Part shown: piece after piece, positions 1-64,000 of the stretch
Layout: every line of letters begins with the position of its first letter
Numbering within the stretch: the stretch's first letter is position 1
From: Nocardioides nitrophenolicus
GTDB taxonomy: Bacteria; Actinomycetota; Actinomycetes; Propionibacteriales; Nocardioidaceae
DNA length: 64,000 bases
Assembly (NCBI RefSeq): GCF_016907515.1
Contig: NZ_JAFBBY010000001.1
Location: forward strand, 5,270,001-5,334,000
Reading direction: 5' to 3'
Notes under the pieces: model-generated
The model's input: the letters and a program-made list of their open reading frames with translations, nothing else
Told to the model about the DNA's origin: nothing
Database searches by the model: none
Program-made: the position numbers and the translations under genes

Positions 1-629
1 CGGAGACCCTCTTCGGGCGCTGGCCGCACACCGGCACCGTGCGGGTCGACGGCCGCCAGGTCGCGCTGAGCTCACCGCGGACGGCGATCGACGCCGGCAT
101 CGCGCTCGTGCCCGAGGACCGCAAGCGGGCAGGCCTGGTGCTGTCGATGTCGGTCCAGGAGAACCTGGCGATGGCGTCCCTGGCCCGGCGGGGCAGGTGG
201 GGGATCCGGCGCCCGGCGCCGGAGCGGGCCCACACGTCGCGGGTCGCGCGTGAGCTGTCCATCAAGGCGGCGAGCCCGGACGTGGCCGCGGGGACGCTCA
301 GCGGCGGCAACCAGCAGAAGATCGCCATCGGCAAGTGGCTTCTCAACGACCCGCGGGTGCTGGTGCTCGACGAGCCGACGCGAGGCGTCGACGTCGGGGC
401 CAAGGCCGAGATCTACGCCCTCGTCGAGGAGCTCGCCCGCCGCGGGCTGGCCGTCGTGGTCGTGTCCTCCGAGCTCCTGGAGGTGCTCCGGCTGGCCCAC
501 CGCGTCGTCGTGATGGCCAAGGGCCGCGTCGTCGGCGAGGAGCCCGGCGCGGTGGCAACGGAGGAGTCGATCACCCGGCTGGCGTTCACCGCACCGGAAC
601 CCGAACACCACAGGAAGGCAGCACGATGA
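1..629 (+). CDS. Sugar-type ABC transporter ATP-binding protein (C-terminal part)
   Basis: This is the 3' end of a gene that begins before the window; the frame is open from base 3. It supplies energy to an importer at the cytoplasmic face. The roughly 208 visible residues are the second ATPase domain of a tandem RbsA/MglA-type protein, a family usually about 500 residues long. The domain carries VPEDRKRAGL, which is typical of this second domain. It also has the signature TLSGGNQQK and the Walker B/D-loop VLVLDEPTRGVDVG. The stop overlaps the ATG of the permease (ATGA), so the two are translationally coupled. The substrate cannot be read from the sequence; the family imports ribose, galactose and other sugars or small polyols. 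A periplasmic binding protein is expected upstream, outside the window. Confidence 0.93.
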   Translation, partial: ETLFGRWPHTGTVRVDGRQVALSSPRTAIDAGIALVPEDRKRAGLVLSMSVQENLAMASLARRGRWGIRRPAPERAHTSRVARELSIKAASPDVAAGTLSGGNQQKIAIGKWLLNDPRVLVLDEPTRGVDVGAKAEIYALVEELARRGLAVVVVSSELLEVLRLAHRVVVMAKGRVVGEEPGAVATEESITRLAFTAPEPEHHRKAAR

Positions 630-1669
630 GCTCGAGCGAGGACACCACGGTGCGGACGGACGTCGAGCCGCCCGCCGCCGAACGGCCGGCCACCGGCGCG
701 GGCTGGCGACGCCATCTCACCGGGAGCAGCGCACCGGCGTACGCCGTCGCGGGTCTGCTCGTGGTCGTGGTGGTGGTCGAGCTCCTGACCGAGCCGAACT
801 TCTCCTCGTCCTCCAACCTCACCAACCTGCTGCGCACCGGCGCGGTGCCGATGCTGCTGTGTGTCGGGATGACGATGGTCATCCTCACCGGCGGGATCGA
901 CCTGTCGATGGGCGCGATCCTCAGCGTCTGCGGGATCGCCTACGCCAAGCTGGTGATGGGCGGCCTGGCTCCCGAGCCGGCTCTCCTGCTCACCGTGCTG
1001 CTGGGAGCCGCGATCGGCTTCCTCGTCAACGGACTGCTGATCGGGAGGGTGGGGCTCTCGTTCTTCGTGGTCACCCTGGCGAGCGCCTCGCTGCTGAGCG
1101 GGTTCGCGCTGCTCTGGTCGGGCAACCGCCAGTACGACCTGTCCTGGGACGGCCTCGCCCGGACCCTCGGCAACGACGCGCTCGGCGGGGTGCTGCCGTA
1201 CGGCGCCATGATCGCCGTACTGGTCGTCGTCGTCGCCGGCGTGGTGCTGACCTACACGGTGTTCGGCCGCTCCGTGTACGCGATCGGTGGGAACCCGGAG
1301 GCCGCGCAGCTCTCCGGCATCCGGTCGCAGTGGGTGGTTCCGGCCGTGTACGGCGTCAGCGGCGCCTGCGCCGGCCTCGCCGGCGTGATGATGATCGGCC
1401 GCCAGACGATCGCCGACCCGACGGCCGGCAACAACACGATCGTGCTCTACGTCGTGGCGGCGACCTTGCTGGCCGGCGTCTCGATCACCGGGGGCAGCGG
1501 GTCCGTCTTCGCCGCGCTGGTCGGGACCGCCTTCCTCCAGGTGCTCGCGAACGCGCTCGCCCTCCGCGGGTTCAACAACTCCTGGCAGATGGTCGTCACC
1601 GGCGCGATCCTGCTCGTGGCCGTCTACCTCGACCGCGTACGGCAACGCCTCCTGGCCCGCAGGGCCTGA
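626..1669 (+). CDS. Sugar-type ABC transporter permease (RbsC family)
   Basis: This is a 347-residue integral membrane permease that partners the ATPase just upstream. The polar N-terminus (about 45 residues) is followed by a long hydrophobic segment rich in Val. Next comes the family hallmark region around MTMVILTGGIDLSMG, then several more membrane helices. TGGSGSVFAALVGTAFLQ near the C-terminus is typical of BPD_transp_2 permeases. The ATG at 626 overlaps the preceding stop and follows AGGAAGG, which decides the start. The gene should form the channel dimer with the tandem ATPase. Co-transcription with the downstream hydrolase and two oxidoreductases suggests that the imported compound is their substrate; that link is inferred. 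Confidence 0.93.
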   Translation: MSSSEDTTVRTDVEPPAAERPATGAGWRRHLTGSSAPAYAVAGLLVVVVVVELLTEPNFSSSSNLTNLLRTGAVPMLLCVGMTMVILTGGIDLSMGAILSVCGIAYAKLVMGGLAPEPALLLTVLLGAAIGFLVNGLLIGRVGLSFFVVTLASASLLSGFALLWSGNRQYDLSWDGLARTLGNDALGGVLPYGAMIAVLVVVVAGVVLTYTVFGRSVYAIGGNPEAAQLSGIRSQWVVPAVYGVSGACAGLAGVMMIGRQTIADPTAGNNTIVLYVVAATLLAGVSITGGSGSVFAALVGTAFLQVLANALALRGFNNSWQMVVTGAILLVAVYLDRVRQRLLARRA

Positions 1670-1701
1670 CCCCGACTCCCACGATGAGAAAGGCAGAATC
1701 C

Positions 1702-2772
1702 GTGAGCTCCACCGAGACGCCCGACGACGGCGTCGCCGAGATGACGGCAGCGACCCGCTCCCGCGCGGTCGCGGCGGGCATCGACGTCCACGAGTACGAC
1801 GCCGTGACCGGCGCGCTGACCTCGCTCGACCGCTGGAGCGACAGCTTCCGCGACGTCGCGGCAGGCTATGTGCGCACCGCCGTCGCGGCCCGCGAGCAGG
1901 GTCTGGCCGTCACCAGCGGCGAGGCCTTCCTGACCGCGTCGGCCTGGTACTACTTCGCCGGGTCGTGGCCGAGCCCCCGCACCAGCACCTACCAGGAGGC
2001 GGCGCAGGCGCAGGCCGCAGCGCTCGCCGTCCTCGACCCGGGGGCCGAGCGGGTCGAGGGTGACCGCTTCCGTGGCGTGCTCCGTCGCCCGGCGACGGAG
2101 TCCGCCGCCCTGGTGGTGCTCGTCCCCGGTCTCGACGGGGCGAAGGAGGAGCTGTGGTCGTTGGCCGAGGCGCTCCTGGCCCGCGGCTGTGCGACCCTCG
2201 TGCTGGACGGACCGGGCCAGGGTGAGCTGGTCGGCGTCCAGGCGCCGACGACCGACTACCCGGCGGTCGTCCGGGAGGCGCTGGACGCGGTGCTCCCGCG
2301 CTTCCCGGACGAGGGGCGCGAGGTCCGCGCCGGCATCCTCGCCTGCAGCCTCGGCGGGCTGTACGCGACCGCGACCCTCGCCGCGGAGCCGCGGCTGCGG
2401 GCCGGCGTAGTCGTCAGCGGCCTGGTGAAGGTCCCTCCCTACGCCGACCTTCCGCCCCTGATCCAGGGGCTCCTGACGGTGCGCACCGGCGACGAGGAGG
2501 GCGCCCGCCGCTTCACCGGGTCCCTCGACGTCACCGACGCCGCGCTCGCGATCGACGTACCGCTCCTGGTCGTCGACGGCGACGCCGACCCCCTCGTCCA
2601 CGGCGACTTCACCGGCCGCTGGCTCGCCGAGCACGTCACGGGTGCGGAGCGCCGCGTCGTGGCCGGCGGTGACCACAACATCGCCAACGCCCGGGGGCGC
2701 TGGCTCCCGGGCGCGGCAGACTGGCTCGCGCAGCAGCTCGGCGCCCCCGTCGTCCGTGCCGTCCCGGCCTGA
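1702..2772 (+). CDS. Alpha/beta hydrolase, 2,6-dihydroxypseudooxynicotine hydrolase-like
   Basis: This is a 356-residue serine hydrolase of the alpha/beta fold with a long helical N-terminal region (about residues 1-120). That build resembles the FrsA and 2,6-dihydroxypseudooxynicotine hydrolase group, which cleaves C-C or ester bonds. The nucleophile elbow is ACSLGG with Ser216, a variant of GxSxG whose first Gly is Ala. Asp296 in GDADPLV and His325 in GGDHN complete a plausible triad. GTG at 1702 is preferred over ATG at 1684 because GAGAAAGG lies 8 bases before it. The gene sits between an importer and two oxidoreductases, so it probably acts on the imported compound. The exact substrate is unknown. 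Confidence 0.8.
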   Translation: MSSTETPDDGVAEMTAATRSRAVAAGIDVHEYDAVTGALTSLDRWSDSFRDVAAGYVRTAVAAREQGLAVTSGEAFLTASAWYYFAGSWPSPRTSTYQEAAQAQAAALAVLDPGAERVEGDRFRGVLRRPATESAALVVLVPGLDGAKEELWSLAEALLARGCATLVLDGPGQGELVGVQAPTTDYPAVVREALDAVLPRFPDEGREVRAGILACSLGGLYATATLAAEPRLRAGVVVSGLVKVPPYADLPPLIQGLLTVRTGDEEGARRFTGSLDVTDAALAIDVPLLVVDGDADPLVHGDFTGRWLAEHVTGAERRVVAGGDHNIANARGRWLPGAADWLAQQLGAPVVRAVPA

Positions 2773-2803
2773 CCCCTACCAGCATCCGACACAGGAGGAA
2801 ACG

Positions 2804-3673
2804 ATGAGCAGCTCGTTCGAAGGGAAGGTCGCCTTCATCACCGGCGGGGCGCGTGGGCAGGGGCGCGAGGCCGCCCTCGAGTTCGCGCGCCGCGGCGCGG
2901 ACGTCGTCGTGGTCGACATCGCGGCCGACATCGCCAGCGTGCCGTACCCGCTCGCGTCGAAGGAGGACCTGGAGGAGACCCGGGCCCTGGTCGAGGAGGA
3001 GGGGCGCGCGTGCCTGGCGCTCGTCGCGGACGTCCGGGACCAGTCCGCCCTCGACGAGGCGGTGGCCGCGACGGTCGACCGGTTCGGTCGCATCGACGCC
3101 CTGCTCGTCAACGCGGGCATCTACGACTGGTCCGACAAGCCGTTGTGGGAGACCCCCGACGCGGCCTGGGCCGACCAGATCGGCGTCTGCCTCGAGGGAG
3201 CCTGGCGCACCGCCAAGGCGGTGGCGCCGGTGATGGTCGAGCAGCAGAGCGGCGCCATCGTCTTCACCTCCTCGAACGTCGGCGTCGAGGGCGCGCCCTG
3301 CAGCGCGCCGTACGTCGCCGCGAAGCACGGGGTGATCGGGCTGATGCGGGTGGCCGCGCTGGAGCTCGGCAACCACAACGTGCGCGTCAACGCGCTGCTG
3401 CCCTCGACCACGGACACGCTGATCAACGACCACCCGGCCGGGTGGCGGCGCGCCAGCGGCAAGCCCGACGGGACCCGCGAGGACTACCTCGACGCGGTCC
3501 ACCAGTGGACGGCGATGCGCAACGTCGGCGCCCTGCCCGCCCGGGCCGCCGCCCTCGCCGCCATCTGGCTCTGCTCCGAGGAGGCCGCGTTCGTGCACGG
3601 GATCCAGCTGCCCGTCGACGCCGGGCACCTCGTGCTCCCCGGCATGAACCCGTGGCCGGTGCGCGATGCCTGA
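2804..3673 (+). CDS. Mycofactocin-coupled SDR family oxidoreductase
   Basis: This is a 289-residue classical short-chain dehydrogenase. The Rossmann motif is TGGARGQG (residues 13-20), the catalytic Tyr170 and Lys174 lie in YVAAK, and Ser156 or Ser157 is the third catalytic residue. After the second beta strand comes the insertion DIASVPYPLAS, which leads into EDLEETRALVE. This insertion is the mark of the mycofactocin-coupled SDR subfamily (carveol dehydrogenase type). Members hold NAD(H) tightly and pass electrons to the peptide-derived cofactor mycofactocin. The start is fixed by AGGAGG shortly before ATG 2804. It probably oxidises an alcohol produced or imported by the neighbouring genes. 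No mycofactocin biosynthesis gene is in the window. Confidence 0.85.
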   Translation: MSSSFEGKVAFITGGARGQGREAALEFARRGADVVVVDIAADIASVPYPLASKEDLEETRALVEEEGRACLALVADVRDQSALDEAVAATVDRFGRIDALLVNAGIYDWSDKPLWETPDAAWADQIGVCLEGAWRTAKAVAPVMVEQQSGAIVFTSSNVGVEGAPCSAPYVAAKHGVIGLMRVAALELGNHNVRVNALLPSTTDTLINDHPAGWRRASGKPDGTREDYLDAVHQWTAMRNVGALPARAAALAAIWLCSEEAAFVHGIQLPVDAGHLVLPGMNPWPVRDA

Positions 3674-4610
3674 GCCGACCATGCGCGCGCTGGTCCGCGA
3701 CGCCACCACGGAGACCGGGGTGCGCCTCGCGTCCGGCGTACCGATCCCGGTGCCGCAGCCGGGGGAGGCGCTGGTGCGCACGACCGCGATCGGGCTGAAC
3801 TTCGGCGAGGTGAACGCCGGCGTCTTCGACCTCCCCGACGGCACGGTGCCGGGCTGGGACTCGGCCGGGATCGTCGTACGTGCGGCCGCCGACGGCTCCG
3901 GGCCGCCGGAAGGCGCCCTGGTCGTGACGCACGGCGGCCTCGGCGGCTGGGCCGAGCTCCGCGCCGTACCGACCGCGTGGCTCGGGACGGCCCCTGCGGG
4001 CGCCGACCCGGTCGCCCTCGCGACCCTCCCCGTCGCCGCCACGACCGCGCTGCGGGCGCTCCAGCTCACCGGGACCCTCGGCAAGCGGATCCTGGTCACC
4101 GGCGCCAGCGGCGGGGTGGGCCGGTTCGCCGTACAGCTGGCGCGTCGCGGGGGAGCGCACGTCGTCGCTTCGACCACCAGTCCGAGCGAGCTCGGACCGC
4201 GGCTGCGCGAGCTCGGCGCCGCCGAGGTGGTGAGCCACCCGCGCGAGGCCGAGGGCCGTTTCGACGGCGTCCTCGACCTGGTCGCCGGCGACCAGCTCGT
4301 CGCGGGCTACCTCGCGCTGCGGCCCGGCGGCGTGCTGGTGGCGATCGGGCACGCCACCGTGGCCGAGACCGTCTTCCCGATCGGCGCCTTCCACGCCCAC
4401 GGCGGCCTCCACGACCGCCGGCTGGTGACCTTCCACCTGCACGGCGGACTCCCGGTGGGTGACGACCTCACGCTGCTGGCGTCGGAGGTCGCCGAGGGCC
4501 GGCTGGACGCCGAGGTCACCTGGCGCGGGCCGTGGGAGGACCACGCGACCCCGTTCGGTCTGCTGCGTCAGCGGGGCCTGCGCGGCAAGGCCGTGCTCGA
4601 GGTCGCATGA
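3666..4610 (+). CDS. Zinc-free MDR oxidoreductase (quinone oxidoreductase-like)
   Basis: This is a 314-residue medium-chain dehydrogenase/reductase. The N-terminal GroES-like part contains PGEALVRTTAIGLNFGEVN. The nucleotide-binding part has VTGASGGVGRFAVQLA around residue 145, the usual NADPH site of quinone oxidoreductase-type members. The cysteine cluster for structural zinc and the catalytic zinc ligands of alcohol dehydrogenases are absent. It is also shorter than zinc-dependent ADHs (about 350 residues). The ATG at 3666 overlaps the end of the SDR gene by 8 bases; a second ATG at 3681 is possible. It probably reduces an enone, quinone or similar intermediate of the same pathway; the substrate is unknown. 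Confidence 0.82.
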   Translation: MPEPTMRALVRDATTETGVRLASGVPIPVPQPGEALVRTTAIGLNFGEVNAGVFDLPDGTVPGWDSAGIVVRAAADGSGPPEGALVVTHGGLGGWAELRAVPTAWLGTAPAGADPVALATLPVAATTALRALQLTGTLGKRILVTGASGGVGRFAVQLARRGGAHVVASTTSPSELGPRLRELGAAEVVSHPREAEGRFDGVLDLVAGDQLVAGYLALRPGGVLVAIGHATVAETVFPIGAFHAHGGLHDRRLVTFHLHGGLPVGDDLTLLASEVAEGRLDAEVTWRGPWEDHATPFGLLRQRGLRGKAVLEVA

Positions 4611-5329
4611 GCGAGCTGAGCCCGGACCCGACCGCCCTCGCCGAGCGCTCCCGGCTGTGGGCGATGCTCGCGCTCACCTTCACCACCGGCATGGTCGACG
4701 CGATCGGCTATCTCGGCCTCGACCGGGTCTTCACCGGCAACATGACCGGCAACGTGGTCATCCTCGGCATGGCCATCACGGGCGCCGGCGACCTGCCGAT
4801 CGCGGGCCCACTCCTCGCGCTGGCCGGCTTCATGGCGGGCGCCGCCATCGGTGGCCGCGCGCTGCGCCGCGCCGAGCCCGGCTGGACCCGCCTGACGACC
4901 CTGCTGTTCGCCGCGGTGGGATCGATCGTGCTGGCCCTGGGGATCACGACGGCGGTCGTCGGCACCGACCGCGAGCCGGTCGCCCTCGCCGTCACCACCG
5001 CGCTCGGCGCGGCCATGGGCCTGCAGGCCGCGACCGCTCGCTTCCTCGCGGTCAAGGACGTGACGACGGTCGTCGTCACCTCGACCCTCACCGGTCTTGC
5101 CGCTGACTCCCGGCTGGGCTTGGGCACCGGCTCCGGCTCCGGCCGCCGCCTTCTTGCGGTCGTGGCCATCGGGGTGGGTGCTCTCGCGGGGGCACTGCTG
5201 CTGCGGGCGGGGCTCGGGTGGTCGCTCATGGTCGTTGCGGGAATCATCCTGGTGACGACCGTGCTCGGTGCGATGTTCCAAACCGGGCGGCTCTCGTCGT
5301 CAGCTGCTCCACGGCCCGCTCGGGTCTGA
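4607..5329 (+). CDS. DUF1275 (YoaK) family membrane protein
   Basis: This is a 240-residue integral membrane protein that starts at an ATGA overlap with the preceding gene. It has about six hydrophobic segments and the family-typical opening TTGMVDAIGYLGLDRVFTGN, followed by MTGNVVILG. LGAAMGLQAATARFLAVKDV and VTSTLTGLA are also conserved in DUF1275. The biochemical role of the family is not established. It is the last gene of the left-hand operon and the last one before the accessory island. Confidence 0.88.
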   Translation: MSELSPDPTALAERSRLWAMLALTFTTGMVDAIGYLGLDRVFTGNMTGNVVILGMAITGAGDLPIAGPLLALAGFMAGAAIGGRALRRAEPGWTRLTTLLFAAVGSIVLALGITTAVVGTDREPVALAVTTALGAAMGLQAATARFLAVKDVTTVVVTSTLTGLAADSRLGLGTGSGSGRRLLAVVAIGVGALAGALLLRAGLGWSLMVVAGIILVTTVLGAMFQTGRLSSSAAPRPARV

Positions 5330-5388
5330 GCCGGTGTGTTCGCCCGGCTGGCGGACGGCTTCGCGTAAGCGAACGTTGTGTCCTGTCA

Positions 5389-5574
5389 TTGCGCGCCGTC
5401 TCCGAGGCTGTGGAGCGGCTCGGGGTCTCGACGCGGCAGGTCCAGCAGTTGGTAGTGTGCGGCGAGCTGCGTTCCCTGGCCGGGGGACTGGTCGACGAGA
5501 TTTCGATCGAGCGGCTGCTGGCCGTCTGCCGTGGTTCGCACGCGGTCTCCCGACGGGCCTGGCGATCACGTTAG
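5389..5574 (+). CDS. Truncated helix-turn-helix protein (possible gene remnant)
   Basis: This is a short reading frame of 61 residues starting at a TTG with no clear ribosome binding site. AVSEAVERLGVSTRQVQQL followed by GELRSLAGGLVDEISIERLLAV resembles the helix-turn-helix/wing of excisionase-like DNA-binding domains. Such domains form the N-terminus of longer actinobacterial proteins. The frame stops at 5574, just after an Arg/Ser-rich stretch, where longer relatives would continue. It is therefore probably a decayed gene at the left edge of the island. A short intact DNA-binding protein is the alternative. Assignment is tentative. Confidence 0.35.
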   Translation: MRAVSEAVERLGVSTRQVQQLVVCGELRSLAGGLVDEISIERLLAVCRGSHAVSRRAWRSR

Positions 5575-5704
5575 TCGGACGTCGTCGTCGCGGTCGCCCG
5601 CATTCGGGGCGGTTAGACGCAAGCCGACGACCGGTCGCTCAGCGGCATGGTCAGACCCTCCGCCCCGACAGCCGCATCGTCGAGCCCTGGTGGCTCCGCT
5701 CCCA

Positions 5705-6046
5705 CTAAGACCGGCGGTTCTTCGTGCGGGTGTTCTCGTGTCCCTGGGGTCGCGTCGTGTCGTCGGGGTGCGCACGCGCCCAAGACCGCTTGCTGGTGAC
5801 CATGTGACGGACCTTGTCGTCGGGGTCTTGACGGAGGATCTCAAGCACGTTCAGAGGCACGGTCTTGTTCTGGGCGACCCAGAATCGCATGTCCGGGAAT
5901 CGCTCGATCACCTCGCGCCAAGTGCTCTCGCTCGCTTCGTCGTGAGCAGCCCGGTTGTACTCCGCTGGGTCATCGCTGATCCGCAGACGCACGAACTCCT
6001 CTGCCGATTCGATCACTCGGGCATGGTGCCACGACCCATCGCACAT
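5705..6046 (-). CDS. Small protein with leucine-rich-repeat-variant-like helices, unknown function
   Basis: This is a 113-residue protein if started at the ATG at 6046, or 103 residues from the GTG at 6016. Neither start has a convincing ribosome binding site. The core is predicted helical. The units WREVIERFPDMRFWVAQNK and LEILRQDPDDKVRHMVTSK repeat a short helix-helix pattern like the LRV/HEAT-type repeats of small conserved actinobacterial proteins. The N-terminal EEFVRLRISDDPAEYNRAA is strongly polar. There is no signal peptide or membrane segment, so it should be cytoplasmic. It lies alone on the minus strand inside the accessory island. I do not recognise a specific function. Confidence 0.55.
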   Translation of the reverse strand: MCDGSWHHARVIESAEEFVRLRISDDPAEYNRAAHDEASESTWREVIERFPDMRFWVAQNKTVPLNVLEILRQDPDDKVRHMVTSKRSWARAHPDDTTRPQGHENTRTKNRRS

Positions 6047-6313
6047 TGGTAGGACCGAGCGGATCGCGACAGATCCGGGCGAATGTCTGCTTGGTACGGG
6101 CACCTGCGAAGCAGGGGTGAGCATCCGTCAGTACTGGCTAAGCCACTACCGCTCACACGGTCATGGTGGCGCATTCAGTCGATTTCAGAACACCCGTGCG
6201 CTGGCCGGGGGCGACCGCTTTGGCAGATGAGTGCGTCCGGGTCGCGGCGGTTTGACGCATGCGAAGGCGGCGGCGCACGGGACGCCTGTCGCGCCACAAG
6301 AAGGGCTGGGACC

Positions 6314-6649
6314 GTGGAACTGACTCGGGCTCATTACGACCTTCTCCGCCCCATCAAGTCACTTCAAGAGGACGACACTGAGCGGTTCCCGTCGACCCGG
6401 GAAATGGGCACGAGACTCTTGCAGATCTACAAGGCTAGGGATGGCGGGTACTCGTGGCAAAGCAGCCCGCCATGGCATGGAACTTCGCCGATGGCCGACG
6501 AGCTACGCCGGGAGGGATTGATCGAGGTCGACGTCGGCATGGCCACGTTCCACCGCCCAAACCAGCCGACTCCGTCCGTCGATCAGTACTGGATTGGCAC
6601 CACCGAGGAGGGCAAGACCGCGCTAACCAAGGCTGAGCCAACTGGATAG
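6314..6649 (+). CDS. Hypothetical protein in the accessory island
   Basis: This is a 111-residue reading frame starting at GTG 6314, preceded 8 bases upstream by AAGAAGGG, a good ribosome binding site. ELTRAHYDLLRPIKSLQ, FPSTREMGTRLLQIYKA and SPMADELRREGLIEVD resemble a small winged-helix-like fold. In that reading the last of these is the recognition helix and the TEEGKTALTKA tail is also typical of wHTH proteins. It could be a transcription regulator of the island, but this is only a fold guess. I recognise no named family. Confidence 0.5.
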   Translation: MELTRAHYDLLRPIKSLQEDDTERFPSTREMGTRLLQIYKARDGGYSWQSSPPWHGTSPMADELRREGLIEVDVGMATFHRPNQPTPSVDQYWIGTTEEGKTALTKAEPTG

Positions 6650-6770
6650 TCATGATCGTGCCTGCGACCCGAAGGCGGTGATCGCGGCGGAATGAGGCAC
6701 GTCAGTCTTGAAGGACGAATATCCGCCTACTTCGTTCGGCGAAGAGGGCGAGTAGGTGGTTGCTCGCCCG

Positions 6771-7312
6771 TTACGGGTTTCGCAGATCTTTCGCGAGCGC
6801 TGCGGACAATGACCGCCCATCCAATCGATCGACCGAACCTTCGGTTAGAGATCGCAACTCCTCCCGGATCAGCTTTTCCATCGCTTCGGTGCGACCAGAC
6901 ATGTCGGCCAAAGCGCGGGCGTCCCTCGCGCCGCCCACCGGTCCCTCCCACCAATCCAGCAACCAATCGGTGAAGACGTCATAGGCGGCACGAACTTCAT
7001 CGCTGGCCCAGAGAGCGACTCTCGCTTCGAGGCGAAACTGCTCGTCTGGCGTGAACGGTGTCGTCGACGTTCCGAGTTTGTCGGGTGTGTAGCTGGCGAA
7101 CCAGTCTCGCTCGTGCCGCATGTGCACCAGAAGGTCTATGTATACCTGCTTGCGTTCGTTCGCCAGCCCGTCTGCGATGGCTGCAAATCGTTGATGTCGC
7201 CAGAGCAGACGCTTATGACGCCGGTCCCCCCCCGCTTATTCAAGGCGGGCACGATAACGCCCAAGAGAGCCACCGAGCCGGTGACGATGATGGCGATCTG
7301 TTCCGTGCTCAT
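6771..7312 (-). pseudogene. Small membrane-anchored protein gene interrupted by a frameshift at a C8 tract
   Basis: Two consecutive minus-strand frames join into one gene. The first starts at ATG 7312 and encodes MSTEQIAIIVTGSVALLGV followed by IVPALN, a single N-terminal membrane helix. The second frame, ending at 6771, encodes a charged, helical domain with MRHERDWFASYTPDKLG and WWEGPVGGARDARALADMSG. The break falls at a run of eight C at 7226-7233 (eight G on the coding strand). One extra G, or two fewer, would give an uninterrupted 180-residue protein reading through ANERKQVYIDLLVHMRHER. The join could reflect a real inactivating or phase-variable slip, or a sequencing error. The function is unknown; the shape is a cytoplasmic domain anchored by one helix. 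Confidence 0.6.
7226..7233. repeat. Homopolymer of eight C (slippage site)
   Basis: This run of eight C lies exactly where the two reading frames of the interrupted membrane-protein gene (6771-7312) must be joined. Such runs are prone to polymerase slippage and to sequencing miscounts. Confidence 0.85.
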
Positions 7313-7691
7313 ACCCACGTGCGAATGCTGTCACGGTGGTCAGCCTTTTCGCGCATTTTTCTGATGCCGACACGGCACAGAGTGATACGGAACGTCCAGG
7401 ACACCGTCGCTTGCGGAGAGCCTGCGCGGTTCAAGGCGGCCGGAGAGATCCCTGCGTCCGGTCGCAACGTAAGACGCCCCCGGAGCGCACTTGGAGCGGT
7501 AGGTCCGGATGCACGCCGTCCGACTGCGGGATGAGGAGTTCTCGAGCACCGGAGGCCGTCGCCTCGGTCTCCCAATCTCGTAGGCGTTGACGTTGGAGTC
7601 ATGGTCCCAGCCAGGGTGCATGAAGCTGGTAGGGCTCCTGCGAGTGGGGCAACTCTCTACGGACAAGCCCTGCGCCGCGCCGTCACATCCG
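7313..7691. other. Gene-free stretch upstream of the STAND operon
   Basis: I find no convincing gene here. Several short frames overlap in opposite directions, but they have no ribosome binding sites and none resembles a protein family. The region ends at a candidate promoter for the STAND gene. Confidence 0.5.
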
Positions 7692-7721
7692 TTCACCATT
7701 GTCCGCGCCGCCGAATATGCT
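7692..7721 (+). promoter_or_regulatory. Candidate promoter of the STAND NTPase operon
   Basis: TTCACC (7692-7697) and TATGCT (7716-7721) are separated by 18 bases and each matches four of six positions of the vegetative sigma consensus. They lie about 105 bases before the ATG at 7826. This is the best promoter-like pair in the gap, but it is based on sequence alone. Confidence 0.35.
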
Positions 7722-7825
7722 CCTTGCACGGAGGAGTCGCTGGCCTCGGGCTGGCTCAAGCAAGACGGGGTGGTGACGCCAACTGTGCGATGCGTCCTCT
7801 GCTGTCGACCACGCTGCAGGCGAAA

Positions 7826-10800
7826 ATGACTTCGCTGACAGATGTCCGTCCGAGTAGGGACGGCGACCAGTTCCACTACACATGGGCAGCGCGCCAGTCG
7901 CTACGTCTGCTGGACACCACCGCCGGATTGACCGCGCTCTACGTGGAAGCGGTCGATCCAAGCGAGCACCGATCGCGGGCTGAGGCGGATCCGGGCAACA
8001 ACGTCGCTCGACTCGCGGCCGATGACTCCTCGCCACTCACAGGTGACGAGGTGATCGACCTCGCCGAGTACTGGGGTTCCAGCGACATCGACGACGCTGA
8101 TCTCGTCGTCTACCGCCAGTTCAAGCACTCCACCACACGGCCGGACGAGGCCTGGACCTTCTCGTACCTGACCAAGACTCTCGTCGGCTTCGCGAAGAAG
8201 TACCGCTCCCACCGCGACAACCATCCAGAGGCCTTAGGCCGGATCAGGTTTGAGTTCATCACCAACCGTCCGATCAGTGACTCAGCCCTAAAGACACTCG
8301 ACGACCTCAAGAAGGGCAAGCCATCCACCGCCGCCGACTCGGTCCGACGCAGGCTGGCCGACATCCTCGACGCCGACGACATCGTTGACCTCGCCAACGC
8401 GCTAGACGTCGATCTTCGGGCCCCCGCGCTACTGAAGTTGCGTCAGCTCTTGGAGACCCAAGTCGCCGGGCTGCTCCCCGGCGCGCCAGGGGATCAAGCA
8501 TTACTGCTGAGAGAGATGATCTCAAGCCGCGCGACGTCCGTCTCGGGCAACCAACCCGCGGTCTACCGCGAGGACGTTTTGGCTGCGCTAAAGACGTCAG
8601 ATGACCAACTGCTGCCTGCCCCGAACCTCATCCAAACTCCCACCACCCCCCTCACGAGAGGCCAGTTCACCGAGATCGCCGACGCGGTATGCGCGGCACA
8701 GGGAATGCCTGTCGTGATCCACGGCCCAGGCGGAGTGGGCAAGAGCGTGCTGTCCATGGCGCTCCTAGAACTTGGTCCGCCCCGCAGCGAAGCCCTCGTT
8801 TACGACTGCTTCGGAAACGGCTCGTACAGGCGCCCCAGCAGCGCACGCCATCAGGCCAAGCAAGGTCTAGTGCAACTGTCGAACGAGCTCTCCGCGCGAT
8901 CCCTATGCGACCCGCTCGTCCCATCAGCGACAGCAGACGACACGGACTACGCGCGCGCCTTCCTAGGACGCCTCGAGAACGCCGCCGCAACCATCGGGGC
9001 CACATCACCAGACGCCCTACTCACCATCGTGATCGATGCGGCCGACAACGCCGCCATGATGGCTGCCGACGCAGGGGACCGCCCGTTCGTTGCAGGACTG
9101 CTGCGCGAAGAACTCCCGCCCAACGTAAGGCTGGTCGTCACGTGCCGCACCGAAAGACGCAACCGACTTGACCTACCGCCACATCACCTGGACATTCGAC
9201 TCGAGGGGTTCGACCTAGCTGAGACCCGCGCACATGTTGAGCAAGCCTTTCCAAGCGTGTCCGCAGCAGACGCCGCCGAGTTCCACGCCCGCACCAGCCG
9301 CAACCCGCGAGTCCAAGCCACCGTGCTCGAGGCGACCAGCACCATCGAAGAAGCGCTTGACTGGCTAGCCCCCAATCCTGTTTCTCCCGCCGCTGCCCTC
9401 GACTCCATCATCGAACGCCAGATAGCCGAGGTGCGCGACAGCCACCACAGCAGCGCCGCCGAGATCGACCAAATTTGTATCGGTCTGGCAGCACTCCGAC
9501 CGATGATCCCCGTCCGCGTCCTCGCGGAGCTGTCAGGCATCGAGGAATCGCTCGTCCTCAGCTTCGTCACAGACCTTGGCCGGCCTCTGCTGATCGATAG
9601 CGGGACGGTCCAGTTCCGCGACGAACCCACCGAGACCTGGTTCCGCGACCACTACCGACCCGCGGGCACAAGCCTGGACGAGTTTTTGCTGCGCCTCACA
9701 CCGCTCGCTGACAGCGACGCCTACGTTGCCGCATCACTCCCCGCGCTGCTCTTCGAGGCGAACCGGTTCGACGATCTGGTCCAACTCGCACTCTCGGACG
9801 AGGGGCTGCCCGACAACACACTTCCGCCGCACCAACGCAACGAGCTGCAGCGGCGGGAGATCTCGCAGCAGAGGACGCAGTTCGCGCTGAGCGCCGCTCT
9901 GCGTGGAGACCACGACTTCGCCGCGACCCGGCTCGCGTTGCGTCTCGGCGAGCTCACGGCGGGCAGGACCAGGCGACTCAAACTCATCAGAGACAACACC
10001 GACCTGGCTGCCCGGTTCCTGGATGCCCACGTGCTGGAGCAACTCGTGGCCACGCGCGCTGTCACGGGCAAGTGGCCGAGCTCGAACCTGCTGTACGAAG
10101 GCGCCCTCCTGGCTGGCGCGCCCGGTCAATCCGAGCAAGCCAGGAATCGACTCCGAAGCGCCGTGACCTGGGTCCGAGCCTGGACCCAGCAAGCGGCCAG
10201 AGATGACGAGCGCTCGAACGTCAGCGACAAGGACGTCATGCAGATCGCATGGGGTCTGCTCAACACTGACGGCCCCGATGCATGCGTCGACTACCTGCTT
10301 CGCTGGACCCCAAGAACACTCGCGTTCGATGTCGGCGTGCTCGTGGCCCGACGTCTGGCCGATGCAGGGCGGGTGGCCGACCTCGAGTCGCTGGCTCTGA
10401 GCACACGCGGGAAGTACGCGAAGTTCGCCGTCGCCCAGGTATGCGCCGAGCGGGATCTCCCCATGACGCCCGAGGTCGTCACGCACCTTCTGAAGCCGGC
10501 GTTGAAGAGATCCAAGCCAGTTCGGCCGAGCCGACGAGCCGGCGAGTCATGGGCCTCGCCCATGAACGAACTGGTCCACGAAGGACTGACCGCCATCGTT
10601 TGGCTGATCACCCGCGCCCTCGCCACCAGTTCGATCTCGACAGACGACGCCCACCGCGTCCTGAATGTTTATCTGCCCGCAGACATGGGGCGCAGAACAG
10701 GCGAGTGGCACCACCGCGACCTGTGGGTACCGCTTCTCGGGTTCGCACTGCGAGCAAGGCTCGAAGGGCGCGAACTCACCGCCACGGAGATCGAAGGCCC

Positions 10801-13800
10801 AGACATCACCAGGGCGCGCGAGCGTAAGCACTTTGAGTCGTCCAGGTCGTTGCGGGCCTATGAAGCCAACGTGGAACCGCTAGTGGGGTGGGCGAACCTA
10901 TGGACTGCGCTGCAGTTCGATCCGAGCCCGGCGCTGCTCTCTGAGTTCTCCGACAAGGCGAGAGCGTTCTTGAGCCGCGAGGGCACGCGCCGGCACAACG
11001 ACGAAGAGACCGACCAGGTCCAGCTGAACATCACCGCTTCGGTCATCCTCAGCGTGCTGGTAGAACACCCTGCAACCCTCACTAGCACCGACATCACCGC
11101 GTTCTGTGAACGTAATCGAGACAGCCTGTGGCGCTCGACGATGATCCAACTCGTCCAGCGAGCATCGGCCTCCGACGACCTGGGCGAGGTGACAGCCGAG
11201 CTTGCTCGGCAGGTGCACGCTGACTTGCTGGTGGCCCGGGAGGATGCACACGAGAAGGCGAAGGGCCTGGTCCTGCTCGCGCGAGCGACGTACCAGGCAT
11301 CACCACACGAGGCCGAGATTCACTTCCAAGCAGGGCTCGACATCGCAAACGCGATCGGGGACGACGCATGGTCACGGTTCGATGCGTTCGTCGAAATTGC
11401 CCTACTCGCCGGCGAGACGAGTGACGACGAACCCGGTCGTGCCTACCGGATGGGGCAGATCTCGGAAGGCCTAGAGGAGTACCTCGGCGACTCCCTCGAC
11501 TTTGCACGCGTCGCTCGGGTCGCGGCTGGGCTGAGCGTCCCCGAAGCACTCGCCCTGGTCTCACGCTGGAGAGACCGGCGCGTCGCACCGGTCGCCCGCC
11601 TCGCCGAACCATTCTGCACCAAACCAGTGGGGTTACTCGCAGAGGACCCGGCCCTAGCCCTCGCCTTGTTGCCGTTCTGCGACCGTCACCCCGCGATCGA
11701 CACTCTCGCCGAGGTTCTCGCGTCGTCAACACTCCCGGCGACGCCAGTCATCGTGGCCCTGCTGCGGCTGTGGCGGACCGAGCCTCCCAAGAGAGACGCG
11801 CTAGACCGTGCGCTCGATGTACTCGGCATCCCTAAGCGCACAATCGAAGCCATCGACCCCACGCTCCTGATGCATCGCGAGGCGGCGGCCGAGACGACTG
11901 AGGTCGCGGTTACCGACGCGCGTCCCGCACCCACGAGCTACACGGACATCGACTTCACTTCGGTCGAGGGCTGGGTCATTGCACTGGACCGAGCGCAGAG
12001 ACGTCCCGACCGCGATGCTCTCTTCGACCATGTGGCATCGGTAGGATTCAGCGCGCCGATCCTTGAGGCGTTCGGCAACTGCCCAACCGTCGACGTGTGG
12101 CATCTCGCGGTGATCCTCGAGAGGCTGGAGACGGCCTCCCTCTCGATGGGCGCGCAGAGCGCCCTGGACGTCGCACTGACAACGTTGCTTGGGCGGCTCG
12201 GCTCGGCCTACCTTCTGGTGTCCTATCGGTCCCTCGACGTCGCACGGCTGCGATCGCTCACAGGACGGGAGACTGACTACGGACGTGTTGCCAGCCGGGC
12301 CGTGGCCGACCAGCCAGCGTACGAGCCCGAGGAGGCGTTCACACTCGCTGCCAAGCTGGCCACACGCCTCACGCCTGCGGATCGCCTCAGTATCTTCGAC
12401 GCAGCAGCCAGCCTCTTCACTAACACTGCACCCCCAAACTCCTTCGACGGTCCCCATCCGGCCGGCATGACGGCGAACTGCGACAACGTCACAGCAGTTG
12501 CCTGCCTGATCTGGACCGCGCTTGGTGACCCCGCACCGGCGACACGGTGGCTAGCAGCCCATGCAGTCCATCTCCTGTTGTCGATCGAGGCGCCGCACCT
12601 TGCCGAGCGGATGTGCGAGGTGGCGATGGGCAGCGTCGACCCAACTGTGTTCAGAGACGCTCGGCTGCCGTTCTACGACAAGCACGCGACTCAGTGGCTT
12701 CTCCTTGCTCTTTCGCGCGCCTCGCTCGAGGCGAGATCGCTACCCCAGGTCGCGAAGTTCGCGCCGTTGTTGCGGCAGGTGCTGGAAGGTCCTCGACACG
12801 CCGTAACGAGCCCACTCACTCGCGACATAGTCCTTCGCCTCCAACGCGCAGACCTCACCCCTGAGGGATTGAACTGGCCCCCAGCCGTCGAATCCATCGG
12901 TCGACCACTAGGAGTGGTCCGCCGACCCTGGGGGCGCGGGGACGTCGTCAGGTCATTCAGCGAACTGAACGCGCTAGTCCGACGCGAGGCCTGGAACCCT
13001 GCGCTCGATACGGACACCGATGACTGGGATGCGGACGACGTCCTCGATGAGGACCTCAACGACGATTTCGGCCCCGGCGAGGACGCAGACGACGATGACG
13101 ACGAGACATTCAGGTTCTTCTTCGACTTCCGGTCATATTGGTGCGACCGACTAGCGAGGGCGTTCGGAGTGACCGACACCTCGATCGAGAAACTCGTAAA
13201 CGAGGTGCTCATCGACCGGTGGAAGGTCGAGTGCCGAGGTCGAGTAGAGGACGATCCCCGGCACGAGCTGCGGCTGTACCCACGACACTCGTACTCACAG
13301 AAGTCCGAGTGGCCACAAGAAGAGGATCTAGACTTCTACCTGGCCGTCCATGGGTTGTACGAGGTCGCAGGCAGCCTGCTCCAACTTCTTCCGGTAGGCC
13401 AAACCTACGACGAGGACGAGGAGACAGGCGAGTCGGAGTACTCGCGGTTCCTCTCGCATCACGTCCCAACGCGCGCCGACGGAAGATGGCTGTCCGATCG
13501 TGCGGACGCGGTGCCCTTACAGGCACAGGTCCCTGGTAGATCAGGGGCCGTAGGGGGAGTCCGCGCCGACGAGACCACATGGCCGTTCGAGATCAACGCC
13601 ACGATCTTCCGAGATGAACTGCAGCCTGAGCCGGATCTTCTGTCAGTCTCTGCATACCGGTCGGTCCAGCACTACAGCCGCAATGAAACGATCCACGTGA
13701 GCAGCGCTCTGGTTGCGCCAATCAGCGCACGATCTCTTCTGCGCGCGATGCAGACTGCGCCCGACACCCGGGCCTTCCGCCTCCCTGATGCGTCGAACCG

Positions 13801-14275
13801 TGAGTTCACATCCGAGGTCGTCGGGTTTGAGCTCACCGGCTGGATCGAGGAGCACGGGTACGCCGAAGGTCTGGACTGCAAGGACCCGCTCGCAAGCGGG
13901 ATGCACTACCCACCGCAGCGCCCATCGACAGCTCTGCCAGCACTCGCCAAGCTCAGCCCAGACGCAGACATGCGTATCTGGCGAGATGGCGAGCAGATTG
14001 TCTTCATCTCCAGGATCTGGGACGACTCCGACGCCGGAACGAGCTCCCACGGCAGTTTCGGCCACCAGTTGCTCGTCGACCGGCCGAGCCTCTCCGCGCT
14101 GCTCCGGCGGCTGGACCGATGGCTCATCGTCGAGGTGCAGATCAGGCGGTACGTCGACTCTAGCGAGTACCGCACCTCCGGCGTCGGTAGGAACGACGAC
14201 GAGCGGCTGCCTTATTTGGAGCCTTACACGAAGTACTTCTTGGTTGACCTCGCAGGAGACATTCATGACCAGTGA
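7826..14275 (+). CDS. Giant DUF4297-nuclease/STAND NTPase, AVAST (Avs3-like) defence protein
   Basis: This is a 2149-residue protein. Residues 1 to about 240 look like the DUF4297/Cap4 double-stranded DNA nuclease. They include DGDQFHYTWAARQSLRLLD, acidic Glu41 and Asp92, and a QFKH motif with Gln98 and Lys100 typical of PD-(D/E)xK enzymes. A STAND/NACHT ATPase follows, with Walker A GPGGVGKS at residues 300-307, Walker B TIVIDAADNA with Asp404, and VVTCRTERR as a sensor-like motif. From about 600 to 1720 the protein is a long run of helical repeats, the expected ligand sensor. It is followed by a very acidic linker (about 1728-1759) and a compact C-terminal domain. In known Avs proteins the sensor binds a phage protein such as terminase or portal, and the nuclease is then switched on. 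The ATG at 7826 has a weak ribosome site; an in-frame ATG at 7790 is less likely. Family assignment is from motifs, and the phage target is unknown. Confidence 0.85.
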   Translation: MTSLTDVRPSRDGDQFHYTWAARQSLRLLDTTAGLTALYVEAVDPSEHRSRAEADPGNNVARLAADDSSPLTGDEVIDLAEYWGSSDIDDADLVVYRQFKHSTTRPDEAWTFSYLTKTLVGFAKKYRSHRDNHPEALGRIRFEFITNRPISDSALKTLDDLKKGKPSTAADSVRRRLADILDADDIVDLANALDVDLRAPALLKLRQLLETQVAGLLPGAPGDQALLLREMISSRATSVSGNQPAVYREDVLAALKTSDDQLLPAPNLIQTPTTPLTRGQFTEIADAVCAAQGMPVVIHGPGGVGKSVLSMALLELGPPRSEALVYDCFGNGSYRRPSSARHQAKQGLVQLSNELSARSLCDPLVPSATADDTDYARAFLGRLENAAATIGATSPDALLTIVIDAADNAAMMAADAGDRPFVAGLLREELPPNVRLVVTCRTERRNRLDLPPHHLDIRLEGFDLAETRAHVEQAFPSVSAADAAEFHARTSRNPRVQATVLEATSTIEEALDWLAPNPVSPAAALDSIIERQIAEVRDSHHSSAAEIDQICIGLAALRPMIPVRVLAELSGIEESLVLSFVTDLGRPLLIDSGTVQFRDEPTETWFRDHYRPAGTSLDEFLLRLTPLADSDAYVAASLPALLFEANRFDDLVQLALSDEGLPDNTLPPHQRNELQRREISQQRTQFALSAALRGDHDFAATRLALRLGELTAGRTRRLKLIRDNTDLAARFLDAHVLEQLVATRAVTGKWPSSNLLYEGALLAGAPGQSEQARNRLRSAVTWVRAWTQQAARDDERSNVSDKDVMQIAWGLLNTDGPDACVDYLLRWTPRTLAFDVGVLVARRLADAGRVADLESLALSTRGKYAKFAVAQVCAERDLPMTPEVVTHLLKPALKRSKPVRPSRRAGESWASPMNELVHEGLTAIVWLITRALATSSISTDDAHRVLNVYLPADMGRRTGEWHHRDLWVPLLGFALRARLEGRELTATEIEGPDITRARERKHFESSRSLRAYEANVEPLVGWANLWTALQFDPSPALLSEFSDKARAFLSREGTRRHNDEETDQVQLNITASVILSVLVEHPATLTSTDITAFCERNRDSLWRSTMIQLVQRASASDDLGEVTAELARQVHADLLVAREDAHEKAKGLVLLARATYQASPHEAEIHFQAGLDIANAIGDDAWSRFDAFVEIALLAGETSDDEPGRAYRMGQISEGLEEYLGDSLDFARVARVAAGLSVPEALALVSRWRDRRVAPVARLAEPFCTKPVGLLAEDPALALALLPFCDRHPAIDTLAEVLASSTLPATPVIVALLRLWRTEPPKRDALDRALDVLGIPKRTIEAIDPTLLMHREAAAETTEVAVTDARPAPTSYTDIDFTSVEGWVIALDRAQRRPDRDALFDHVASVGFSAPILEAFGNCPTVDVWHLAVILERLETASLSMGAQSALDVALTTLLGRLGSAYLLVSYRSLDVARLRSLTGRETDYGRVASRAVADQPAYEPEEAFTLAAKLATRLTPADRLSIFDAAASLFTNTAPPNSFDGPHPAGMTANCDNVTAVACLIWTALGDPAPATRWLAAHAVHLLLSIEAPHLAERMCEVAMGSVDPTVFRDARLPFYDKHATQWLLLALSRASLEARSLPQVAKFAPLLRQVLEGPRHAVTSPLTRDIVLRLQRADLTPEGLNWPPAVESIGRPLGVVRRPWGRGDVVRSFSELNALVRREAWNPALDTDTDDWDADDVLDEDLNDDFGPGEDADDDDDETFRFFFDFRSYWCDRLARAFGVTDTSIEKLVNEVLIDRWKVECRGRVEDDPRHELRLYPRHSYSQKSEWPQEEDLDFYLAVHGLYEVAGSLLQLLPVGQTYDEDEETGESEYSRFLSHHVPTRADGRWLSDRADAVPLQAQVPGRSGAVGGVRADETTWPFEINATIFRDELQPEPDLLSVSAYRSVQHYSRNETIHVSSALVAPISARSLLRAMQTAPDTRAFRLPDASNREFTSEVVGFELTGWIEEHGYAEGLDCKDPLASGMHYPPQRPSTALPALAKLSPDADMRIWRDGEQIVFISRIWDDSDAGTSSHGSFGHQLLVDRPSLSALLRRLDRWLIVEVQIRRYVDSSEYRTSGVGRNDDERLPYLEPYTKYFLVDLAGDIHDQ

Positions 14276-15053
14276 GAGCGACCCTGTCATCGAACTCGGC
14301 AAGAGCCTTGCCGACGCCCTCGACGCCAGCGACATCGTCGGACGATGGATGGCTCACCATCTCGCAGACCTCATCACCCGGTCCGAGGCACAGCCCGCCG
14401 ATCAGGAGCTCGCGAGGGAGACGCGCGAGGTCATTTTGAAGCTGTGGGAACACAAGGCTGGCGGCCGATTCACGACAACGCCGTTCGGGTACGTGCAACC
14501 GGTCCTCGCCGCTCTCGCACGGCTCGAGCCAGATCCACCACCCTGGGCCCACTTCCGGACACTCTCCGCCGAGGAACTGCCGCCGGCCAACCGCCTGGCG
14601 CAGTATCCCATTCTCGAGACGGCATGCGACATGGACCGAGAGTTCGGGCAGTTGGTGCGGCTGGCCGTCGCACTAGCCGCTCAGGCCGCTCTGGAGCGTG
14701 AGGAGCCTTGGGTGGTTGCGGCCACGGCAGTGGGCGGCACCGAGGTCGACGACGTGCTGCAACAACTTCAAAGTAGGATCCGCGCCTATCGCCTCGAGAC
14801 AGCGCTGTATCAACACCCCGGTTCCGCGGACGAGCCGTTCGATCCAGATGATAGTGACCTGCCGGAGTCCGCTCAGCCAACCCAGGTAGACGGAGACCAG
14901 CATTCAAGCTCAGCTGATGAGGTCGTCGCCATAGCCCTCAACGCGGCGATTGCTCGGTGCAGGGATCTTCTCGGGCGTCTTGATCACTTAGTCGCTGGGC
15001 CCAAACCCGCAGGTGCACCAACGACATCAGAGGCAACTGAGTCCGCCGAGTAG
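14265..15053 (+). CDS. Unknown partner protein co-encoded with the STAND NTPase
   Basis: This is a 262-residue soluble protein with no signal peptide or membrane segment. Its ATG lies inside the STAND gene's end (11-base overlap) behind AGGAGA, so the two are surely one operon and probably made together. The N-terminal two-thirds are helical, with DALDASDIVGRWMAHHLADL, ETREVILKLWEHKAGG and LEREEPWVVAATAVGG. A disordered acidic segment (about 195-220) and a final helix AIALNAAIARCRDLLGRL follow. I recognise no catalytic motif. Type III AVAST systems are also described with a small second gene (avs3B). Whether this protein is its counterpart cannot be decided here. It may modulate the NTPase, or protect the cell from it. 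Confidence 0.75.
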   Translation: MTSESDPVIELGKSLADALDASDIVGRWMAHHLADLITRSEAQPADQELARETREVILKLWEHKAGGRFTTTPFGYVQPVLAALARLEPDPPPWAHFRTLSAEELPPANRLAQYPILETACDMDREFGQLVRLAVALAAQAALEREEPWVVAATAVGGTEVDDVLQQLQSRIRAYRLETALYQHPGSADEPFDPDDSDLPESAQPTQVDGDQHSSSADEVVAIALNAAIARCRDLLGRLDHLVAGPKPAGAPTTSEATESAE

Positions 15054-15370
15054 TCGTACTGCATTGTCAAGTTCGCGGTCTCTCGCCCGAGATCGTTCGC
15101 AATGACAACCGCTTGTCTGGCACACCCATCGACGCCCAGGTCCGCCTGAGGGTCGGCCATTGTCTCGGAGTCGATGGGAATGTCTGAGTCGCGTTCCATG
15201 ACGGCCAACGCAGAGGAAAGCGCCGCGGGCCGCGCCGACAACGTTGGTTAGTCGCTGAGCCGGCACCGGACCGCCGGTCCGCGCGATAAGGCGCTCCCGC
15301 GACATTCTGGGCGGAATGATGCTCGCCGGAGTTGGCACACCTCCGCCCGCGCGAGCCGCTCTCGAAGCGA
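15054..15370. other. Gene-free right flank of the island
   Basis: No convincing gene is visible between the STAND partner gene and the glnA terminator. A small perfect hairpin, CGGACC-GCC-GGTCCG at 15267-15281, has no following T-run and cannot be called a terminator with confidence. I found no tRNA fragment and no direct repeat matching the left edge of the island. Confidence 0.5.
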
Positions 15371-15399
15371 CGATGGCCCCGGGGAACCCGGGGCCATCG
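15371..15399 (-). terminator. Terminator of glnA
   Basis: A perfect 13-base-pair inverted repeat (CGATGGCCCCGGG and its complement) has a 3-base loop GAA. It starts 36 bases past the glnA stop on the minus strand. There is no T-run, as is common for actinobacterial terminators. It also insulates glnA from the island. Confidence 0.8.
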
Positions 15400-15435
15400 C
15401 GCAGACGAGCCAGCAGAACCAGCTCAGGTCACGAC

Positions 15436-16857
15436 TCAGATGTCGTAGTACAGCTCGAACTCGTGCGGGTGCGGCCGCAGCTGCACCGGAGCGATCTCGT
15501 TCTCCCGCTTGAACGACGTCCACGTCTCGATCAGGTCGGGCGTGAACACATTGCCGACCGTGAGGAAGTCGTGGTCGGCCTCGAGCGCGTCGAGCACGGC
15601 GCCGAGGGAGGTGGGGACCTGGGCGATCTCGGCCATCTCGTCCGGCGGGAGCTCGTAGATGTCCTTGTCGATCGGTGCGGCCGGCTCGGTCTTGTTCTGG
15701 ATGCCGTCGAGGCCGGCGAGCATGAGGGCCGAGAAGGCGAGGTACGGGTTCGCCGACGGGTCGGGGAACCGGGTCTCGATGCGCTTGGCCTTGGGGTTGC
15801 TGCCGGTGATCGGGATCCGGACCGAGGCGGAGCGGTTGCGCGAGGAGTAGACCAGCGAGATCGGGGCCTCGTAGCCGGGGACCAGGCGGTGGTAGGAGTT
15901 CACCGTCGGGTTGGTGAACGCGAGCAGCGCCGGGGCGTGGGCGAGGATGCCGCCGATGTACCAGCGGGCCATGTCGGAGAGGCCGCCGTACCCGGTCTCG
16001 TCGTAGAACAGCGGCGAGCCGTCCTTCCACAGCGACTGGTGCACGTGCATGCCGGAGCCGTTGTCGCCGAAGATCGGCTTCGGCATGAAGGTGACCGACT
16101 TGCCCTGCTCCCAGGCGGTGTTCTTGATGAGGTACTTGAACTTCATCACGTCGTCCGCGGCCTTGAGCAGCGTGTCGAAGCGGTAGTTGATCTCGGCCTG
16201 GCCGGCGGTGCCGACCTCGTGGTGGGCTCGCTCGACCTGGAGGCCGCAGGCCTCGAGGTTCTTGACCATGTCGGCGCGCAGGTCGCTGTAGTGGTCGTAC
16301 GGCTCGACGGGGAAGTAGCCGCCCTTGAGGCGGGTCTTGTAGCCCTTGTTCTCGCCGTCGTCCTTGCCGGAGTTCCACCAGCCCTCGACGGAGTCGATGT
16401 GGTAGTAGCCCTCGTTGACGCCCGTCGAGTAGCGCACGTTGTCGAAGATGTAGAACTCCGCCTCGGGCGCGAAGAACGCGGTGTCGGCGATGCCGGTCGA
16501 GGAGAGGTAGGCGAGCGCCTTCTTGGCGATGTTGCGCGGGTCGCGCGAGTACGCCTCACCGGTGATCGGGTCGTGGATGAAGAAGTTGACGTTGAGCGTC
16601 TTCGCCTTGCGGAAGGGGTCGATGTACGCCGTGGTCGGGTCGGGGAAGAGCGACATGTCCGACTCGTTGATCGCCTGGAAGCCGCGGATCGAGGAGCCGT
16701 CGAAGCCCAGGCCGTCGTCGAAGACGGACTGGTCGAAGGACGAGGCCGGCACGGTGAAGTGCTGCATCACACCGGGCAGGTCGCAGAAGCGGACGTCGAT
16801 CATCTCGACGCCCTCGTCCTTGATGTACTTGAGCAGCTCTTCGCTGTTGTTGAACAT
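15436..16857 (-). CDS. glnA: Type I glutamine synthetase
   Basis: This 473-residue enzyme makes glutamine from glutamate, ammonia and ATP in the cytoplasm and normally forms dodecamers. [28 protein letters not shown] (the catalytic loop region), [21 protein letters not shown] and [13 protein letters not shown] are the usual active-site segments. Tyr401 in DIYELPP is the adenylylation site, so this is a beta-subtype enzyme regulated by GlnE. ATG 16857 follows GAGGAGG and is chosen over upstream in-frame codons. Transcription is very likely controlled by GlnR through the operator at 16974-17011. In M. tuberculosis, glnA1 is next to RDD, DUF4191, lipA and lipB genes, as it is here apart from the inserted GSIII gene. 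Confidence 0.97.
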
Positions 16858-16973
16858 TCGGTCCTCCTCGGCTGTGGCTCCGCGGCCCAGCCATCGGTTC
16901 AGCCTGTGGCGATCGGGGCGCTCCGGCACGGCGACGGGCCGGAAACCCTCCCCGGCAACCTACCGAATGACCT

Positions 16974-17011
16974 GTTGCGGTCGCAGTACCGCATTGTTTC
17001 GTCCGTGTTAA
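16974..17011 (-). promoter_or_regulatory. GlnR operator upstream of glnA
   Basis: Read on the minus strand, the elements are TTAAC, GAAAC, GTACT and GCAAC, each separated by exactly six bases. This reproduces the a1-n6-b1-n6-a2-n6-b2 layout of actinobacterial GlnR boxes (gTnAC-n6-GaAAC repeated). It lies about 117-154 bases before the glnA start, a normal place for this regulator. GlnR adjusts glnA to nitrogen supply. Confidence 0.75.
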
Positions 17012-17029
17012 CAACGTGCGCACGCCGAA

Positions 17030-17060
17030 CTGCCCCGACCCGCTGAGGGGGCCGGGGCAG
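17030..17060 (-). terminator. Terminator of the type III glutamine synthetase gene
   Basis: CTGCCCCG (17030-17037) pairs with CGGGGCAG (17053-17060). An inner CCC/GGG adds to the stem after one mismatch, giving a strong hairpin about 20 bases past the stop of the minus-strand GSIII gene. It separates that gene from the glnA operator. Confidence 0.7.
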
Positions 17061-17079
17061 CTCGGGGGAGCGCCGGGGG

Positions 17080-19257
17080 TCAGCGGATGAAGAGCATCTC
17101 CTGGTACGTCGGCAGCGACCACAGGTCGTCGGCGACGACGGCCTCGAGCGCGTCGGCCGCCTCGCGGACGGCGAGCATCGCGGGCAGCACGGCGTCGCGG
17201 TAGTACGCCGCCTCCGCGAGCCCGTGGTGCTCGTCGGCGCCGCCCTGCGCGGCGACGAGCGCCGTGAGGCCGGTGCGCAGCTTCGTCACCAGCTCGGTGA
17301 CGGCGAGCAGGTCGGTGGTGTCGGCGTCGACGCCGGCCGCCTTGAGGGCGGAGACGTTGGTGGCGAGCTCGGTCTGGTAGCGCACCGCGGCCGGGAGGAT
17401 CGTCGTACGCGCGATCTCCTCGGTCAGGTTCGCCTCGACGTTGATCGTCATGACGTACTGCTCGACGCCGACCTCGAAGCGGGACTCGAGCTCGGCCTCG
17501 CTGAAGACGCCGTACGTCGAGAACAGCTTCTTCGCCTCGGGCGTCTGGTACTCCGGCAGCGCGTCGACCGTCGTGCGCAGGTTCTTCAGGCCCCGCCGCT
17601 CGGCCTCGGCGTGCCACTCCTCGGAGTAGCCGTTGCCGTTGAACACGACCGCGCCGTGCTGCTCGACGACCTTCGCGAGCACGGTCTGGACGGCGTCGTT
17701 GAACTCGGTGCCGCCCTTGACCGCGGCCTCCAGCTCGGTGGCGAGGTAGTCGAGCGCCTCGGCCATGATCGTGTTGATCACCACCATCGGGGCGGCGACG
17801 GTCTGGTTGGAGCCGGCGGCACGGAACTCGAAGCGGTTGCCGGTGAAGGCCATCGGCGAAGTGCGGTTACGGTCGCCGGCGTCCTTGGTGAGGTCGGGCA
17901 GCGTGTCGACGCCGACCGAGAGGACGCCCTTCTGCTTCGACGAGGTGGCACCGCCCCCGGCGATCTGCTCGAAGACGTCCTGCAGCTGGTCGCCGAGGAA
18001 GATCGAGATGATCGCCGGCGGAGCCTCGTTGGCGCCCAGCCGGTGGTCGTTGCCGGCGCTCGCGATCGAGAGCCGCAGCAGGCCGCCGTACAGGTGCACG
18101 GCGCGGATCACGGCGGCGCAGAAGACGAGGAACTGCGCGTTGTCGTGGGGGTTGTCGCCCGGGTTGAGGAAGTTGCCCTGGTTGCCGTTGCCGAACGAGA
18201 AGTTGACGTGCTTGCCGGAGCCGTTGACGCCGGCGAACGGCTTCTCGTGGAAGAGGCACTCGAAGCCGTGCGTCTTCGCGATCGACTTGAACGTCGACAT
18301 GATCAGCTGCTGGTGGTCCGAGGCGAGGTTCGCGCGCTCGAAGACCGGCGCGATCTCGAACTGCCCGGGTGCGACCTCGTTGTGGCGGGTCTTCGCCGGG
18401 ACGCCGAGCTTGAACAGCGCGCGCTCGGTGTCGTGCATGAAGCCGAGCACCCGCTCCGGGATCGCCCCGAAGTAGTGGTCGTCGAACTCCTGGCCCTTCG
18501 GCGGCTTCGCGCCGAACAGGGTGCGGCCCGCGTTGAGCAGGTCGGGGCGCGAGTTGACGAAGGCGGAGTCGACGAGGAAGTACTCCTGCTCGGGGCCGCA
18601 GTAGGACACCACGTTGTCGATGTCCTCGTGACCGAAGAGCGCGAGGATCCGCTTGGCCTGCTCCGACATCGCGTTCTGCGAGCGCAGCAGCGGGGTCTTG
18701 TGGTCGAGCGCCTCACCGGTCATCGAGACGAAGATCGTCGGGATGCACAGGGTGTTCCCGTTGGGGTTCTCCAGGATGTACGCCGGCGACTGGACGTCCC
18801 AGCCGGTGTACCCACGCGCCTCGAAGGTCGCCCGGATGCCGCCGTTGGGGAAGGAGCTCGCGTCGGGCTCACCCTGGACCAGCGTCTTGCCGGAGAACTC
18901 CCAGACCGCCGTACCGTCGCCCACGGGCTCCATGAACGAGTCGTGCTTCTCGGCGGTGAGGCCGGTGAGCGGGTAGAAGACGTGCGCGTAGTGCGTCACG
19001 CCCTTCTCCATCGCCCAGTCCTTCATCGCCGACGCGACGATGTCGGCCACGGCCGGGTCCAGCTTCTCGCCCTTCTGGATGGTCGCGGCCACCGACTTGA
19101 ACACCGACTTCGGCAGGCGCTTCTGCATCACCGAGAGGGAGAAGACGTTCTCGCCGAAGATGGCGCCCGTCTTCTCGTCGATGTCGAAGAACGCCGCCGG
19201 CGCCTCGTTCGCCTCGATGGTGCGGATCGCGCCCAAGCGGGTCGGGTTCGAAGTCAT
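17080..19257 (-). CDS. Type III glutamine synthetase
   Basis: This 725-residue cytoplasmic enzyme has the length and motifs of the GSIII (GlnN) family rather than the roughly 470-residue [21 protein letters not shown] opens the protein. [53 protein letters not shown] and [20 protein letters not shown] are the family's ATP, glutamate and metal site segments. No adenylylation tyrosine motif is present, so GlnE is not expected to control it. ATG 19257 follows GGGAG. The same reading frame continues upstream without similarity, so the longer forms are spurious. Its promoter region carries a GlnR operator. It duplicates the function of the neighbouring glnA, probably for another nitrogen regime. 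Confidence 0.95.
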
Positions 19258-19326
19258 GTGGAACTCCCAGGTGGTCTCAGCAGGTGCCGCCACACAGGCG
19301 ACGTACCGGCGACGGTAGGGCGCGCA

Positions 19327-19364
19327 GATTTCGCAGGGTTGCCCGGATGTTTCGGCCGTGTAAC
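19327..19364 (-). promoter_or_regulatory. GlnR operator upstream of the type III glutamine synthetase gene
   Basis: On the minus strand, GTTAC, GAAAC, GCAAC and AAATC follow one another with six-base gaps. The first two match the GlnR consensus exactly; the last is weak. The site lies 70-107 bases before the GSIII start. It is also only 35 bases from the divergent RDD gene, so it may influence both. Confidence 0.7.
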
Positions 19365-19386
19365 AGGACGGCCGGGGCGGCTTCGC

Positions 19387-19392
19387 TAGCGT
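19387..19392 (+). promoter_or_regulatory. -10 element of the RDD gene (leaderless)
   Basis: TAGCGT ends 6 bases before the GTG start at 19399, so transcription should begin at or next to the start codon. Confidence 0.4.
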
Positions 19393-19398
19393 TGGGGC

Positions 19399-19794
19399 GT
19401 GATCGAGAACGCATCCTGGGGTCGCCGGATCCTCGCCCTGCTCGTGGACTGGCTGCTGAGCACCCTGGTCGTGATCGTCATCTTCGGGCTCGACGAGTAC
19501 TCCAAGCCCGGCTCCTTCGCCTCCGGCGCCGTCCTCATCGTCTTCGTCGTCGAGTCCGGCCTGCTCACCTGGCTCGGCGGCGGCTCCGCGGGCAAGCTGC
19601 TCACCGGGCTGTGCGTCGTACCCGCCGACGGGCACCTGCGCCGCCTCAGCCCGATCAAGGCCATCGGCCGCCAGGTCCTGGTCGCCCTCGTCATCCCGCC
19701 CCTGGTCTTCCGCCCCGACGGACGCGGCCTGCACGACCTGTTCGCCGGCACCTCGACCGTCACCTTCGCGACCCTGCGCACGCTGACCAAGTAG
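19399..19794 (+). CDS. RDD family membrane protein
   Basis: This is a 131-residue membrane protein with about three hydrophobic segments. The RDD signature is visible as [13 protein letters not shown] (Arg and Asp in the first helix) and [12 protein letters not shown] near the C-terminus. The family's role is poorly known; transport or membrane anchoring has been proposed. The GTG at 19399 is supported by the -10 box 6 bases before it. It is divergent from the GSIII gene and convergent with the PKD-domain gene, 13 bases apart. An RDD gene next to glnA is conserved in actinobacteria, including M. tuberculosis (Rv2219A). Confidence 0.88.
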
Positions 19795-19807
19795 CGCTTC
19801 GTCCGGC

Positions 19808-20533
19808 TCAGTAGCCGACGAGCTTCGGCTTGGCCTCGATCGCCCGCAGCGCCTGCGCCGCACCGTCGATCGTCACCGTCCCCGGGATCGCCTGCCACGC
19901 CCCGCCGCCGACCCTGAACCGACCGGTGTAGGTGGTCGACAGGCTCGGCCCGTAGTCGCCCTTGCGCCGGTAGTCGTGGGTCACCGTCAGGCGGGGGTAC
20001 GGCGCCCCCGGCTCGGTCGTGCTGGTCGACTCGCCGTCGCCGAAGTGCCAGGTGAAGGTCGTGGGAGTGGCCTCGAGGGTGACGGACTGCTCGAGGAGGG
20101 TGACGGTGGTGGTGATCGGGGCGGTGCTGGTTGTGTAGAAGTTGGTCTTGAAGTTGACCAGGGTCAGGCCGTCCGGGGGTTGGATCACGAGGGTGCCGGC
20201 GGGGAGGGGGAGTTCGGCGAAGGCTCTCTGGACGTCGGCGGGGGTGAGGGCGGGTGTGTTGTCGCCATCAGCGTTGCAGAACACCGCTACGTCGGCGCCG
20301 ATGACCGGCGTCTGCCCTGCACATGCTCCCTGGCCGATGACGACGTGCGGGCCGTCGGAATCGTTGCTCGTCGAGGCCTGATGGCCCCCGGGTTGGGGAG
20401 TCGCCGACTTTGTCCCGGTGGCGAACAGCCCGCCGGTGCCGGTGCCCGCAGTGACGTCTGGATCGTCATCAGCCACCGCCGGCGCGGAAAGCACAGCAAC
20501 CAGAAGTGCCGATACTAGGAGGAGCATCTTCAT
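19808..20533 (-). CDS. Secreted PKD-domain protein, unknown function
   Basis: This is a 241-residue exported protein. An N-terminal signal peptide ([21 protein letters not shown]) precedes a Gly/Thr-rich segment and a middle region with one cysteine pair ([17 protein letters not shown]). A PKD-like fold follows around residues 165-205, with [15 protein letters not shown] and [13 protein letters not shown]. The ATG at 20533 overlaps the stop of the upstream lipoprotein gene (ATGA), so the two are coupled. A longer frame beginning MARRGLAHG is rejected because it lacks an N-terminal signal. Its job is unknown; the pair may act together at the cell surface. Confidence 0.75.
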
Positions 20534-21114
20534 TGCGGCTCCAGTACGTCCATGCGCCAGGCCCCGTCGAGCCAAATCAGGTAACTGAGGTAGTTCGTCG
20601 TGGCAGCGGTCATCACCTCGCGGCGCCCGTCACCATGCATGATCGTCTGCTCAGCATTGCGGACCTCAAAGCGTGCTTTGCAGCCATGCAGGGACCTGTC
20701 CGCGGCCTCAATCGGCTTGATTCGGGTGATCGTCAACTTGTACTCGCCACCCTCGGCGCGACCGCCGGCGCCGTAGAGGTCCTCGACTGCCGCAATGCCC
20801 TTTGTGCACCCGCCGCAGGTCTTGCCCGACGCCTTCCGCAGCGCCTTCACATCCCCCGTGACCTGCGCGTAGTTCACCAGCTCCCAGTAGTACTCGATGA
20901 ACGCCCGAGCCCCCGCCTCACTCGCCTCCCTGGCGGCATCGGGCAGCGTCGGCTCCACCGGACCAGCGGAAGAAGAAGGGCTAGGAGGATCGATCGTCCC
21001 GGTCGGGCTCCACGACGAGGTCGGGTCCACGGGCGCCGGCCCGTCGTCGGTGCACGCACCCGCGAGCAGGAGGACGCCAGCCGCGACCGCGGCACGGATC
21101 GTCGTCGTACGCAT
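20530..21114 (-). CDS. Lipoprotein, DUF6318-like
   Basis: This is a 194-residue predicted lipoprotein. The signal peptide ends in LLLAGAC, where Cys21 would be lipidated after cleavage. A Pro/Ser/Thr-rich linker (about 22-62) leads to a globular domain with ARAFIEYYWELVNYAQVTGD and KTCGGCTKGIAAVEDLYG. These segments are typical of the actinobacterial DUF6318 family, with a conserved cysteine pair. It should sit on the outer face of the membrane. It is translationally coupled to the PKD-domain gene downstream. No biochemical function is known for the family. Confidence 0.8.
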   Translation of the reverse strand: MRTTTIRAAVAAGVLLLAGACTDDGPAPVDPTSSWSPTGTIDPPSPSSSAGPVEPTLPDAAREASEAGARAFIEYYWELVNYAQVTGDVKALRKASGKTCGGCTKGIAAVEDLYGAGGRAEGGEYKLTITRIKPIEAADRSLHGCKARFEVRNAEQTIMHGDGRREVMTAATTNYLSYLIWLDGAWRMDVLEPQ

Positions 21115-21221
21115 GGGCCCTCCCGAGAAGCAGCGCGCCCGGACCGGGGACGCGCCGTGACGCTAACCCGATCCGGGCGACGAGCACCACCGGGAGGGTG
21201 GCGGGCTGTGGAAAACGCCGA

Positions 21222-21935
21222 TCAGCGGCCGCGCAGGTTGCCGCGCATGCCCTTCATCGAGGTGGGCACGGGGCCGCGGGGGAGCGGGACCTTGGGGCGC
21301 TGGGCGTCGAGGGCGCGCAGGCGCTGGCGGAGCTCGGTGATCTCGGCGGGCTTGACCTGGCGGCCGAGCTTCTGGACGTGGCGGACCAGCTTGTCGAGCG
21401 GGACCTGGCCGTCCTCCTTGCCGACGAGTACGTCGTGCACGGGGTAGTCGCCGGCGACCCGCTCGTGCTTCTTGTGCTCGCTGGCCATCAGCGCCTTGAG
21501 CCGGCCGGGGTTGCCCTCGCCGACGAGCACGATCCCCGGGGGGCCGACGACGCGGTGGACCATGTCCTGCTGCTTGGTGAACCCGACGACCTCCTCGATC
21601 ACCCAGCCGCGACGCAGCATGGTGAGGGCGCGCGCGGCCGCGCCGGGCTGGCCGTCGAGGCGGGCGAACGCCGCCTTCTGGGCACGCCGACCGAACACGA
21701 TCATCACGGCGAGCAGGCCGATCAGGAAGGTGCCGATGATGGTGAGCACCAGCTTGAACGTGCCGCTGCCGGGCAGGACCCAGTGGAAGAGCGCGAAGCC
21801 GAGCCCGCCGGCCACCAGGAACGCGCCGAGCATCCACCAGCGGATGGCCGGGTCGACGTCCCGGGACATCTTGTAGGTCTCGAGGATCTGCCGGCGGCGG
21901 CTCATCGTGGACGGGTCGAGTGGCGTGTTCGACAT
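21222..21935 (-). CDS. DUF4191 family membrane protein
   Basis: This is a 237-residue protein with two adjacent membrane helices (about residues 33-82, split by WVLPGSGTF) and a long basic cytoplasmic tail. IEEVVGFTKQQDMVHRVVG and IVLVGEGNPGRLKALMASE are characteristic of DUF4191 (M. tuberculosis Rv2219). It follows lipA by 17 bases on the same strand and is probably co-transcribed with it. The conserved linkage with lipA/lipB suggests a related or stress function, but none is established. Confidence 0.88.
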   Translation of the reverse strand: MSNTPLDPSTMSRRRQILETYKMSRDVDPAIRWWMLGAFLVAGGLGFALFHWVLPGSGTFKLVLTIIGTFLIGLLAVMIVFGRRAQKAAFARLDGQPGAAARALTMLRRGWVIEEVVGFTKQQDMVHRVVGPPGIVLVGEGNPGRLKALMASEHKKHERVAGDYPVHDVLVGKEDGQVPLDKLVRHVQKLGRQVKPAEITELRQRLRALDAQRPKVPLPRGPVPTSMKGMRGNLRGR

Positions 21936-21952
21936 GGGGTGCTGCGGTCTCC

Positions 21953-22897
21953 TCAGGCAGTCGCTTCGGCGCGCACGTCACGCGCGGCCATCGCCTGACG
22001 ATACAGACGTCCGGCCCGGTACGACGAACGCACGAGCGGTCCGGACAGCACGCCGGCGAAGCCGATCTCCTCGGCCTCGGTGGCGAGCTCGACGAACTCC
22101 TCGGGCTTGACCCACCGCTCGACGGGGTGATGGCGCACGGAGGGCCGCAGGTATTGCGTGATGGTGACCAGCTCGCAGCCCGCCTGGTGCAGGTCGCGCA
22201 GTGCCTGGGAGACCTCGTCGCGGGTCTCGCCCATGCCGAGGATCAGGTTGGACTTGGTGACCAGCCCGAACTCCCGGGCCGCGGTCAACACACCCAAGGA
22301 GCGCTCGTAGCGGAACGCGGGGCGGATCCGCTTGAAGATCCGCGGCACGGTCTCGACGTTGTGGGCGAGGACCTCGGGTCGGGACTCGAAGACCTCGGCC
22401 AGCAGGTCGGGGTCGCCGTTGAAGTCCGGGATCAGGTTCTCCACCCCGGTCTCGGGGTTGAGGTCGTGGATCGCGCGGACGGTCTCGGCGTACAGCCAGG
22501 CGCCGCCGTCGGGCAGGTCGTCGCGGGCGACGCCGGTGATGGTGGCGTATTTCAGGCCCATGGTCTGCACTGACTCCGCTACCCGCCGGGGTTCGTCGCG
22601 GTCCAGCGGCTGGGGCTTGCCGGTGTCGATCTGGCAGAAGTCGCAGCGTCGGGTGCACTGGTCGCCACCGATCAGGAAGGTGGCTTCCTTGTCCTCCCAG
22701 CACTCGAAGATGTTGGGACAGCCGGCTTCCTGGCACACGGTGTGCAGGCCCTCGGACTTCACCAGCTTGTGCAGCGCGGTGTACTCCGGACCCATCTTCG
22801 CGCGGGTCTTGATCCACGATGGCTTGCGCTCGATCGGGGTCTCCGCGTTGCGTACCTCCAGGCGGAGGAGCTTGCGCCCCTCGGGTGTCGCAGTCAC
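21953..22897 (-). CDS. lipA: Lipoyl synthase
   Basis: This 314-residue radical-SAM enzyme inserts two sulfurs into protein-bound octanoyl groups to give lipoate. The auxiliary cluster ligands are Cys55, Cys60 and Cys66 in [12 protein letters not shown]. The radical-SAM cluster is Cys81, Cys85 and Cys88 in [18 protein letters not shown] and [18 protein letters not shown] are further hallmarks. The gene starts at GTG 22897, 6 bases after a TAGGCT -10 element, which implies a leaderless message. Its product acts after LipB and serves the E2 encoded nearby and the glycine cleavage system. Confidence 0.97.
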
Positions 22898-22903
22898 CGC
22901 TTC

Positions 22904-22909
22904 AGCCTA
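22904..22909 (-). promoter_or_regulatory. -10 element of lipA (leaderless)
   Basis: TAGGCT on the minus strand ends 6 bases before the lipA GTG. The surrounding GGAGTAGGCT is identical to the sequence before lipB. Confidence 0.5.
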
Positions 22910-22948
22910 CTCCGGGGCCGGGAGCCGCCCGCCACCGGTGGAGACGGC

Positions 22949-23677
22949 TCAGCGCGCGGGGTAGCTCAGCACGGGTACGGCGGTCCTGGCCGGGTCCGGC
23001 CGCGGCTCGTAGTCGGGCGTGGGCACGTAGTCCGTCCACGCCAGGTAGGTGGCGAGGTGTCGTCGTACGGACCCGACGACCTCGCGCACCGGTACGTCGC
23101 GGCCCAGCTCGGCGCTCAGCGACGTGACGCCCGCGTCGGAGATGCCGCACGGCACGAAGCGGTCGTACCAGCCCAGGTCGACGTCGCAGTTCAGCGAGAA
23201 GCCGTGCATCGCGACGCCCTTGCGCACCCGGATCCCGATCGCCGCGATCTTGCGCTCGCCGCCCCTGTCGTCGGCCTTGAGCCAGACGCCCGTACGCCCC
23301 GGGATCCGCGCGGTCTCCACGCCGAGCTCGGCGCAGACCGCGATGATCGCCTCCTCGAGGCGGCGGACGTAGTCGACCACCTTCACGTGGTCGGGCAGCC
23401 TGACGATGGGGTACCCGACCAGCTGGCCGGGGCCGTGGAAGGTGATCTTGCCGCCGCGGTCGACCTCGATGACCGGTGCGCCACCGGGGTCGGCAGGACG
23501 CTCGTGCGCCTCGGTACGACGGCTCGCGGTGAAGACCGGCGGATGCTCGACGAGCAGCACCGTGTCGGTCAGCTCGCCGGCGACGACCTGCGCGTGCAGC
23601 TCGCGCTGCAGGTCCCACGCCGTGACGTAGTCGATGAAGTCGGGCCCCAGTCCGTCCTCGCGGAAGATCAGCGTCAC
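22949..23677 (-). CDS. lipB: Octanoyl-[acyl carrier protein]-protein transferase
   Basis: This 242-residue cytoplasmic enzyme moves octanoate from acyl carrier protein to the lipoyl domains of E2 and H proteins. [17 protein letters not shown] is the family signature. The catalytic pair is Lys143 (GERKIAAIG) and Cys177 (FVPCGISD). The GTG start at 23677 is supported by the TAGGCT box 6 bases before it. It lies 51 bases from lipA but has its own promoter-like sequence. Together the two genes make up the de novo lipoate pathway. Confidence 0.96.
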
Positions 23678-23683
23678 GCAGCG

Positions 23684-23689
23684 AGCCTA
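23684..23689 (-). promoter_or_regulatory. -10 element of lipB (leaderless)
   Basis: TAGGCT ends 6 bases before the lipB GTG, within the same GGAGTAGGCT core seen before lipA. Confidence 0.5.
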
Positions 23690-23746
23690 CTCCGGGCCTG
23701 TGGATGAGCTCCGCGATGTGTCGGGGGTTCGGTCCAAGATCGTCCC

Positions 23747-24325
23747 ATGCTGATCTCGGGCCCTCGAGCCGTCCTCCTCGCCACCACCGCGGTCGTGCTC
23801 ACGGTCGTCGCGGTGGTCGCGGGCCTGGTCCTGCGCGCCCCGTCCCGTACGCCCGACCCCGGCCCGCGCGCGAGCGCCGCCGAGCGGCCCGTGGTGGGCT
23901 CGCTGGCGGTCCTCCGCGACTGGGACCGCGCGCGGGCGCGGGCCTGGGCGGACGGCGACCTCGCCGGGCTCCGGGCGCTCTACGTCCGGGGCTCGCCCGC
24001 GGGCTCGCGCGACGTGGCGATGCTCCGGGCCTGGCTGCGCCGTGGCCTGCGCGTCGAGGACATGGCGATGCAGGTCCTCGGGATCGAGCTGCGCCGCCGC
24101 ACCGACCGGCGGATCGTGCTCGTCGTGACCGATCGGCTCACCGGCGCCGTCGGCGTCCGATCAGGCACCGGCGAGCGGCTGGTGCTGCCCCGCGACGGAC
24201 CGTCGACCCGCAGGCTGGTGTTCGTGCGGCCCGGCGACTCCTGGCTGCTCGCGTCCGCTCAGGACGCGGCTCCGCGCAGTCCCGTGGCCAGCACCGACCC
24301 CACGTCCGGGTCGGCGAAGTCGTAG
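23747..24325 (+). CDS. Membrane-anchored or secreted hypothetical protein
   Basis: This is a 192-residue protein with one N-terminal hydrophobic helix (about residues 9-30, rich in Val/Ala) acting as signal or anchor. An Arg-rich extracytoplasmic domain follows, with LRDWDRARARAWADGDLAGL and LRRRTDRRIVLVVTDRLTG. The pattern resembles small NTF2-like or sensor domains of actinobacterial envelope proteins, but I recognise no named family. Its 3' end overlaps the convergent TIGR01777 gene by 67 bases, which is unusual. It is divergent from lipB. No function is assigned. Confidence 0.65.
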   Translation: MLISGPRAVLLATTAVVLTVVAVVAGLVLRAPSRTPDPGPRASAAERPVVGSLAVLRDWDRARARAWADGDLAGLRALYVRGSPAGSRDVAMLRAWLRRGLRVEDMAMQVLGIELRRRTDRRIVLVVTDRLTGAVGVRSGTGERLVLPRDGPSTRRLVFVRPGDSWLLASAQDAAPRSPVASTDPTSGSAKS

Positions 24326-25170
24326 CCGAGGCCGAGGAGCGCTGCCGGCCGGAGGTTGAGTGAGCCGAGCACCTCGTCGGCCATCGGTCCGGCCGCCAGC
24401 CGGATAGCCGGCGCGGGTGCCGGCAGCACCGCTGGCCGCCGGACCAGTCGCGCCAGCGTGCGGGTGAACTCGGCGTTGGTCGGCGTGACCGGTGCGCACA
24501 GGTTGACCGGCCCCGACGCCGTCGGGTGCTCGACGAGAAACGCGGCCGCACCCACCCAGTCGCGCAACGAGATGAGGGGGTAGTACTGACGACCGTTGCC
24601 CAGGCGACCGCCGAGGCCGGCGAGGAACTGGAGTCGCTGCTGGCGCAGCGGCGGGTTGGCGCGGTCCTGCACCGGCGCCGTGCGCAGGAGTACGACGCGC
24701 GCCCCGGCCGCGGCCGCCGGCCGGGTGGCCGCCTCCCACTCGCGGGCGACCCGGGTGAGCAGGGCATGGCCGCGGGTGTCGGATGCCTCGGTCAGCTCGA
24801 CGGACCCGTGGTCGCCGTACCAGCTGACGCCGGAGGCGTTCACGAGCGCCGGCGGCTCCGGGGCGGCGGCGATGGTGGCCGCGAGCAGACCGGTGGTGGC
24901 CCGGCGGCTGGCCAGGACGTCGTGCGCCCACTTCTTGGAGTGGACGTTGCCGACCAGCGGGGAGCCGGCCAGGTTGACGACCACGTCGGCGGCCTGGACC
25001 AGGCCGGTGTCGACGGTGCCGGCCTGCGGGTCCCAACGGGACTCGGCCGGCGCGCGGCCGGGAGCCGGGTCACGGCGTACCAGGCAGGTCACGTCGTGGC
25101 CCCGGCCGCGCAGCTCGGTGACGAGCTGGCGGCCGAGGAAGCCGGAGGAGCCGGCGACCACGACGTGCAC
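24259..25170 (-). CDS. TIGR01777 family NAD-dependent epimerase/dehydratase
   Basis: This is a 303-residue extended-SDR protein. MHVVVAGSSGFLGRQLVTEL carries the GxxGxxG nucleotide-binding motif. VVNLAGSPLVGN and NASGVSWYGDHG are typical of TIGR01777 proteins. The C-terminal part has DWVGAAAFLVEHPTASGPVN and a short DUF1731-type tail ending in LGLGYDFADPDVGSVLATGL. The true substrate of the family is not known. It lies 11 bases downstream of the E2 gene on the same strand, matching the dlaT-Rv2216 pair of M. tuberculosis. It is therefore probably co-transcribed with E2. Confidence 0.9.
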   Translation of the reverse strand: MHVVVAGSSGFLGRQLVTELRGRGHDVTCLVRRDPAPGRAPAESRWDPQAGTVDTGLVQAADVVVNLAGSPLVGNVHSKKWAHDVLASRRATTGLLAATIAAAPEPPALVNASGVSWYGDHGSVELTEASDTRGHALLTRVAREWEAATRPAAAAGARVVLLRTAPVQDRANPPLRQQRLQFLAGLGGRLGNGRQYYPLISLRDWVGAAAFLVEHPTASGPVNLCAPVTPTNAEFTRTLARLVRRPAVLPAPAPAIRLAAGPMADEVLGSLNLRPAALLGLGYDFADPDVGSVLATGLRGAAS

Positions 25171-25181
25171 GGCGGACTCGC

Positions 25182-26948
25182 TCAGACCTCGAACTGACCG
25201 GACTCGAGGCGCTTCTTGAGGTCGCGCAGGAAGCGGCCGGCGTCGGCGCCGTCGACCACCCGGTGGTCGTAGGTGAGCGCGAAGTAGACCATGTGGCGCA
25301 CCGCGATGGTCTCACCGAGGTCCTCGTCGTCGATCACCACGGGACGCTTCACCACCGCACCCGGACCGAGGATGGCGACCTGCGGCTGGTTGATGATGGG
25401 GGTGTCCCACAGCGCGCCGAAGCTGCCGAGGTTGGTGATGGTGAAGGTGCCGCCGGAGAGCTCGTCAGGACCGATCTTGTTGGTCCGGGTGCGCTCGGCG
25501 ACGTCGGCGATCTTCTTCGCCAGGCCGGAGATCGACAGGTCGCCCGCGTCCTTGACGACCGGGGTCAGCAGGCCCTTGTCGGTGTCGACGGCGAACGCGA
25601 CGTTCTCGCGGTCGTAGTAGGTGATCTCGCCCTTCTCCAGGTCGAGGTTGGCGTTGAGCGCCGGGTGCTGCTTCAGCGTGTCGATCGCCGCCTTGGTGAA
25701 GAACGGCAGGTACGTCAGCTTCACGCCCTCGCGCGACTGGAACTCCGCCTTAACGCTCTCGCGCAGCCGGGCGATGTTGGTGACGTCGACCTCCACCACC
25801 TGGGTGAGCTGGGCGGAGACGTGCAGCGACTCGACCATCCGCTCGGCGATGATCTTGCGCAGCCGGCTGACCTTGACCGTCTGGCCACGCAGCGGCGACG
25901 GCGTGGCGGGCGCGGCGCCCGAGGCGGCGGGGGCAGCGGCGGCGGGCGCGGCGGCCGCGGCCGGCGCCTTCGACGCGGCGGCGTCGAGGACGTCCTGCTT
26001 GCGGATCCGGCCACCGACACCGGAGCCGGTGACCTGGGCGAGGTCGACGCCGTGCTGGGCGGCGAGCTTGCGGACCAGCGGGGTCACGTAGCCGGGGCCC
26101 TCGCCTCCGTCGGCCGCGGGGGCCGGGGCCGCCGGGGCCGGCGCAGCGGGGGCCGGGGCAGCGGGCGCCGCCTCAGGTGCGGGAGCAGCGGGCGCCGGCT
26201 CGGCCGGGGCGGCCGGCTCGGCCGGGGCCTCAGCGGCCGGGGCGGGCTCGGCGGGCGCCGGAGCGGCCGGAGCAGCGGCCGGAGCAGCGGCCGGAGCACC
26301 CGACCCGATGATGGCGAGCTCGGCGCCGACCTCGACGGTCTCGTCCTCGGCGGCCTTGATCTCGAGCAGCGTGCCGGCGACGGGCGAGGGGATCTCGGTG
26401 TCGACCTTGTCGGTGGAGACCTCGAGCAGCGGCTCGTCGACGGCGACGGCGTCGCCGACCTGCTTGAGCCAGCGGGTGACGGTGCCCTCGGTGACCGACT
26501 CGCCCAGGGCGGGCAGGGTGACGGCGGTGCCCTCGGCGGAGCCCGACGCGGCGGGCTCGGGCGCGGCAGCGGCGGCCGGGGTCTCGGGGGCGGCCGGGGT
26601 CGGGGGAGCCTCGGCGGCGGCGGGCTCGGCGGCGGCGGGCTCGGCGGCCGGCTCAGCCGGGGCGGCCTGCTCCTCGGCAGCGGGAGCGGGGGCGGCGGCG
26701 GGCGCCTCGCCGGCCTCGCCGACGACGGCCAGCACGGCGCCGACCTCGACCGTGTCGTCCTCGTTCGCCCGGATCTCGACCAGCGTGCCGGCGACGGGGG
26801 ACGGGATCTCCGTGTCCACCTTGTCGGTGCTGACCTCGAGCAGCGGCTCGTCGATCGCGATCTGGTCGCCGACCTGCTTGAGCCAGCGAGTGACGGTGCC
26901 TTCGGTGACGGACTCACCGAGCGCGGGGAGAGTGACTTCGGTCGCCAT
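25182..26948 (-). CDS. sucB: Dihydrolipoamide acyltransferase (E2) with two lipoyl domains
   Basis: This 588-residue core enzyme of a 2-oxoacid dehydrogenase complex is annotated sucB. In mycobacteria the orthologue (DlaT) serves pyruvate dehydrogenase. Two near-identical lipoyl domains lie at about residues 2-80 and 142-220, with lipoyl lysines Lys43 and Lys181 in [11 protein letters not shown]. They are joined by long Ala/Pro/Glu-rich flexible linkers. A peripheral subunit-binding domain follows ([19 protein letters not shown]). The acyltransferase domain ends with [15 protein letters not shown], where His562 and Asp566 are catalytic. ATG 26948 follows AAGGATGAG; a longer frame upstream is spurious. 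LipA and LipB encoded nearby modify this protein. Confidence 0.95.
26373..26936 (-). repeat. Duplicated lipoyl-domain coding sequence
   Basis: The copies at 26787-26936 and 26373-26522 code for nearly identical 50-residue stretches around [13 protein letters not shown] and [11 protein letters not shown] and are close at DNA level too. They are an internal duplication in the E2 gene and a possible site of recombination that changes lipoyl-domain number. Confidence 0.75.
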
Positions 26949-27018
26949 GGGTCTCATCCTTGCACCACGGAGAAGCCAAGTCGCAACGGCCCACCCACGG
27001 TTCGGGCAAACTGGGACC

Positions 27019-27420
27019 ATGGGTTTGTTCGACCGGTTCCGCGGGCGCTCGAAGGTACGAATGAGTAACCCCGCGCGTGACGCCGCCCGCACGGGCTCCA
27101 CGCGGGTGCGCGCCGCCGACCGCGCCGACGAGGAGCACCTGCGCACCTGGGTCCAGGAGCGGCGTGGTGTCGAGGGCTTCGTCGAGCCGCGGACGGCCGT
27201 GAGCGAGGTGACGCTGCTGCTCGTGGCCCACGACGGCGAGTGGACCCGGCGCCGGGTGCCGTCGGTCAACTGGGCCCACGACTTCTGCAACCGCCACCAG
27301 GTGCCGTCGTACGACGCCGCGGTGGTCGGCATCCCGCAGCGGATGCGCGACTACAACTCCCGGGTCAGGCAGGCACAGAAGCAGCGGGAGCAGCAGCGCC
27401 GGCAGTCGCCCGAGTCCTGA
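27019..27420 (+). CDS. Hypothetical actinobacterial protein
   Basis: This is a 133-residue basic, soluble protein starting [12 protein letters not shown]. The central region [20 protein letters not shown] and [18 protein letters not shown] looks like a compact alpha/beta domain. The tail is a charged helix rich in Gln and Arg. It is divergent from the E2 gene, and its 3' end overlaps convergent pepA by 56 bases. Similar short proteins occur in related actinobacteria as hypothetical proteins. I assign no function. Confidence 0.7.
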
Positions 27421-28897
27421 GGTACTCCACCAGGGTCGCCACGCCGTAGCCGGTGGCGCCCGGGACGAGGTGCCCCGACGGACCGCCCTTGACGAAGGTC
27501 GGTCCGGCGATGTCGAGGTGCGCCCAGGGCAGCCCGCCGGTGAACTCGCGCAGGAAGGCGGCCGCGAACAGGCCGCCGCCCCAGCGGATGCCGTCGTACT
27601 GGGCGAGGTCGGCGACGGTCGAGCTGTGGATCCGCTCGTCCATGAACTCGGGGATCGGCATCGGCCAGCCGTCCTCGCCGGCCGCGGAGCCCGCGGCGAG
27701 GACGGCGGCGACCACGTCGTCGTCGCCCATGACGCCGGCCATCTTCTCGCCGAGCGCCATCACCATGTGCCCGGTGAGCGTGGCGATGTCGAGGATGGTG
27801 TCGGGCGCGGCCTCGACCGCGCGGCCGAGGGCGTCGGCGAGCACCAGCCGGCCCTCGGCGTCGGTGTTGGTGACCTCGACGGTGGTGCCGTCGTAGGTGG
27901 TCAGCACGTCGCCGGGACGCATCGAGGAGGCGCCGACCATGTTCTCGGCGAGGGCGGCGTACGCCGAGATCCGCACCGGAAGGCCGAGGCGGGCGGCGGC
28001 GAGGGTGGCCTGGACGACGGCCGCGGCGCCGGCCATGTCCTCCTTCATGGTGGCCATGCTGGCGGCGGGCTTGATCCACAGGCCACCGGAGTCGAAGGTG
28101 ATCCCCTTGCCGACCAGGGCGATGTGGGCGACGGCGTCCTTGGGGGCGTAGCCGAGCTCGACCAGGCGCGGGGGCGCGTCCGAGCCGGCGCCGACGCCGA
28201 GCAGCCCGCCGCAGCCGAGCTCGGCGAGGCGGACCTCGTCGAGCACGTCCACCTTGAGCCGGGCGGCGCCCTTGGGAAGTCCCTTGTTGGTGGCCTTCAC
28301 CGCGTCCGCGATCGCGTCGGCGAAGGCCGGCGGGGTCAGGTCGCCGGGCGGCGTGTTTACCCAGTCGCGGGCGGCGAGCACGGCGTCGACGAGGACCTGG
28401 GCCGGCTCGACGGCCGCCACGACCTCGGTACGACGGGCGGCCGGCGTCAGCACGACGACCTCGGCCGGCGTGGTCGGGGTGGCGGGCTTGCTCTTGTAGG
28501 CCGTGAAGGCGTAGCCGCCCAGCCGGTAGCCCTCGATCACGGCGCGCACCAGCTCCGGCGTGTCGGCGGGCAGGGCGAGGGCGACCGAGGCCGCGTTGGT
28601 GACGGCGCGGGCGGCGTTGCCGGCGGCCCGGCGGACGCCGTCGGGGTCGGGGGAGGCGCCGAGCCCGACGAGCACGAGGAGCGGCGAGGCGATGGTGCCG
28701 CCGGTCGGCACCTTGGCGACCTCGCCCGGCGCGCCCTTGACGCCGACGGTGGCCAGCAGGCCGGCGAGCTTGCGTCCGTAGGCGGCGGCCACGTCCTCGG
28801 CGCCGGGCGCCAGCTTCCCGTCGGGCAGCACCCCGACGACCACCGCTTCGGCGCGGGTCTTGGCGGGGCTGGCCGTGCGGAGGGCGAAGGTCGTCAC
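27365..28897 (-). CDS. pepA: Leucyl aminopeptidase (M17)
   Basis: This 510-residue cytosolic two-metal aminopeptidase removes N-terminal residues from peptides. The N-terminal domain (about 1-180) precedes the catalytic domain with VGKGITFDSGGLWIKP (metal and catalytic Lys), MKEDMAGAAAV and the M17 signature NTDAEGRLVLADAL. The GTG at 28897 is chosen because TATTCT lies 7 bases upstream as a leaderless -10 box; an in-frame ATG at 28936 is possible. In M. tuberculosis the homologue pepB sits between gcvT and dlaT, as here. It is divergent from gcvT. Confidence 0.94.
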   Translation of the reverse strand: MTTFALRTASPAKTRAEAVVVGVLPDGKLAPGAEDVAAAYGRKLAGLLATVGVKGAPGEVAKVPTGGTIASPLLVLVGLGASPDPDGVRRAAGNAARAVTNAASVALALPADTPELVRAVIEGYRLGGYAFTAYKSKPATPTTPAEVVVLTPAARRTEVVAAVEPAQVLVDAVLAARDWVNTPPGDLTPPAFADAIADAVKATNKGLPKGAARLKVDVLDEVRLAELGCGGLLGVGAGSDAPPRLVELGYAPKDAVAHIALVGKGITFDSGGLWIKPAASMATMKEDMAGAAAVVQATLAAARLGLPVRISAYAALAENMVGASSMRPGDVLTTYDGTTVEVTNTDAEGRLVLADALGRAVEAAPDTILDIATLTGHMVMALGEKMAGVMGDDDVVAAVLAAGSAAGEDGWPMPIPEFMDERIHSSTVADLAQYDGIRWGGGLFAAAFLREFTGGLPWAHLDIAGPTFVKGGPSGHLVPGATGYGVATLVEYLRTRATAGAAAPAASVPA

Positions 28898-28904
28898 GCG
28901 TCGC

Positions 28905-28910
28905 AGAATA
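28905..28910 (-). promoter_or_regulatory. -10 element of pepA (leaderless)
   Basis: TATTCT on the minus strand ends 7 bases before the GTG at 28897. Confidence 0.4.
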
Positions 28911-28940
28911 GCCACGCTCCCGCCGGGGAGCCGCATGCCA

Positions 28941-28946
28941 TAGATT
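28941..28946 (+). promoter_or_regulatory. -10 element of gcvT (leaderless)
   Basis: TAGATT ends 7 bases before the gcvT ATG. There is no room for a glycine riboswitch, since pepA starts only 57 bases away in the other direction. Confidence 0.45.
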
Positions 28947-28953
28947 CCGGATC

Positions 28954-30072
28954 ATGGCCGACGCGACCTCCTCGTCCCCGCTGACCAGCCCGCTCCACGA
29001 CCGGCACGAGGCGCTGGGCGCCAAGTTCTCGGAGTTCGGGGGCTGGCTGATGCCGTTGGAGTACCCCACCGGCGTGGTGAAGGAGCACACCGCGGTCCGC
29101 GACGGCGTCGGCATCTTCGACGTGAGCCACCTCGGCAAGCTCGTGGTGCGCGGACCCGGCGCGGTCGACTTCCTCAACGCCACGCTGACCAACGACCTGC
29201 GCCGGATCGGCCCCGGCCGGGCCCAGTACAGCCTGGTCGTCGACGACGCGACCGGCGGGATCGTCGACGACGTGTTCACCTACTACCGCGACGACGACCA
29301 CGTGCTGGTCGTCCCGAACGCCGCCAACAACGACGAGGTGCGCCGCCGGCTGGTCGCGGCCGCGCCGGAGGGCGTCGAGGTGCTCGACCACCACCGCGAC
29401 TACGTCGTGCTGGCGGTCCAGGGCACCAGGTCCGACGAGGTGGTCGCGGGCGTCGGCCTGCCCGTCGGCCACGACTACCTGACCTTCGTCGAGGCGCCCT
29501 TCGAGGGCGCCGAGGTCGTGGTGTGCCGCACCGGCTACACGGGGGAGCGCGGCTACGAGCTGATCGCGCCGTCCGAGGTGGCGCCGGCGCTCTGGGACGC
29601 GCTGATGCGGGCCGGCGAGCCGTACGGCCTGGTGCCGGCCGGGCTCGGCGCCCGCGACACGCTGCGCACCGAGATGGGCTACCCGCTGCACGGCCAGGAC
29701 ATCTCGCCGGACATCACCCCCAACGAGGCCCGGCTGGGCTGGGCGGTCGGCTGGAAGAAGCCCGCGTTCTGGGGCCGGGACCGGCTGCTCGCCGAGCGCG
29801 AGGAGGGCCCGCGCCGCAAGCTGGTCGGCCTGGTCTCCACCGGTCGCGCGATCCCGCGGCCCCACATGAGCGTGCGCCTGCTGCGTGACGTCCCTCTGGG
29901 CGAGGTCACCTCCGGCACCTTCTCGCCGACGATGAAGAAGGGCATCGCGCTGGCCCTGGTCTCGACGGTGGTCGACGACGGCGCCGAGGTGATGGTCGAC
30001 GTACGCGGCCGGCCCGAGGTCTTCCAGATCACCAAGCCGCCGTTCGTACAGCCCTCCGTGCGAGAGTCGTGA
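28954..30072 (+). CDS. gcvT: Aminomethyltransferase, T protein of glycine cleavage
   Basis: This 372-residue enzyme releases ammonia and transfers the methylene group from the lipoyl arm of H protein to tetrahydrofolate. SPLHDRHEALGAKFSEFGGW opens the folate-binding fold. VFDVSHLGK-like DVSHLGKLVVRGPG, YTGERGYELI and GLGARDTLRTEMGYPLHGQD are family signatures. EVTSGTFSPTMKKGIALALV is in the C-terminal barrel. The H and P proteins are not in the window. It heads a short run with a small gene, PhzF and perhaps thyA. Its need for lipoate fits the nearby lipA and lipB. Confidence 0.96.
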   Translation: MADATSSSPLTSPLHDRHEALGAKFSEFGGWLMPLEYPTGVVKEHTAVRDGVGIFDVSHLGKLVVRGPGAVDFLNATLTNDLRRIGPGRAQYSLVVDDATGGIVDDVFTYYRDDDHVLVVPNAANNDEVRRRLVAAAPEGVEVLDHHRDYVVLAVQGTRSDEVVAGVGLPVGHDYLTFVEAPFEGAEVVVCRTGYTGERGYELIAPSEVAPALWDALMRAGEPYGLVPAGLGARDTLRTEMGYPLHGQDISPDITPNEARLGWAVGWKKPAFWGRDRLLAEREEGPRRKLVGLVSTGRAIPRPHMSVRLLRDVPLGEVTSGTFSPTMKKGIALALVSTVVDDGAEVMVDVRGRPEVFQITKPPFVQPSVRES

Positions 30073-30074
30073 CC

Positions 30075-30344
30075 ATGAGCCTTCCCGAGCAGCCCGCGCC
30101 GTACCGCCCCTCCGCCCCGGCCGAGAACCCCTGGCACTGGCGCCTCGAGGACGCCTCCGGCGCCGAGGTGACGCTGACCGGTGACGCCGCAACGGAGTAC
30201 GCCGAGGTCGCCTTCCCCAACCAGGGCGACGCCGAGTCGTGGATCGGGGAGACCTGGTCGGCGCTCGCGGACCTGGGCGTCACCCAGGTGACCCTGTTCG
30301 AGGTGGACCGCGAGGTCTATGGACCCATGTCGCTGTCGGCATGA
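30075..30344 (+). CDS. Small conserved hypothetical protein
   Basis: This is an 89-residue acidic protein starting at ATG 30075; a GTG at 30069 overlapping the gcvT stop is an alternative. A Pro-rich N-terminus (LPEQPAPYRPSAPAENPWHW) precedes a small domain with EVAFPNQGDAESWIGETWSA and GVTQVTLFEVDREVYGPMSL. Such proteins are common and uncharacterised in actinobacteria. It is coupled to the PhzF gene by an ATGA overlap, so the two are in one message. No function is assigned. Confidence 0.75.
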   Translation: MSLPEQPAPYRPSAPAENPWHWRLEDASGAEVTLTGDAATEYAEVAFPNQGDAESWIGETWSALADLGVTQVTLFEVDREVYGPMSLSA

Positions 30345-31174
30345 GCACCCGCGACTTCCGCCAGGTCGACGTCTTCACGACCGAGGCGCTGCTCGGCAAC
30401 CCGCTCGCGGTCGTCCACGGCGCCGACGGGCTCAGCGACGACCGGATGCGGGCGATCGCCCGCTGGACGAACCTGAGCGAGACCAGCTTCCTGCTGGCGC
30501 CGACGGACCCGGCGGCCGACTACCGGCTGCGGATCTTCACGCCCGCCGCGGAGCTGCCGTTCGCCGGCCATCCGACCCTCGGCTCCGCGCACGCCTGGCT
30601 CGAGGCCGACGGCGTGCCCGCGGGGGAGCGGGTCGTGCAGCAGTGCGGCGTCGGCCTGGTCGAGCTGCGCCGCGCCGAGGGCCGGCTGGCTTTCGCGGCG
30701 CCGCCGCTGACCCAGGCGCCCGTCACCGACGCCGAGATCGCGACGGTGGCCCGCGCGCTCCGGATCGCCCCCGACGACGTCGTCGAGGCGCGCCGGCTGG
30801 TCAACGGCCCGCACTTCGTCGGCGTCCGGCTCCGCGACGCGGCGGCGGTGCTCGCCCTGCAGCCCGACTGGTCGGCCTTCGAGGGACTCGAGGTCGGCGT
30901 CGTCGGCCTCCACGAGCCGGGCGGCGAGAGCGCGCTGGAGGTGCGGGTGTTCGGTCCCGACCTCGGCTTCACCGAGGACCCCGTGACCGGCAGCTTCAAC
31001 GCCGCCGCCGCGCAGTGGCTGACCGGTGCCGGCACCCTGCCGCCGTCGTACGTCGCCGCGCAGGGCACCGCCATCGGCCGCCGGGGCCGGATCCATGTCG
31101 ACACCGACGCCGACGGCACGATCTGGGTCGGCGGCGACACCCGGACGACCGTGCACGGGACGCTGTCCCTGTGA
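30341..31174 (+). CDS. PhzF family isomerase/epimerase
   Basis: This is a 277-residue protein of the diaminopimelate-epimerase-like fold. It contains RQVDVFTTEALLGNPLAVV at the N-terminus, NLSETSFLL (the conserved Glu acts as acid/base in PhzF), RIFTPAAELPFAGHPTLGSA, and EDPVTGSFNAA in the second half. The family isomerises small carboxylic acids. No phenazine cluster is present, so the physiological substrate here is unknown. It starts at ATG 30341 inside the stop of the preceding gene. Confidence 0.9.
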   Translation: MSTRDFRQVDVFTTEALLGNPLAVVHGADGLSDDRMRAIARWTNLSETSFLLAPTDPAADYRLRIFTPAAELPFAGHPTLGSAHAWLEADGVPAGERVVQQCGVGLVELRRAEGRLAFAAPPLTQAPVTDAEIATVARALRIAPDDVVEARRLVNGPHFVGVRLRDAAAVLALQPDWSAFEGLEVGVVGLHEPGGESALEVRVFGPDLGFTEDPVTGSFNAAAAQWLTGAGTLPPSYVAAQGTAIGRRGRIHVDTDADGTIWVGGDTRTTVHGTLSL

Positions 31175-31177
31175 CCG

Positions 31178-31183
31178 TAGGCT
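31178..31183 (+). promoter_or_regulatory. -10 element of thyA (leaderless)
   Basis: TAGGCT ends 6 bases before the thyA GTG at 31190 and just after the PhzF stop, so thyA can be transcribed on its own. Confidence 0.45.
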
Positions 31184-31189
31184 GAAGGC

Positions 31190-31999
31190 GTGCGCGCGTA
31201 CCTCGACCTCGTCCAACGCATTCTCGACGAGGGCACCGAGAAGGGGGACCGCACCGGCACCGGCACGCTCAGCGTCTTCGGCCACCAGATGCGCTTCGAC
31301 CTCAGCGCGGGCTTCCCGCTGGTGACGACGAAGAAGATCCACACCCGCTCGGTGTTCGGCGAGCTGCTCTGGTTCCTGCGCGGCGACACCAACGTGCGCT
31401 GGCTGCAGGAGCGCGGCATCACGATCTGGGACGAGTGGGCCGACGAGAACGGCGACCTCGGCCCCGTCTACGGCGCCCAGTGGCGCTCGTGGCCCACCCC
31501 CGACGGCGGCCACATCGACCAGCTCGCCCAGGTGATCGACCAGATCCGGGCCAACCCCGACAGCCGGCGCCACATCGTCTCCGCGTGGAACCCGAGCCAG
31601 GTCGACGACATGGCGCTGCCGCCGTGCCACAGCCTGTTCCAGTTCTATGTGGGTCGTGGGGCCGACGGCCGGCCGGCCTTGAGCTGCCAGCTCTACCAGC
31701 GCTCGGCGGACGTCTTCCTCGGCGTGCCGTTCAACATCGCGTCGTACGCGCTGCTCACCCACATGGTCGCCCAGGTGGCGGGCCTCGGCGTCGGCGACTT
31801 CGTGCACACCCTGGGCGACGCGCACCTCTACGCCAACCACCTCGAGCAGGCCCGGCTCCAGCTCACCCGCGAGCCGCGGCCGCTGCCGACGCTCGTGCTC
31901 AACCCGGCGGTCACCGAGATCGACGCCTTCGAGCTGGAGGACATCGCCGTCGAGGGCTACGACCCGCACCCCGCGATCAAGGCGCCGATCGCCGTATGA
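31190..31999 (+). CDS. thyA: Thymidylate synthase
   Basis: This 269-residue cytoplasmic enzyme methylates dUMP to dTMP with methylene-tetrahydrofolate. The catalytic Cys146 lies in [45 protein letters not shown] and [18 protein letters not shown] are the usual binding segments, and the length is that of the classical enzyme. The GTG start is supported by the -10 box 6 bases upstream. It overlaps folA by 4 bases (ATGA); ThyA produces the dihydrofolate that FolA reduces. Confidence 0.98.
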
Positions 32000-32517
32000 G
32001 CACTCCTGCCGGACGGCGGGTCACGATGGTGGCCGCCGTCGCCCAGAACGGCGTGATCGGCGCCGACGCGGACATCCCGTGGAAGATCTCCGAGGACTTC
32101 CAGCACTTCAAGGCCACCACGACGGGCCACGTGCTGATCCTGGGCCGCACCACCCACGAGGGCATCGGCCGGCCGCTGCCCGGCCGGACCACCGTCGTGC
32201 TCACCCGCGACCCCGACTACGCCGCCGAGGGGGTCGAGGTCGCGCACTCGATCACCGACGCGCTCGCCCTGGCCGACCGGCTGCTCGCCGGCCAGCCCGA
32301 GGACCGGCAGGTGATGATCGGCGGGGGAGCGGCGGTCTACGCCGCCGCGATGCCGTACGCCGATGAGCAGATCCTCTCCGAGATCCCGCTCGCTCCCGAG
32401 GGCGACACCCACTACCCGGAGTTCGGCGAGAAGCGCTGGCGCGAGGTCCGGCGCGAGCCGCGCGAGGGCTTCACCATCGTGTGGTGGGAGCGCTCGTTCG
32501 CCTGTGGCGGCTCCTGA
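31996..32517 (+). CDS. folA: Dihydrofolate reductase
   Basis: This 173-residue NADPH-dependent enzyme regenerates tetrahydrofolate. [19 protein letters not shown] covers the substrate loop and catalytic acidic residue. [20 protein letters not shown] binds NADPH, and [14 protein letters not shown] is the second cofactor segment. The ATG at 31996 overlaps the thyA stop, so the pair is coupled. The C-terminus [10 protein letters not shown] is normal for the family. Confidence 0.96.
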
Positions 32518-32541
32518 CCACGCGGCTGGCAGGGTAGGGGC

Positions 32542-33480
32542 ATGGAGCTCCGTGTCTTCACCGAACCGCAGCAGGGCGCGACGTACGACGACCTGCTGGC
32601 CGTCGCCCAGGAGGCCGAGCGCCTCGGCTTCGGCGCCTTCTTCCGCAGCGACCACTACCTGCACATGAGCGGCGACGGGCTGCCCGGCTCGACGGACGCC
32701 TGGACCACGCTCGCCGGCCTGGCCCGCGACACCAGCACGATTCGCCTCGGCACGCTGATGACCAGCGCGACCTTCCGGCACCCGGGCGTGCTGGCCATCC
32801 AGGTGGCCCAGGTCGACCAGATGAGCGGCGGGCGGATCGAGCTCGGCCTCGGGGCGGGCTGGTTCACCCAGGAGCACACGGCCTACGGCATCCCGTTCCC
32901 CGACACCCGAGAGCGCTTCGAGCGGTACGCCGAGCAGCTCGCGCTGGTCACCGGGCTGTGGACCACGCCGGTCGGCGAGCTGTTCGACTTCGACGGCGCG
33001 CACTACCAGCTGAAGGACAGCCCGGCGCTGCCCAAGCCGGTGCAGACCAGCGGGCACCGTGGCGGCGTCCCGCTGCTCGTCGGCGGGCTCGGCAAGAGGC
33101 AGACGCCCGCGCTCGCCGCGGCGTACGCCGACGAGTTCAACCTGCCGTTCGTCGACGAGGAGACCACCGCCGCGCAGTTCGGCCGGGTCCGCGCGGCCGC
33201 GGAGGAGATCGGCCGCGACCCCGAGACGATCACCTGGTCCAACGCGCTGGTCCTCTGCGTCGGCCAGGACGAGGCCGAGGTCGCGCGCCGGGCGGCCGCG
33301 ATCGGCCGCGAGGTCGACGAGCTGCGCGCCAACGGGCTGGCGGGCACCCCCGACGAGGTGGTCGCCAAGATCAAGCGCTACGAGGCGCTCGGCGCCCAGC
33401 GGATCTACCTGCAGACCCTCGACCTGGGCGACCTCGACCACCTGCGGCTGGTCGCGGCGGAGGTCATGCCGCACGTGTGA
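32542..33480 (+). CDS. LLM-class F420-dependent oxidoreductase
   Basis: This is a 312-residue luciferase-like monooxygenase fold protein, probably using coenzyme F420 (TIGR03560-like). It has FFRSDHYLHMSGDGLPGSTD, IRLGTLMTSATFRHPGVLA and ELGLGAGWFTQEHTAYGIPF, which are typical of this group. PLLVGGLGKRQTPALAAAYADEFN follows. The real substrate is unknown. It follows folA by 24 bases but functional linkage is not evident. Its stop codon lies inside the first of three 11-base repeats. Confidence 0.88.
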   Translation: MELRVFTEPQQGATYDDLLAVAQEAERLGFGAFFRSDHYLHMSGDGLPGSTDAWTTLAGLARDTSTIRLGTLMTSATFRHPGVLAIQVAQVDQMSGGRIELGLGAGWFTQEHTAYGIPFPDTRERFERYAEQLALVTGLWTTPVGELFDFDGAHYQLKDSPALPKPVQTSGHRGGVPLLVGGLGKRQTPALAAAYADEFNLPFVDEETTAAQFGRVRAAAEEIGRDPETITWSNALVLCVGQDEAEVARRAAAIGREVDELRANGLAGTPDEVVAKIKRYEALGAQRIYLQTLDLGDLDHLRLVAAEVMPHV

Positions 33481-33508
33481 CCCACATGTGACCCAGGTGT
33501 GACGCACG
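33476..33508. repeat. Three tandem 11-base repeats upstream of dapA
   Basis: TGTGACCCACA, TGTGACCCAGG and TGTGACGCACG follow without gaps, one helical turn each. They span the stop of the oxidoreductase gene and end 62 bases before dapA. On the other strand each unit reads with a GGTCACA or CGTCACA core, which resembles direct-repeat operators such as PhoP boxes. The binding protein is not known. Confidence 0.55.
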
Positions 33509-33558
33509 TCCGAGCCACGTCGACGGCGGCGATGTGAGGGTGACGCGGTCCGGGGCGA

Positions 33559-33564
33559 TAGCCT
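33559..33564 (+). promoter_or_regulatory. -10 element of dapA (leaderless)
   Basis: TAGCCT ends 6 bases before the dapA ATG at 33571. Confidence 0.45.
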
Positions 33565-33570
33565 GGCCCC

Positions 33571-34458
33571 ATGACTTCTGCACCCTTCGGCACCCTGCTG
33601 ACCGCCATGGTCACGCCGTTCCACGAGGACGGCTCGGTCGACCTGGACGGGGTGCAGAAGGTCGCCAAGCACCTGGTCGACAACGGCAACGACGGCATCG
33701 TCGTGTCCGGCACCACCGGCGAGTCGCCGACCACCACCGGCGCCGAGGACGGCGAGACGCTGGCCGCGGTCAAGGACGCGGTCGGTGACCGGGCCAAGGT
33801 GGTCGCCGGGGTCGGCACCAACGACACCCGCCACTCCGTCGAGCTCGCCAAGCAGGCCGAGAAGGTCGGCGCCGACGGGCTGCTCCTCGTGACGCCCTAC
33901 TACAACAAGCCGAGCCAGCCCGGCGTGCTCCAGCACTTCCGCCAGGTCGTCGAGGCGGCCGCGGTTCCCGTCATGCTCTACGACGTCCCCGGCCGCACCG
34001 GCACCAAGATCGCCCTGGAGACTTACGCCGCCGCCAAGGAGTGGGAGACGGTCGTCGCGGTCAAGGACGCCACCGGTGACCTGTCCCGCACCGCCCAGCT
34101 GGTCGACCTCGGCTACGCCGTCTACTCCGGCGACGACGTCAACACCCTCGGCTACCTCGCCTACGGCGCGACCGGCCTGGTCTCGGTCGTCGGCCACGTC
34201 GCCGGCACCCACCTCCGCTCGATGATCGAGGCCTTCCTCGCGGGTGACCACGCCGAGGCGCTGCGGATCCACACCGGCCTGGTCCCCGCCTTCGAGGCGA
34301 TCATGGGCGTGGCCAACTACGGCGCCACGACCGCCAAGGCGGCGCTGGAGCTGGCCGGGGTGCTCGACAACCGGTCGGTCCGACCTCCGCTGATGGCGCT
34401 CGACGACGCGGAGGTCGCCGACCTGCGCGCGGGTCTGGCGGCGGCGGGCCTGATCTGA
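33571..34458 (+). CDS. dapA: 4-Hydroxy-tetrahydrodipicolinate synthase
   Basis: This 295-residue TIM-barrel lyase condenses pyruvate with aspartate semialdehyde in lysine and diaminopimelate synthesis. Lys165 in VVAVKDATGD forms the Schiff base. Tyr137 (MLYDVPGRTG) and the TTGES motif near residue 48 complete the catalytic set, with PYYNKPSQPG nearby. The stop TGA shares its last base with the ATG of the RNase J gene. DapA followed by RNase J is a common actinobacterial order. Three tandem repeats and a -10 box precede it. Confidence 0.96.
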   Translation: MTSAPFGTLLTAMVTPFHEDGSVDLDGVQKVAKHLVDNGNDGIVVSGTTGESPTTTGAEDGETLAAVKDAVGDRAKVVAGVGTNDTRHSVELAKQAEKVGADGLLLVTPYYNKPSQPGVLQHFRQVVEAAAVPVMLYDVPGRTGTKIALETYAAAKEWETVVAVKDATGDLSRTAQLVDLGYAVYSGDDVNTLGYLAYGATGLVSVVGHVAGTHLRSMIEAFLAGDHAEALRIHTGLVPAFEAIMGVANYGATTAKAALELAGVLDNRSVRPPLMALDDAEVADLRAGLAAAGLI

Positions 34459-36143
34459 TGAGCCACCCGCACCCCGAGCTGTCCGCCCCGCCGAAGCTCC
34501 CGAAGGGCGGCCTGCGGGTCATCCCGCTGGGCGGTCTCGGCGAGGTCGGCCGCAACATGACCGTCTTCGAGTACGACGGCCGGCTGCTCATCGTCGACTG
34601 CGGCGTGCTCTTCCCCGACGACCACCACCCGGGCGTCGACCTGATCCTCCCCGACTTCGCCGCGATCCGCGACCGGCTCGACAAGGTCGAGGCGCTGGTG
34701 CTCACCCACGGGCACGAGGACCACATCGGCGCGACGCCGTACCTCCTGCGCGAGCGCCAGGACATCCCGCTCGTCGGCTCCCAGCTCACCCTCGCGCTGC
34801 TCAACGGCAAGCTGCGCGAGCACCGGCTGCGGCAGACCACCTTCCACACGGTCAAGGAGGGCGACCGGATCTCCTTCGGTCCCTTCGACCTCGAGTTCGT
34901 GGCGGTCAACCACTCCATCCCCGACGCGCTCGCGGTCGCGATCCGCACCGGCGCCGGCATGGTGCTCCACACCGGCGACTTCAAGATGGACCAGCTCCCG
35001 CTCGACGGCCGGATCACCGACCTGCGCGCGTTCGCCCGGCTGGGTGAGGAGGGAGTCGACCTCTTCCTCACCGACTCCACCAACGCCGAGGTGCCCGGGT
35101 TCACCACCGCCGAGCGCAAGATCACCCCGGTCCTGGAGCAGGCGTTCGCGGAGTCGAAGCAGCGGATCATCGTCGCCTGCTTCGCCTCCCACGTGCACCG
35201 CGTCCAGCAGGTCCTCGACGCCGCGGTCAAGCACAACCGCAAGGTCGCCTACGTCGGCCGCTCGATGGTGCGCAACATGGCGATCGCCCGCGACCTCGGC
35301 TACCTCCACGTCCCGCCGGGCGTGATGGTCGAGGCCAAGGAGCTGGCCGAGCTCGCCCCCGAGCGGCAGGTGCTCATCTCCACCGGGTCACAGGGCGAGC
35401 CGCTGAGCGCGCTGGCCCGGATCGCGCAGCGCAGCCACAACTTCGTGCACCTCGAGGAGGGCGACACCGTCGTCCTCGCCTCGAGCCTCATCCCCGGCAA
35501 CGAGAACGCCGTCTACCGGGTGATCAACGGCCTGGCCCGGCTCGGCGCCCACGTCGTCCACAAGGGCAACGCCCTGGTCCACGTCAGCGGCCACGCGAGT
35601 GCCGGCGAGCTGCTCTACTGCTACAACATCGTCAAGCCGCGCAACGTGCTGCCGGTCCACGGCGAGGTGCGCCACATGCTCGCCAACGGCGACCTGGCCA
35701 AGCAGACCGGCGTCGAGAACGTCGTGTACGCCGAGGACGGGGTCGTCGTCGACCTGGTCGACGGCGTCGCGTCCGTGGTCGGCAAGGTCGAGTGCGGCTA
35801 CGTCTTCGTCGACGGCCAGTCCGTCGGCGACGTCACCGAGTCCGAGCTGAAGGACCGCCGGATCCTCGGCGAGGAGGGCTTCATCTCGGTGATCGTGGTC
35901 GTCGACTCGGTCGCCGGCAAGGTGTCCGCCGGGCCCGAGATCCATGCCCGCGGCCATGCCTGGGCCGACTCCGACTTCGAGTCCATCAAGCAGCCGATCA
36001 TCGACGCCGTGAACCGCTCGCTCAGCGAGGGCAGCACCGACACCTACCAGTTGCAGCAGACCGTGCGCCGCACCATCGGCCGCTGGGTCAGCGGCACCCA
36101 CAAGCGCCGCCCGATGATCATCCCGGTGGTGGTCGAGGCCTGA
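34458..36143 (+). CDS. rnj: Ribonuclease J
   Basis: This 561-residue metallo-beta-lactamase/beta-CASP nuclease acts in RNA maturation and decay, with both 5' exo- and endonuclease activity in the family. GLGEVGRNMTVFEYDGRLLI opens the fold. The zinc motif THGHEDH has His84, His86, Asp88 and His89. HTGDFKMDQLPLDG, LTDSTNAEVPG and HVSGHASAGEL mark the beta-CASP and later metal-site parts. The C-terminal domain has about 110 residues and ends soon after TVRRTIGRWVSG. It is coupled to dapA. Confidence 0.95.
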   Translation: MSHPHPELSAPPKLPKGGLRVIPLGGLGEVGRNMTVFEYDGRLLIVDCGVLFPDDHHPGVDLILPDFAAIRDRLDKVEALVLTHGHEDHIGATPYLLRERQDIPLVGSQLTLALLNGKLREHRLRQTTFHTVKEGDRISFGPFDLEFVAVNHSIPDALAVAIRTGAGMVLHTGDFKMDQLPLDGRITDLRAFARLGEEGVDLFLTDSTNAEVPGFTTAERKITPVLEQAFAESKQRIIVACFASHVHRVQQVLDAAVKHNRKVAYVGRSMVRNMAIARDLGYLHVPPGVMVEAKELAELAPERQVLISTGSQGEPLSALARIAQRSHNFVHLEEGDTVVLASSLIPGNENAVYRVINGLARLGAHVVHKGNALVHVSGHASAGELLYCYNIVKPRNVLPVHGEVRHMLANGDLAKQTGVENVVYAEDGVVVDLVDGVASVVGKVECGYVFVDGQSVGDVTESELKDRRILGEEGFISVIVVVDSVAGKVSAGPEIHARGHAWADSDFESIKQPIIDAVNRSLSEGSTDTYQLQQTVRRTIGRWVSGTHKRRPMIIPVVVEA

Positions 36144-36150
36144 GCCGGGC

Positions 36151-36774
36151 TCAGCCCATCTTGCGGACCGCGACCCGCGAGATCTGCGCGACCTTGCGGG
36201 CGGGCACCGTCGTCGGCTGCATGATCCGGGTGAGCAGTACCCGGCGGCCCTTGCGGACGACCACCGTCGTGGTCTCCTTCGGGCCGCTCGTGAAGTACTC
36301 GACCGTGCGGAACGCGACCCGCTGGTCGCCGAGCCGCGGCAGCTTCGCCCGTCGTACCGTCGCGTTCAGGCCCGCCCAGTGCTGGGCGCAGGCGGTGACG
36401 TAGGTCTTGGCGCTGCGCAGGATCGCCTTGGCCTGCGCCCGGCTGGCGAACTCGACCAGGTAGGTGTTGAAGGTCCGCTTCTGGACCGTGAGGCCGTAGC
36501 CCGTGCCGTACTCGCGCCCGGACGTCCCCTGGGCCTCGGCCCACGTCGAGCACGCCTCCGGGTTCGGGTAGCGCAGCACCTTGTCGCGGATCACGATGGT
36601 GCCGAGGTAGTCGTCGTTGCGGAACTGGGGGAACACCCGCACGATGTCGGCCCGGCTGACCACGTCGTGGTTGCGGACCGCCGCCTGGGCGCCGGGCGTG
36701 CTCGCGGCGAGCAGCGCGGTCAGGGTCGCGACGACGATGCCGACGCGGGTGGTCAGGGTGCGGGTGCGGCGCAT
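36151..36774 (-). CDS. Secreted hypothetical protein
   Basis: This is a 207-residue exported protein with a clear signal peptide ending near TPGAQA (residue 31). The mature part is basic and has two Cys (EACSTW and VTACAQHW), probably disulfide-bonded. It also has VSRADIVRVFPQFRNDDYLG and YLVEFASRAQAKAILRSAKT, which resemble the extracellular sensor domains (PknH-like) of actinobacteria, but only loosely. It is convergent with the RNase J gene, 7 bases apart, and lies downstream of the M4 protease gene beyond a strong terminator. No function is assigned. Confidence 0.7.
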   Translation of the reverse strand: MRRTRTLTTRVGIVVATLTALLAASTPGAQAAVRNHDVVSRADIVRVFPQFRNDDYLGTIVIRDKVLRYPNPEACSTWAEAQGTSGREYGTGYGLTVQKRTFNTYLVEFASRAQAKAILRSAKTYVTACAQHWAGLNATVRRAKLPRLGDQRVAFRTVEYFTSGPKETTTVVVRKGRRVLLTRIMQPTTVPARKVAQISRVAVRKMG

Positions 36775-36790
36775 TCCCCGAGCCTAACGA

Positions 36791-36837
36791 GACCGGCGCC
36801 CGCCCGGCGGGGGTGACCCGCCGGACGGACGCCGGTC
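36791..36837 (-). terminator. Terminator of the M4 protease gene
   Basis: Two nested perfect stems occur here: an outer GACCGGCG/CGCCGGTC (36791-36798 with 36830-36837) and an inner CCGGCGGG/CCCGCCGG with a 5-base loop. They lie about 20 bases past the protease stop and just before the next minus-strand gene. Confidence 0.65.
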
Positions 36838-36856
36838 GTGAGGTGGAGCCGGTCGG

Positions 36857-39800
36857 CTACTGCTTGCCCTTCAGCTTGATCGTGATCTTCTGGGAGAAGG
36901 GCGCGACCTTGGCGTCGCCGGGGTAGCTGACGGTCGCCTTGACCTTGCGCTTGCCCTTCTTCCACAGCTTCTTGAGCTGCTTCTTGGCCTTGACCTTCAG
37001 CACTCCGTTCACCACGGTCCCGGTGTACTGCTTGCCCTTGATCGTGACCGTCACCGTGCCGGTGGGCACGGTGCCGACGACCTTGATGGTGACCGTGCCC
37101 TTCTTGGCCGTGGCGATCGGCACGACGGCAGCGGTCCCGGGCGGGATGGCGGCGGGAGCGGTGCAGATGCTCAGCGCGACGTTGTCGATGTACCAGCCGT
37201 CGATGCCGTTGCAGCCGTCCATGCCGAAGTCGAACCGGAACTGGACGGTGTCGCCGGGCTTGGCCAGCTCGGCGAGGTCGATGACCGACGAGCCCCAGGC
37301 GCCGGTCGGCTTGCCGCCGTCGGTGCCGGTGAACGCCGCCTCGCCCGCCATGGGGTTGGTGTTGCCCCCGTCGGCGGTCTCGAGCTGGCCGCCCGGCGCG
37401 TTGTAGAGCCACGCCCCGTCCGGAACCAGGGCGTACGGTGCTCCGTTCACGCTCACCTTGACGTTGCCGCCGTCGAACTCGACCTCCGAGGCCACGTAGT
37501 GGTCGAAGGAGAGCCGGGGCAGCTCGCCGTCGGGGACGGTCAGCGTGGGCGTCGCCATGCTGACCCGCGACGAGTAGTCCTCGTCGTCGTCGTTGCAGCT
37601 GCCGTAGTTGCCGTCGTCGCCCTTGTCGTTGAAGTACAGCACCGACGGTCCGCCCTTGTGCTGGGTGCCGCCCTCGGTGACGAGCGGGAGCTTGTTCGTC
37701 ACGGTCGGGTCGAAGTGGGCGTGCTCGGCGTCGACGTCCTTGGTCCACGTCGCGGGCAGCCCCGACTCGAAGCCCTCGGACCACAGGGTCTTGGTCACGG
37801 TCCCGTCACCGCACCCGATGGTGCCCTTCTTGAACATCGGCTTGAAGTTGCACTGCACCGGCTCGACCCGCAGCTCGGTGGCGTCGGCGACGGCCGCGAC
37901 CGACGCGCAGTCGCTCGCGGTGATCGCCGGCAGCGCGCCGCCGTCGGCCTCGCGGCCGCCGGTGTCACTGACGCCAACGGCGAGCTTCTTCAGCGTGGTC
38001 ACCCCGGTCAGGGCGGCACAGGACGCCTCCAGGCCGTCGGCCAGCTCGGCGAAGCCGGAGGTCGAGGTCAGGTAGTTCGTCTGGGTGTGCCAGAAGATGT
38101 TCGCCGCCTTGTCCAGGCCGATGCCGTCGACCGCGACGCCGTTGTAGGTGCCGCCGTCCACCAGCAGGGCGTAGGTGTGGTTGACCACGCCGGAGTTGGT
38201 GTGGACGCCGCCGCTGTCTGCCGTGTCGCAGTAGTACTCCTCGTCGCTCACCTTCGCCGGGTCGCCGTAGCAGTTCGGGTTCCACATGTCGCGGATCGCG
38301 CCGCCGAAGGCGGGATCGCCCTCACCGGACAGCCAGCGGTAGGAGTCGATGATCCCGCCGGGGGACTCGGCCTTGCTGACGCTGATCGTCACCGGCTCGT
38401 CGACCGACTTGATCGCGGTGCCGGAGTCGCCGTCGACCTGAGCGGCCGGGAGGGTGAACGTGGCACCCGGCATGTCCCATGGGTCGTACGCCGGATCGCC
38501 GCCGACGATGATGCCCACGGCGCCCGCGTCGACCGCGTTGGCGTCGAGGCCCTCGTAGTACTCCGCGAGGCTTCCGGCACCGCAGCCGGTGGTGAGATTC
38601 TCGTCGACGAAGACCCAATTGCCCTCGATGTCGTCGGCGTTGGTGAACGGCGAGCAGCCATCGGTCGGCAGGTCGTCGTTCGGCAGGTCGGACGCGTCCT
38701 TGCCCACCACGAGCGTCACCGAGGTCGGCGTCGCTGGGAAGTCCGGACCGCCGGAGGCCTTGACGGCGACGCAGTCGCCGGCGATCTCCGCGGGCGCCAC
38801 GATCGAGATCGCGATGCCGAGGCTGTACTTCGAGCAGTCACCGACCGCGCGCGGCACGTCCGGGATCTCGTTGTAGCGCTCGTTGAGCATGTCGACCGTC
38901 TCGCCCCAGATGTCCGAGTAGGCCTCGTTCATCGCACCGGGCTGCCACTGGTAGAGCAGGCCGGAGGTGTACTCGGTGTAGGCGTGCCCCCACTCGTGGG
39001 CCACGGTGTCGTCGGAGGAGACGCCCGAGCAGTAGTTGGTCGAGATGCCGTTCCAGTTCGCGTTGGGGCACTGGATGGACGGGTCGTTGTTGACCGTCAC
39101 CATCGTCGAGCCCTCGTCGTCGTAGGAGTCGCGGCCGAAGGAGTTCTTGAAGAACCAGTAGGCCTCGCCGGTGCCCTGCACCTCGTTCTGCTGGTCCTCG
39201 TCGAGTTCGCCACCAGCGCGGCTGACCGGCCAGTCGTCTCCCTCGAGCCACACGGTCTCGCGAGGTTCGTCGCCGTCGTACGCCTCGATCAGCTCGCGGT
39301 CGAGGTCGTGGGCGATCATGGAGTACCGATTCACCGGCTTGCCCGTGGCCGCGTCCAGGACGACGGTCTCCCGCACCTGCTTGCCGTCGGTGACCTCGAT
39401 GACCCAGGCGAGGAGGTTGCGGCCCTCGACGCCCTGGATGGCGCCCATCCGGTAGATGGAGAGATCGGCCTTCGACACGGTGAGGTCGCCGCTGACCTTG
39501 GCCGCGTCACGTCCGCCGGCGGGAGCGGCCTTGACCAGCTTCTTGGCCTTCGCGACCGCGGCCGCCTCGTCCCACGCCGGTGTGGTCGCGACGTCGATGC
39601 CCGGCGCGACGTAGCCGCCCACCGAGGTCAGGTCGCCCTGACGGTCGACGTGGGCGCGGAGCTTGCTGGCGAAGACCGGCAGCCCCTGGTAGGTCTGGGT
39701 GAAGTCGACGGTGTAGCCGGCCGGCGACTCGCTGACGGTCCCCGAGCTCAGCTCGACGCCCGCCCCGCCGAAGGCACGCCCGTACTTGGTGACGTAGGCG

Positions 39801-40066
39801 GTGGCCTTCTCCGCCGCTCCGGTCGCTGACTTGACCGCCCGATGGGACGGGAACAGGTCGTCGGTCGCGCGGATGAAGCTGGTGCGCTCGGTGGCCGGCG
39901 AGTTGGTGACGGTGACCTTGCCGGCCGCTTCGTCACGCATCTGCTGGACGACCGACGGATCAGGGGGCGTCGCCACGGTCGGCGTCGACGGGATGACCAC
40001 GAGGGCGGCCCCGACGAGCGAGAGTCCGACGCCCTTCCGCAGGGCGTCTGGAAGGTTGAGTCTCAC
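36857..40066 (-). CDS. Secreted M4 metallopeptidase with PA insertion and Ig-like tail
   Basis: This is a 1069-residue exported zinc protease of the thermolysin type. A signal peptide (to about residue 33, before TPPDPS) leads to an FTP/PepSY propeptide (about 60-225). The catalytic domain has HEWGH at residues 357-361 and NEAYSDIWGE with the third zinc ligand. A protease-associated (PA) domain, about 110 residues with GAVGIIVGGDPAYDPWDMPG, is inserted before the catalytic-His region VHTNSGVVNHTYALLVDGG. A jelly-roll/MAM-like adhesion domain follows, then a lysine-rich Ig-like C-terminal domain. GTG 40066 follows GAGGAG by 7 bases, which fixes the start. It probably degrades proteins outside the cell. 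Confidence 0.9.
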   Translation of the reverse strand: MRLNLPDALRKGVGLSLVGAALVVIPSTPTVATPPDPSVVQQMRDEAAGKVTVTNSPATERTSFIRATDDLFPSHRAVKSATGAAEKATAYVTKYGRAFGGAGVELSSGTVSESPAGYTVDFTQTYQGLPVFASKLRAHVDRQGDLTSVGGYVAPGIDVATTPAWDEAAAVAKAKKLVKAAPAGGRDAAKVSGDLTVSKADLSIYRMGAIQGVEGRNLLAWVIEVTDGKQVRETVVLDAATGKPVNRYSMIAHDLDRELIEAYDGDEPRETVWLEGDDWPVSRAGGELDEDQQNEVQGTGEAYWFFKNSFGRDSYDDEGSTMVTVNNDPSIQCPNANWNGISTNYCSGVSSDDTVAHEWGHAYTEYTSGLLYQWQPGAMNEAYSDIWGETVDMLNERYNEIPDVPRAVGDCSKYSLGIAISIVAPAEIAGDCVAVKASGGPDFPATPTSVTLVVGKDASDLPNDDLPTDGCSPFTNADDIEGNWVFVDENLTTGCGAGSLAEYYEGLDANAVDAGAVGIIVGGDPAYDPWDMPGATFTLPAAQVDGDSGTAIKSVDEPVTISVSKAESPGGIIDSYRWLSGEGDPAFGGAIRDMWNPNCYGDPAKVSDEEYYCDTADSGGVHTNSGVVNHTYALLVDGGTYNGVAVDGIGLDKAANIFWHTQTNYLTSTSGFAELADGLEASCAALTGVTTLKKLAVGVSDTGGREADGGALPAITASDCASVAAVADATELRVEPVQCNFKPMFKKGTIGCGDGTVTKTLWSEGFESGLPATWTKDVDAEHAHFDPTVTNKLPLVTEGGTQHKGGPSVLYFNDKGDDGNYGSCNDDDEDYSSRVSMATPTLTVPDGELPRLSFDHYVASEVEFDGGNVKVSVNGAPYALVPDGAWLYNAPGGQLETADGGNTNPMAGEAAFTGTDGGKPTGAWGSSVIDLAELAKPGDTVQFRFDFGMDGCNGIDGWYIDNVALSICTAPAAIPPGTAAVVPIATAKKGTVTIKVVGTVPTGTVTVTIKGKQYTGTVVNGVLKVKAKKQLKKLWKKGKRKVKATVSYPGDAKVAPFSQKITIKLKGKQ

Positions 40067-40299
40067 GAATGTTCTCCTCGAGATAGAACGTGCCGTCGAG
40101 CGGCCTAGGGGATAGCCGCTCCTCCCGCACACGTTCTCGGCACCCTAGGGGCAGGAATGCGGGCGGTCCAGAGGTTCGGAGCAAACTCTGCGCCGACCCG
40201 CCGATCGGGCCGCAGGAAGTTCGGGGGCGATGCCCGGGGAGTCGCCGGGCCGCGGAGACACACCCCTCTGTGGTCCCTGTGACTGGAGTGACGATCGCC

Positions 40300-40305
40300 T
40301 AGGTT
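40300..40305 (+). promoter_or_regulatory. -10 element of ftsK (leaderless)
   Basis: TAGGTT ends 7 bases before the ftsK ATG, with GTGACT at 40279-40284 as a weak -35 with short spacing. Confidence 0.4.
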
Positions 40306-40312
40306 TGGTGTC

Positions 40313-42919
40313 ATGGCGACCCGTACGTCTTCCCCGCCGGCGTCGCGCAGCAGGACCAGCTCTTCCTCCCGCTCGGGCGTGAAGAAGACAGCCAGCTCGC
40401 GTACCCGGAGTACGACCACCAAGAAGCGACCGCCGGCGAAGAAGTCGGCGGCGAAGCGGCCTGCCCCGCGCGCGGTGCGCAGTGGGCCCGGGCCGGTGCT
40501 GCGCGCGTTCACCGCGCTCGGCAGGGGAGTGGTCGCCCTCTGGCTCGCCTTCGCCCACGGGATCGGGGCGGTCACCCGCGGCGTGGGCCACGGTGCGCGC
40601 GACATCGACCCCGAGCAGCGTCGTGACGGCCTCGGGCTACTGCTCGTCGCCGTCGCCCTGGTCATCACCGGCGCGGTCTGGTTCGAGGTGCCCGGTGGCG
40701 TCATGGACTTCACCCGGGCGGCCGTGTCCGGGTCGGTCGGCAAGGTCGGCTGGCTGGTGCCGCTGCTCGTGCTCGCCGCCGGCTGGCGGATCATGCGCGA
40801 CCCGGTCGGCAACGGCCCCGCCGGCCGTCAGGTGATCGGCTGGACCGCGCTGTCCTTCGGCCTGCTCGGCATCGTCCACATCGCCAACGGCAGCCCCGAG
40901 CCGGTGCAGGGCGACACCATGCCGCTGCGCGACGGCGGCGGCGCCGTCGGGTACGTCGTCTCGGCCCTGCTGCTCGACCTGCTCCGCTCGCCGGCGGTCG
41001 TCGTACCGCTGCTGGCGCTGCTCGCCGTGTTCGGCCTGCTCGTGATCACCGCGACCCCGCTCTACCGGGTCCCGGACCGGCTGCGCGAGATCGGCGACCT
41101 GCTGCTCGGGCGCCACCACGAGGAGGACGCCGGGCCGCTCAGCATCGACGACACCTTCGAGCGGATGGGCGACCCGGCGTACGACTCGCCGGTGCTCGCC
41201 GAGCCGAAGAAGCGGCGGCGCAAGAAGGACGAGGAGCCGAGCCCGGCCGAGGAGTCGATGGAGCTGCTCGAGCCCATCGACGTGCCACTGGCCGAGGACG
41301 AGCCGGTCGACCCCGAGGCCGGCTCCAACGCGCTCATCGCCCGCCGCCTGGCGCAGGCCGCCACGACGGCCGACGACGAGACCGGCGAGCTCGAGCCGCC
41401 GCCGCACGCCGACCTGCCGCAGCGCGTCGAGCAGCTCGCGCTGTCCGGCGACATCGTCTACACGCTCCCGGACGCCAGCGCGCTCAAGCCCGGCGACCCG
41501 CACCGGGCCCGGTCCAAGGCCAGCGACGACGTCGTCAGCCGGCTGCAGGGCGTCCTCGACGAGTTCAACGTCGACGCCCAGGTCACCGGCTACACCCGCG
41601 GCCCGACGGTCACCCGCTACGAGATCGAGCTCGGCACCGGCGTCAAGGTCGAGAAGATCCTCGGCGTCCAGCGCAACATCTCCTACGCCGTCGGCTCGGA
41701 GGACGTGCGGATCCTCAGCCCGATCCCCGGCAAGTCCGCGGTCGGCGTCGAGATCCCCAACACCGACAAGGAGATCGTCTCCCTGGGCGACGTGCTCCGG
41801 TCCAACGTCGCGCGCACCGACCACCACCCGCTGGTGGCCGGTCTGGGCAAGGACGTCGAGGGCGGCTTCGTCGTGGCGAACCTCGCGAAGATGCCGCACC
41901 TGCTGGTCGCCGGTGCCACCGGCTCCGGAAAGTCGTCCTTCATCAACTCGATGATCACCTCGGTGCTGATGCGCTCGACCCCCGACGAGGTGCGGATGAT
42001 CATGGTCGACCCCAAGCGGGTCGAGCTCAACGCCTACGAGGGCGTCCCGCACCTGATCACGCCGATCATCACCAACCCGAAGAAGGCCGCCGAGGCGCTC
42101 GAGTGGGTCTGTCGCGAGATGGACATGCGGTACGACGACCTGGCCAACTTCGGCTTCCGCCACATCAACGACTTCAACAAGGCCGTCCGCGAGGGCAAGG
42201 TCGAGGTGCCGCCGGGCAGCGAGCGCACGTTGACGCCGTACCCGTACCTGCTGGTGATCGTCGACGAGCTCGCCGACCTGATGATGGTCGCCCCGCGCGA
42301 CGTGGAGAGCTCGATCGTCCGGATCACCCAGCTCGCCCGGGCCGCCGGCATCCACCTGGTGCTCGCCACGCAGCGCCCGTCCGTCGACGTGGTGACCGGC
42401 CTGATCAAGGCCAACGTCCCGTCGCGGCTGGCGTTCGCGACGTCCAGCCTCGCCGACAGCCGGGTCATCCTCGACACCCCCGGCGCGGAGAAGCTGGTCG
42501 GCCAGGGTGACGGCCTGTTCCTGCCGATGGGCGCCTCCAAGCCGATCCGCGTGCAGGGCTCCTGGGTCAGCGAGCCCGAGATCCAGCAGGTCGTCAAGCA
42601 CTGCAAGGGCCAGCTCGAGCCCAGCTACCGCGACGACGTCACCGCGCCGGCGGCGTCCAACAAGGTCCTCGACGACGACATCGGCGACGACATGGACCTG
42701 GTCGTCCAGGCGATCGAGCTGGTGGTCTCCACCCAGTTCGGCTCCACCTCGATGCTCCAGCGCAAGCTGCGCGTCGGCTTCGCCAAGGCCGGCCGGCTGA
42801 TGGACATCCTGGAGAGCCGGGGCGTGGTCGGGCCGAGCGAGGGCTCGAAGGCCCGCGACGTGCTGGTCAAGCCCGACGAGATCGATGCCGTGATCATGAC
42901 CATCCAGGGGGAGGCGTGA
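40313..42919 (+). CDS. ftsK: DNA translocase FtsK/SpoIIIE
   Basis: This 868-residue septal DNA pump moves chromosomes into daughter cells. The N-terminus is Lys/Arg/Ser-rich (about 1-55), followed by four membrane helices (about 100-265) and an acidic linker. The motor has GATGSGKSS at residues 534-542, VDELADLMMVAPRDVE (Walker B) and LVLATQRPSVDVVTGLIKAN. The C-terminal gamma winged helix, which reads orientation sequences, includes LQRKLRVGFAKAGRLMDILE. It begins the run ftsK-rodZ-rimO-pgsA and shares GTGA with the next gene. Confidence 0.97.
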   Translation: MATRTSSPPASRSRTSSSSRSGVKKTASSRTRSTTTKKRPPAKKSAAKRPAPRAVRSGPGPVLRAFTALGRGVVALWLAFAHGIGAVTRGVGHGARDIDPEQRRDGLGLLLVAVALVITGAVWFEVPGGVMDFTRAAVSGSVGKVGWLVPLLVLAAGWRIMRDPVGNGPAGRQVIGWTALSFGLLGIVHIANGSPEPVQGDTMPLRDGGGAVGYVVSALLLDLLRSPAVVVPLLALLAVFGLLVITATPLYRVPDRLREIGDLLLGRHHEEDAGPLSIDDTFERMGDPAYDSPVLAEPKKRRRKKDEEPSPAEESMELLEPIDVPLAEDEPVDPEAGSNALIARRLAQAATTADDETGELEPPPHADLPQRVEQLALSGDIVYTLPDASALKPGDPHRARSKASDDVVSRLQGVLDEFNVDAQVTGYTRGPTVTRYEIELGTGVKVEKILGVQRNISYAVGSEDVRILSPIPGKSAVGVEIPNTDKEIVSLGDVLRSNVARTDHHPLVAGLGKDVEGGFVVANLAKMPHLLVAGATGSGKSSFINSMITSVLMRSTPDEVRMIMVDPKRVELNAYEGVPHLITPIITNPKKAAEALEWVCREMDMRYDDLANFGFRHINDFNKAVREGKVEVPPGSERTLTPYPYLLVIVDELADLMMVAPRDVESSIVRITQLARAAGIHLVLATQRPSVDVVTGLIKANVPSRLAFATSSLADSRVILDTPGAEKLVGQGDGLFLPMGASKPIRVQGSWVSEPEIQQVVKHCKGQLEPSYRDDVTAPAASNKVLDDDIGDDMDLVVQAIELVVSTQFGSTSMLQRKLRVGFAKAGRLMDILESRGVVGPSEGSKARDVLVKPDEIDAVIMTIQGEA

Positions 42920-44508
42920 GCGAGATGACCGAGACCAGCCCGCGGATCGAGGTCCGCCGCAATGTCGCGCTGTCGGCCACCGTCGGCGGGTTCTCGGCCC
43001 TGCTGACGGTCGCCTTCGCCGTGCGCGCCTTCGGTGGCGGCACCACCTTGGACTGGCTGGCCTTCGGCGTGCTGGCCCTGGTCACCCTGGCCCACCTCGC
43101 GGCCCTCGTCGACGGCCGCGCGCCGCTGCTCGTCGCCGACGACCACGGCGTGCGCCTGCGCCAGGGGGCCGACTGGCGGGGCATCGCGTGGCCCGAGATC
43201 GACTGCCTCGAGCACCTCCCGCGCCGCGGCCTGGTTCGCGACGGACACATCCTCGTCGACGGCTACGACGACCAGCAGCTCGTCGTACCGCTGACCCTGG
43301 CGACGCGGGTGGTCGGCGTCGACAGCGGCTCGCTGAGCGACGCGCTCGCCGACCTCGCCGACGGCCGCGCCGACGTGGTGGAGGTGGTGCCGGGCATGAG
43401 CGACGACGGCACCTCGCCCCGCGCCGAGTCGGTGCCCCAGCTGAGCGACCTGTACGCCGACGAGGTGGCCGTCCCCGAGCAGCGGCGCGGCATCGCGGCC
43501 CGGGTGGCCGCCGGGCTGAGCGGACGGCAGGCGGACCTCGAGGACGTCCAGGAGGCGGACTACGAGGACACCGGCGAGGTGATCCTCGCCGCCGACACCG
43601 AGTCGACCGACGAGATCGCCGCCGTCCCCGCCGAGGACGAGGAGCCGCCCGCGCCCGAGCGCCCGACGGTGCTCGCCGCCCGGGTCGAGCTGGACCGTCC
43701 GGTCCTGGTCCGGGCGCCGGTGGCCGAGGCGCCGCTCGCCGCCGACGAGGCCGGTGACGTCACCGTCGTCCTCGACGACCTGGCCGTGCGGCCCGCCGCC
43801 CAGCCGGTGATCGGGCCGGAGCTGACCGCCGCGCGCGACCGGTTGCGGCTCACCATCGACCAGCTCTCCGAGCGCACCCGGATCCGTCCCCACGTCATCG
43901 AGGCGATCGAGGTCGACGACTTCGCCCCGTGCGGCGGCGACTTCTATGCCCGGGGCCACCTGCGCACCCTGGCGCGGGTCCTCGGCATCGACGCCGGCCC
44001 GCTCGTGGCGACGTACGACGAGACCTACGCCGACGCGCCGGTCGACCCGCGCCGGGTGTTCGAGGCCGAGCTCGCGACCGGTGCCGGCGGCTCGATCCGC
44101 AGCACCCGGGGCGGGCGCAACTGGTCGGTGCTGATCGCCGCGGTGATGGGTGCGGTGTTGATCTGGTCGGTGGCGAAGCTGGTGATGGGCGGCCCCGCTC
44201 CGATCGGCGACACCCCCGTCCTGAACCAGAGCGGCGGCATCTCCAAGGCCGCCGCCGCCAAGGGCGACCCGATCAAGCTGACCCTGGTCGCGGCCGGCGG
44301 GGGAGCCCAGCTGGTCATCCGGGACGCCGCCGGCGAGCGGGTCTTCGACGGGAACCTGGCCTTCGGCCAGACCTCCGAGCTGAAGGTCGTGCCGCCGGTC
44401 CGGATCTGGAGCTCCGACGGCTCGGTGACCTACGCCATCGGCGACGCCAAGCCGCAGGCGCTGGGCGACACCGGCGCGGAGGCCTCCAAGACCCTCGTGG
44501 CGCCCTGA
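42916..44508 (+). CDS. RodZ-like helix-turn-helix membrane protein with N-terminal extension
   Basis: This is a 530-residue protein. Residues 1-150 hold two membrane helices (about 20-40 and 45-66) and a PH-like domain with DDHGVRLRQGADWRGIAWPE. A long acidic linker follows. The RodZ-type HTH (about 299-375, with ARDRLRLTIDQLSERTRIRP and ARGHLRTLARVLGID) comes next. A membrane helix (about 401-425) and a DUF4115 domain are last. In ordinary RodZ the HTH is N-terminal, so this protein is a fusion or rearranged form. RodZ links the cytoskeleton to cell-wall growth. It is coupled to ftsK by GTGA. Confidence 0.82.
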   Translation: MSEMTETSPRIEVRRNVALSATVGGFSALLTVAFAVRAFGGGTTLDWLAFGVLALVTLAHLAALVDGRAPLLVADDHGVRLRQGADWRGIAWPEIDCLEHLPRRGLVRDGHILVDGYDDQQLVVPLTLATRVVGVDSGSLSDALADLADGRADVVEVVPGMSDDGTSPRAESVPQLSDLYADEVAVPEQRRGIAARVAAGLSGRQADLEDVQEADYEDTGEVILAADTESTDEIAAVPAEDEEPPAPERPTVLAARVELDRPVLVRAPVAEAPLAADEAGDVTVVLDDLAVRPAAQPVIGPELTAARDRLRLTIDQLSERTRIRPHVIEAIEVDDFAPCGGDFYARGHLRTLARVLGIDAGPLVATYDETYADAPVDPRRVFEAELATGAGGSIRSTRGGRNWSVLIAAVMGAVLIWSVAKLVMGGPAPIGDTPVLNQSGGISKAAAAKGDPIKLTLVAAGGGAQLVIRDAAGERVFDGNLAFGQTSELKVVPPVRIWSSDGSVTYAIGDAKPQALGDTGAEASKTLVAP

Positions 44509-44558
44509 ACAGCCCTGATCACACGAGCGAGGAATGCCGGCGGGCCACCGTCCGCCGG

Positions 44559-44564
44559 TAGCCT
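44559..44564 (+). promoter_or_regulatory. -10 element of rimO
   Basis: TAGCCT ends 9 bases before the rimO ATG at 44574, again consistent with a leaderless or nearly leaderless message. Confidence 0.4.
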
Positions 44565-44573
44565 GGGCCGGAC

Positions 44574-46016
44574 ATGACGAGCACACCCACGAACCCCGTC
44601 TCGGTCGCGCTGCTCACCCTCGGGTGCGCGCGCAACGACGTCGACTCCGAAGAGCTGGCCGGCCGCCTCGCCGCGGACGGCTTCACGCTCGTCGACGACC
44701 CGGAGGACGCCGACACCGTCGTGGTCAACACCTGCGGCTTCGTCGACGCGGCCAAGAAGGACTCGATCGACACCCTGCTCGCCGCCGCCGACCTCAAGGA
44801 GTCGGGCAGGCCCCAGGCGGTCGTCGCGGTGGGCTGCCTGGCGGAGCGCTACGGCGAGGAGCTCGCCGACTCGCTGCCCGAGGCCGACGCCGTGCTGGGC
44901 TTCGACGACTACCAGGACATCTCCGGGCGGCTGCGCTCGATCCTGGCGGGGGAGCGGCCGCACCCCCACACCCCGCGCGACCGGCGGCTGCTGCTGCCGA
45001 TCAGCCCCGCGGAGCGCCAGGCCGTCGTCGAGACGCCGGCCGCCGAGGTCGACATCGCGATCCCCGGCCGGTCCGCGATCCGGCGCCGACTCGACGGTGG
45101 GCCGATGGCCCCGCTCAAGCTGGCCAGCGGCTGCGACCGGCGCTGCACCTTCTGCGCGATCCCCATGTTCCGCGGCTCGTTCGTCAGCCGCCGGCCCTCC
45201 GACGTGCTGCAGGACGCCCAGTGGCTCGCCCAGCAGGGCGTCAAGGAGCTCTTCCTCGTCTCCGAGAACTCCACCTCCTACGGCAAGGACCTCGGTGACC
45301 TCGGCCTGCTCGAGACGCTGCTGCCCGAGCTGGTCGCGGTCGACGGGATCGAGCGGGTCCGGGTGTCCTACCTGCAGCCCGCCGAGACCCGGCCCGGACT
45401 GATCCGCGCCATCGCGACCACGCCCGGCGTCGCGCCCTACTTCGACCTGTCCTTCCAGCACGCCAGCGCCAGCGTGCTGCGCCGGATGCGCCGCTTCGGC
45501 GACCCCGACAGCTTCCTCGGCCTGCTCGACCAGGTCCGCGGCCACGCGCCCGAGGCCGGGGTCCGCTCCAATGTCATCGTCGGCTTCCCCGGCGAGACCG
45601 AGGAGGAGTTCCAGACCCTGTGCGACTTCCTGGTCGCCGCGCGGATGGACGTCACCGGGGTCTTCGGCTACTCCGACGAGGACGGCACCGAGGCCGAGCG
45701 GCTCGGCGGCAAGCTCGACGCCGACGAGATCAACGCACGCGTGCAGCACCTCGACGACCTGGTCTCCGAGCTCACCGCACAGCGCGCCGAGGAGCGGATC
45801 GGCAGCACCGTCGAGGTGCTGGTCGAGGAGCTCGACCCCGACGGCACCGGCGACGGCACGGTCGAGGGCCGCGCCGCCGAGCAGGGACCCGAGGTCGACG
45901 GCACCACCCGGGTGCTCGGCGTACCCGAGGCGCGGGTGGGCGACATCGTCCGGGCCGTCGTCGTCGACTCCGACGGCGTCGACCTGATCGCCGAACCGGC
46001 AGGAGGACAGCCATGA
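44574..46016 (+). CDS. rimO: Ribosomal protein S12 methylthiotransferase
   Basis: This 480-residue radical-SAM enzyme methylthiolates an Asp of ribosomal protein S12. The N-terminal UPF0004 domain has [20 protein letters not shown] and [17 protein letters not shown] with cluster cysteines. The radical-SAM cluster is Cys187, Cys191 and Cys194 in CDRRCTFC. The [10 protein letters not shown] stretch after it is RimO-specific. A TRAM domain closes the protein (about 400-475). It ends in an ATGA overlap with pgsA. Confidence 0.95.
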
Positions 46017-46648
46017 GCGAGACGAGCACCGGCCAGGCCGCGACCAAGCCGAGCAACTGGAACCTCCCCAACGCGCTGACGACCCTGCGGATCGTGCTGG
46101 TGCCGTTCTACGGCTGGGCGCTGCTCTACGACGGCGGCGACTCGATCACCTGGCGCACCGTCGCCTGGGCGATCTTCTTCGTCGCCATGGTCACCGACAA
46201 GATCGACGGCGACATCGCCCGGGCCCGCAACCTGGTCACCGACTTCGGCAAGATCGCCGACCCCATCGCCGACAAGGCGATCACCGGCATGGCGTTCATC
46301 GGGCTGTCGATCATCATGGACACCTGGTGGATGTGGACGATCACCGTCGTCGTCCTGGTCCGCGAATGGGCGGTCACCCTGCTGCGGCTCTCGGTGCTCA
46401 AGTCGGTCGTCATCGCCGCCGCCCGCAGCGGCAAGTGGAAGACCGCGGCCCAGGCCCTCGCCCTCGGCTTCCTCACCCTGCCCCTGCTCGAGGTCGACGG
46501 CTGGCTCGACGTACCCGGCGAGATCACCTACGGCTTCGCGATCGTCCTGCTCCTCGTCGCCTTCGTGCTGACCCTGTGGTCCGGCTACGAGTTCTTCCGC
46601 GACGTGTGGAAGCAGCGTGCCTCGCTCCGCACTCCCACCGCCGACTGA
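46013..46648 (+). CDS. pgsA: CDP-diacylglycerol-glycerol-3-phosphate 3-phosphatidyltransferase
   Basis: This 211-residue membrane enzyme makes phosphatidylglycerol phosphate. The CDP-alcohol phosphotransferase motif DG-x2-AR-x8-G-x3-D-x3-D is complete in the segment from DGDIARAR to DPIADK. Several membrane helices follow. ATG 46013 sits behind AGGAGG and overlaps the rimO stop. In many actinobacteria cinA and clgR come next; here about 8.2 kb of secreted-enzyme genes intervenes. Confidence 0.95.
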
Positions 46649-46696
46649 GCCTCCACACTGAGATCGTGCGGTCCGGCGTACCGCAAGGGCAACATC

Positions 46697-46723
46697 TGAC
46701 GGCTGGGCGTCGCCTTTTCGTCA
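46697..46723. promoter_or_regulatory. TGACG/CGTCA inverted repeat upstream of the secreted nuclease gene
   Basis: TGACG (46697-46701) and CGTCA (46719-46723) flank a 17-base spacer. The left arm lies in CTGACGGCT, which recurs before the second nucleotidase gene. It may be a shared operator; there is no direct proof. Confidence 0.3.
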
Positions 46724-46742
46724 CTTGATTTTCCTCAACCCC

Positions 46743-46773
46743 TTGCCACCGCGACCGAGGCGCGGCCTAGGTT
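46743..46773 (+). promoter_or_regulatory. Candidate promoter of the secreted nuclease gene
   Basis: TTGCCA (five of six to the -35 consensus) and TAGGTT (TAnnnT) are 19 bases apart, about 93 bases before the ATG. Confidence 0.35.
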
Positions 46774-46865
46774 AAGGACCCTTCCCCCCGTTCTCTCGCG
46801 GCACTTCTCTCGGGCGCGCGCGATCGGTTGTCCCGTGCCGTTGTTGACGACCCCGGAAGAAGTTC

Positions 46866-49800
46866 ATGCGTTCAGCGAAGCAGTTCCTTTTCGGCTCCCT
46901 CGGTGCGGCGCTCGCGCTCTCGGGGTTCGCCGTGGCCGCCGCCCCCTCCCCGGCGAGGGCCGACGTCGGCACGGCGATCGCGTCGTTCCCCTACAACCAG
47001 ACGTGGTCGGATCCGGGCCTCATCACGGCCGCGAACGACTGGTCGGGCGTGGTCGGCGTGACGGGTTATCGAGGCGACGACCTGACGACCGCCGTCGGCA
47101 CCGACCCGCGCACGATCGTGGCGGACGGCAGCGGGACGCCCGTGAACGTGATCGCCAACAACACCGGGTCGCTCAACTCCAACTCCAGCGGCGGCATCAT
47201 CGAGTCGGAGGCCAACGGCGCGATCGCAATGCAGGGCAGCGGCACCGCCGATGCGCCCCACGTGGTGTTCCACCTCGACACCACGGGCGTCGGGGCGCCG
47301 ACGTTCGCCTTCAACGCAAAAGACCTCGACGGCAGTGGGGACAACACCAACCAGCAGGTGGCAGTCCAGTACCGGGTAGGCACCACGGGGGACTACACCA
47401 ACCTCGCCAACGGATACGTCGCCGACGCGACGACCGGTCCCAACGAGGCGACCGCGGTCACTCCCGTGAGCGTGACACTGCCGGCCGCTGCCGCCGGCTC
47501 CGCGCAGGTCTACATCCGCGTGATGACGACGAATGCCGCCGGCAACGACGAGTGGGTCGGCATCGACGACATCAGCATCACGGTCGGTGGCGTGGTCGAG
47601 CCCGACCCCCTCGACGCCGGGACCGCCAACGACATCACCACCACCGTCGACGCCCAGGTGAGCGCCACCCTCACCGCGTCCGGCGGCGAGGAGCCGTACT
47701 CCTGGTCCGCGACCGGCCTGCCGGCGGGCGTGACCCTGTCGACCTCCGGCGTGCTGTCCGGCTCCCCGACGACCGAGGGCAGCTACTCGGTGACCGCGAC
47801 GGTCACCGACGACTCGACCCCGCAGCAGTCCGACCAGGTCACCTTCACGATCACGGTCGGCCCGGCTCCGTCGACGCTGTCGATCGCCACCATCCAGGGC
47901 AACGGCGATCGCTCGCCGTACGCACCGCCGACCGGCACCGGCCAGGGGACCGACGCGGTCACCACGACCGGCGTGGTCACCGGCATCTACAAGGACCCGG
48001 CGTTCGCCAACAGCGGGTTCGACGGCTTCACCATCCAGACCGGCGGCACCGGCCCCGGAAACAAGACCGCGGGCGCCTCCGACGGCATCTTCGTCTACTA
48101 CGGCAGCAACGCGGTCCCTGACATCGCGGTCGGCGACTCGGTCCGGGTCACCGGCAAGGTCAGCGAGTTCTTCGGCCTCACCGAGATCAACGTGACCGGC
48201 ACCGGCGTGACCAAGCTCGGTACGCCGCTGCCGGCCGTCAGCCCGCTCGTCACCGGGTTCCCGACGACCGACGCGGAGCGCGAGCCGCTGGAGAGCATGC
48301 TGATCCAGCCCAGCGGCGACTACACGGTGACCAACGCGTACGCCACCAACCAGTACGCCGAGGTCGGCCTCGCGTCCGGCGACCACCCGCTCAAGCAGCC
48401 GACCGAGTTCGCCGACGCCGGCGACGACGCGGCGCTGCAGGCGATCCGCGACGAGAACGCCGAGCGCGCCGTCACCCTCGACGACGGCACCGGCGTCAAC
48501 TACCTCGGCAACCAGACCACCAAGGGCCAGCCGGTGCCGTGGCTGACCCAGGGCGCCGGTGCCAACCCGGCGCCGCCGCGGGTGGGCGCGGGCGTGACCT
48601 TCCACGCCCCCGTCGTGCTCGACTACCGCAACAACATCTGGAAGCTGCAGCCGCAGCTGCCGGTGACCACCGACGGGGCCGCGGTCGCGACCTTCGAGGA
48701 CACCCGGGCGGGCAACCAGTTCCCGCAGAACGTCGGCGGTGACCTGAAGATCGCCACCTTCAACGTCCTCAACTACTTCAACACCACCGGTGTGGCGTAC
48801 GCCGCCGCCGGACCGCTGCAGAACCCGCCGCAGGACACCTTCTGCACCTACTACACCGACCGGGCGAGCAACCGGATCGGCAACAACTCCTGCGGCGTGC
48901 GCCTCCTCGACGACCCGGACACCCCGGCCAACGAGGCGACCACCAACGACGGGCGCGGCCCCCGTGGTGCAGCCACTGCCGAGAGCCTGGCCCGCCAGGA
49001 GGCGAAGCTGGTCCACACCATCAACGCCCTGGGCGCCGACATCATCGGCCTGGAGGAGATCGAGAACTCGATCAAGCTCCCCGGTGAGTTCAACCGTGAC
49101 GACGCGGTCGGCCGCCTGGTCCAGATCCTCAACGCCGCCGCCAACGACACCGTCTGGGCCTACGTGAAGAGCCCCGGCGAGGCGCTGACCGCGGCGGCGA
49201 TCGCCGAGCAGGACACGATCCGGCCGGCCTTCATCTACAAGGTGGCCGACGTCGAGCCGGTCGGCAGCTCCGACATCCTCTTCGGCACCGACCAGTTCGC
49301 CAACGCCCGCGAGCCGCTGGCCCAGGTGTTCAAGGCGAAGGGCGCCCCCGACAGCGACGGCTTCGCGGTGATCGTCAACCACTTCAAGTCCAAGGGCGAC
49401 AGCTGCACGGACGCCGAGCGCGAGACCGTGCCGTTGAAGTGCGCCGCGGGCGACAACGCCCAGGACGGCGAGGTGGGCGCGTTCAACGGCGACCGGGTCC
49501 GCCAGGCACAGCGCCTGGTGGAGTTCGCCAACGACTTCGCGGCCGAGCGCGACGTCGAGCCGATCTTCCTCGCCGGTGACTTCAACTCCTACACCATGGA
49601 GGACCCGATCGGCGTCCTCACCAGCCCGGAGGCCGGCTTCTCGCTCGTCGAGTCCGACCAGGAGAGCGACGAGAGCTACTCGTACGACGGCCTGTCCGGC
49701 TCGCTCGACCACGTGCTCGCCAACCCCGCCGCGCTGGACATGGTGACCGGTGCCGACATCTGGGAGATCAACGCCAACGAGGCGGCGTCCTTCCAGTACA

Positions 49801-52424
49801 GCCGCTACAACTACAACGTCACCGACTTCTGGCTGCCCAACCAGCCGTGGGCGACCTCGGACCACAACCCCGAGATCGTCGGCATCGACGTGCCGGACTT
49901 CACCCCGACCTCCTACCAGGAGATCCAGGTGATCGGCACCAACGACTTCCACGGGCGGCTGCTGCCCGACGGCGGCAACGCCGCCGGTGCGGCGCCGTTC
50001 GCGACGGCGGTCAAGGAGCTGCGCGACGAGAACCCGAACACGGTCTTCGTGGCCGCGGGCGACCTGGTCGGCGCCTCGACGTTCGAGTCGTTCATCCAGG
50101 ACGACGAGCCCACCATCGACGCGCTCAACGCGATGGGGCTCGAGGTCTCCGCGGCCGGAAACCACGAGTTCGACCGTGGGTACGCCGATCTCGAAGGCCG
50201 GATCCGGGACCGGGCCGACTGGGAGTACATCGCGGCCAACCTCGACTATCCCGCGGGCACCCCCGAGGCGGACAAGCTCGCCGAGTCGTGGACCAAGACC
50301 ATCGATGGCGTCAAGGTCGGCTTCGTCGGGGCGGTCACCGAGGACCTGCCCGGGCTGGTGAACCCGGCCGGTCTTGGCGGGATCACGGTCGATGACGTCG
50401 TCGACTCGGTCAACGCCGAGGCGGAGCGCCTGGTGACCGAGGAGTCCACGGACCTGGTGATCCTGCTGGTCCACGAGGGGGCGCCGACGACCGATTGCGG
50501 ATCGAGCAGCTTCACGGACCCGGCGACAGTGTGGGGCAACATCGTCCAGAACACCTCGTCCGACGTGGATGCGATCATCTCCGGCCACACGCACCTCGCC
50601 TACAACTGCCGCTACTCCGTCCAGGACTGGGTCGACGGTGGCCGTGCGGTCACCAAGCGTCCGGTCGTCTCGGCCGGCCAGTACGGCACCAACCTCAACC
50701 AGCTCGTGTTCAAGTACGACGAGAACACCGGCGACCTGGTGGCGGTCAGCCAAGACGTGGTCGCCACGGCTGGTGTCGGCTACGCCGCCGACCCGACCGT
50801 GCAGGCGATCGTCGACGACGCGGTGGACTTCGCTGACGAGAAGGGCAGCGACATCCTCGGCCAGATGACCGGCCCCTTCCAGCGGGCGACGTACACCTCG
50901 TCGGCCGGTGCCACGGAGAACCGGGGTGGCGAGTCCACGCTGTCCAACCAGGTCGCGGAGGTGCAGCGCTGGGCGACCGACGAGGCCGGCATCGACACCG
51001 ACATCGCGTTCATGAACCCGGGCGGGCTCCGGGCGGACATGGACGGCACAGTCAACGGCTCGGTCAACGACCTGACCTACCGCCAGGCCGCCGATGTGCA
51101 GCCGTTCGCCAACACGCTGGTCAACATGAAGCTGACCGGCGCCCAGCTCGAGCAGGTGCTCGAGGAGCAGTGGCAGCGCAACGCCCAGGGCGGTGTGCCG
51201 TCGCGTCCGTTCCTGCGGCTCGGTGTGTCGAAGGGCTTCACCTACACCTACGTGGAGACCCCTGTCACCGTCTCGGCACCGAACTCGGCTCCGGTCAACA
51301 CCTTCCGGGGCGAGGTCACCGGGATGTGGCTCAACGGGGAGCCGGTCGACGCTGCACGCGTCTACTCGGTGACGGTGAACTCCTTCCTCGGTGGGGGCGG
51401 TGACAACTTCTGGGAGTTCGCGGACGGCGCCGACAAGGTCGACACCGGCCAGATCGACCTCCAGGCGATGGTCGACTACATGAAGCAGTACGCGGCGACC
51501 CCGCTTCCGGTCGACTACAGCCAGCGTGGGGTCGCGGTCACGCTTCCCACGGGTGCGCCGACCACCTACGGGCCCGGCGACACGGTCGCCTTCCAGGTCG
51601 GCTCCTGGGCGATGTCTGCCGCCGGTGACAAGCAGGACACCGAGCTGCAGGTCAAGCTCGGCGACACGGACCTCGGCTCGTTCCAGGTCGACAACACCAT
51701 CGGCAACCAGCCCTACGACCGGTACGGCACTGCATCGGTCTCGGTGACGCTGCCGGAGGGCGTCGTCAACGGCGCCCGCGAGCTGACCCTGGTCGGCCCG
51801 GTGACCGGGACGTCGGTTCCGGTCGTCATCCAGGTCGAGGGCGGCGTCGACCCGGTGGATCCGCCGATGGAGAACCAGGCCGCTCCGTCGGTGTCGGGCG
51901 TGGCCCGCGTCGGCCAGACGCTCACGGCGAACGCCGGCACGTGGAATCCGCAGCCCGACTCGGTGACCTATCAGTGGTACGCCGACGGCGCCCCGATCGC
52001 CGGAGCGACCGCTCGCACGCTGCTCCTGACAGGCAGCCAGGTCGGCGCCCGGATCGCGGTCGGAGTCACGGCTCACGCGGCCGGTCACCTCGACGCGACC
52101 GTGACGTCGGCCCAGGTCGGCCCGGTCGTCAAGGGCTCGGCCGCGGTCTCGGTCAAGGTCAAGCCGAAGAAGGTCAAGGTCCGCAAGACCAGGGCGAAGG
52201 TGGTCGTCACCGTCATGACGCCGGACGGTGTCCCTGTGACCGGCACCGTCACGGTCAAGACCAAGGGCCAGAAGGCGAAGACGGTGACGCTCGTGGACGG
52301 CAAGGCGAAGGTCCGCCTGAAGGCATTCACCTCGACCGGTGCGAACCCGGTCAAGGTCACCTACTCCGGCAGCCCGCTGCTGTCGCCCGCCAGCGCCGTG
52401 ACGAAGGTGCGGGTGGTGCGCTGA
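46866..52424 (+). CDS. Secreted ExeM/NucH-type nuclease fused to a 5'-nucleotidase
   Basis: This is an 1852-residue exported protein. The signal peptide ends near ARA (residue 32). The N-terminal adhesion-like region is followed by an Ig-like domain of the He_PIG type (about 240-335). An OB-fold/lamin-tail-like region comes next (about 340-600). The endonuclease/exonuclease/phosphatase domain (about 625-1010) has [37 protein letters not shown] and SDHNPEI. The UshA-type 5'-nucleotidase (about 1020-1600) has [31 protein letters not shown] and a C-terminal substrate domain with [10 protein letters not shown] second Ig-like domain and a lysine-rich Ig-like tail end the protein. It could degrade extracellular DNA and then free the phosphate. 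ATG 46866 follows GGAAGAAG. Confidence 0.9.
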
Positions 52425-52435
52425 GCGCGGCCACC

Positions 52436-52456
52436 TGACGGCTCGCCTATCCGTCA
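52436..52456. promoter_or_regulatory. TGACGG/CCGTCA inverted repeat upstream of the second nucleotidase gene
   Basis: TGACGG (52436-52441) and CCGTCA (52451-52456) form a perfect 6-base inverted repeat with a 9-base spacer in the 77-base gap. The left arm again lies in CTGACGGCT. Confidence 0.3.
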
Positions 52457-52501
52457 CGATTCACATCTCACGTACCGACAAACCCTCGGGAGGGACACTT
52501 C

Positions 52502-54871
52502 ATGCGATCAGCACGACGAGTAGTCGCCGGCGCGCTCGGCGTCGGCCTGGCCGTCTCGGGCCTGAGCGCCCTCGCTGCGCCAGCAGCGCAGGCCGCCGAC
52601 CCCGTCCAGATCCAGATCATCGGGACCAACGACTTCCACGGGCGGATCATCAACGAGCCCACGTCCGCGGCGGCCGGGGCGGCGATCATGTCGGCCGCGG
52701 TCAAGGGGCTGCGGGCGGACAACCCGAACACGGTCTTCGCCGCCGCCGGCGACCTCATCGGCGCCTCGACCTTCGAGTCGTTCGTGTCCAACGACAAGCC
52801 GACCATCGATGCGCTCAACGAGGCCGGGCTCGAGGTCTCCGCGGTCGGCAACCACGAGCTCGACCAGGGGTACGACGACCTGATGAACCGGGTGATGGCG
52901 GCCTATGACCCGTCCACCAACCCGGAGGGTGGCGCGGAGTGGGAGTACATCGCGGCCAACCTCAAGGTGCGCGCAACCGGTGACCCCGCCGTCCCGGCCT
53001 CCTGGATCAAGGAGATGGCCGGTGTCAAGGTCGGCTTCGTCGGCGCCGTCACCGAGGCGCTGCCGACCCTGGTCTCGCCGACCGGGATCGCCAGCATCGA
53101 GGTGAAGAGCATCGTCGAATCGGTCAACGCCGAGGCGACCAAGCTGGTCGACGACGAGGGCGTCGACCTCGTCGTGATGCTGGTCCACGAGGGTGCGCCG
53201 TCGACCAACTGCGCGACGATGAACACGTCGGGACCGTGGGCCGACATCGTCAACAACATCTCGCCCGACGTCGACGCGATCATCTCCGGGCACACCCACC
53301 TCGCCTACAACTGCGAGTTCCCGGTTTCCGCGTGGGCCGACCGACCGGTGAAGAACCGGCCGGTGGTCTCGGCCGGTCAGTACGGCGAGAAGCTCAACAA
53401 GCTGGTCTTCACCGTCGACCCCGACACCGGCGACGTCCAGGCCAAGACCCAGGAGATCCTCAACCTCAAGACCTGCAACAACAGCACCTCCTGCACGACG
53501 TACACCCCGGACCCCGCGGTCACCCCGATCGTGCAGAACGCGATCGACGTGGCCACGCCGATCGGCAACCAGGTGCTCGGTCCGATCCAAGGACCGTTCA
53601 ATCGGGCCAAGCTGCAGAACGGGACGACCGAGAACCGTGGTGGCGAGTCCACCCTCGGCAACCTGGTCGCGGAGGTGCAGCGTGCCGAGACGCCCGTCGA
53701 GCAGGGTGGCGCGGACATCGCGTTCATGAACCCCGGCGGTCTGCGCGCCGAGATGGAGGGAACGCTGAGTGGTGACACCCGCAACCTGACCTATCGTCAG
53801 GCCGCCAACGTCCAGCCGTTCGCCAACGGACTGGTCAACATGGACCTGACCGGCGCCCAGATCAAGAAGGTTCTCGAGCAGCAGTGGTCGCGGACCCCCG
53901 ACGGCACGCAGATCCCGTCGGGCCTGACGCGCTACTTCCTGCGGCTCGGCGTCTCGAAGGGCTTCACCTACACCTACCGTGAGGTCCCGGCGCCCGCCGT
54001 TCCCGTCCAAGGTGGCGGCAACCCCGTCGACACCTGGGTCGGCACGGTCACGGGGATGTGGCTCAACGGCCAGCCGATCGACCTCGCGCGGACCTACTCC
54101 GTCACGGTCAACGCATTCCTGGCCGGCGGTGGAGACTCGTTCTGGGAGCTCGCCAACGGCAAGAACGCTGCTCAGTGGGGCGTCACCGACCTCCAGGCGA
54201 TGACCCACTACATGTCCACCCACACCCAGACGGGCGGTGCTGCGCTGCCGGTCGACTACTCGCAGCGCGCCGTCGAGGTGCACAACGTCGCCGCGAGCTA
54301 CCCGGCCGGGGGCCGCGTCAAGTTCGACGTCGAGTCGTGGAGCATGTCCAACGCCACCGACGTCAAGGACTCCGAGATCGAGGTCCGTCTCGGTGATCGT
54401 GTCCTCGGCAGGGCGACGCTCGACAACGCCGTGGGAACCGCTGCCATCGACAAGACCGGCCTCGCCAGCATCGACGTCGTGCTGCCGTCGTCGACGCCTG
54501 CGGGGACGCAGACCCTCACCCTGGTGGGCGCGCAGACCGGTACCCAGGCGCGTGTCCCAGTCGTGGTGACGAAGGGCACGGTCGCATTGGGCGCCAAGCT
54601 CAAGCCGGGAAAGAAGGCCAAGATCGGCAAGACCCGGGTTAAGGTCAAGGTGACCGTGCTGGGTGCGGACGGCAAGCCGGTGTCCGGGCAGGTCAAGGTC
54701 AAGGTCAAGGGCCAGAAGGCGCGCACCGTGAACGTCGTCGACGGCAAGGCGAAGATCAAGCTGAAGGCGTTCACCTCGCTCGGCACCAAGAAGGTCAAGA
54801 TCGTCTTCCTCGGCAGCGACAGCCAGGCGAAGGCGAAGATCGTCAAGAAGATCACGGTCGTGCGGCGCTGA
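52502..54871 (+). CDS. Secreted 5'-nucleotidase (UshA-like)
   Basis: This is a 789-residue exported metallophosphoesterase that removes phosphate from nucleotides outside the cell. A signal peptide (to about residue 31) precedes the metal-binding domain with [30 protein letters not shown] (near residue 115) and [10 protein letters not shown]. The C-terminal 5'-nucleotidase domain has [29 protein letters not shown] and [14 protein letters not shown] lysine-rich Ig-like tail ends the protein. It closely resembles the second half of the upstream gene and is clearly its paralogue. ATG 52502 follows GGGAGGGA. Confidence 0.92.
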   Translation: MRSARRVVAGALGVGLAVSGLSALAAPAAQAADPVQIQIIGTNDFHGRIINEPTSAAAGAAIMSAAVKGLRADNPNTVFAAAGDLIGASTFESFVSNDKPTIDALNEAGLEVSAVGNHELDQGYDDLMNRVMAAYDPSTNPEGGAEWEYIAANLKVRATGDPAVPASWIKEMAGVKVGFVGAVTEALPTLVSPTGIASIEVKSIVESVNAEATKLVDDEGVDLVVMLVHEGAPSTNCATMNTSGPWADIVNNISPDVDAIISGHTHLAYNCEFPVSAWADRPVKNRPVVSAGQYGEKLNKLVFTVDPDTGDVQAKTQEILNLKTCNNSTSCTTYTPDPAVTPIVQNAIDVATPIGNQVLGPIQGPFNRAKLQNGTTENRGGESTLGNLVAEVQRAETPVEQGGADIAFMNPGGLRAEMEGTLSGDTRNLTYRQAANVQPFANGLVNMDLTGAQIKKVLEQQWSRTPDGTQIPSGLTRYFLRLGVSKGFTYTYREVPAPAVPVQGGGNPVDTWVGTVTGMWLNGQPIDLARTYSVTVNAFLAGGGDSFWELANGKNAAQWGVTDLQAMTHYMSTHTQTGGAALPVDYSQRAVEVHNVAASYPAGGRVKFDVESWSMSNATDVKDSEIEVRLGDRVLGRATLDNAVGTAAIDKTGLASIDVVLPSSTPAGTQTLTLVGAQTGTQARVPVVVTKGTVALGAKLKPGKKAKIGKTRVKVKVTVLGADGKPVSGQVKVKVKGQKARTVNVVDGKAKIKLKAFTSLGTKKVKIVFLGSDSQAKAKIVKKITVVRR

Positions 54872-54929
54872 CCCGACACGCCTGAGCGGACCGAGGGCCT
54901 CGGTCGGTGCCCCGTGACACGATGCGGTC

Positions 54930-55445
54930 ATGGAGTCACCGGCCGAGGCCCTCGTCCATGCGCTGCGCGACGCCGGCGCCAGCGTCGCGACCGCCGAGTC
55001 GCTGACGGGAGGGCGGCTGGCGGCGCGGCTGACCGAGGTGCCGGGCTCCTCGGTGGTCTACGCCGGCGGTGTGGTCAGCTACCAGACCCACATCAAGGTC
55101 GAGGTGCTGGGCGTCCCGCAGGACGTCGTCGACACGCACGGCGTGGTGTCGGCCGAGTGCGCCTCCGCGATGGCCGACGGGGCGCGCCGGCTGCTCGGCA
55201 CGGCGTACGCGCTGAGCACGACCGGGGTGGCCGGCCCCGAGCGGCAGGAGGACCAGCCGGTCGGCACGGTCTTCGTCGGCCTCGCCGGCCCCGCCGGGAC
55301 CCGCGCGCTGGCCCTCGACCTGTCCGGGGACCGTGCCGAGATCCAGGAGCAGACCGTCCGGTCGGCGGTGGCCGCCCTCGCCGACGAGCTGGCCGCGGCG
55401 CGCTCAAGGGCTGGGCAGCCAGCGGAAGATTCGGGCCTCGGGTAG
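54930..55445 (+). CDS. CinA family nicotinamide-nucleotide amidohydrolase
   Basis: This 171-residue cytoplasmic protein consists only of the CinA C-terminal domain (PncC), lacking the MoCF-like N-terminal half. [35 protein letters not shown] and [20 protein letters not shown] are the family motifs. It should deamidate NMN in pyridine-nucleotide salvage. It stands just before clgR, as in many actinobacteria. Confidence 0.93.
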
Positions 55446-55500
55446 CGTTGGGCCCAAGACCCGCCCCATTCACCCCCCAACCGACGGAGAGGAGCTCGCG

Positions 55501-55809
55501 ATGGTGCTCTTCCGCCGATCGCTCGGTGACATCCTGCGGAGCCGGCGTACCGAGCTCGGACTGACCCTCCGTGAGGTCTCCGGGGCGGCCCGGGTGAGCC
55601 TGGGCTACATCTCCGAGATCGAGCGCGGTCAGAAGGAGGCGTCCTCCGAGCTGCTGGCGTCGTTGTGCGACGCGCTCGAGATGCCGCTGTCCGACGTGCT
55701 GCGCGAGGTCGCCGACGCGGTGGCCCTCGAGGAGGCCGCGGCCCTGGTGGCCGCCGCGCCGACCCCGATCGCCCCGCGCCGGACCCCGGTCGTCGCCTCC
55801 GCCGCCTGA
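55501..55809 (+). CDS. clgR: XRE-family transcription regulator ClgR
   Basis: This is a 102-residue DNA-binding protein with an HTH at about residues 9-63 ([40 protein letters not shown]). ClgR activates clp protease and other stress genes in actinobacteria. The C-terminus ends in Ser-Ala-Ala; in Streptomyces, C-terminal alanines make ClgR a Clp protease substrate, giving feedback control. ATG 55501 follows GAGAGGAG. The cinA-clgR pair is conserved. Confidence 0.92.
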
Positions 55810-55862
55810 CCGTCGCCCGTACGCCCTGCGAGGGGTGTGCGCCTGTCATCCATTCCGATGAC

Positions 55863-55891
55863 TTACCGGTCCGTGCCGGCGCCGCTAGCGT
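55863..55891 (+). promoter_or_regulatory. Candidate promoter of the surface cutinase gene
   Basis: TTACCG and TAGCGT are separated by 17 bases, with about 54 bases from the -10 box to the ATG at 55946. Confidence 0.4.
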
Positions 55892-55945
55892 CGCGTGCAC
55901 CCCGGCTGCTCCCTGCCGGGTGCAGGGGACGTCGAGGGGTGCAGC

Positions 55946-58900
55946 ATGGACCTGGTCAGGCCGTCGTGGCGATTTCGATCCGCGTTGGTGCTCGCGCTCA
56001 TCGCGAGCCTCCTCATCGGGGGATGGGGCATCAGCGAGCCGGCCGCGGCGCGGGCGGCGGCCGACCCCTGCCAGGCCGCGCAGGCCGCCGCGACCTCGGC
56101 TGATCAGGGACTCGCCAAGGCGCTGCAGCGGCTGGTCAAGGCGAAGCGGGCCCTGAAGAAGGCGAAGAGGTCCGGCCGCGGTACGAAGGCGGCCCGAGCG
56201 AAGGTGAAGGCGGCCAAGCGCAAGGTCAGCCAGGCGCGGGCCGGTGTGGCGGCCGCCGGCGCCGCCGTGGTGGCACAGTGCGGCTCGGCGCCGGCCGGAC
56301 CCACGCCCTCACCGACGACCGGAGGCATCACCGGCACCGTGATCGCGACCGGCGCCCTCGGCGAGACCGTCGTGACGCTGTCCCCGATCGACGCGGGGGC
56401 GCCGCAGACGGTCCAGGCCGCTCCCTCGGGCGGGTACGCCTTCACCGACGTCGTGCCCGGCAGCTACACGGTCTGCGCCTACCCGGCCGAGCAGCCGGCC
56501 GGCTGCCACACGGTGGCCGGCTCGGACGCGGCGGCGCCGGTCGAGCTGGTCGCCGGCCAGCAGCGCGCCGGCGTCGACATCACCATCGGCGCGCCGACCA
56601 GGCTCAGCGGCACGGTCGTCGGACCCTCCGAGGGCCTGGCCGTCAGCGCGACGGGCGAGGACGGCGAGGAGACGACCGCGGCGGTCACCGACGGCGAGTA
56701 CCGGATCGACCTCGCCGAGCCGGGCAGCTACGTCGTGTGCCTGGTCGCGCCCACCGGCGTCTCCGCCGACGCCTCCGACTGCAGCGACCCGGTCGCCGTC
56801 GCGCGGGGCGAGCAGGTCGTCGTACCGGACCTCCTGACCCACCGTCGGGCGACGGTGAGCGGGTCGGTCACCGACTCGTCCGGGGAGCCGGTGCCGATGG
56901 TCGCGGTCGTCCTCACCGACCTGGGGGGACAGGGTCAGCTGTTCGACTCCACCGACGCCGACGGTCGGTTCTCCTTCGCGGGCGTGTCGCCCGGCTCCTA
57001 CTCGATCTGCTACCGCCCCAGCGACCCGGCGATGCTCGCCGAGTGTCGGGGCAACACCCCCGACGGCGACGGCGGCGGAACGCCCCTCGACGTCGAGGAC
57101 ACCGACGTCACCGACGCGGACACGGTGCTCGAGCGCGCCGGCTCGCTGTCCGGCACGGTCAGGGCCGCCGGCGCCGGAGCGGCGGGCGGGGTGACCGTCA
57201 CGGCCTTCCCGGTGGGCTTCGAGGCGTTGACGGCCTCGGCGATCACCGACGCCGGGGGAGGGTTCACGATCGAGGGTCTCGTGCCCGGGTCCTACCAGGT
57301 CTGCGCGGACGTCGACGACACCTCGTTCGCCGTGACCCATCGGCGTACCTGCTTCGGGACGGCGGTCGACGGCGACCCGGTGCAGGTCGCCGCCGAGGCG
57401 TCGACCGATGACGTCGACATCGACCTGCGGCGCGCCGCGAGCCTCTCCGGCCGGGTGCTCGCCGCCGGGAGCGGGCAGCCGGCAGCCGGCCTCACCGTCG
57501 AGGTCGCCGACCAGGACGGCCAGGTGACCTATGCCGGCTCCGACGCCGACGGTCGCTTCGTGGCGTCCGGGCTCGACGCCGGCACCTACACGGTGTGCTT
57601 CGTCTCGGACGGCGGCACCGCCAACGTCGCGGACGGCTGTGCCTCCGGCGACGGAGCCGGGTGGGCCGTCGGCGAGGGCGAGGCCGTCGACGTGGGCGAC
57701 CTCGAGCTCGCGGCCGGTGCCACCGTGACCGGGACCGTGCGCGACGCCGGCGGCCGGCCGGTCGCGGACGCGGTCGTCACCGTCCTGCCCGCCGACGACG
57801 GGGCCGAGCAGGCCGAGACCACCTCGGCCGCGGACGGAGCCTTCTCGCTGGTCGGACTCACGCCGGGCTCGTACACCGTGTGCGTCGAGCCGGCCGCGCC
57901 GCTGCTCGCGGAGTGCTGGCAGGACACGGCGCCGACGGACCCGGGCGGCGTGACCACGCTCTCGCTCGCGGCGGGCGAGTCCGCCCAGCTGGACTTCGGC
58001 CTCGCCCAGGCGGCCTCGGCCGGTCGGACCAGGACCGCCTCGGCGGCGGCACCGACCGCGGCTCTGCAGTCCTCGGCGTCCTGCCTCTCCCACCGGCTGC
58101 CCCGCAACGACGACGGCTCCTCGGCACGGGTCTCGCTGCCGTTCCAGCTGAACTTCTACGGCCGCCGCTACGACGCGCTGTACGTGAACAACAACGGCAA
58201 CGTCACGTTCGACGCAGCGATGTCGACGTACACGCCGTTCACCATCAACGCCGACACGCCGCCGATCATCGCGGCCTTCTTCGCCGACATCGACACGCGG
58301 CCGGCGACGTCGGGGACCACGACCTGGGGCGTGACGTCGTTCGAGGGCCGGCCCGCCTTCTGCGTCAACTGGAGCCGGGTCGGCTACTACTCCGAGCACG
58401 TCGACCGGCGCAACAGCATCCAGCTCCTCCTGGTCAACACCAACCCGGGCGGCGACTTCGACATCGTGTTCAACTACGGCTCGCTGACCTGGGACACCGG
58501 CGACGCCAGCTCGGGCGTGTCCGCCGGCGCGGGCTTCTCCAACGGCGACGGTCAGGCCGCGCACTTCCGCCAGCTGCCGGGCAGCCTGCAGAACGGTGCC
58601 TTCCTCGACGGTGCCGCGTCCGGCCTCGCCCGCACCAGCACCGGCAGCTCCGTGCCCGGCCGGCACGTCTTCCACATCACCTCGGGCCAGTCGAGCCTCG
58701 GTGGTCGGTGTACGCCGACGTACTTCGTCAGCGTTCGCGGATCCGGCCAGACCTCGCGCGGCGTCGACGACAAGAACGCCTCGTCGGTGACGAAGGCGGT
58801 GTGGACGGGCTTCAAGCAGAGATACGACGCCGCGGGCCTGGCCTCCGACAAGGTCACCTTCTACCAGCTTCCGTACCAGGCGCTGAGCGTCGACGTCCTG

Positions 58901-59515
58901 ACCGAGGGTCTCGACCACGGGGCGTACGACGAGCGGCTGGACCGCTTCTTCGACGTCAACCTCCGCCGCTATGTCGCCAGCATCCAGGACGGCATCGACG
59001 CGCTGACCGGCTACGTGGTCTCGCTGCGCAGCCTGTGCGCGCGACAGGGGGTCACGCCCAAGGTGGTGATGGCGGGGTACTCGCAGGGCTCGCTGGTCGT
59101 GCACGACTTCCTGCTCGCGGCGAAGTCGGACCCCACCCTCGCGAGCCTGGTCGCCGGCGCCGGGCTGGTCGCCGACCCGGCCCGGGTGGTCAACCCGGGC
59201 GAGTTCATCAACTGGGGGAACTCACCGACGTCCGGCAAGGGGATCTGCCCTTACTCCAAGGACGTGCTGAGCGTCGACGTGTGCGCCTTCAACGACGCAC
59301 GGGACGTGCCCGGGCGCTTCGCGAGCGTGACGCAGTCGCTGTGCGTGGCCGGCGACGCGGTCTGTGACACCACCAGCATTCCGGGGTTCGACGTGTGGCG
59401 GATCAAGGCGCGCGCCGCGGAGGGGGCCCGGATCCACAGCGCCCTGGCCGAGACCCACGCCGGAGGACTCGCCACCATGGGCAGGTCGCTGTTCCAGAGA
59501 TCCGGGCTGGGCTGA
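55946..59515 (+). CDS. Multidomain surface cutinase with nidogen-like domain and six CNA-B-like repeats
   Basis: This is a 1189-residue exported protein. The signal peptide (about 1-38) is followed by a Lys/Ala-rich coiled segment (about 40-110, with LVKAKRALKKAKRSG). Six prealbumin-like repeats (about 128-680) follow, each ending in a pGsYtvC-type motif such as VVPGSYTVC, SPGSYSIC and DAGTYTVC. A nidogen-like domain (about 720-905) has YVNNNGNVTF and AAFFADIDTR. The C-terminal cutinase (from about 921, YFVSVRGSGQTSRG) has GYSQG with Ser1046, with Asp in GDAVCD and a late His as the likely triad. It may cleave esters of polymers or lipids at the cell surface. ATG 55946 follows GAGGGG by 6 bases. 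Confidence 0.85.
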   Translation: MDLVRPSWRFRSALVLALIASLLIGGWGISEPAAARAAADPCQAAQAAATSADQGLAKALQRLVKAKRALKKAKRSGRGTKAARAKVKAAKRKVSQARAGVAAAGAAVVAQCGSAPAGPTPSPTTGGITGTVIATGALGETVVTLSPIDAGAPQTVQAAPSGGYAFTDVVPGSYTVCAYPAEQPAGCHTVAGSDAAAPVELVAGQQRAGVDITIGAPTRLSGTVVGPSEGLAVSATGEDGEETTAAVTDGEYRIDLAEPGSYVVCLVAPTGVSADASDCSDPVAVARGEQVVVPDLLTHRRATVSGSVTDSSGEPVPMVAVVLTDLGGQGQLFDSTDADGRFSFAGVSPGSYSICYRPSDPAMLAECRGNTPDGDGGGTPLDVEDTDVTDADTVLERAGSLSGTVRAAGAGAAGGVTVTAFPVGFEALTASAITDAGGGFTIEGLVPGSYQVCADVDDTSFAVTHRRTCFGTAVDGDPVQVAAEASTDDVDIDLRRAASLSGRVLAAGSGQPAAGLTVEVADQDGQVTYAGSDADGRFVASGLDAGTYTVCFVSDGGTANVADGCASGDGAGWAVGEGEAVDVGDLELAAGATVTGTVRDAGGRPVADAVVTVLPADDGAEQAETTSAADGAFSLVGLTPGSYTVCVEPAAPLLAECWQDTAPTDPGGVTTLSLAAGESAQLDFGLAQAASAGRTRTASAAAPTAALQSSASCLSHRLPRNDDGSSARVSLPFQLNFYGRRYDALYVNNNGNVTFDAAMSTYTPFTINADTPPIIAAFFADIDTRPATSGTTTWGVTSFEGRPAFCVNWSRVGYYSEHVDRRNSIQLLLVNTNPGGDFDIVFNYGSLTWDTGDASSGVSAGAGFSNGDGQAAHFRQLPGSLQNGAFLDGAASGLARTSTGSSVPGRHVFHITSGQSSLGGRCTPTYFVSVRGSGQTSRGVDDKNASSVTKAVWTGFKQRYDAAGLASDKVTFYQLPYQALSVDVLTEGLDHGAYDERLDRFFDVNLRRYVASIQDGIDALTGYVVSLRSLCARQGVTPKVVMAGYSQGSLVVHDFLLAAKSDPTLASLVAGAGLVADPARVVNPGEFINWGNSPTSGKGICPYSKDVLSVDVCAFNDARDVPGRFASVTQSLCVAGDAVCDTTSIPGFDVWRIKARAAEGARIHSALAETHAGGLATMGRSLFQRSGLG

Positions 59516-59563
59516 CGGTCGGGCCGACGGTCGGCCGACAGGAGGGCTTCGCGGGCGCGCCGC

Positions 59564-60436
59564 TCAGCGGCGCGCCATCGCCTCCAGCCGGGCGATCCGG
59601 TCCGCCATCGGCGGGTGGGTCGAGAACATCTTCTGCACGTCGCCGGCCCGGAACGGGTTCGCGATCATCATGTGGCTGGCGTTCTGCAGCTGTGGGGTGG
59701 GCGCCAGCGGAGCGCGGGCGGTGCCGGTCTCGAGCTTGCGCAGCGCCGAGGCCAGGGCCAGCGGATCGTCGGTGAGGCGGGCGCCGTCCTCGTCGGCGTC
59801 GTACTCGCGGGTGCGGCTGATCGCCATCTGGATCACCGCGGCCGCGAAGGGCGCCAGCAGGGCGGTGCCGATCATGACCAGCGGGTTGGGGCGCTCGTCG
59901 TTGTTGCCGCCGCCGAAGATCGAGGAGAAGGCCAGGAACTGGGCGACCGAGCTGATCACGCCGGCCACGGCGGCGGCGACCGAGCCGGTGAGGATGTCGC
60001 GGTTGTAGACGTGCATCAGCTCGTGGCCGAGGACGCCCCGCAGCTCGCGCTCGTCGAGCAGGCTCAAGATGCCCTCGGTGCAGCACACCGCGGCGTGCTC
60101 GGGGTTGCGGCCGGTCGCGAACGCGTTCGGCGCCTGGGTGGGGGAGACGTACAGGGCCGGCATCGGCTGGCCGGCTCGCTCGGACAGCTCACGCACGATC
60201 CGGTACATCGCGGGCTGCTGCGACTCCGAGACCGGATAGGCGTGCATCGCCTTGATGGCGAGCTTGTCGGAGTTCCAGTAGCCGTAGGCGGTGGTGCCGA
60301 CGCCGATCAGCGCGAAGATCCAGATGAACGCCGAGCTGCCGGTCGCCGCTGCGATCAGGCCGCCCACCGCGAGCAGCAGCGCGAAGATGGCGCCGAACAG
60401 GCCGGCGGTCTTGAGGCCGTTGAAGTGGCGGTGCAT
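59564..60436 (-). CDS. htpX: Zinc metalloprotease HtpX
   Basis: This 290-residue membrane protease (M48) does quality control of membrane proteins with its active site in the cytoplasm. Two helices lie at about 12-55 and others after residue 150. The zinc motif HELMH is at residues 138-142, within LRGVLGHELMHVYNRD. NAFATGRNPEHAAVCCTEGI and DADEDGARLTDDPLALASAL (third zinc ligand region) are HtpX hallmarks. The length is normal. Confidence 0.95.
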   Translation of the reverse strand: MHRHFNGLKTAGLFGAIFALLLAVGGLIAAATGSSAFIWIFALIGVGTTAYGYWNSDKLAIKAMHAYPVSESQQPAMYRIVRELSERAGQPMPALYVSPTQAPNAFATGRNPEHAAVCCTEGILSLLDERELRGVLGHELMHVYNRDILTGSVAAAVAGVISSVAQFLAFSSIFGGGNNDERPNPLVMIGTALLAPFAAAVIQMAISRTREYDADEDGARLTDDPLALASALRKLETGTARAPLAPTPQLQNASHMMIANPFRAGDVQKMFSTHPPMADRIARLEAMARR

Positions 60437-60492
60437 GCCAGGTCAACGAACGGCGGTGGGTGTCGCGTTCCGCACGTCGGACGAGACCCGGG

Positions 60493-61290
60493 TCACGTCG
60501 CCGGCTGGCAGCGCGGGCACCAGTACGTCGTGCGCTCGCGTCCGGCCTCGCCCACCGGTCCGGCCTGGATCGTCGTGCGGCAGCGCAGGCACGGCTGCCG
60601 CTGGCGTCGGTAGACCCAGACCGGGTCGCGCCGGTCGCCCGTGGTCAGCGGCTGGCCGTGCTCGAGCCCGGAGCGCAGCATCAGCCGGGCGCGGCGCAGC
60701 AGCCGCAGCGGGTCGGCCACGCTCGCGACCGGGGCCTGGGGGTGGGCGCCCTGGACGAAGCAGACCTCGGACATCCAGATCGTGCCGAGGCCCGCGACGA
60801 CCGTCTGGTCGAGCAGGGTGCTGCCGAGCACGCGCCCGGGCGCGGCGGTCAGCCGCGCCAGCGCGGTGGTCTCGTCGTCGGCGGTCCAGGCGCCGAGCAG
60901 GTCGGGGCCGAGGTGCCCCACCACGGACTCCTCCTCGGCGGTGGGCAGCAGCTCGACCAGGCCGAGCCGGAAGCCGATCGCCTCGGCCCGCTGCGCGCTC
61001 AGCACCACGCGGGCCTCGTGGGCCGGCCCCGGCCACCCGGCGCCGGGCGCGATCACCCGCCAGCTGCCCTCCATCTTCAGGTGGGTGTGGAGGGTGAGCC
61101 GGGCGCGGTCGGGCAGGGTGAGTCGGGTCAGCAGGTGCTTGCCGTGGGTGGTGGTGCGCTCGACCGTGGCGCCGGTCAGGTCGGTGGTGGCGAGCTGGGG
61201 GACGCGCAGGTCGGAGCCGGCGAGGACCTGGCCGGCGAGCGCCCGGTTCAGCCGGTCGCTGGTGCGCCGGACCGCGTCGCCCTCAGGCAC
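60493..61290 (-). CDS. Fpg/Nei family DNA glycosylase
   Basis: This 265-residue base-excision-repair enzyme removes oxidised bases and nicks the strand. Pro2-Glu3 (VPEGDAVRR) provides the catalytic N-terminus after removal of the initiator. LTLHTHLKMEGSWRV and LLDQTVVAGLGTIWMSEVCF are typical. The C-terminal zinc finger CLRC...CPRC is complete. GTG 61290 overlaps the end of lhr by 8 bases. Adjacent lhr and nei genes also occur in M. tuberculosis (Rv3296-Rv3297), which supports the Nei2 subtype. Confidence 0.93.
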   Translation of the reverse strand: MPEGDAVRRTSDRLNRALAGQVLAGSDLRVPQLATTDLTGATVERTTTHGKHLLTRLTLPDRARLTLHTHLKMEGSWRVIAPGAGWPGPAHEARVVLSAQRAEAIGFRLGLVELLPTAEEESVVGHLGPDLLGAWTADDETTALARLTAAPGRVLGSTLLDQTVVAGLGTIWMSEVCFVQGAHPQAPVASVADPLRLLRRARLMLRSGLEHGQPLTTGDRRDPVWVYRRQRQPCLRCRTTIQAGPVGEAGRERTTYWCPRCQPAT

Positions 61291-64000
61291 GGATCCGCAG
61301 CCCGCGCGGGGTGGCGACGAAGCCGGCCGCCGCGAGGGCGTCGCGCAGCGGGCCACCACTGCCGAGCAGGGCGGTGCCGTCGGCCTTCTCGACGGTGAGC
61401 TGGCCGAGCGTGCCCCGGCGGACCGCCGTCGACAGCGCCTCGGCCGCGGGAGCGAGCAGGTCGGGCTCCTCGGTCCAGGTGAGGAGGGTGCGGCCGCCAC
61501 GCTCGACGTAGAGGACCAGCGCGCCGTCGACCAGCACGACCAGGGCGCCGGCCTTGCGGCCCGGACGGTGACCCGGAGCGTCCGGGCCGCGCTCGGCGCT
61601 CGGCCAGGGGAGCGCGGCGCCGTAGGGGTTCGCCGGGTCGGTGGCGGCCAGCGCGACGGCGACCGGCTTGGCGCCGGCGTCAGGGGCGGCGCCCGGGCCG
61701 GTCGAGGAGAACGAGCGGAGCCGGTCGACCGCGCCGGCGGAGCCGAACTGGGCGGCGCCGAGGCCCTCGACGAAGTAGCCGCGCCGGCAGCGGCCGGCGT
61801 CCTCGAACGCGCTGAGCACCTTGTAGACCGCGGCGAAGCCGCCCGGCACCCGCTCGTTGACGACCGCGCCACGGGTCACCACGCCGTGGCGCTCGAGGAG
61901 CTGCTCGGCGGCGGCGTGGGCGCGACGGGTCGGGTCGGGGTCGATCGCCGGCAGCAGCGCCCAGCGACCGGCGGTCTCGGGAGGGCCGGTGCGCGCGACC
62001 CGGCCGGGACGGGCGGGGGCGCGGCGGGTGCGGTGGGCGGCGCGGCCGGAGCGGGTCAGGGCACGCAACGGGGTGAGCGTGTCGTTGGTGAGGTGGCCGC
62101 TCCACACCAGGGCCCACAGCGCGGCGCTGACCGCGTCGTCGAGCGGGGCGTCCTCGCCGGCGTCGAGGCAGGCCCGGGAGACCTGGTCGGCGACCTGCCG
62201 GAAGAACCAGGCGCCGCCCGGCGCCAGCACGTCGAGCACCCGTTGGTGGAGCGGGTCCTCGACCGGCCCCGGCTCGGGGAGGGTGAGCGGGGCCCGGTCG
62301 GCGAGGTGGAGCGAGACCCAGCCGTCGCTGCCCGGCAGTGCACCGTGGCCGGACCAGACGACCTCGCCGGTGGCGGTGAGCTCGTCGAGCAGGGCCGGCT
62401 CGTAGTCGCGCACCCGGGCCGGCAGGACCAACGACTCCAGCGCGCTCGCGGGCATCGGCGCCCCCGCGAGCTGCTCGATGGTGTGGAGCAGCCCGTCGAC
62501 GCCGCGGGGTCCCTTGCCGGTGGTGATCTGGTGCCAGGCGGTCGAGAACCGGGCCAACGTGGTCGGCTCGACCGGCTCGATCTCGTGGCGCAGCCGGGCC
62601 AGCGAGCGCCGGCGCAGCCGGCGCAGCACCTCGACGTCGCACCACTCCTCGCCCGCCCCGACTGGCCGGAACTCGCCGGACAGCACCCGGCCCTGCGCCT
62701 CCAGCCGCTGGAGGGTGTGGCGGACGACGGCGACCCCGAGGCCGAGCCGGGTGGCGACCTGGTCGACGGTGAACGGCCCGTGGGTGCGGGCATAGCGTCC
62801 GACCAGGTCGGCCAGGGGATCCTCGACCGGCTCGGTGAAGGCGGCGGGGGTGCCGGGCGGGGCCGGGACGCCGAGGCCGTCGCGGAGCCGGGCGACGTCC
62901 TCGACCACGGCCCACGCGTCGCCGTAGGCCATCCGCACCTCGACCACCCGCCGGGCCGCGACCAGGTCGGCCAGCCACTCGGCCACCGGCGCCTCGTCGC
63001 GGGCGCGGGCGGCGACCTCGGCGGCGGTGAGCGGACCGAGCAGCCGGAGCAGGTCGACCAGGCCCTCGGGGTCGCGGGCCCGGCGCTCGGGGAGGGTGCG
63101 TTGCAGCTCGGCCTCGACCTCGGCCAGCACGTCGGGGTCGAGCAGCTCGCGCAGCTCGGCCCGGCCGAGCAGCTCGGCGAGCAGCCCCTGGTCGAGGGTG
63201 AGCGCGGCGGCCCGGCGCTCGGCGAGTGGCGAGTCGCCCTCGTAGACGAACTGGGCGACGTAGCCGAACATCAGCGTGCGGGAGTAGGGCGAGGGCTGGG
63301 TGGTCTCGACCTCGGTGACGGTGACCTCGCGCTGCTCGACCCGGCGCAGCAGGGTGGTCAGCCCGGGCAGGTCGTAGACGTCGTTGAGGACCTCGCGCAC
63401 GGTCTCCAGGACGATCGGGAACGCGGGATAGCGGGCGGCGACCTCGAGCAGCGCGGCGGCGCGCTGGCGCTGCTGCCACAGCGGCGAGCGGCGGCCGGGG
63501 TCGCGACGCGGCAGCAGCAGCGCCCGCGCGGCGCACTCCCGGAAGCGCGCCGCGAAGAGGGCGGAGCCGCCGACCTCGCGGGTGACGAGGTCGGCGATCT
63601 CGTCGGGCTCGAACGCGATCAGGTCGGCGCCCGGCGGATCGGCGTCGGTGTCGGGGATCCGGATCACGATGCCGTCGTCGGAGGCCAGGGCCTGCCCGTC
63701 GATGCCGTAGCGCTCGCGCAGCCGGGCGTTGATCGCCAGCGCCCACGGGGCGTGGACGGCGGTGCCGTAGGGGGAGTGCACGGCGAGCCGCCAGTCGCCG
63801 AGCTCGTCGCGGAAGCGCTCGACCAGGACCGTGGTGTCGCTGGGCAGGACCCGGGTCGCCTCGACCTGCTCGCGGAGGTAGGCGACGAGGTTGGCGGCGG
63901 CGTTGTCGTCGAGCCCGACCTCGCGAGCGCGGGCCTCGGCGGTGGCGTCGGGTAGCGCGGCGAGCTCGCGGGTGAAGGCGCCGATCGCCTCGCCGAGCTC
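61283..64000 (-). CDS. lhr: Large helicase-related protein Lhr (C-terminal part)
   Basis: The frame is open to the window edge, giving 905 residues of a protein normally about 1500 long; the 5' part with the first helicase motifs lies outside. The visible part contains the Lhr core region LAVHSPYGTAVHAPWALAIN and ITEVETTQPSPYSRTLMFGY-like VETTQPSPYSRTLMFGYVAQ. Several winged-helix segments (for example VDQVATRLGLGVAVVRHTL) and the Lhr C-terminal domain follow. Lhr is an ATP-driven 3'-5' DNA and RNA:DNA helicase of DNA repair. It overlaps and is coupled to the Nei-type gene. Confidence 0.93.
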   Translation of the reverse strand, partial: ELGEAIGAFTRELAALPDATAEARAREVGLDDNAAANLVAYLREQVEATRVLPSDTTVLVERFRDELGDWRLAVHSPYGTAVHAPWALAINARLRERYGIDGQALASDDGIVIRIPDTDADPPGADLIAFEPDEIADLVTREVGGSALFAARFRECAARALLLPRRDPGRRSPLWQQRQRAAALLEVAARYPAFPIVLETVREVLNDVYDLPGLTTLLRRVEQREVTVTEVETTQPSPYSRTLMFGYVAQFVYEGDSPLAERRAAALTLDQGLLAELLGRAELRELLDPDVLAEVEAELQRTLPERRARDPEGLVDLLRLLGPLTAAEVAARARDEAPVAEWLADLVAARRVVEVRMAYGDAWAVVEDVARLRDGLGVPAPPGTPAAFTEPVEDPLADLVGRYARTHGPFTVDQVATRLGLGVAVVRHTLQRLEAQGRVLSGEFRPVGAGEEWCDVEVLRRLRRRSLARLRHEIEPVEPTTLARFSTAWHQITTGKGPRGVDGLLHTIEQLAGAPMPASALESLVLPARVRDYEPALLDELTATGEVVWSGHGALPGSDGWVSLHLADRAPLTLPEPGPVEDPLHQRVLDVLAPGGAWFFRQVADQVSRACLDAGEDAPLDDAVSAALWALVWSGHLTNDTLTPLRALTRSGRAAHRTRRAPARPGRVARTGPPETAGRWALLPAIDPDPTRRAHAAAEQLLERHGVVTRGAVVNERVPGGFAAVYKVLSAFEDAGRCRRGYFVEGLGAAQFGSAGAVDRLRSFSSTGPGAAPDAGAKPVAVALAATDPANPYGAALPWPSAERGPDAPGHRPGRKAGALVVLVDGALVLYVERGGRTLLTWTEEPDLLAPAAEALSTAVRRGTLGQLTVEKADGTALLGSGGPLRDALAAAGFVATPRGLRIRA

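Follow-up and report, generated by a model that had tools for sequence, protein, structure and literature searches.

A predicted AVAST type 3 (Avs3) operon, probably acquired by horizontal transfer, in the actinobacterium Nocardioides nitrophenolicus

The Avs3 protein of Salmonella enterica (SeAvs3) is a nuclease-STAND-sensor protein which recognises the large terminase. Binding of the phage protein by the SeAvs3 sensor leads to tetramerisation, which pairs the nuclease domains and makes DNA cleavage active, as described in passages of two reports (PMC11291478, PMC12198126). In a passage of a third report, Avs1 to Avs4 are described as recognising the large terminase, the portal protein or Ksap1 (PMC12931631). 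The nucleases of the DUF4297-HerA and CBASS Cap4 systems have a PD-(D/E)xK fold that is related to that of SeAvs3, according to a section of PMC11291478. The partners of these two nucleases differ from those found in the operon described here. We know of no STAND sensor in either the DUF4297-HerA or the CBASS Cap4 system.

The window analysed here is a stretch of 64,000 nucleotides from Nocardioides nitrophenolicus, which lies at 5.27-5.33 Mb on a single contig of 5.8 Mb. As pointed out in an earlier note prepared from the DNA letters, the window contains a gene for a 2149-residue protein and a second gene coupled to it. Their open reading frames, at 7826-14275 and 14265-15053 on the forward strand, overlap by 11 nt. 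The reading frame of the first gene, avs3a, is intact across all 2149 codons. The mechanical open reading frame begins at 7601, a start that was ruled out since the seven relatives compared all align from the residue encoded at 7826 onward, and the start of avs3a was placed at 7826 for this reason.

The earlier note had proposed that the first protein belongs to type III AVAST and had suggested a search with the PADLOC Avs profiles; profile matches in PADLOC and NCBIfam, together with the SeAvs3 sequence, confirm this identity. The first protein was matched by the PADLOC Avs3a profile PDLC02167 (1342 bits, E=0) in two stretches, the best of which covers residues 5-1637, and the profile was matched over most of its length, as would be expected for AVAST type 3. 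The second protein, which the note had left unrecognised, was matched by the PADLOC Avs3b profile PDLC02168 (90 bits, E 5.6e-26). No other PADLOC family matched either protein at E<=10, the profiles of AVAST types 1, 2, 4 and 5 included. The best NCBIfam match of the first protein was Avs3a (NF041816, 1459 bits, under the curated equivalog cut-off of 2800), and that of the second protein was Avs3b (NF041817, 81.5 bits, 8e-23, below the cut-off of 200). Since these scores lie under the equivalog cut-offs, strict functional equivalence to Avs3 is not certified. Avs3a aligned with SeAvs3 (PDB 8dgc; E 3.7e-259) over residues 7-1643 and 1756-2147; this was the sole PDB sequence found with Avs3a as the query, and two later pieces of Avs3a, queried separately, also retrieved it. 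Judged by its sequence, the pair is a genuine AVAST type 3 (Avs3) operon, a kind already described, in an actinobacterium. Searches for sigma-70 promoters and terminators of the operon gave no consensus and no excess over shuffles.

The plasmid-borne Avs3a of Klebsiella variicola, which matches SeAvs3 over residues 1-2092 with 4396 bits, was used as a stand-in for SeAvs3 in closer comparisons. The SeAvs3 and K. variicola systems are like that of the window in the nuclease-STAND-sensor order, the active-site residues, the length of the protein and an overlapping downstream avs3b. The Avs3a proteins of the window and of K. variicola are about 29-31% identical, however, the linker that precedes the C-terminal domain is longer and acidic in the window protein compared with the SeAvs3/K. 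variicola type, and the Avs3b proteins are just 26% identical in alignment. Of the earlier description of the operon as highly diverged or a new branch, the divergence holds relative to the enterobacterial type, given the 29% identity to K. variicola Avs3a and the scores below the NCBIfam cut-offs, but the branch is populated and its novelty was overstated, as close relatives of Avs3a that reach 98% identity are found among the matches listed. Also among these matches, the Avs3a proteins of Kocuria carniphila, Janibacter indicus and Brevibacterium permense are 71-85% identical to that of the window and are annotated just as hypothetical or ATP-binding proteins. Through this operon, an NLR-like immune receptor of bacteria whose structure is understood reaches an actinobacterial clade in which many relatives are unlabelled.

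A Cap4/DUF4297-like PD-(D/E)xK nuclease is predicted at the N-terminus of Avs3a, at residues 1-230 (7826-8515, forward strand), with an approximate boundary taken from the alignment to 8dgc. Conservation was followed in an alignment of 117 rows, which comprise the query, 112 of 120 listed homologues (the eight shorter than 1950 residues being left out) and four sequences from the loci. Of the nuclease residues, E41 is conserved in 115 of the 117 rows and Q98 and K100 each in 116, and the motif Q98-x-K100-H-S is present in the window protein where the earlier note had placed its QFKH motif. Assignment of the N-terminus to the Cap4/DUF4297-like nucleases, also made in that note, rests on homology to SeAvs3, with E41, Q98 and K100 intact, but it finds no counterpart in Pfam, where neither DUF4297 nor Cap4 matches the window's Avs3a, even when its own N-terminus is scanned. 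Of eight Avs3a N-termini scanned, one was weakly matched by Pfam Cap4_nuclease (E 0.0063).

Pfam sees just the ATPase of Avs3a (AAA_16 at 7.6e-7 and NACHT at 9.5e-5, both below gathering scores), which is predicted to be a STAND/NACHT-type NTPase at residues ~291-600 (8696-9625, forward strand). The Walker A motif GPGGVGKS occupies residues 300-307, with K306 encoded at nt 8741-8743, and the Walker B residue D404 (nt 9035-9037) lies within IDAADNA; both motifs are located as originally noted, and K306 and D404 are present in 117 of 117 rows. Homology to SeAvs3 and conservation by region place a predicted helical (TPR-like) sensor solenoid at residues ~601-1680 (9626-12865, forward strand), and a predicted helical sensor of more than 1100 residues fits the alignment to SeAvs3. 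A variable linker of low identity follows at residues ~1681-1755 (12866-13090, forward strand), which is acidic in the window protein. The conserved C-terminal domain at residues 1756-2149 (13091-14272, forward strand) aligns with residues 1699-2079 of 8dgc (E 2.7e-42). Residues 1715-1766 differ among relatives in length and in sequence or composition. The acidic linker was considered as a special DNA-mimic domain and rejected, as an acidic fraction of at least 0.35 occurs in just five of the 117 rows and residues 1715-1766 are variable.

There are 138 near-invariant columns in the Avs3a alignment, 133 of which are identical in K. variicola Avs3a. These columns number 15 in residues 1-230, five in 231-290, 46 in 291-600, 27 in 601-990, seven in 991-1270, none in 1271-1500, 12 in 1501-1680, none in 1681-1755 and 26 in 1756-2149. 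This distribution indicates that the effector, the ATPase and the C-terminal domain are conserved, with variation in the sensor middle and in the linker; residues 1271-1500 are the most variable part of the predicted sensor.

The second gene, avs3b (14265-15053, forward strand), encodes a protein of 262 amino acids and is identified by the PADLOC and NCBIfam matches given above as well as its conserved pairing with avs3a. In all 11 complete loci that were inspected, which range from Klebsiella to Nocardioides and comprise the window, six of the genome contigs, two plasmids and two further genomes (most plasmid matches, the G236 fragment and an Acidobacteria contig that ends inside avs3a fall outside this count), avs3b is directly behind avs3a and overlaps it by 11 to 125 nt, lengths that depend on some avs3b start codons chosen by the analyst or by annotators. 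The Janibacter and Brevibacterium loci have the same 11-nt overlap as the window in different hosts. The adjoining and overlapping position of avs3b in every one of these loci suggests that it is an obligate partner of avs3a. Distances between Avs3a proteins correlate with those between Avs3b proteins (r 0.958, 55 pairs, Mantel p 0.0001), which demonstrates co-inheritance but not contact.

Among 29 aligned Avs3b sequences, 15 columns are invariant, including W61, P73, R86 and W149, and W61, P73 and W149 are still invariant in an alignment of 33 that includes the Klebsiella sequence. Values of dN/dS are 0.19 for Avs3a and 0.45 for Avs3b versus the Janibacter copies, and 0.15 and 0.23, respectively, versus the Brevibacterium copies, for which synonymous sites are partly saturated; avs3a is under purifying selection. 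No strongly hydrophobic stretch was found in Avs3b, and PDB sequences matched it just at E 0.65-0.67. Pfam returned scattered, weak, single-member matches to the 29 Avs3b sequences, the best of which was coiled-coil Cep57_CLD in two of the 29 (E 2.1e-4). Tentatively, Avs3b would most likely be a non-enzymatic helical partner that modulates the assembly or stability of Avs3a. Words beginning with "Avs3b" do not occur in the full text of the open-licence papers searched, a scope outside which most subscription papers fall. An avs3b paired with its avs3a offers a tractable route to the role of this second gene in AVAST type 3 systems.

Within the genus, full-length avs3a is found in two of 59 genomes, the query genome itself and G057, whose Avs3a matches in three pieces of one open reading frame with 32-35% identity; a match in G002 is marginal and spans 109 residues. 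Across the phylum, three of 396 genomes (own included) match at E<=1e-30, one of them through a partial gene, and none of the 14 control genomes matched, so that these controls give no measure of sensitivity. Relatives occur in 18 of 72,556 plasmid records, including the annotated avs3a/avs3b pairs of K. variicola and Janthinobacterium. There were no matches among 50,697 phage records, and none was confirmed in viral contigs, which were searched for close relatives only. In a quick tree of 27 rows, built without Brevibacterium, in which the rows for Klebsiella and for G111 were marked as long branches and two forks were left open, the query clusters with the copy P0003 and with the proteins of Kocuria carniphila, Janibacter indicus and Friedmanniella luteola, and the copies of Nocardioides xinjiangensis and G057 are placed elsewhere. 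The avs3a/avs3b pair was probably acquired horizontally, because the kin of the protein include those of Kocuria, Janibacter and Friedmanniella whereas two further copies from Nocardioides branch apart from it, and because, among the matches listed, identity is 85% to the Kocuria protein versus 48% to that of another Nocardioides.

The operon is in a variable stretch of lower GC (5334-15362) between a DUF1275 gene on the left and glnA, which encodes a type III glutamine synthetase (15436-16929, reverse strand), on the right. The best named match of this synthetase, at 95%, is in Nocardioides sp. LML1-1-1.1, and Nocardioides accounts for most of the named matches among the 120 listed, in keeping with the genus. 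GC content is 62-66% at 6-15 kb versus 64-79% in the rest of the window, where it is mostly near 70%. The right flank from glnA onward is common to six congeners, with similarity resuming at 15363-15438. Positions 1-5333 are collinear with one congener, G014, at 90% identity, and this similarity ends just past the DUF1275 gene. In G014 the left-flank DNA is on a different contig from glnA, and the DNA that continues the left flank there sits 1.17 Mb off in the N. nitrophenolicus genome, at 4.107 Mb. The left border at window position 5333 is a rearrangement point, and a simple insertion is not claimed for this reason. An island between housekeeping genes, as the operon was initially portrayed, therefore holds for the variable stretch and its glnA flank in six congeners but not for the left border. 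A clean empty site was not found in the congeners compared, and the DNA beside glnA in G014 had no match in the N. nitrophenolicus genome in a search run without a positive control. The neighbouring DUF1275 gene occurs in just 19 of the 59 genus genomes at E<=1e-20, and no convincing attachment repeats flank the operon. Between the left border and avs3a, positions 5334-7825 form 2.5 kb of lower-GC, single-copy DNA with small open reading frames only, and PADLOC matched none of the seven at 5.5-7.6 kb in a search for further defence genes.

By analogy with SeAvs3, the C-terminal half of Avs3a would bind a conserved phage protein during infection, which by homology would be the large subunit of the terminase. 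Tetramerisation of Avs3a, driven by the STAND ATPase, would then pair the N-terminal nuclease domains, and the paired domains would cut double-stranded DNA and thereby abort the infection. Terminase as the trigger, oligomerisation, DNA cleavage and cell death are all inferred for the window's Avs3a from the Salmonella protein. The SeAvs3-like mechanism is the best reading given the homology and the intact residues, and we assign a probability of about 0.88 to an Avs3 antiphage operon, probably horizontally acquired, for which terminase-triggered tetramerisation and DNA cleavage would be the most likely mechanism. It is possible that avs3a instead encodes a STAND ATPase that has decayed or been domesticated and has a regulatory role in the lineage, outside defence, and its presence as a single copy in its own genome would fit such a role. 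We consider this highly improbable in view of the 2149 open codons, the intact active-site residues and the purifying selection, together with a patchy distribution (a single further full-length homologue in the 59 genus genomes, own included) and the variable locus.

Identity to K. variicola Avs3a drops to 12.6% in residues 1271-1500 and to 2.7% in residues 1681-1755, and with the middle of the sensor so dissimilar the ligand of the window protein could differ. Portal or Ksap1 is recognised by other Avs types, according to a passage of PMC12931631, and the actinobacterial branch, with family and effector unchanged, might likewise sense portal or another phage protein and not the large terminase. 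Set against this, K. variicola Avs3a keeps 26 of 26 near-invariant positions of the C-terminal domain and 12 of 12 in residues 1501-1680, which suggests a shared feature of the ligand; we regard a change of ligand as unlikely. A broader proposal couples two claims, namely that Avs3b, an obligate partner inherited with Avs3a all the way from Klebsiella to Nocardioides, is a regulator or co-sensor needed by actinobacterial Avs3 and that the sensor middle of this branch (residues 1271-1500) has been retuned for actinophage proteins; we put it forward as a conjecture that is less likely than not.

Sequence past the 3' end of glnA was compared over ~10 kb in seven genomes, namely the window and six congeners (L045-L050, the flank of G056 being just 8.9 kb), and nothing was common at E<=1e-10 save two short pieces in G034 and G014. 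The glnA 3' flank looks like a variable spot able to hold defence genes. PADLOC gave three strong matches (Orf5, PbeA and PbeC) and one weak match (MzaA, E 4.9e-4) among 10 chosen open reading frames from four of the six congener flanks, all four matches being in G020, and nothing for the other six. The Orf5/GmrSD-like, PbeA and PbeC genes of G020 are located at L049:2786-4711 (reverse strand), 7246-9381 (forward) and 9574-11631 (forward), respectively. In a Pfam scan of 10 chosen open reading frames, one, in G034, was identified as a phage integrase gene (L045:3908-5215, forward strand), which lies ~0.8 kb from the end of glnA.
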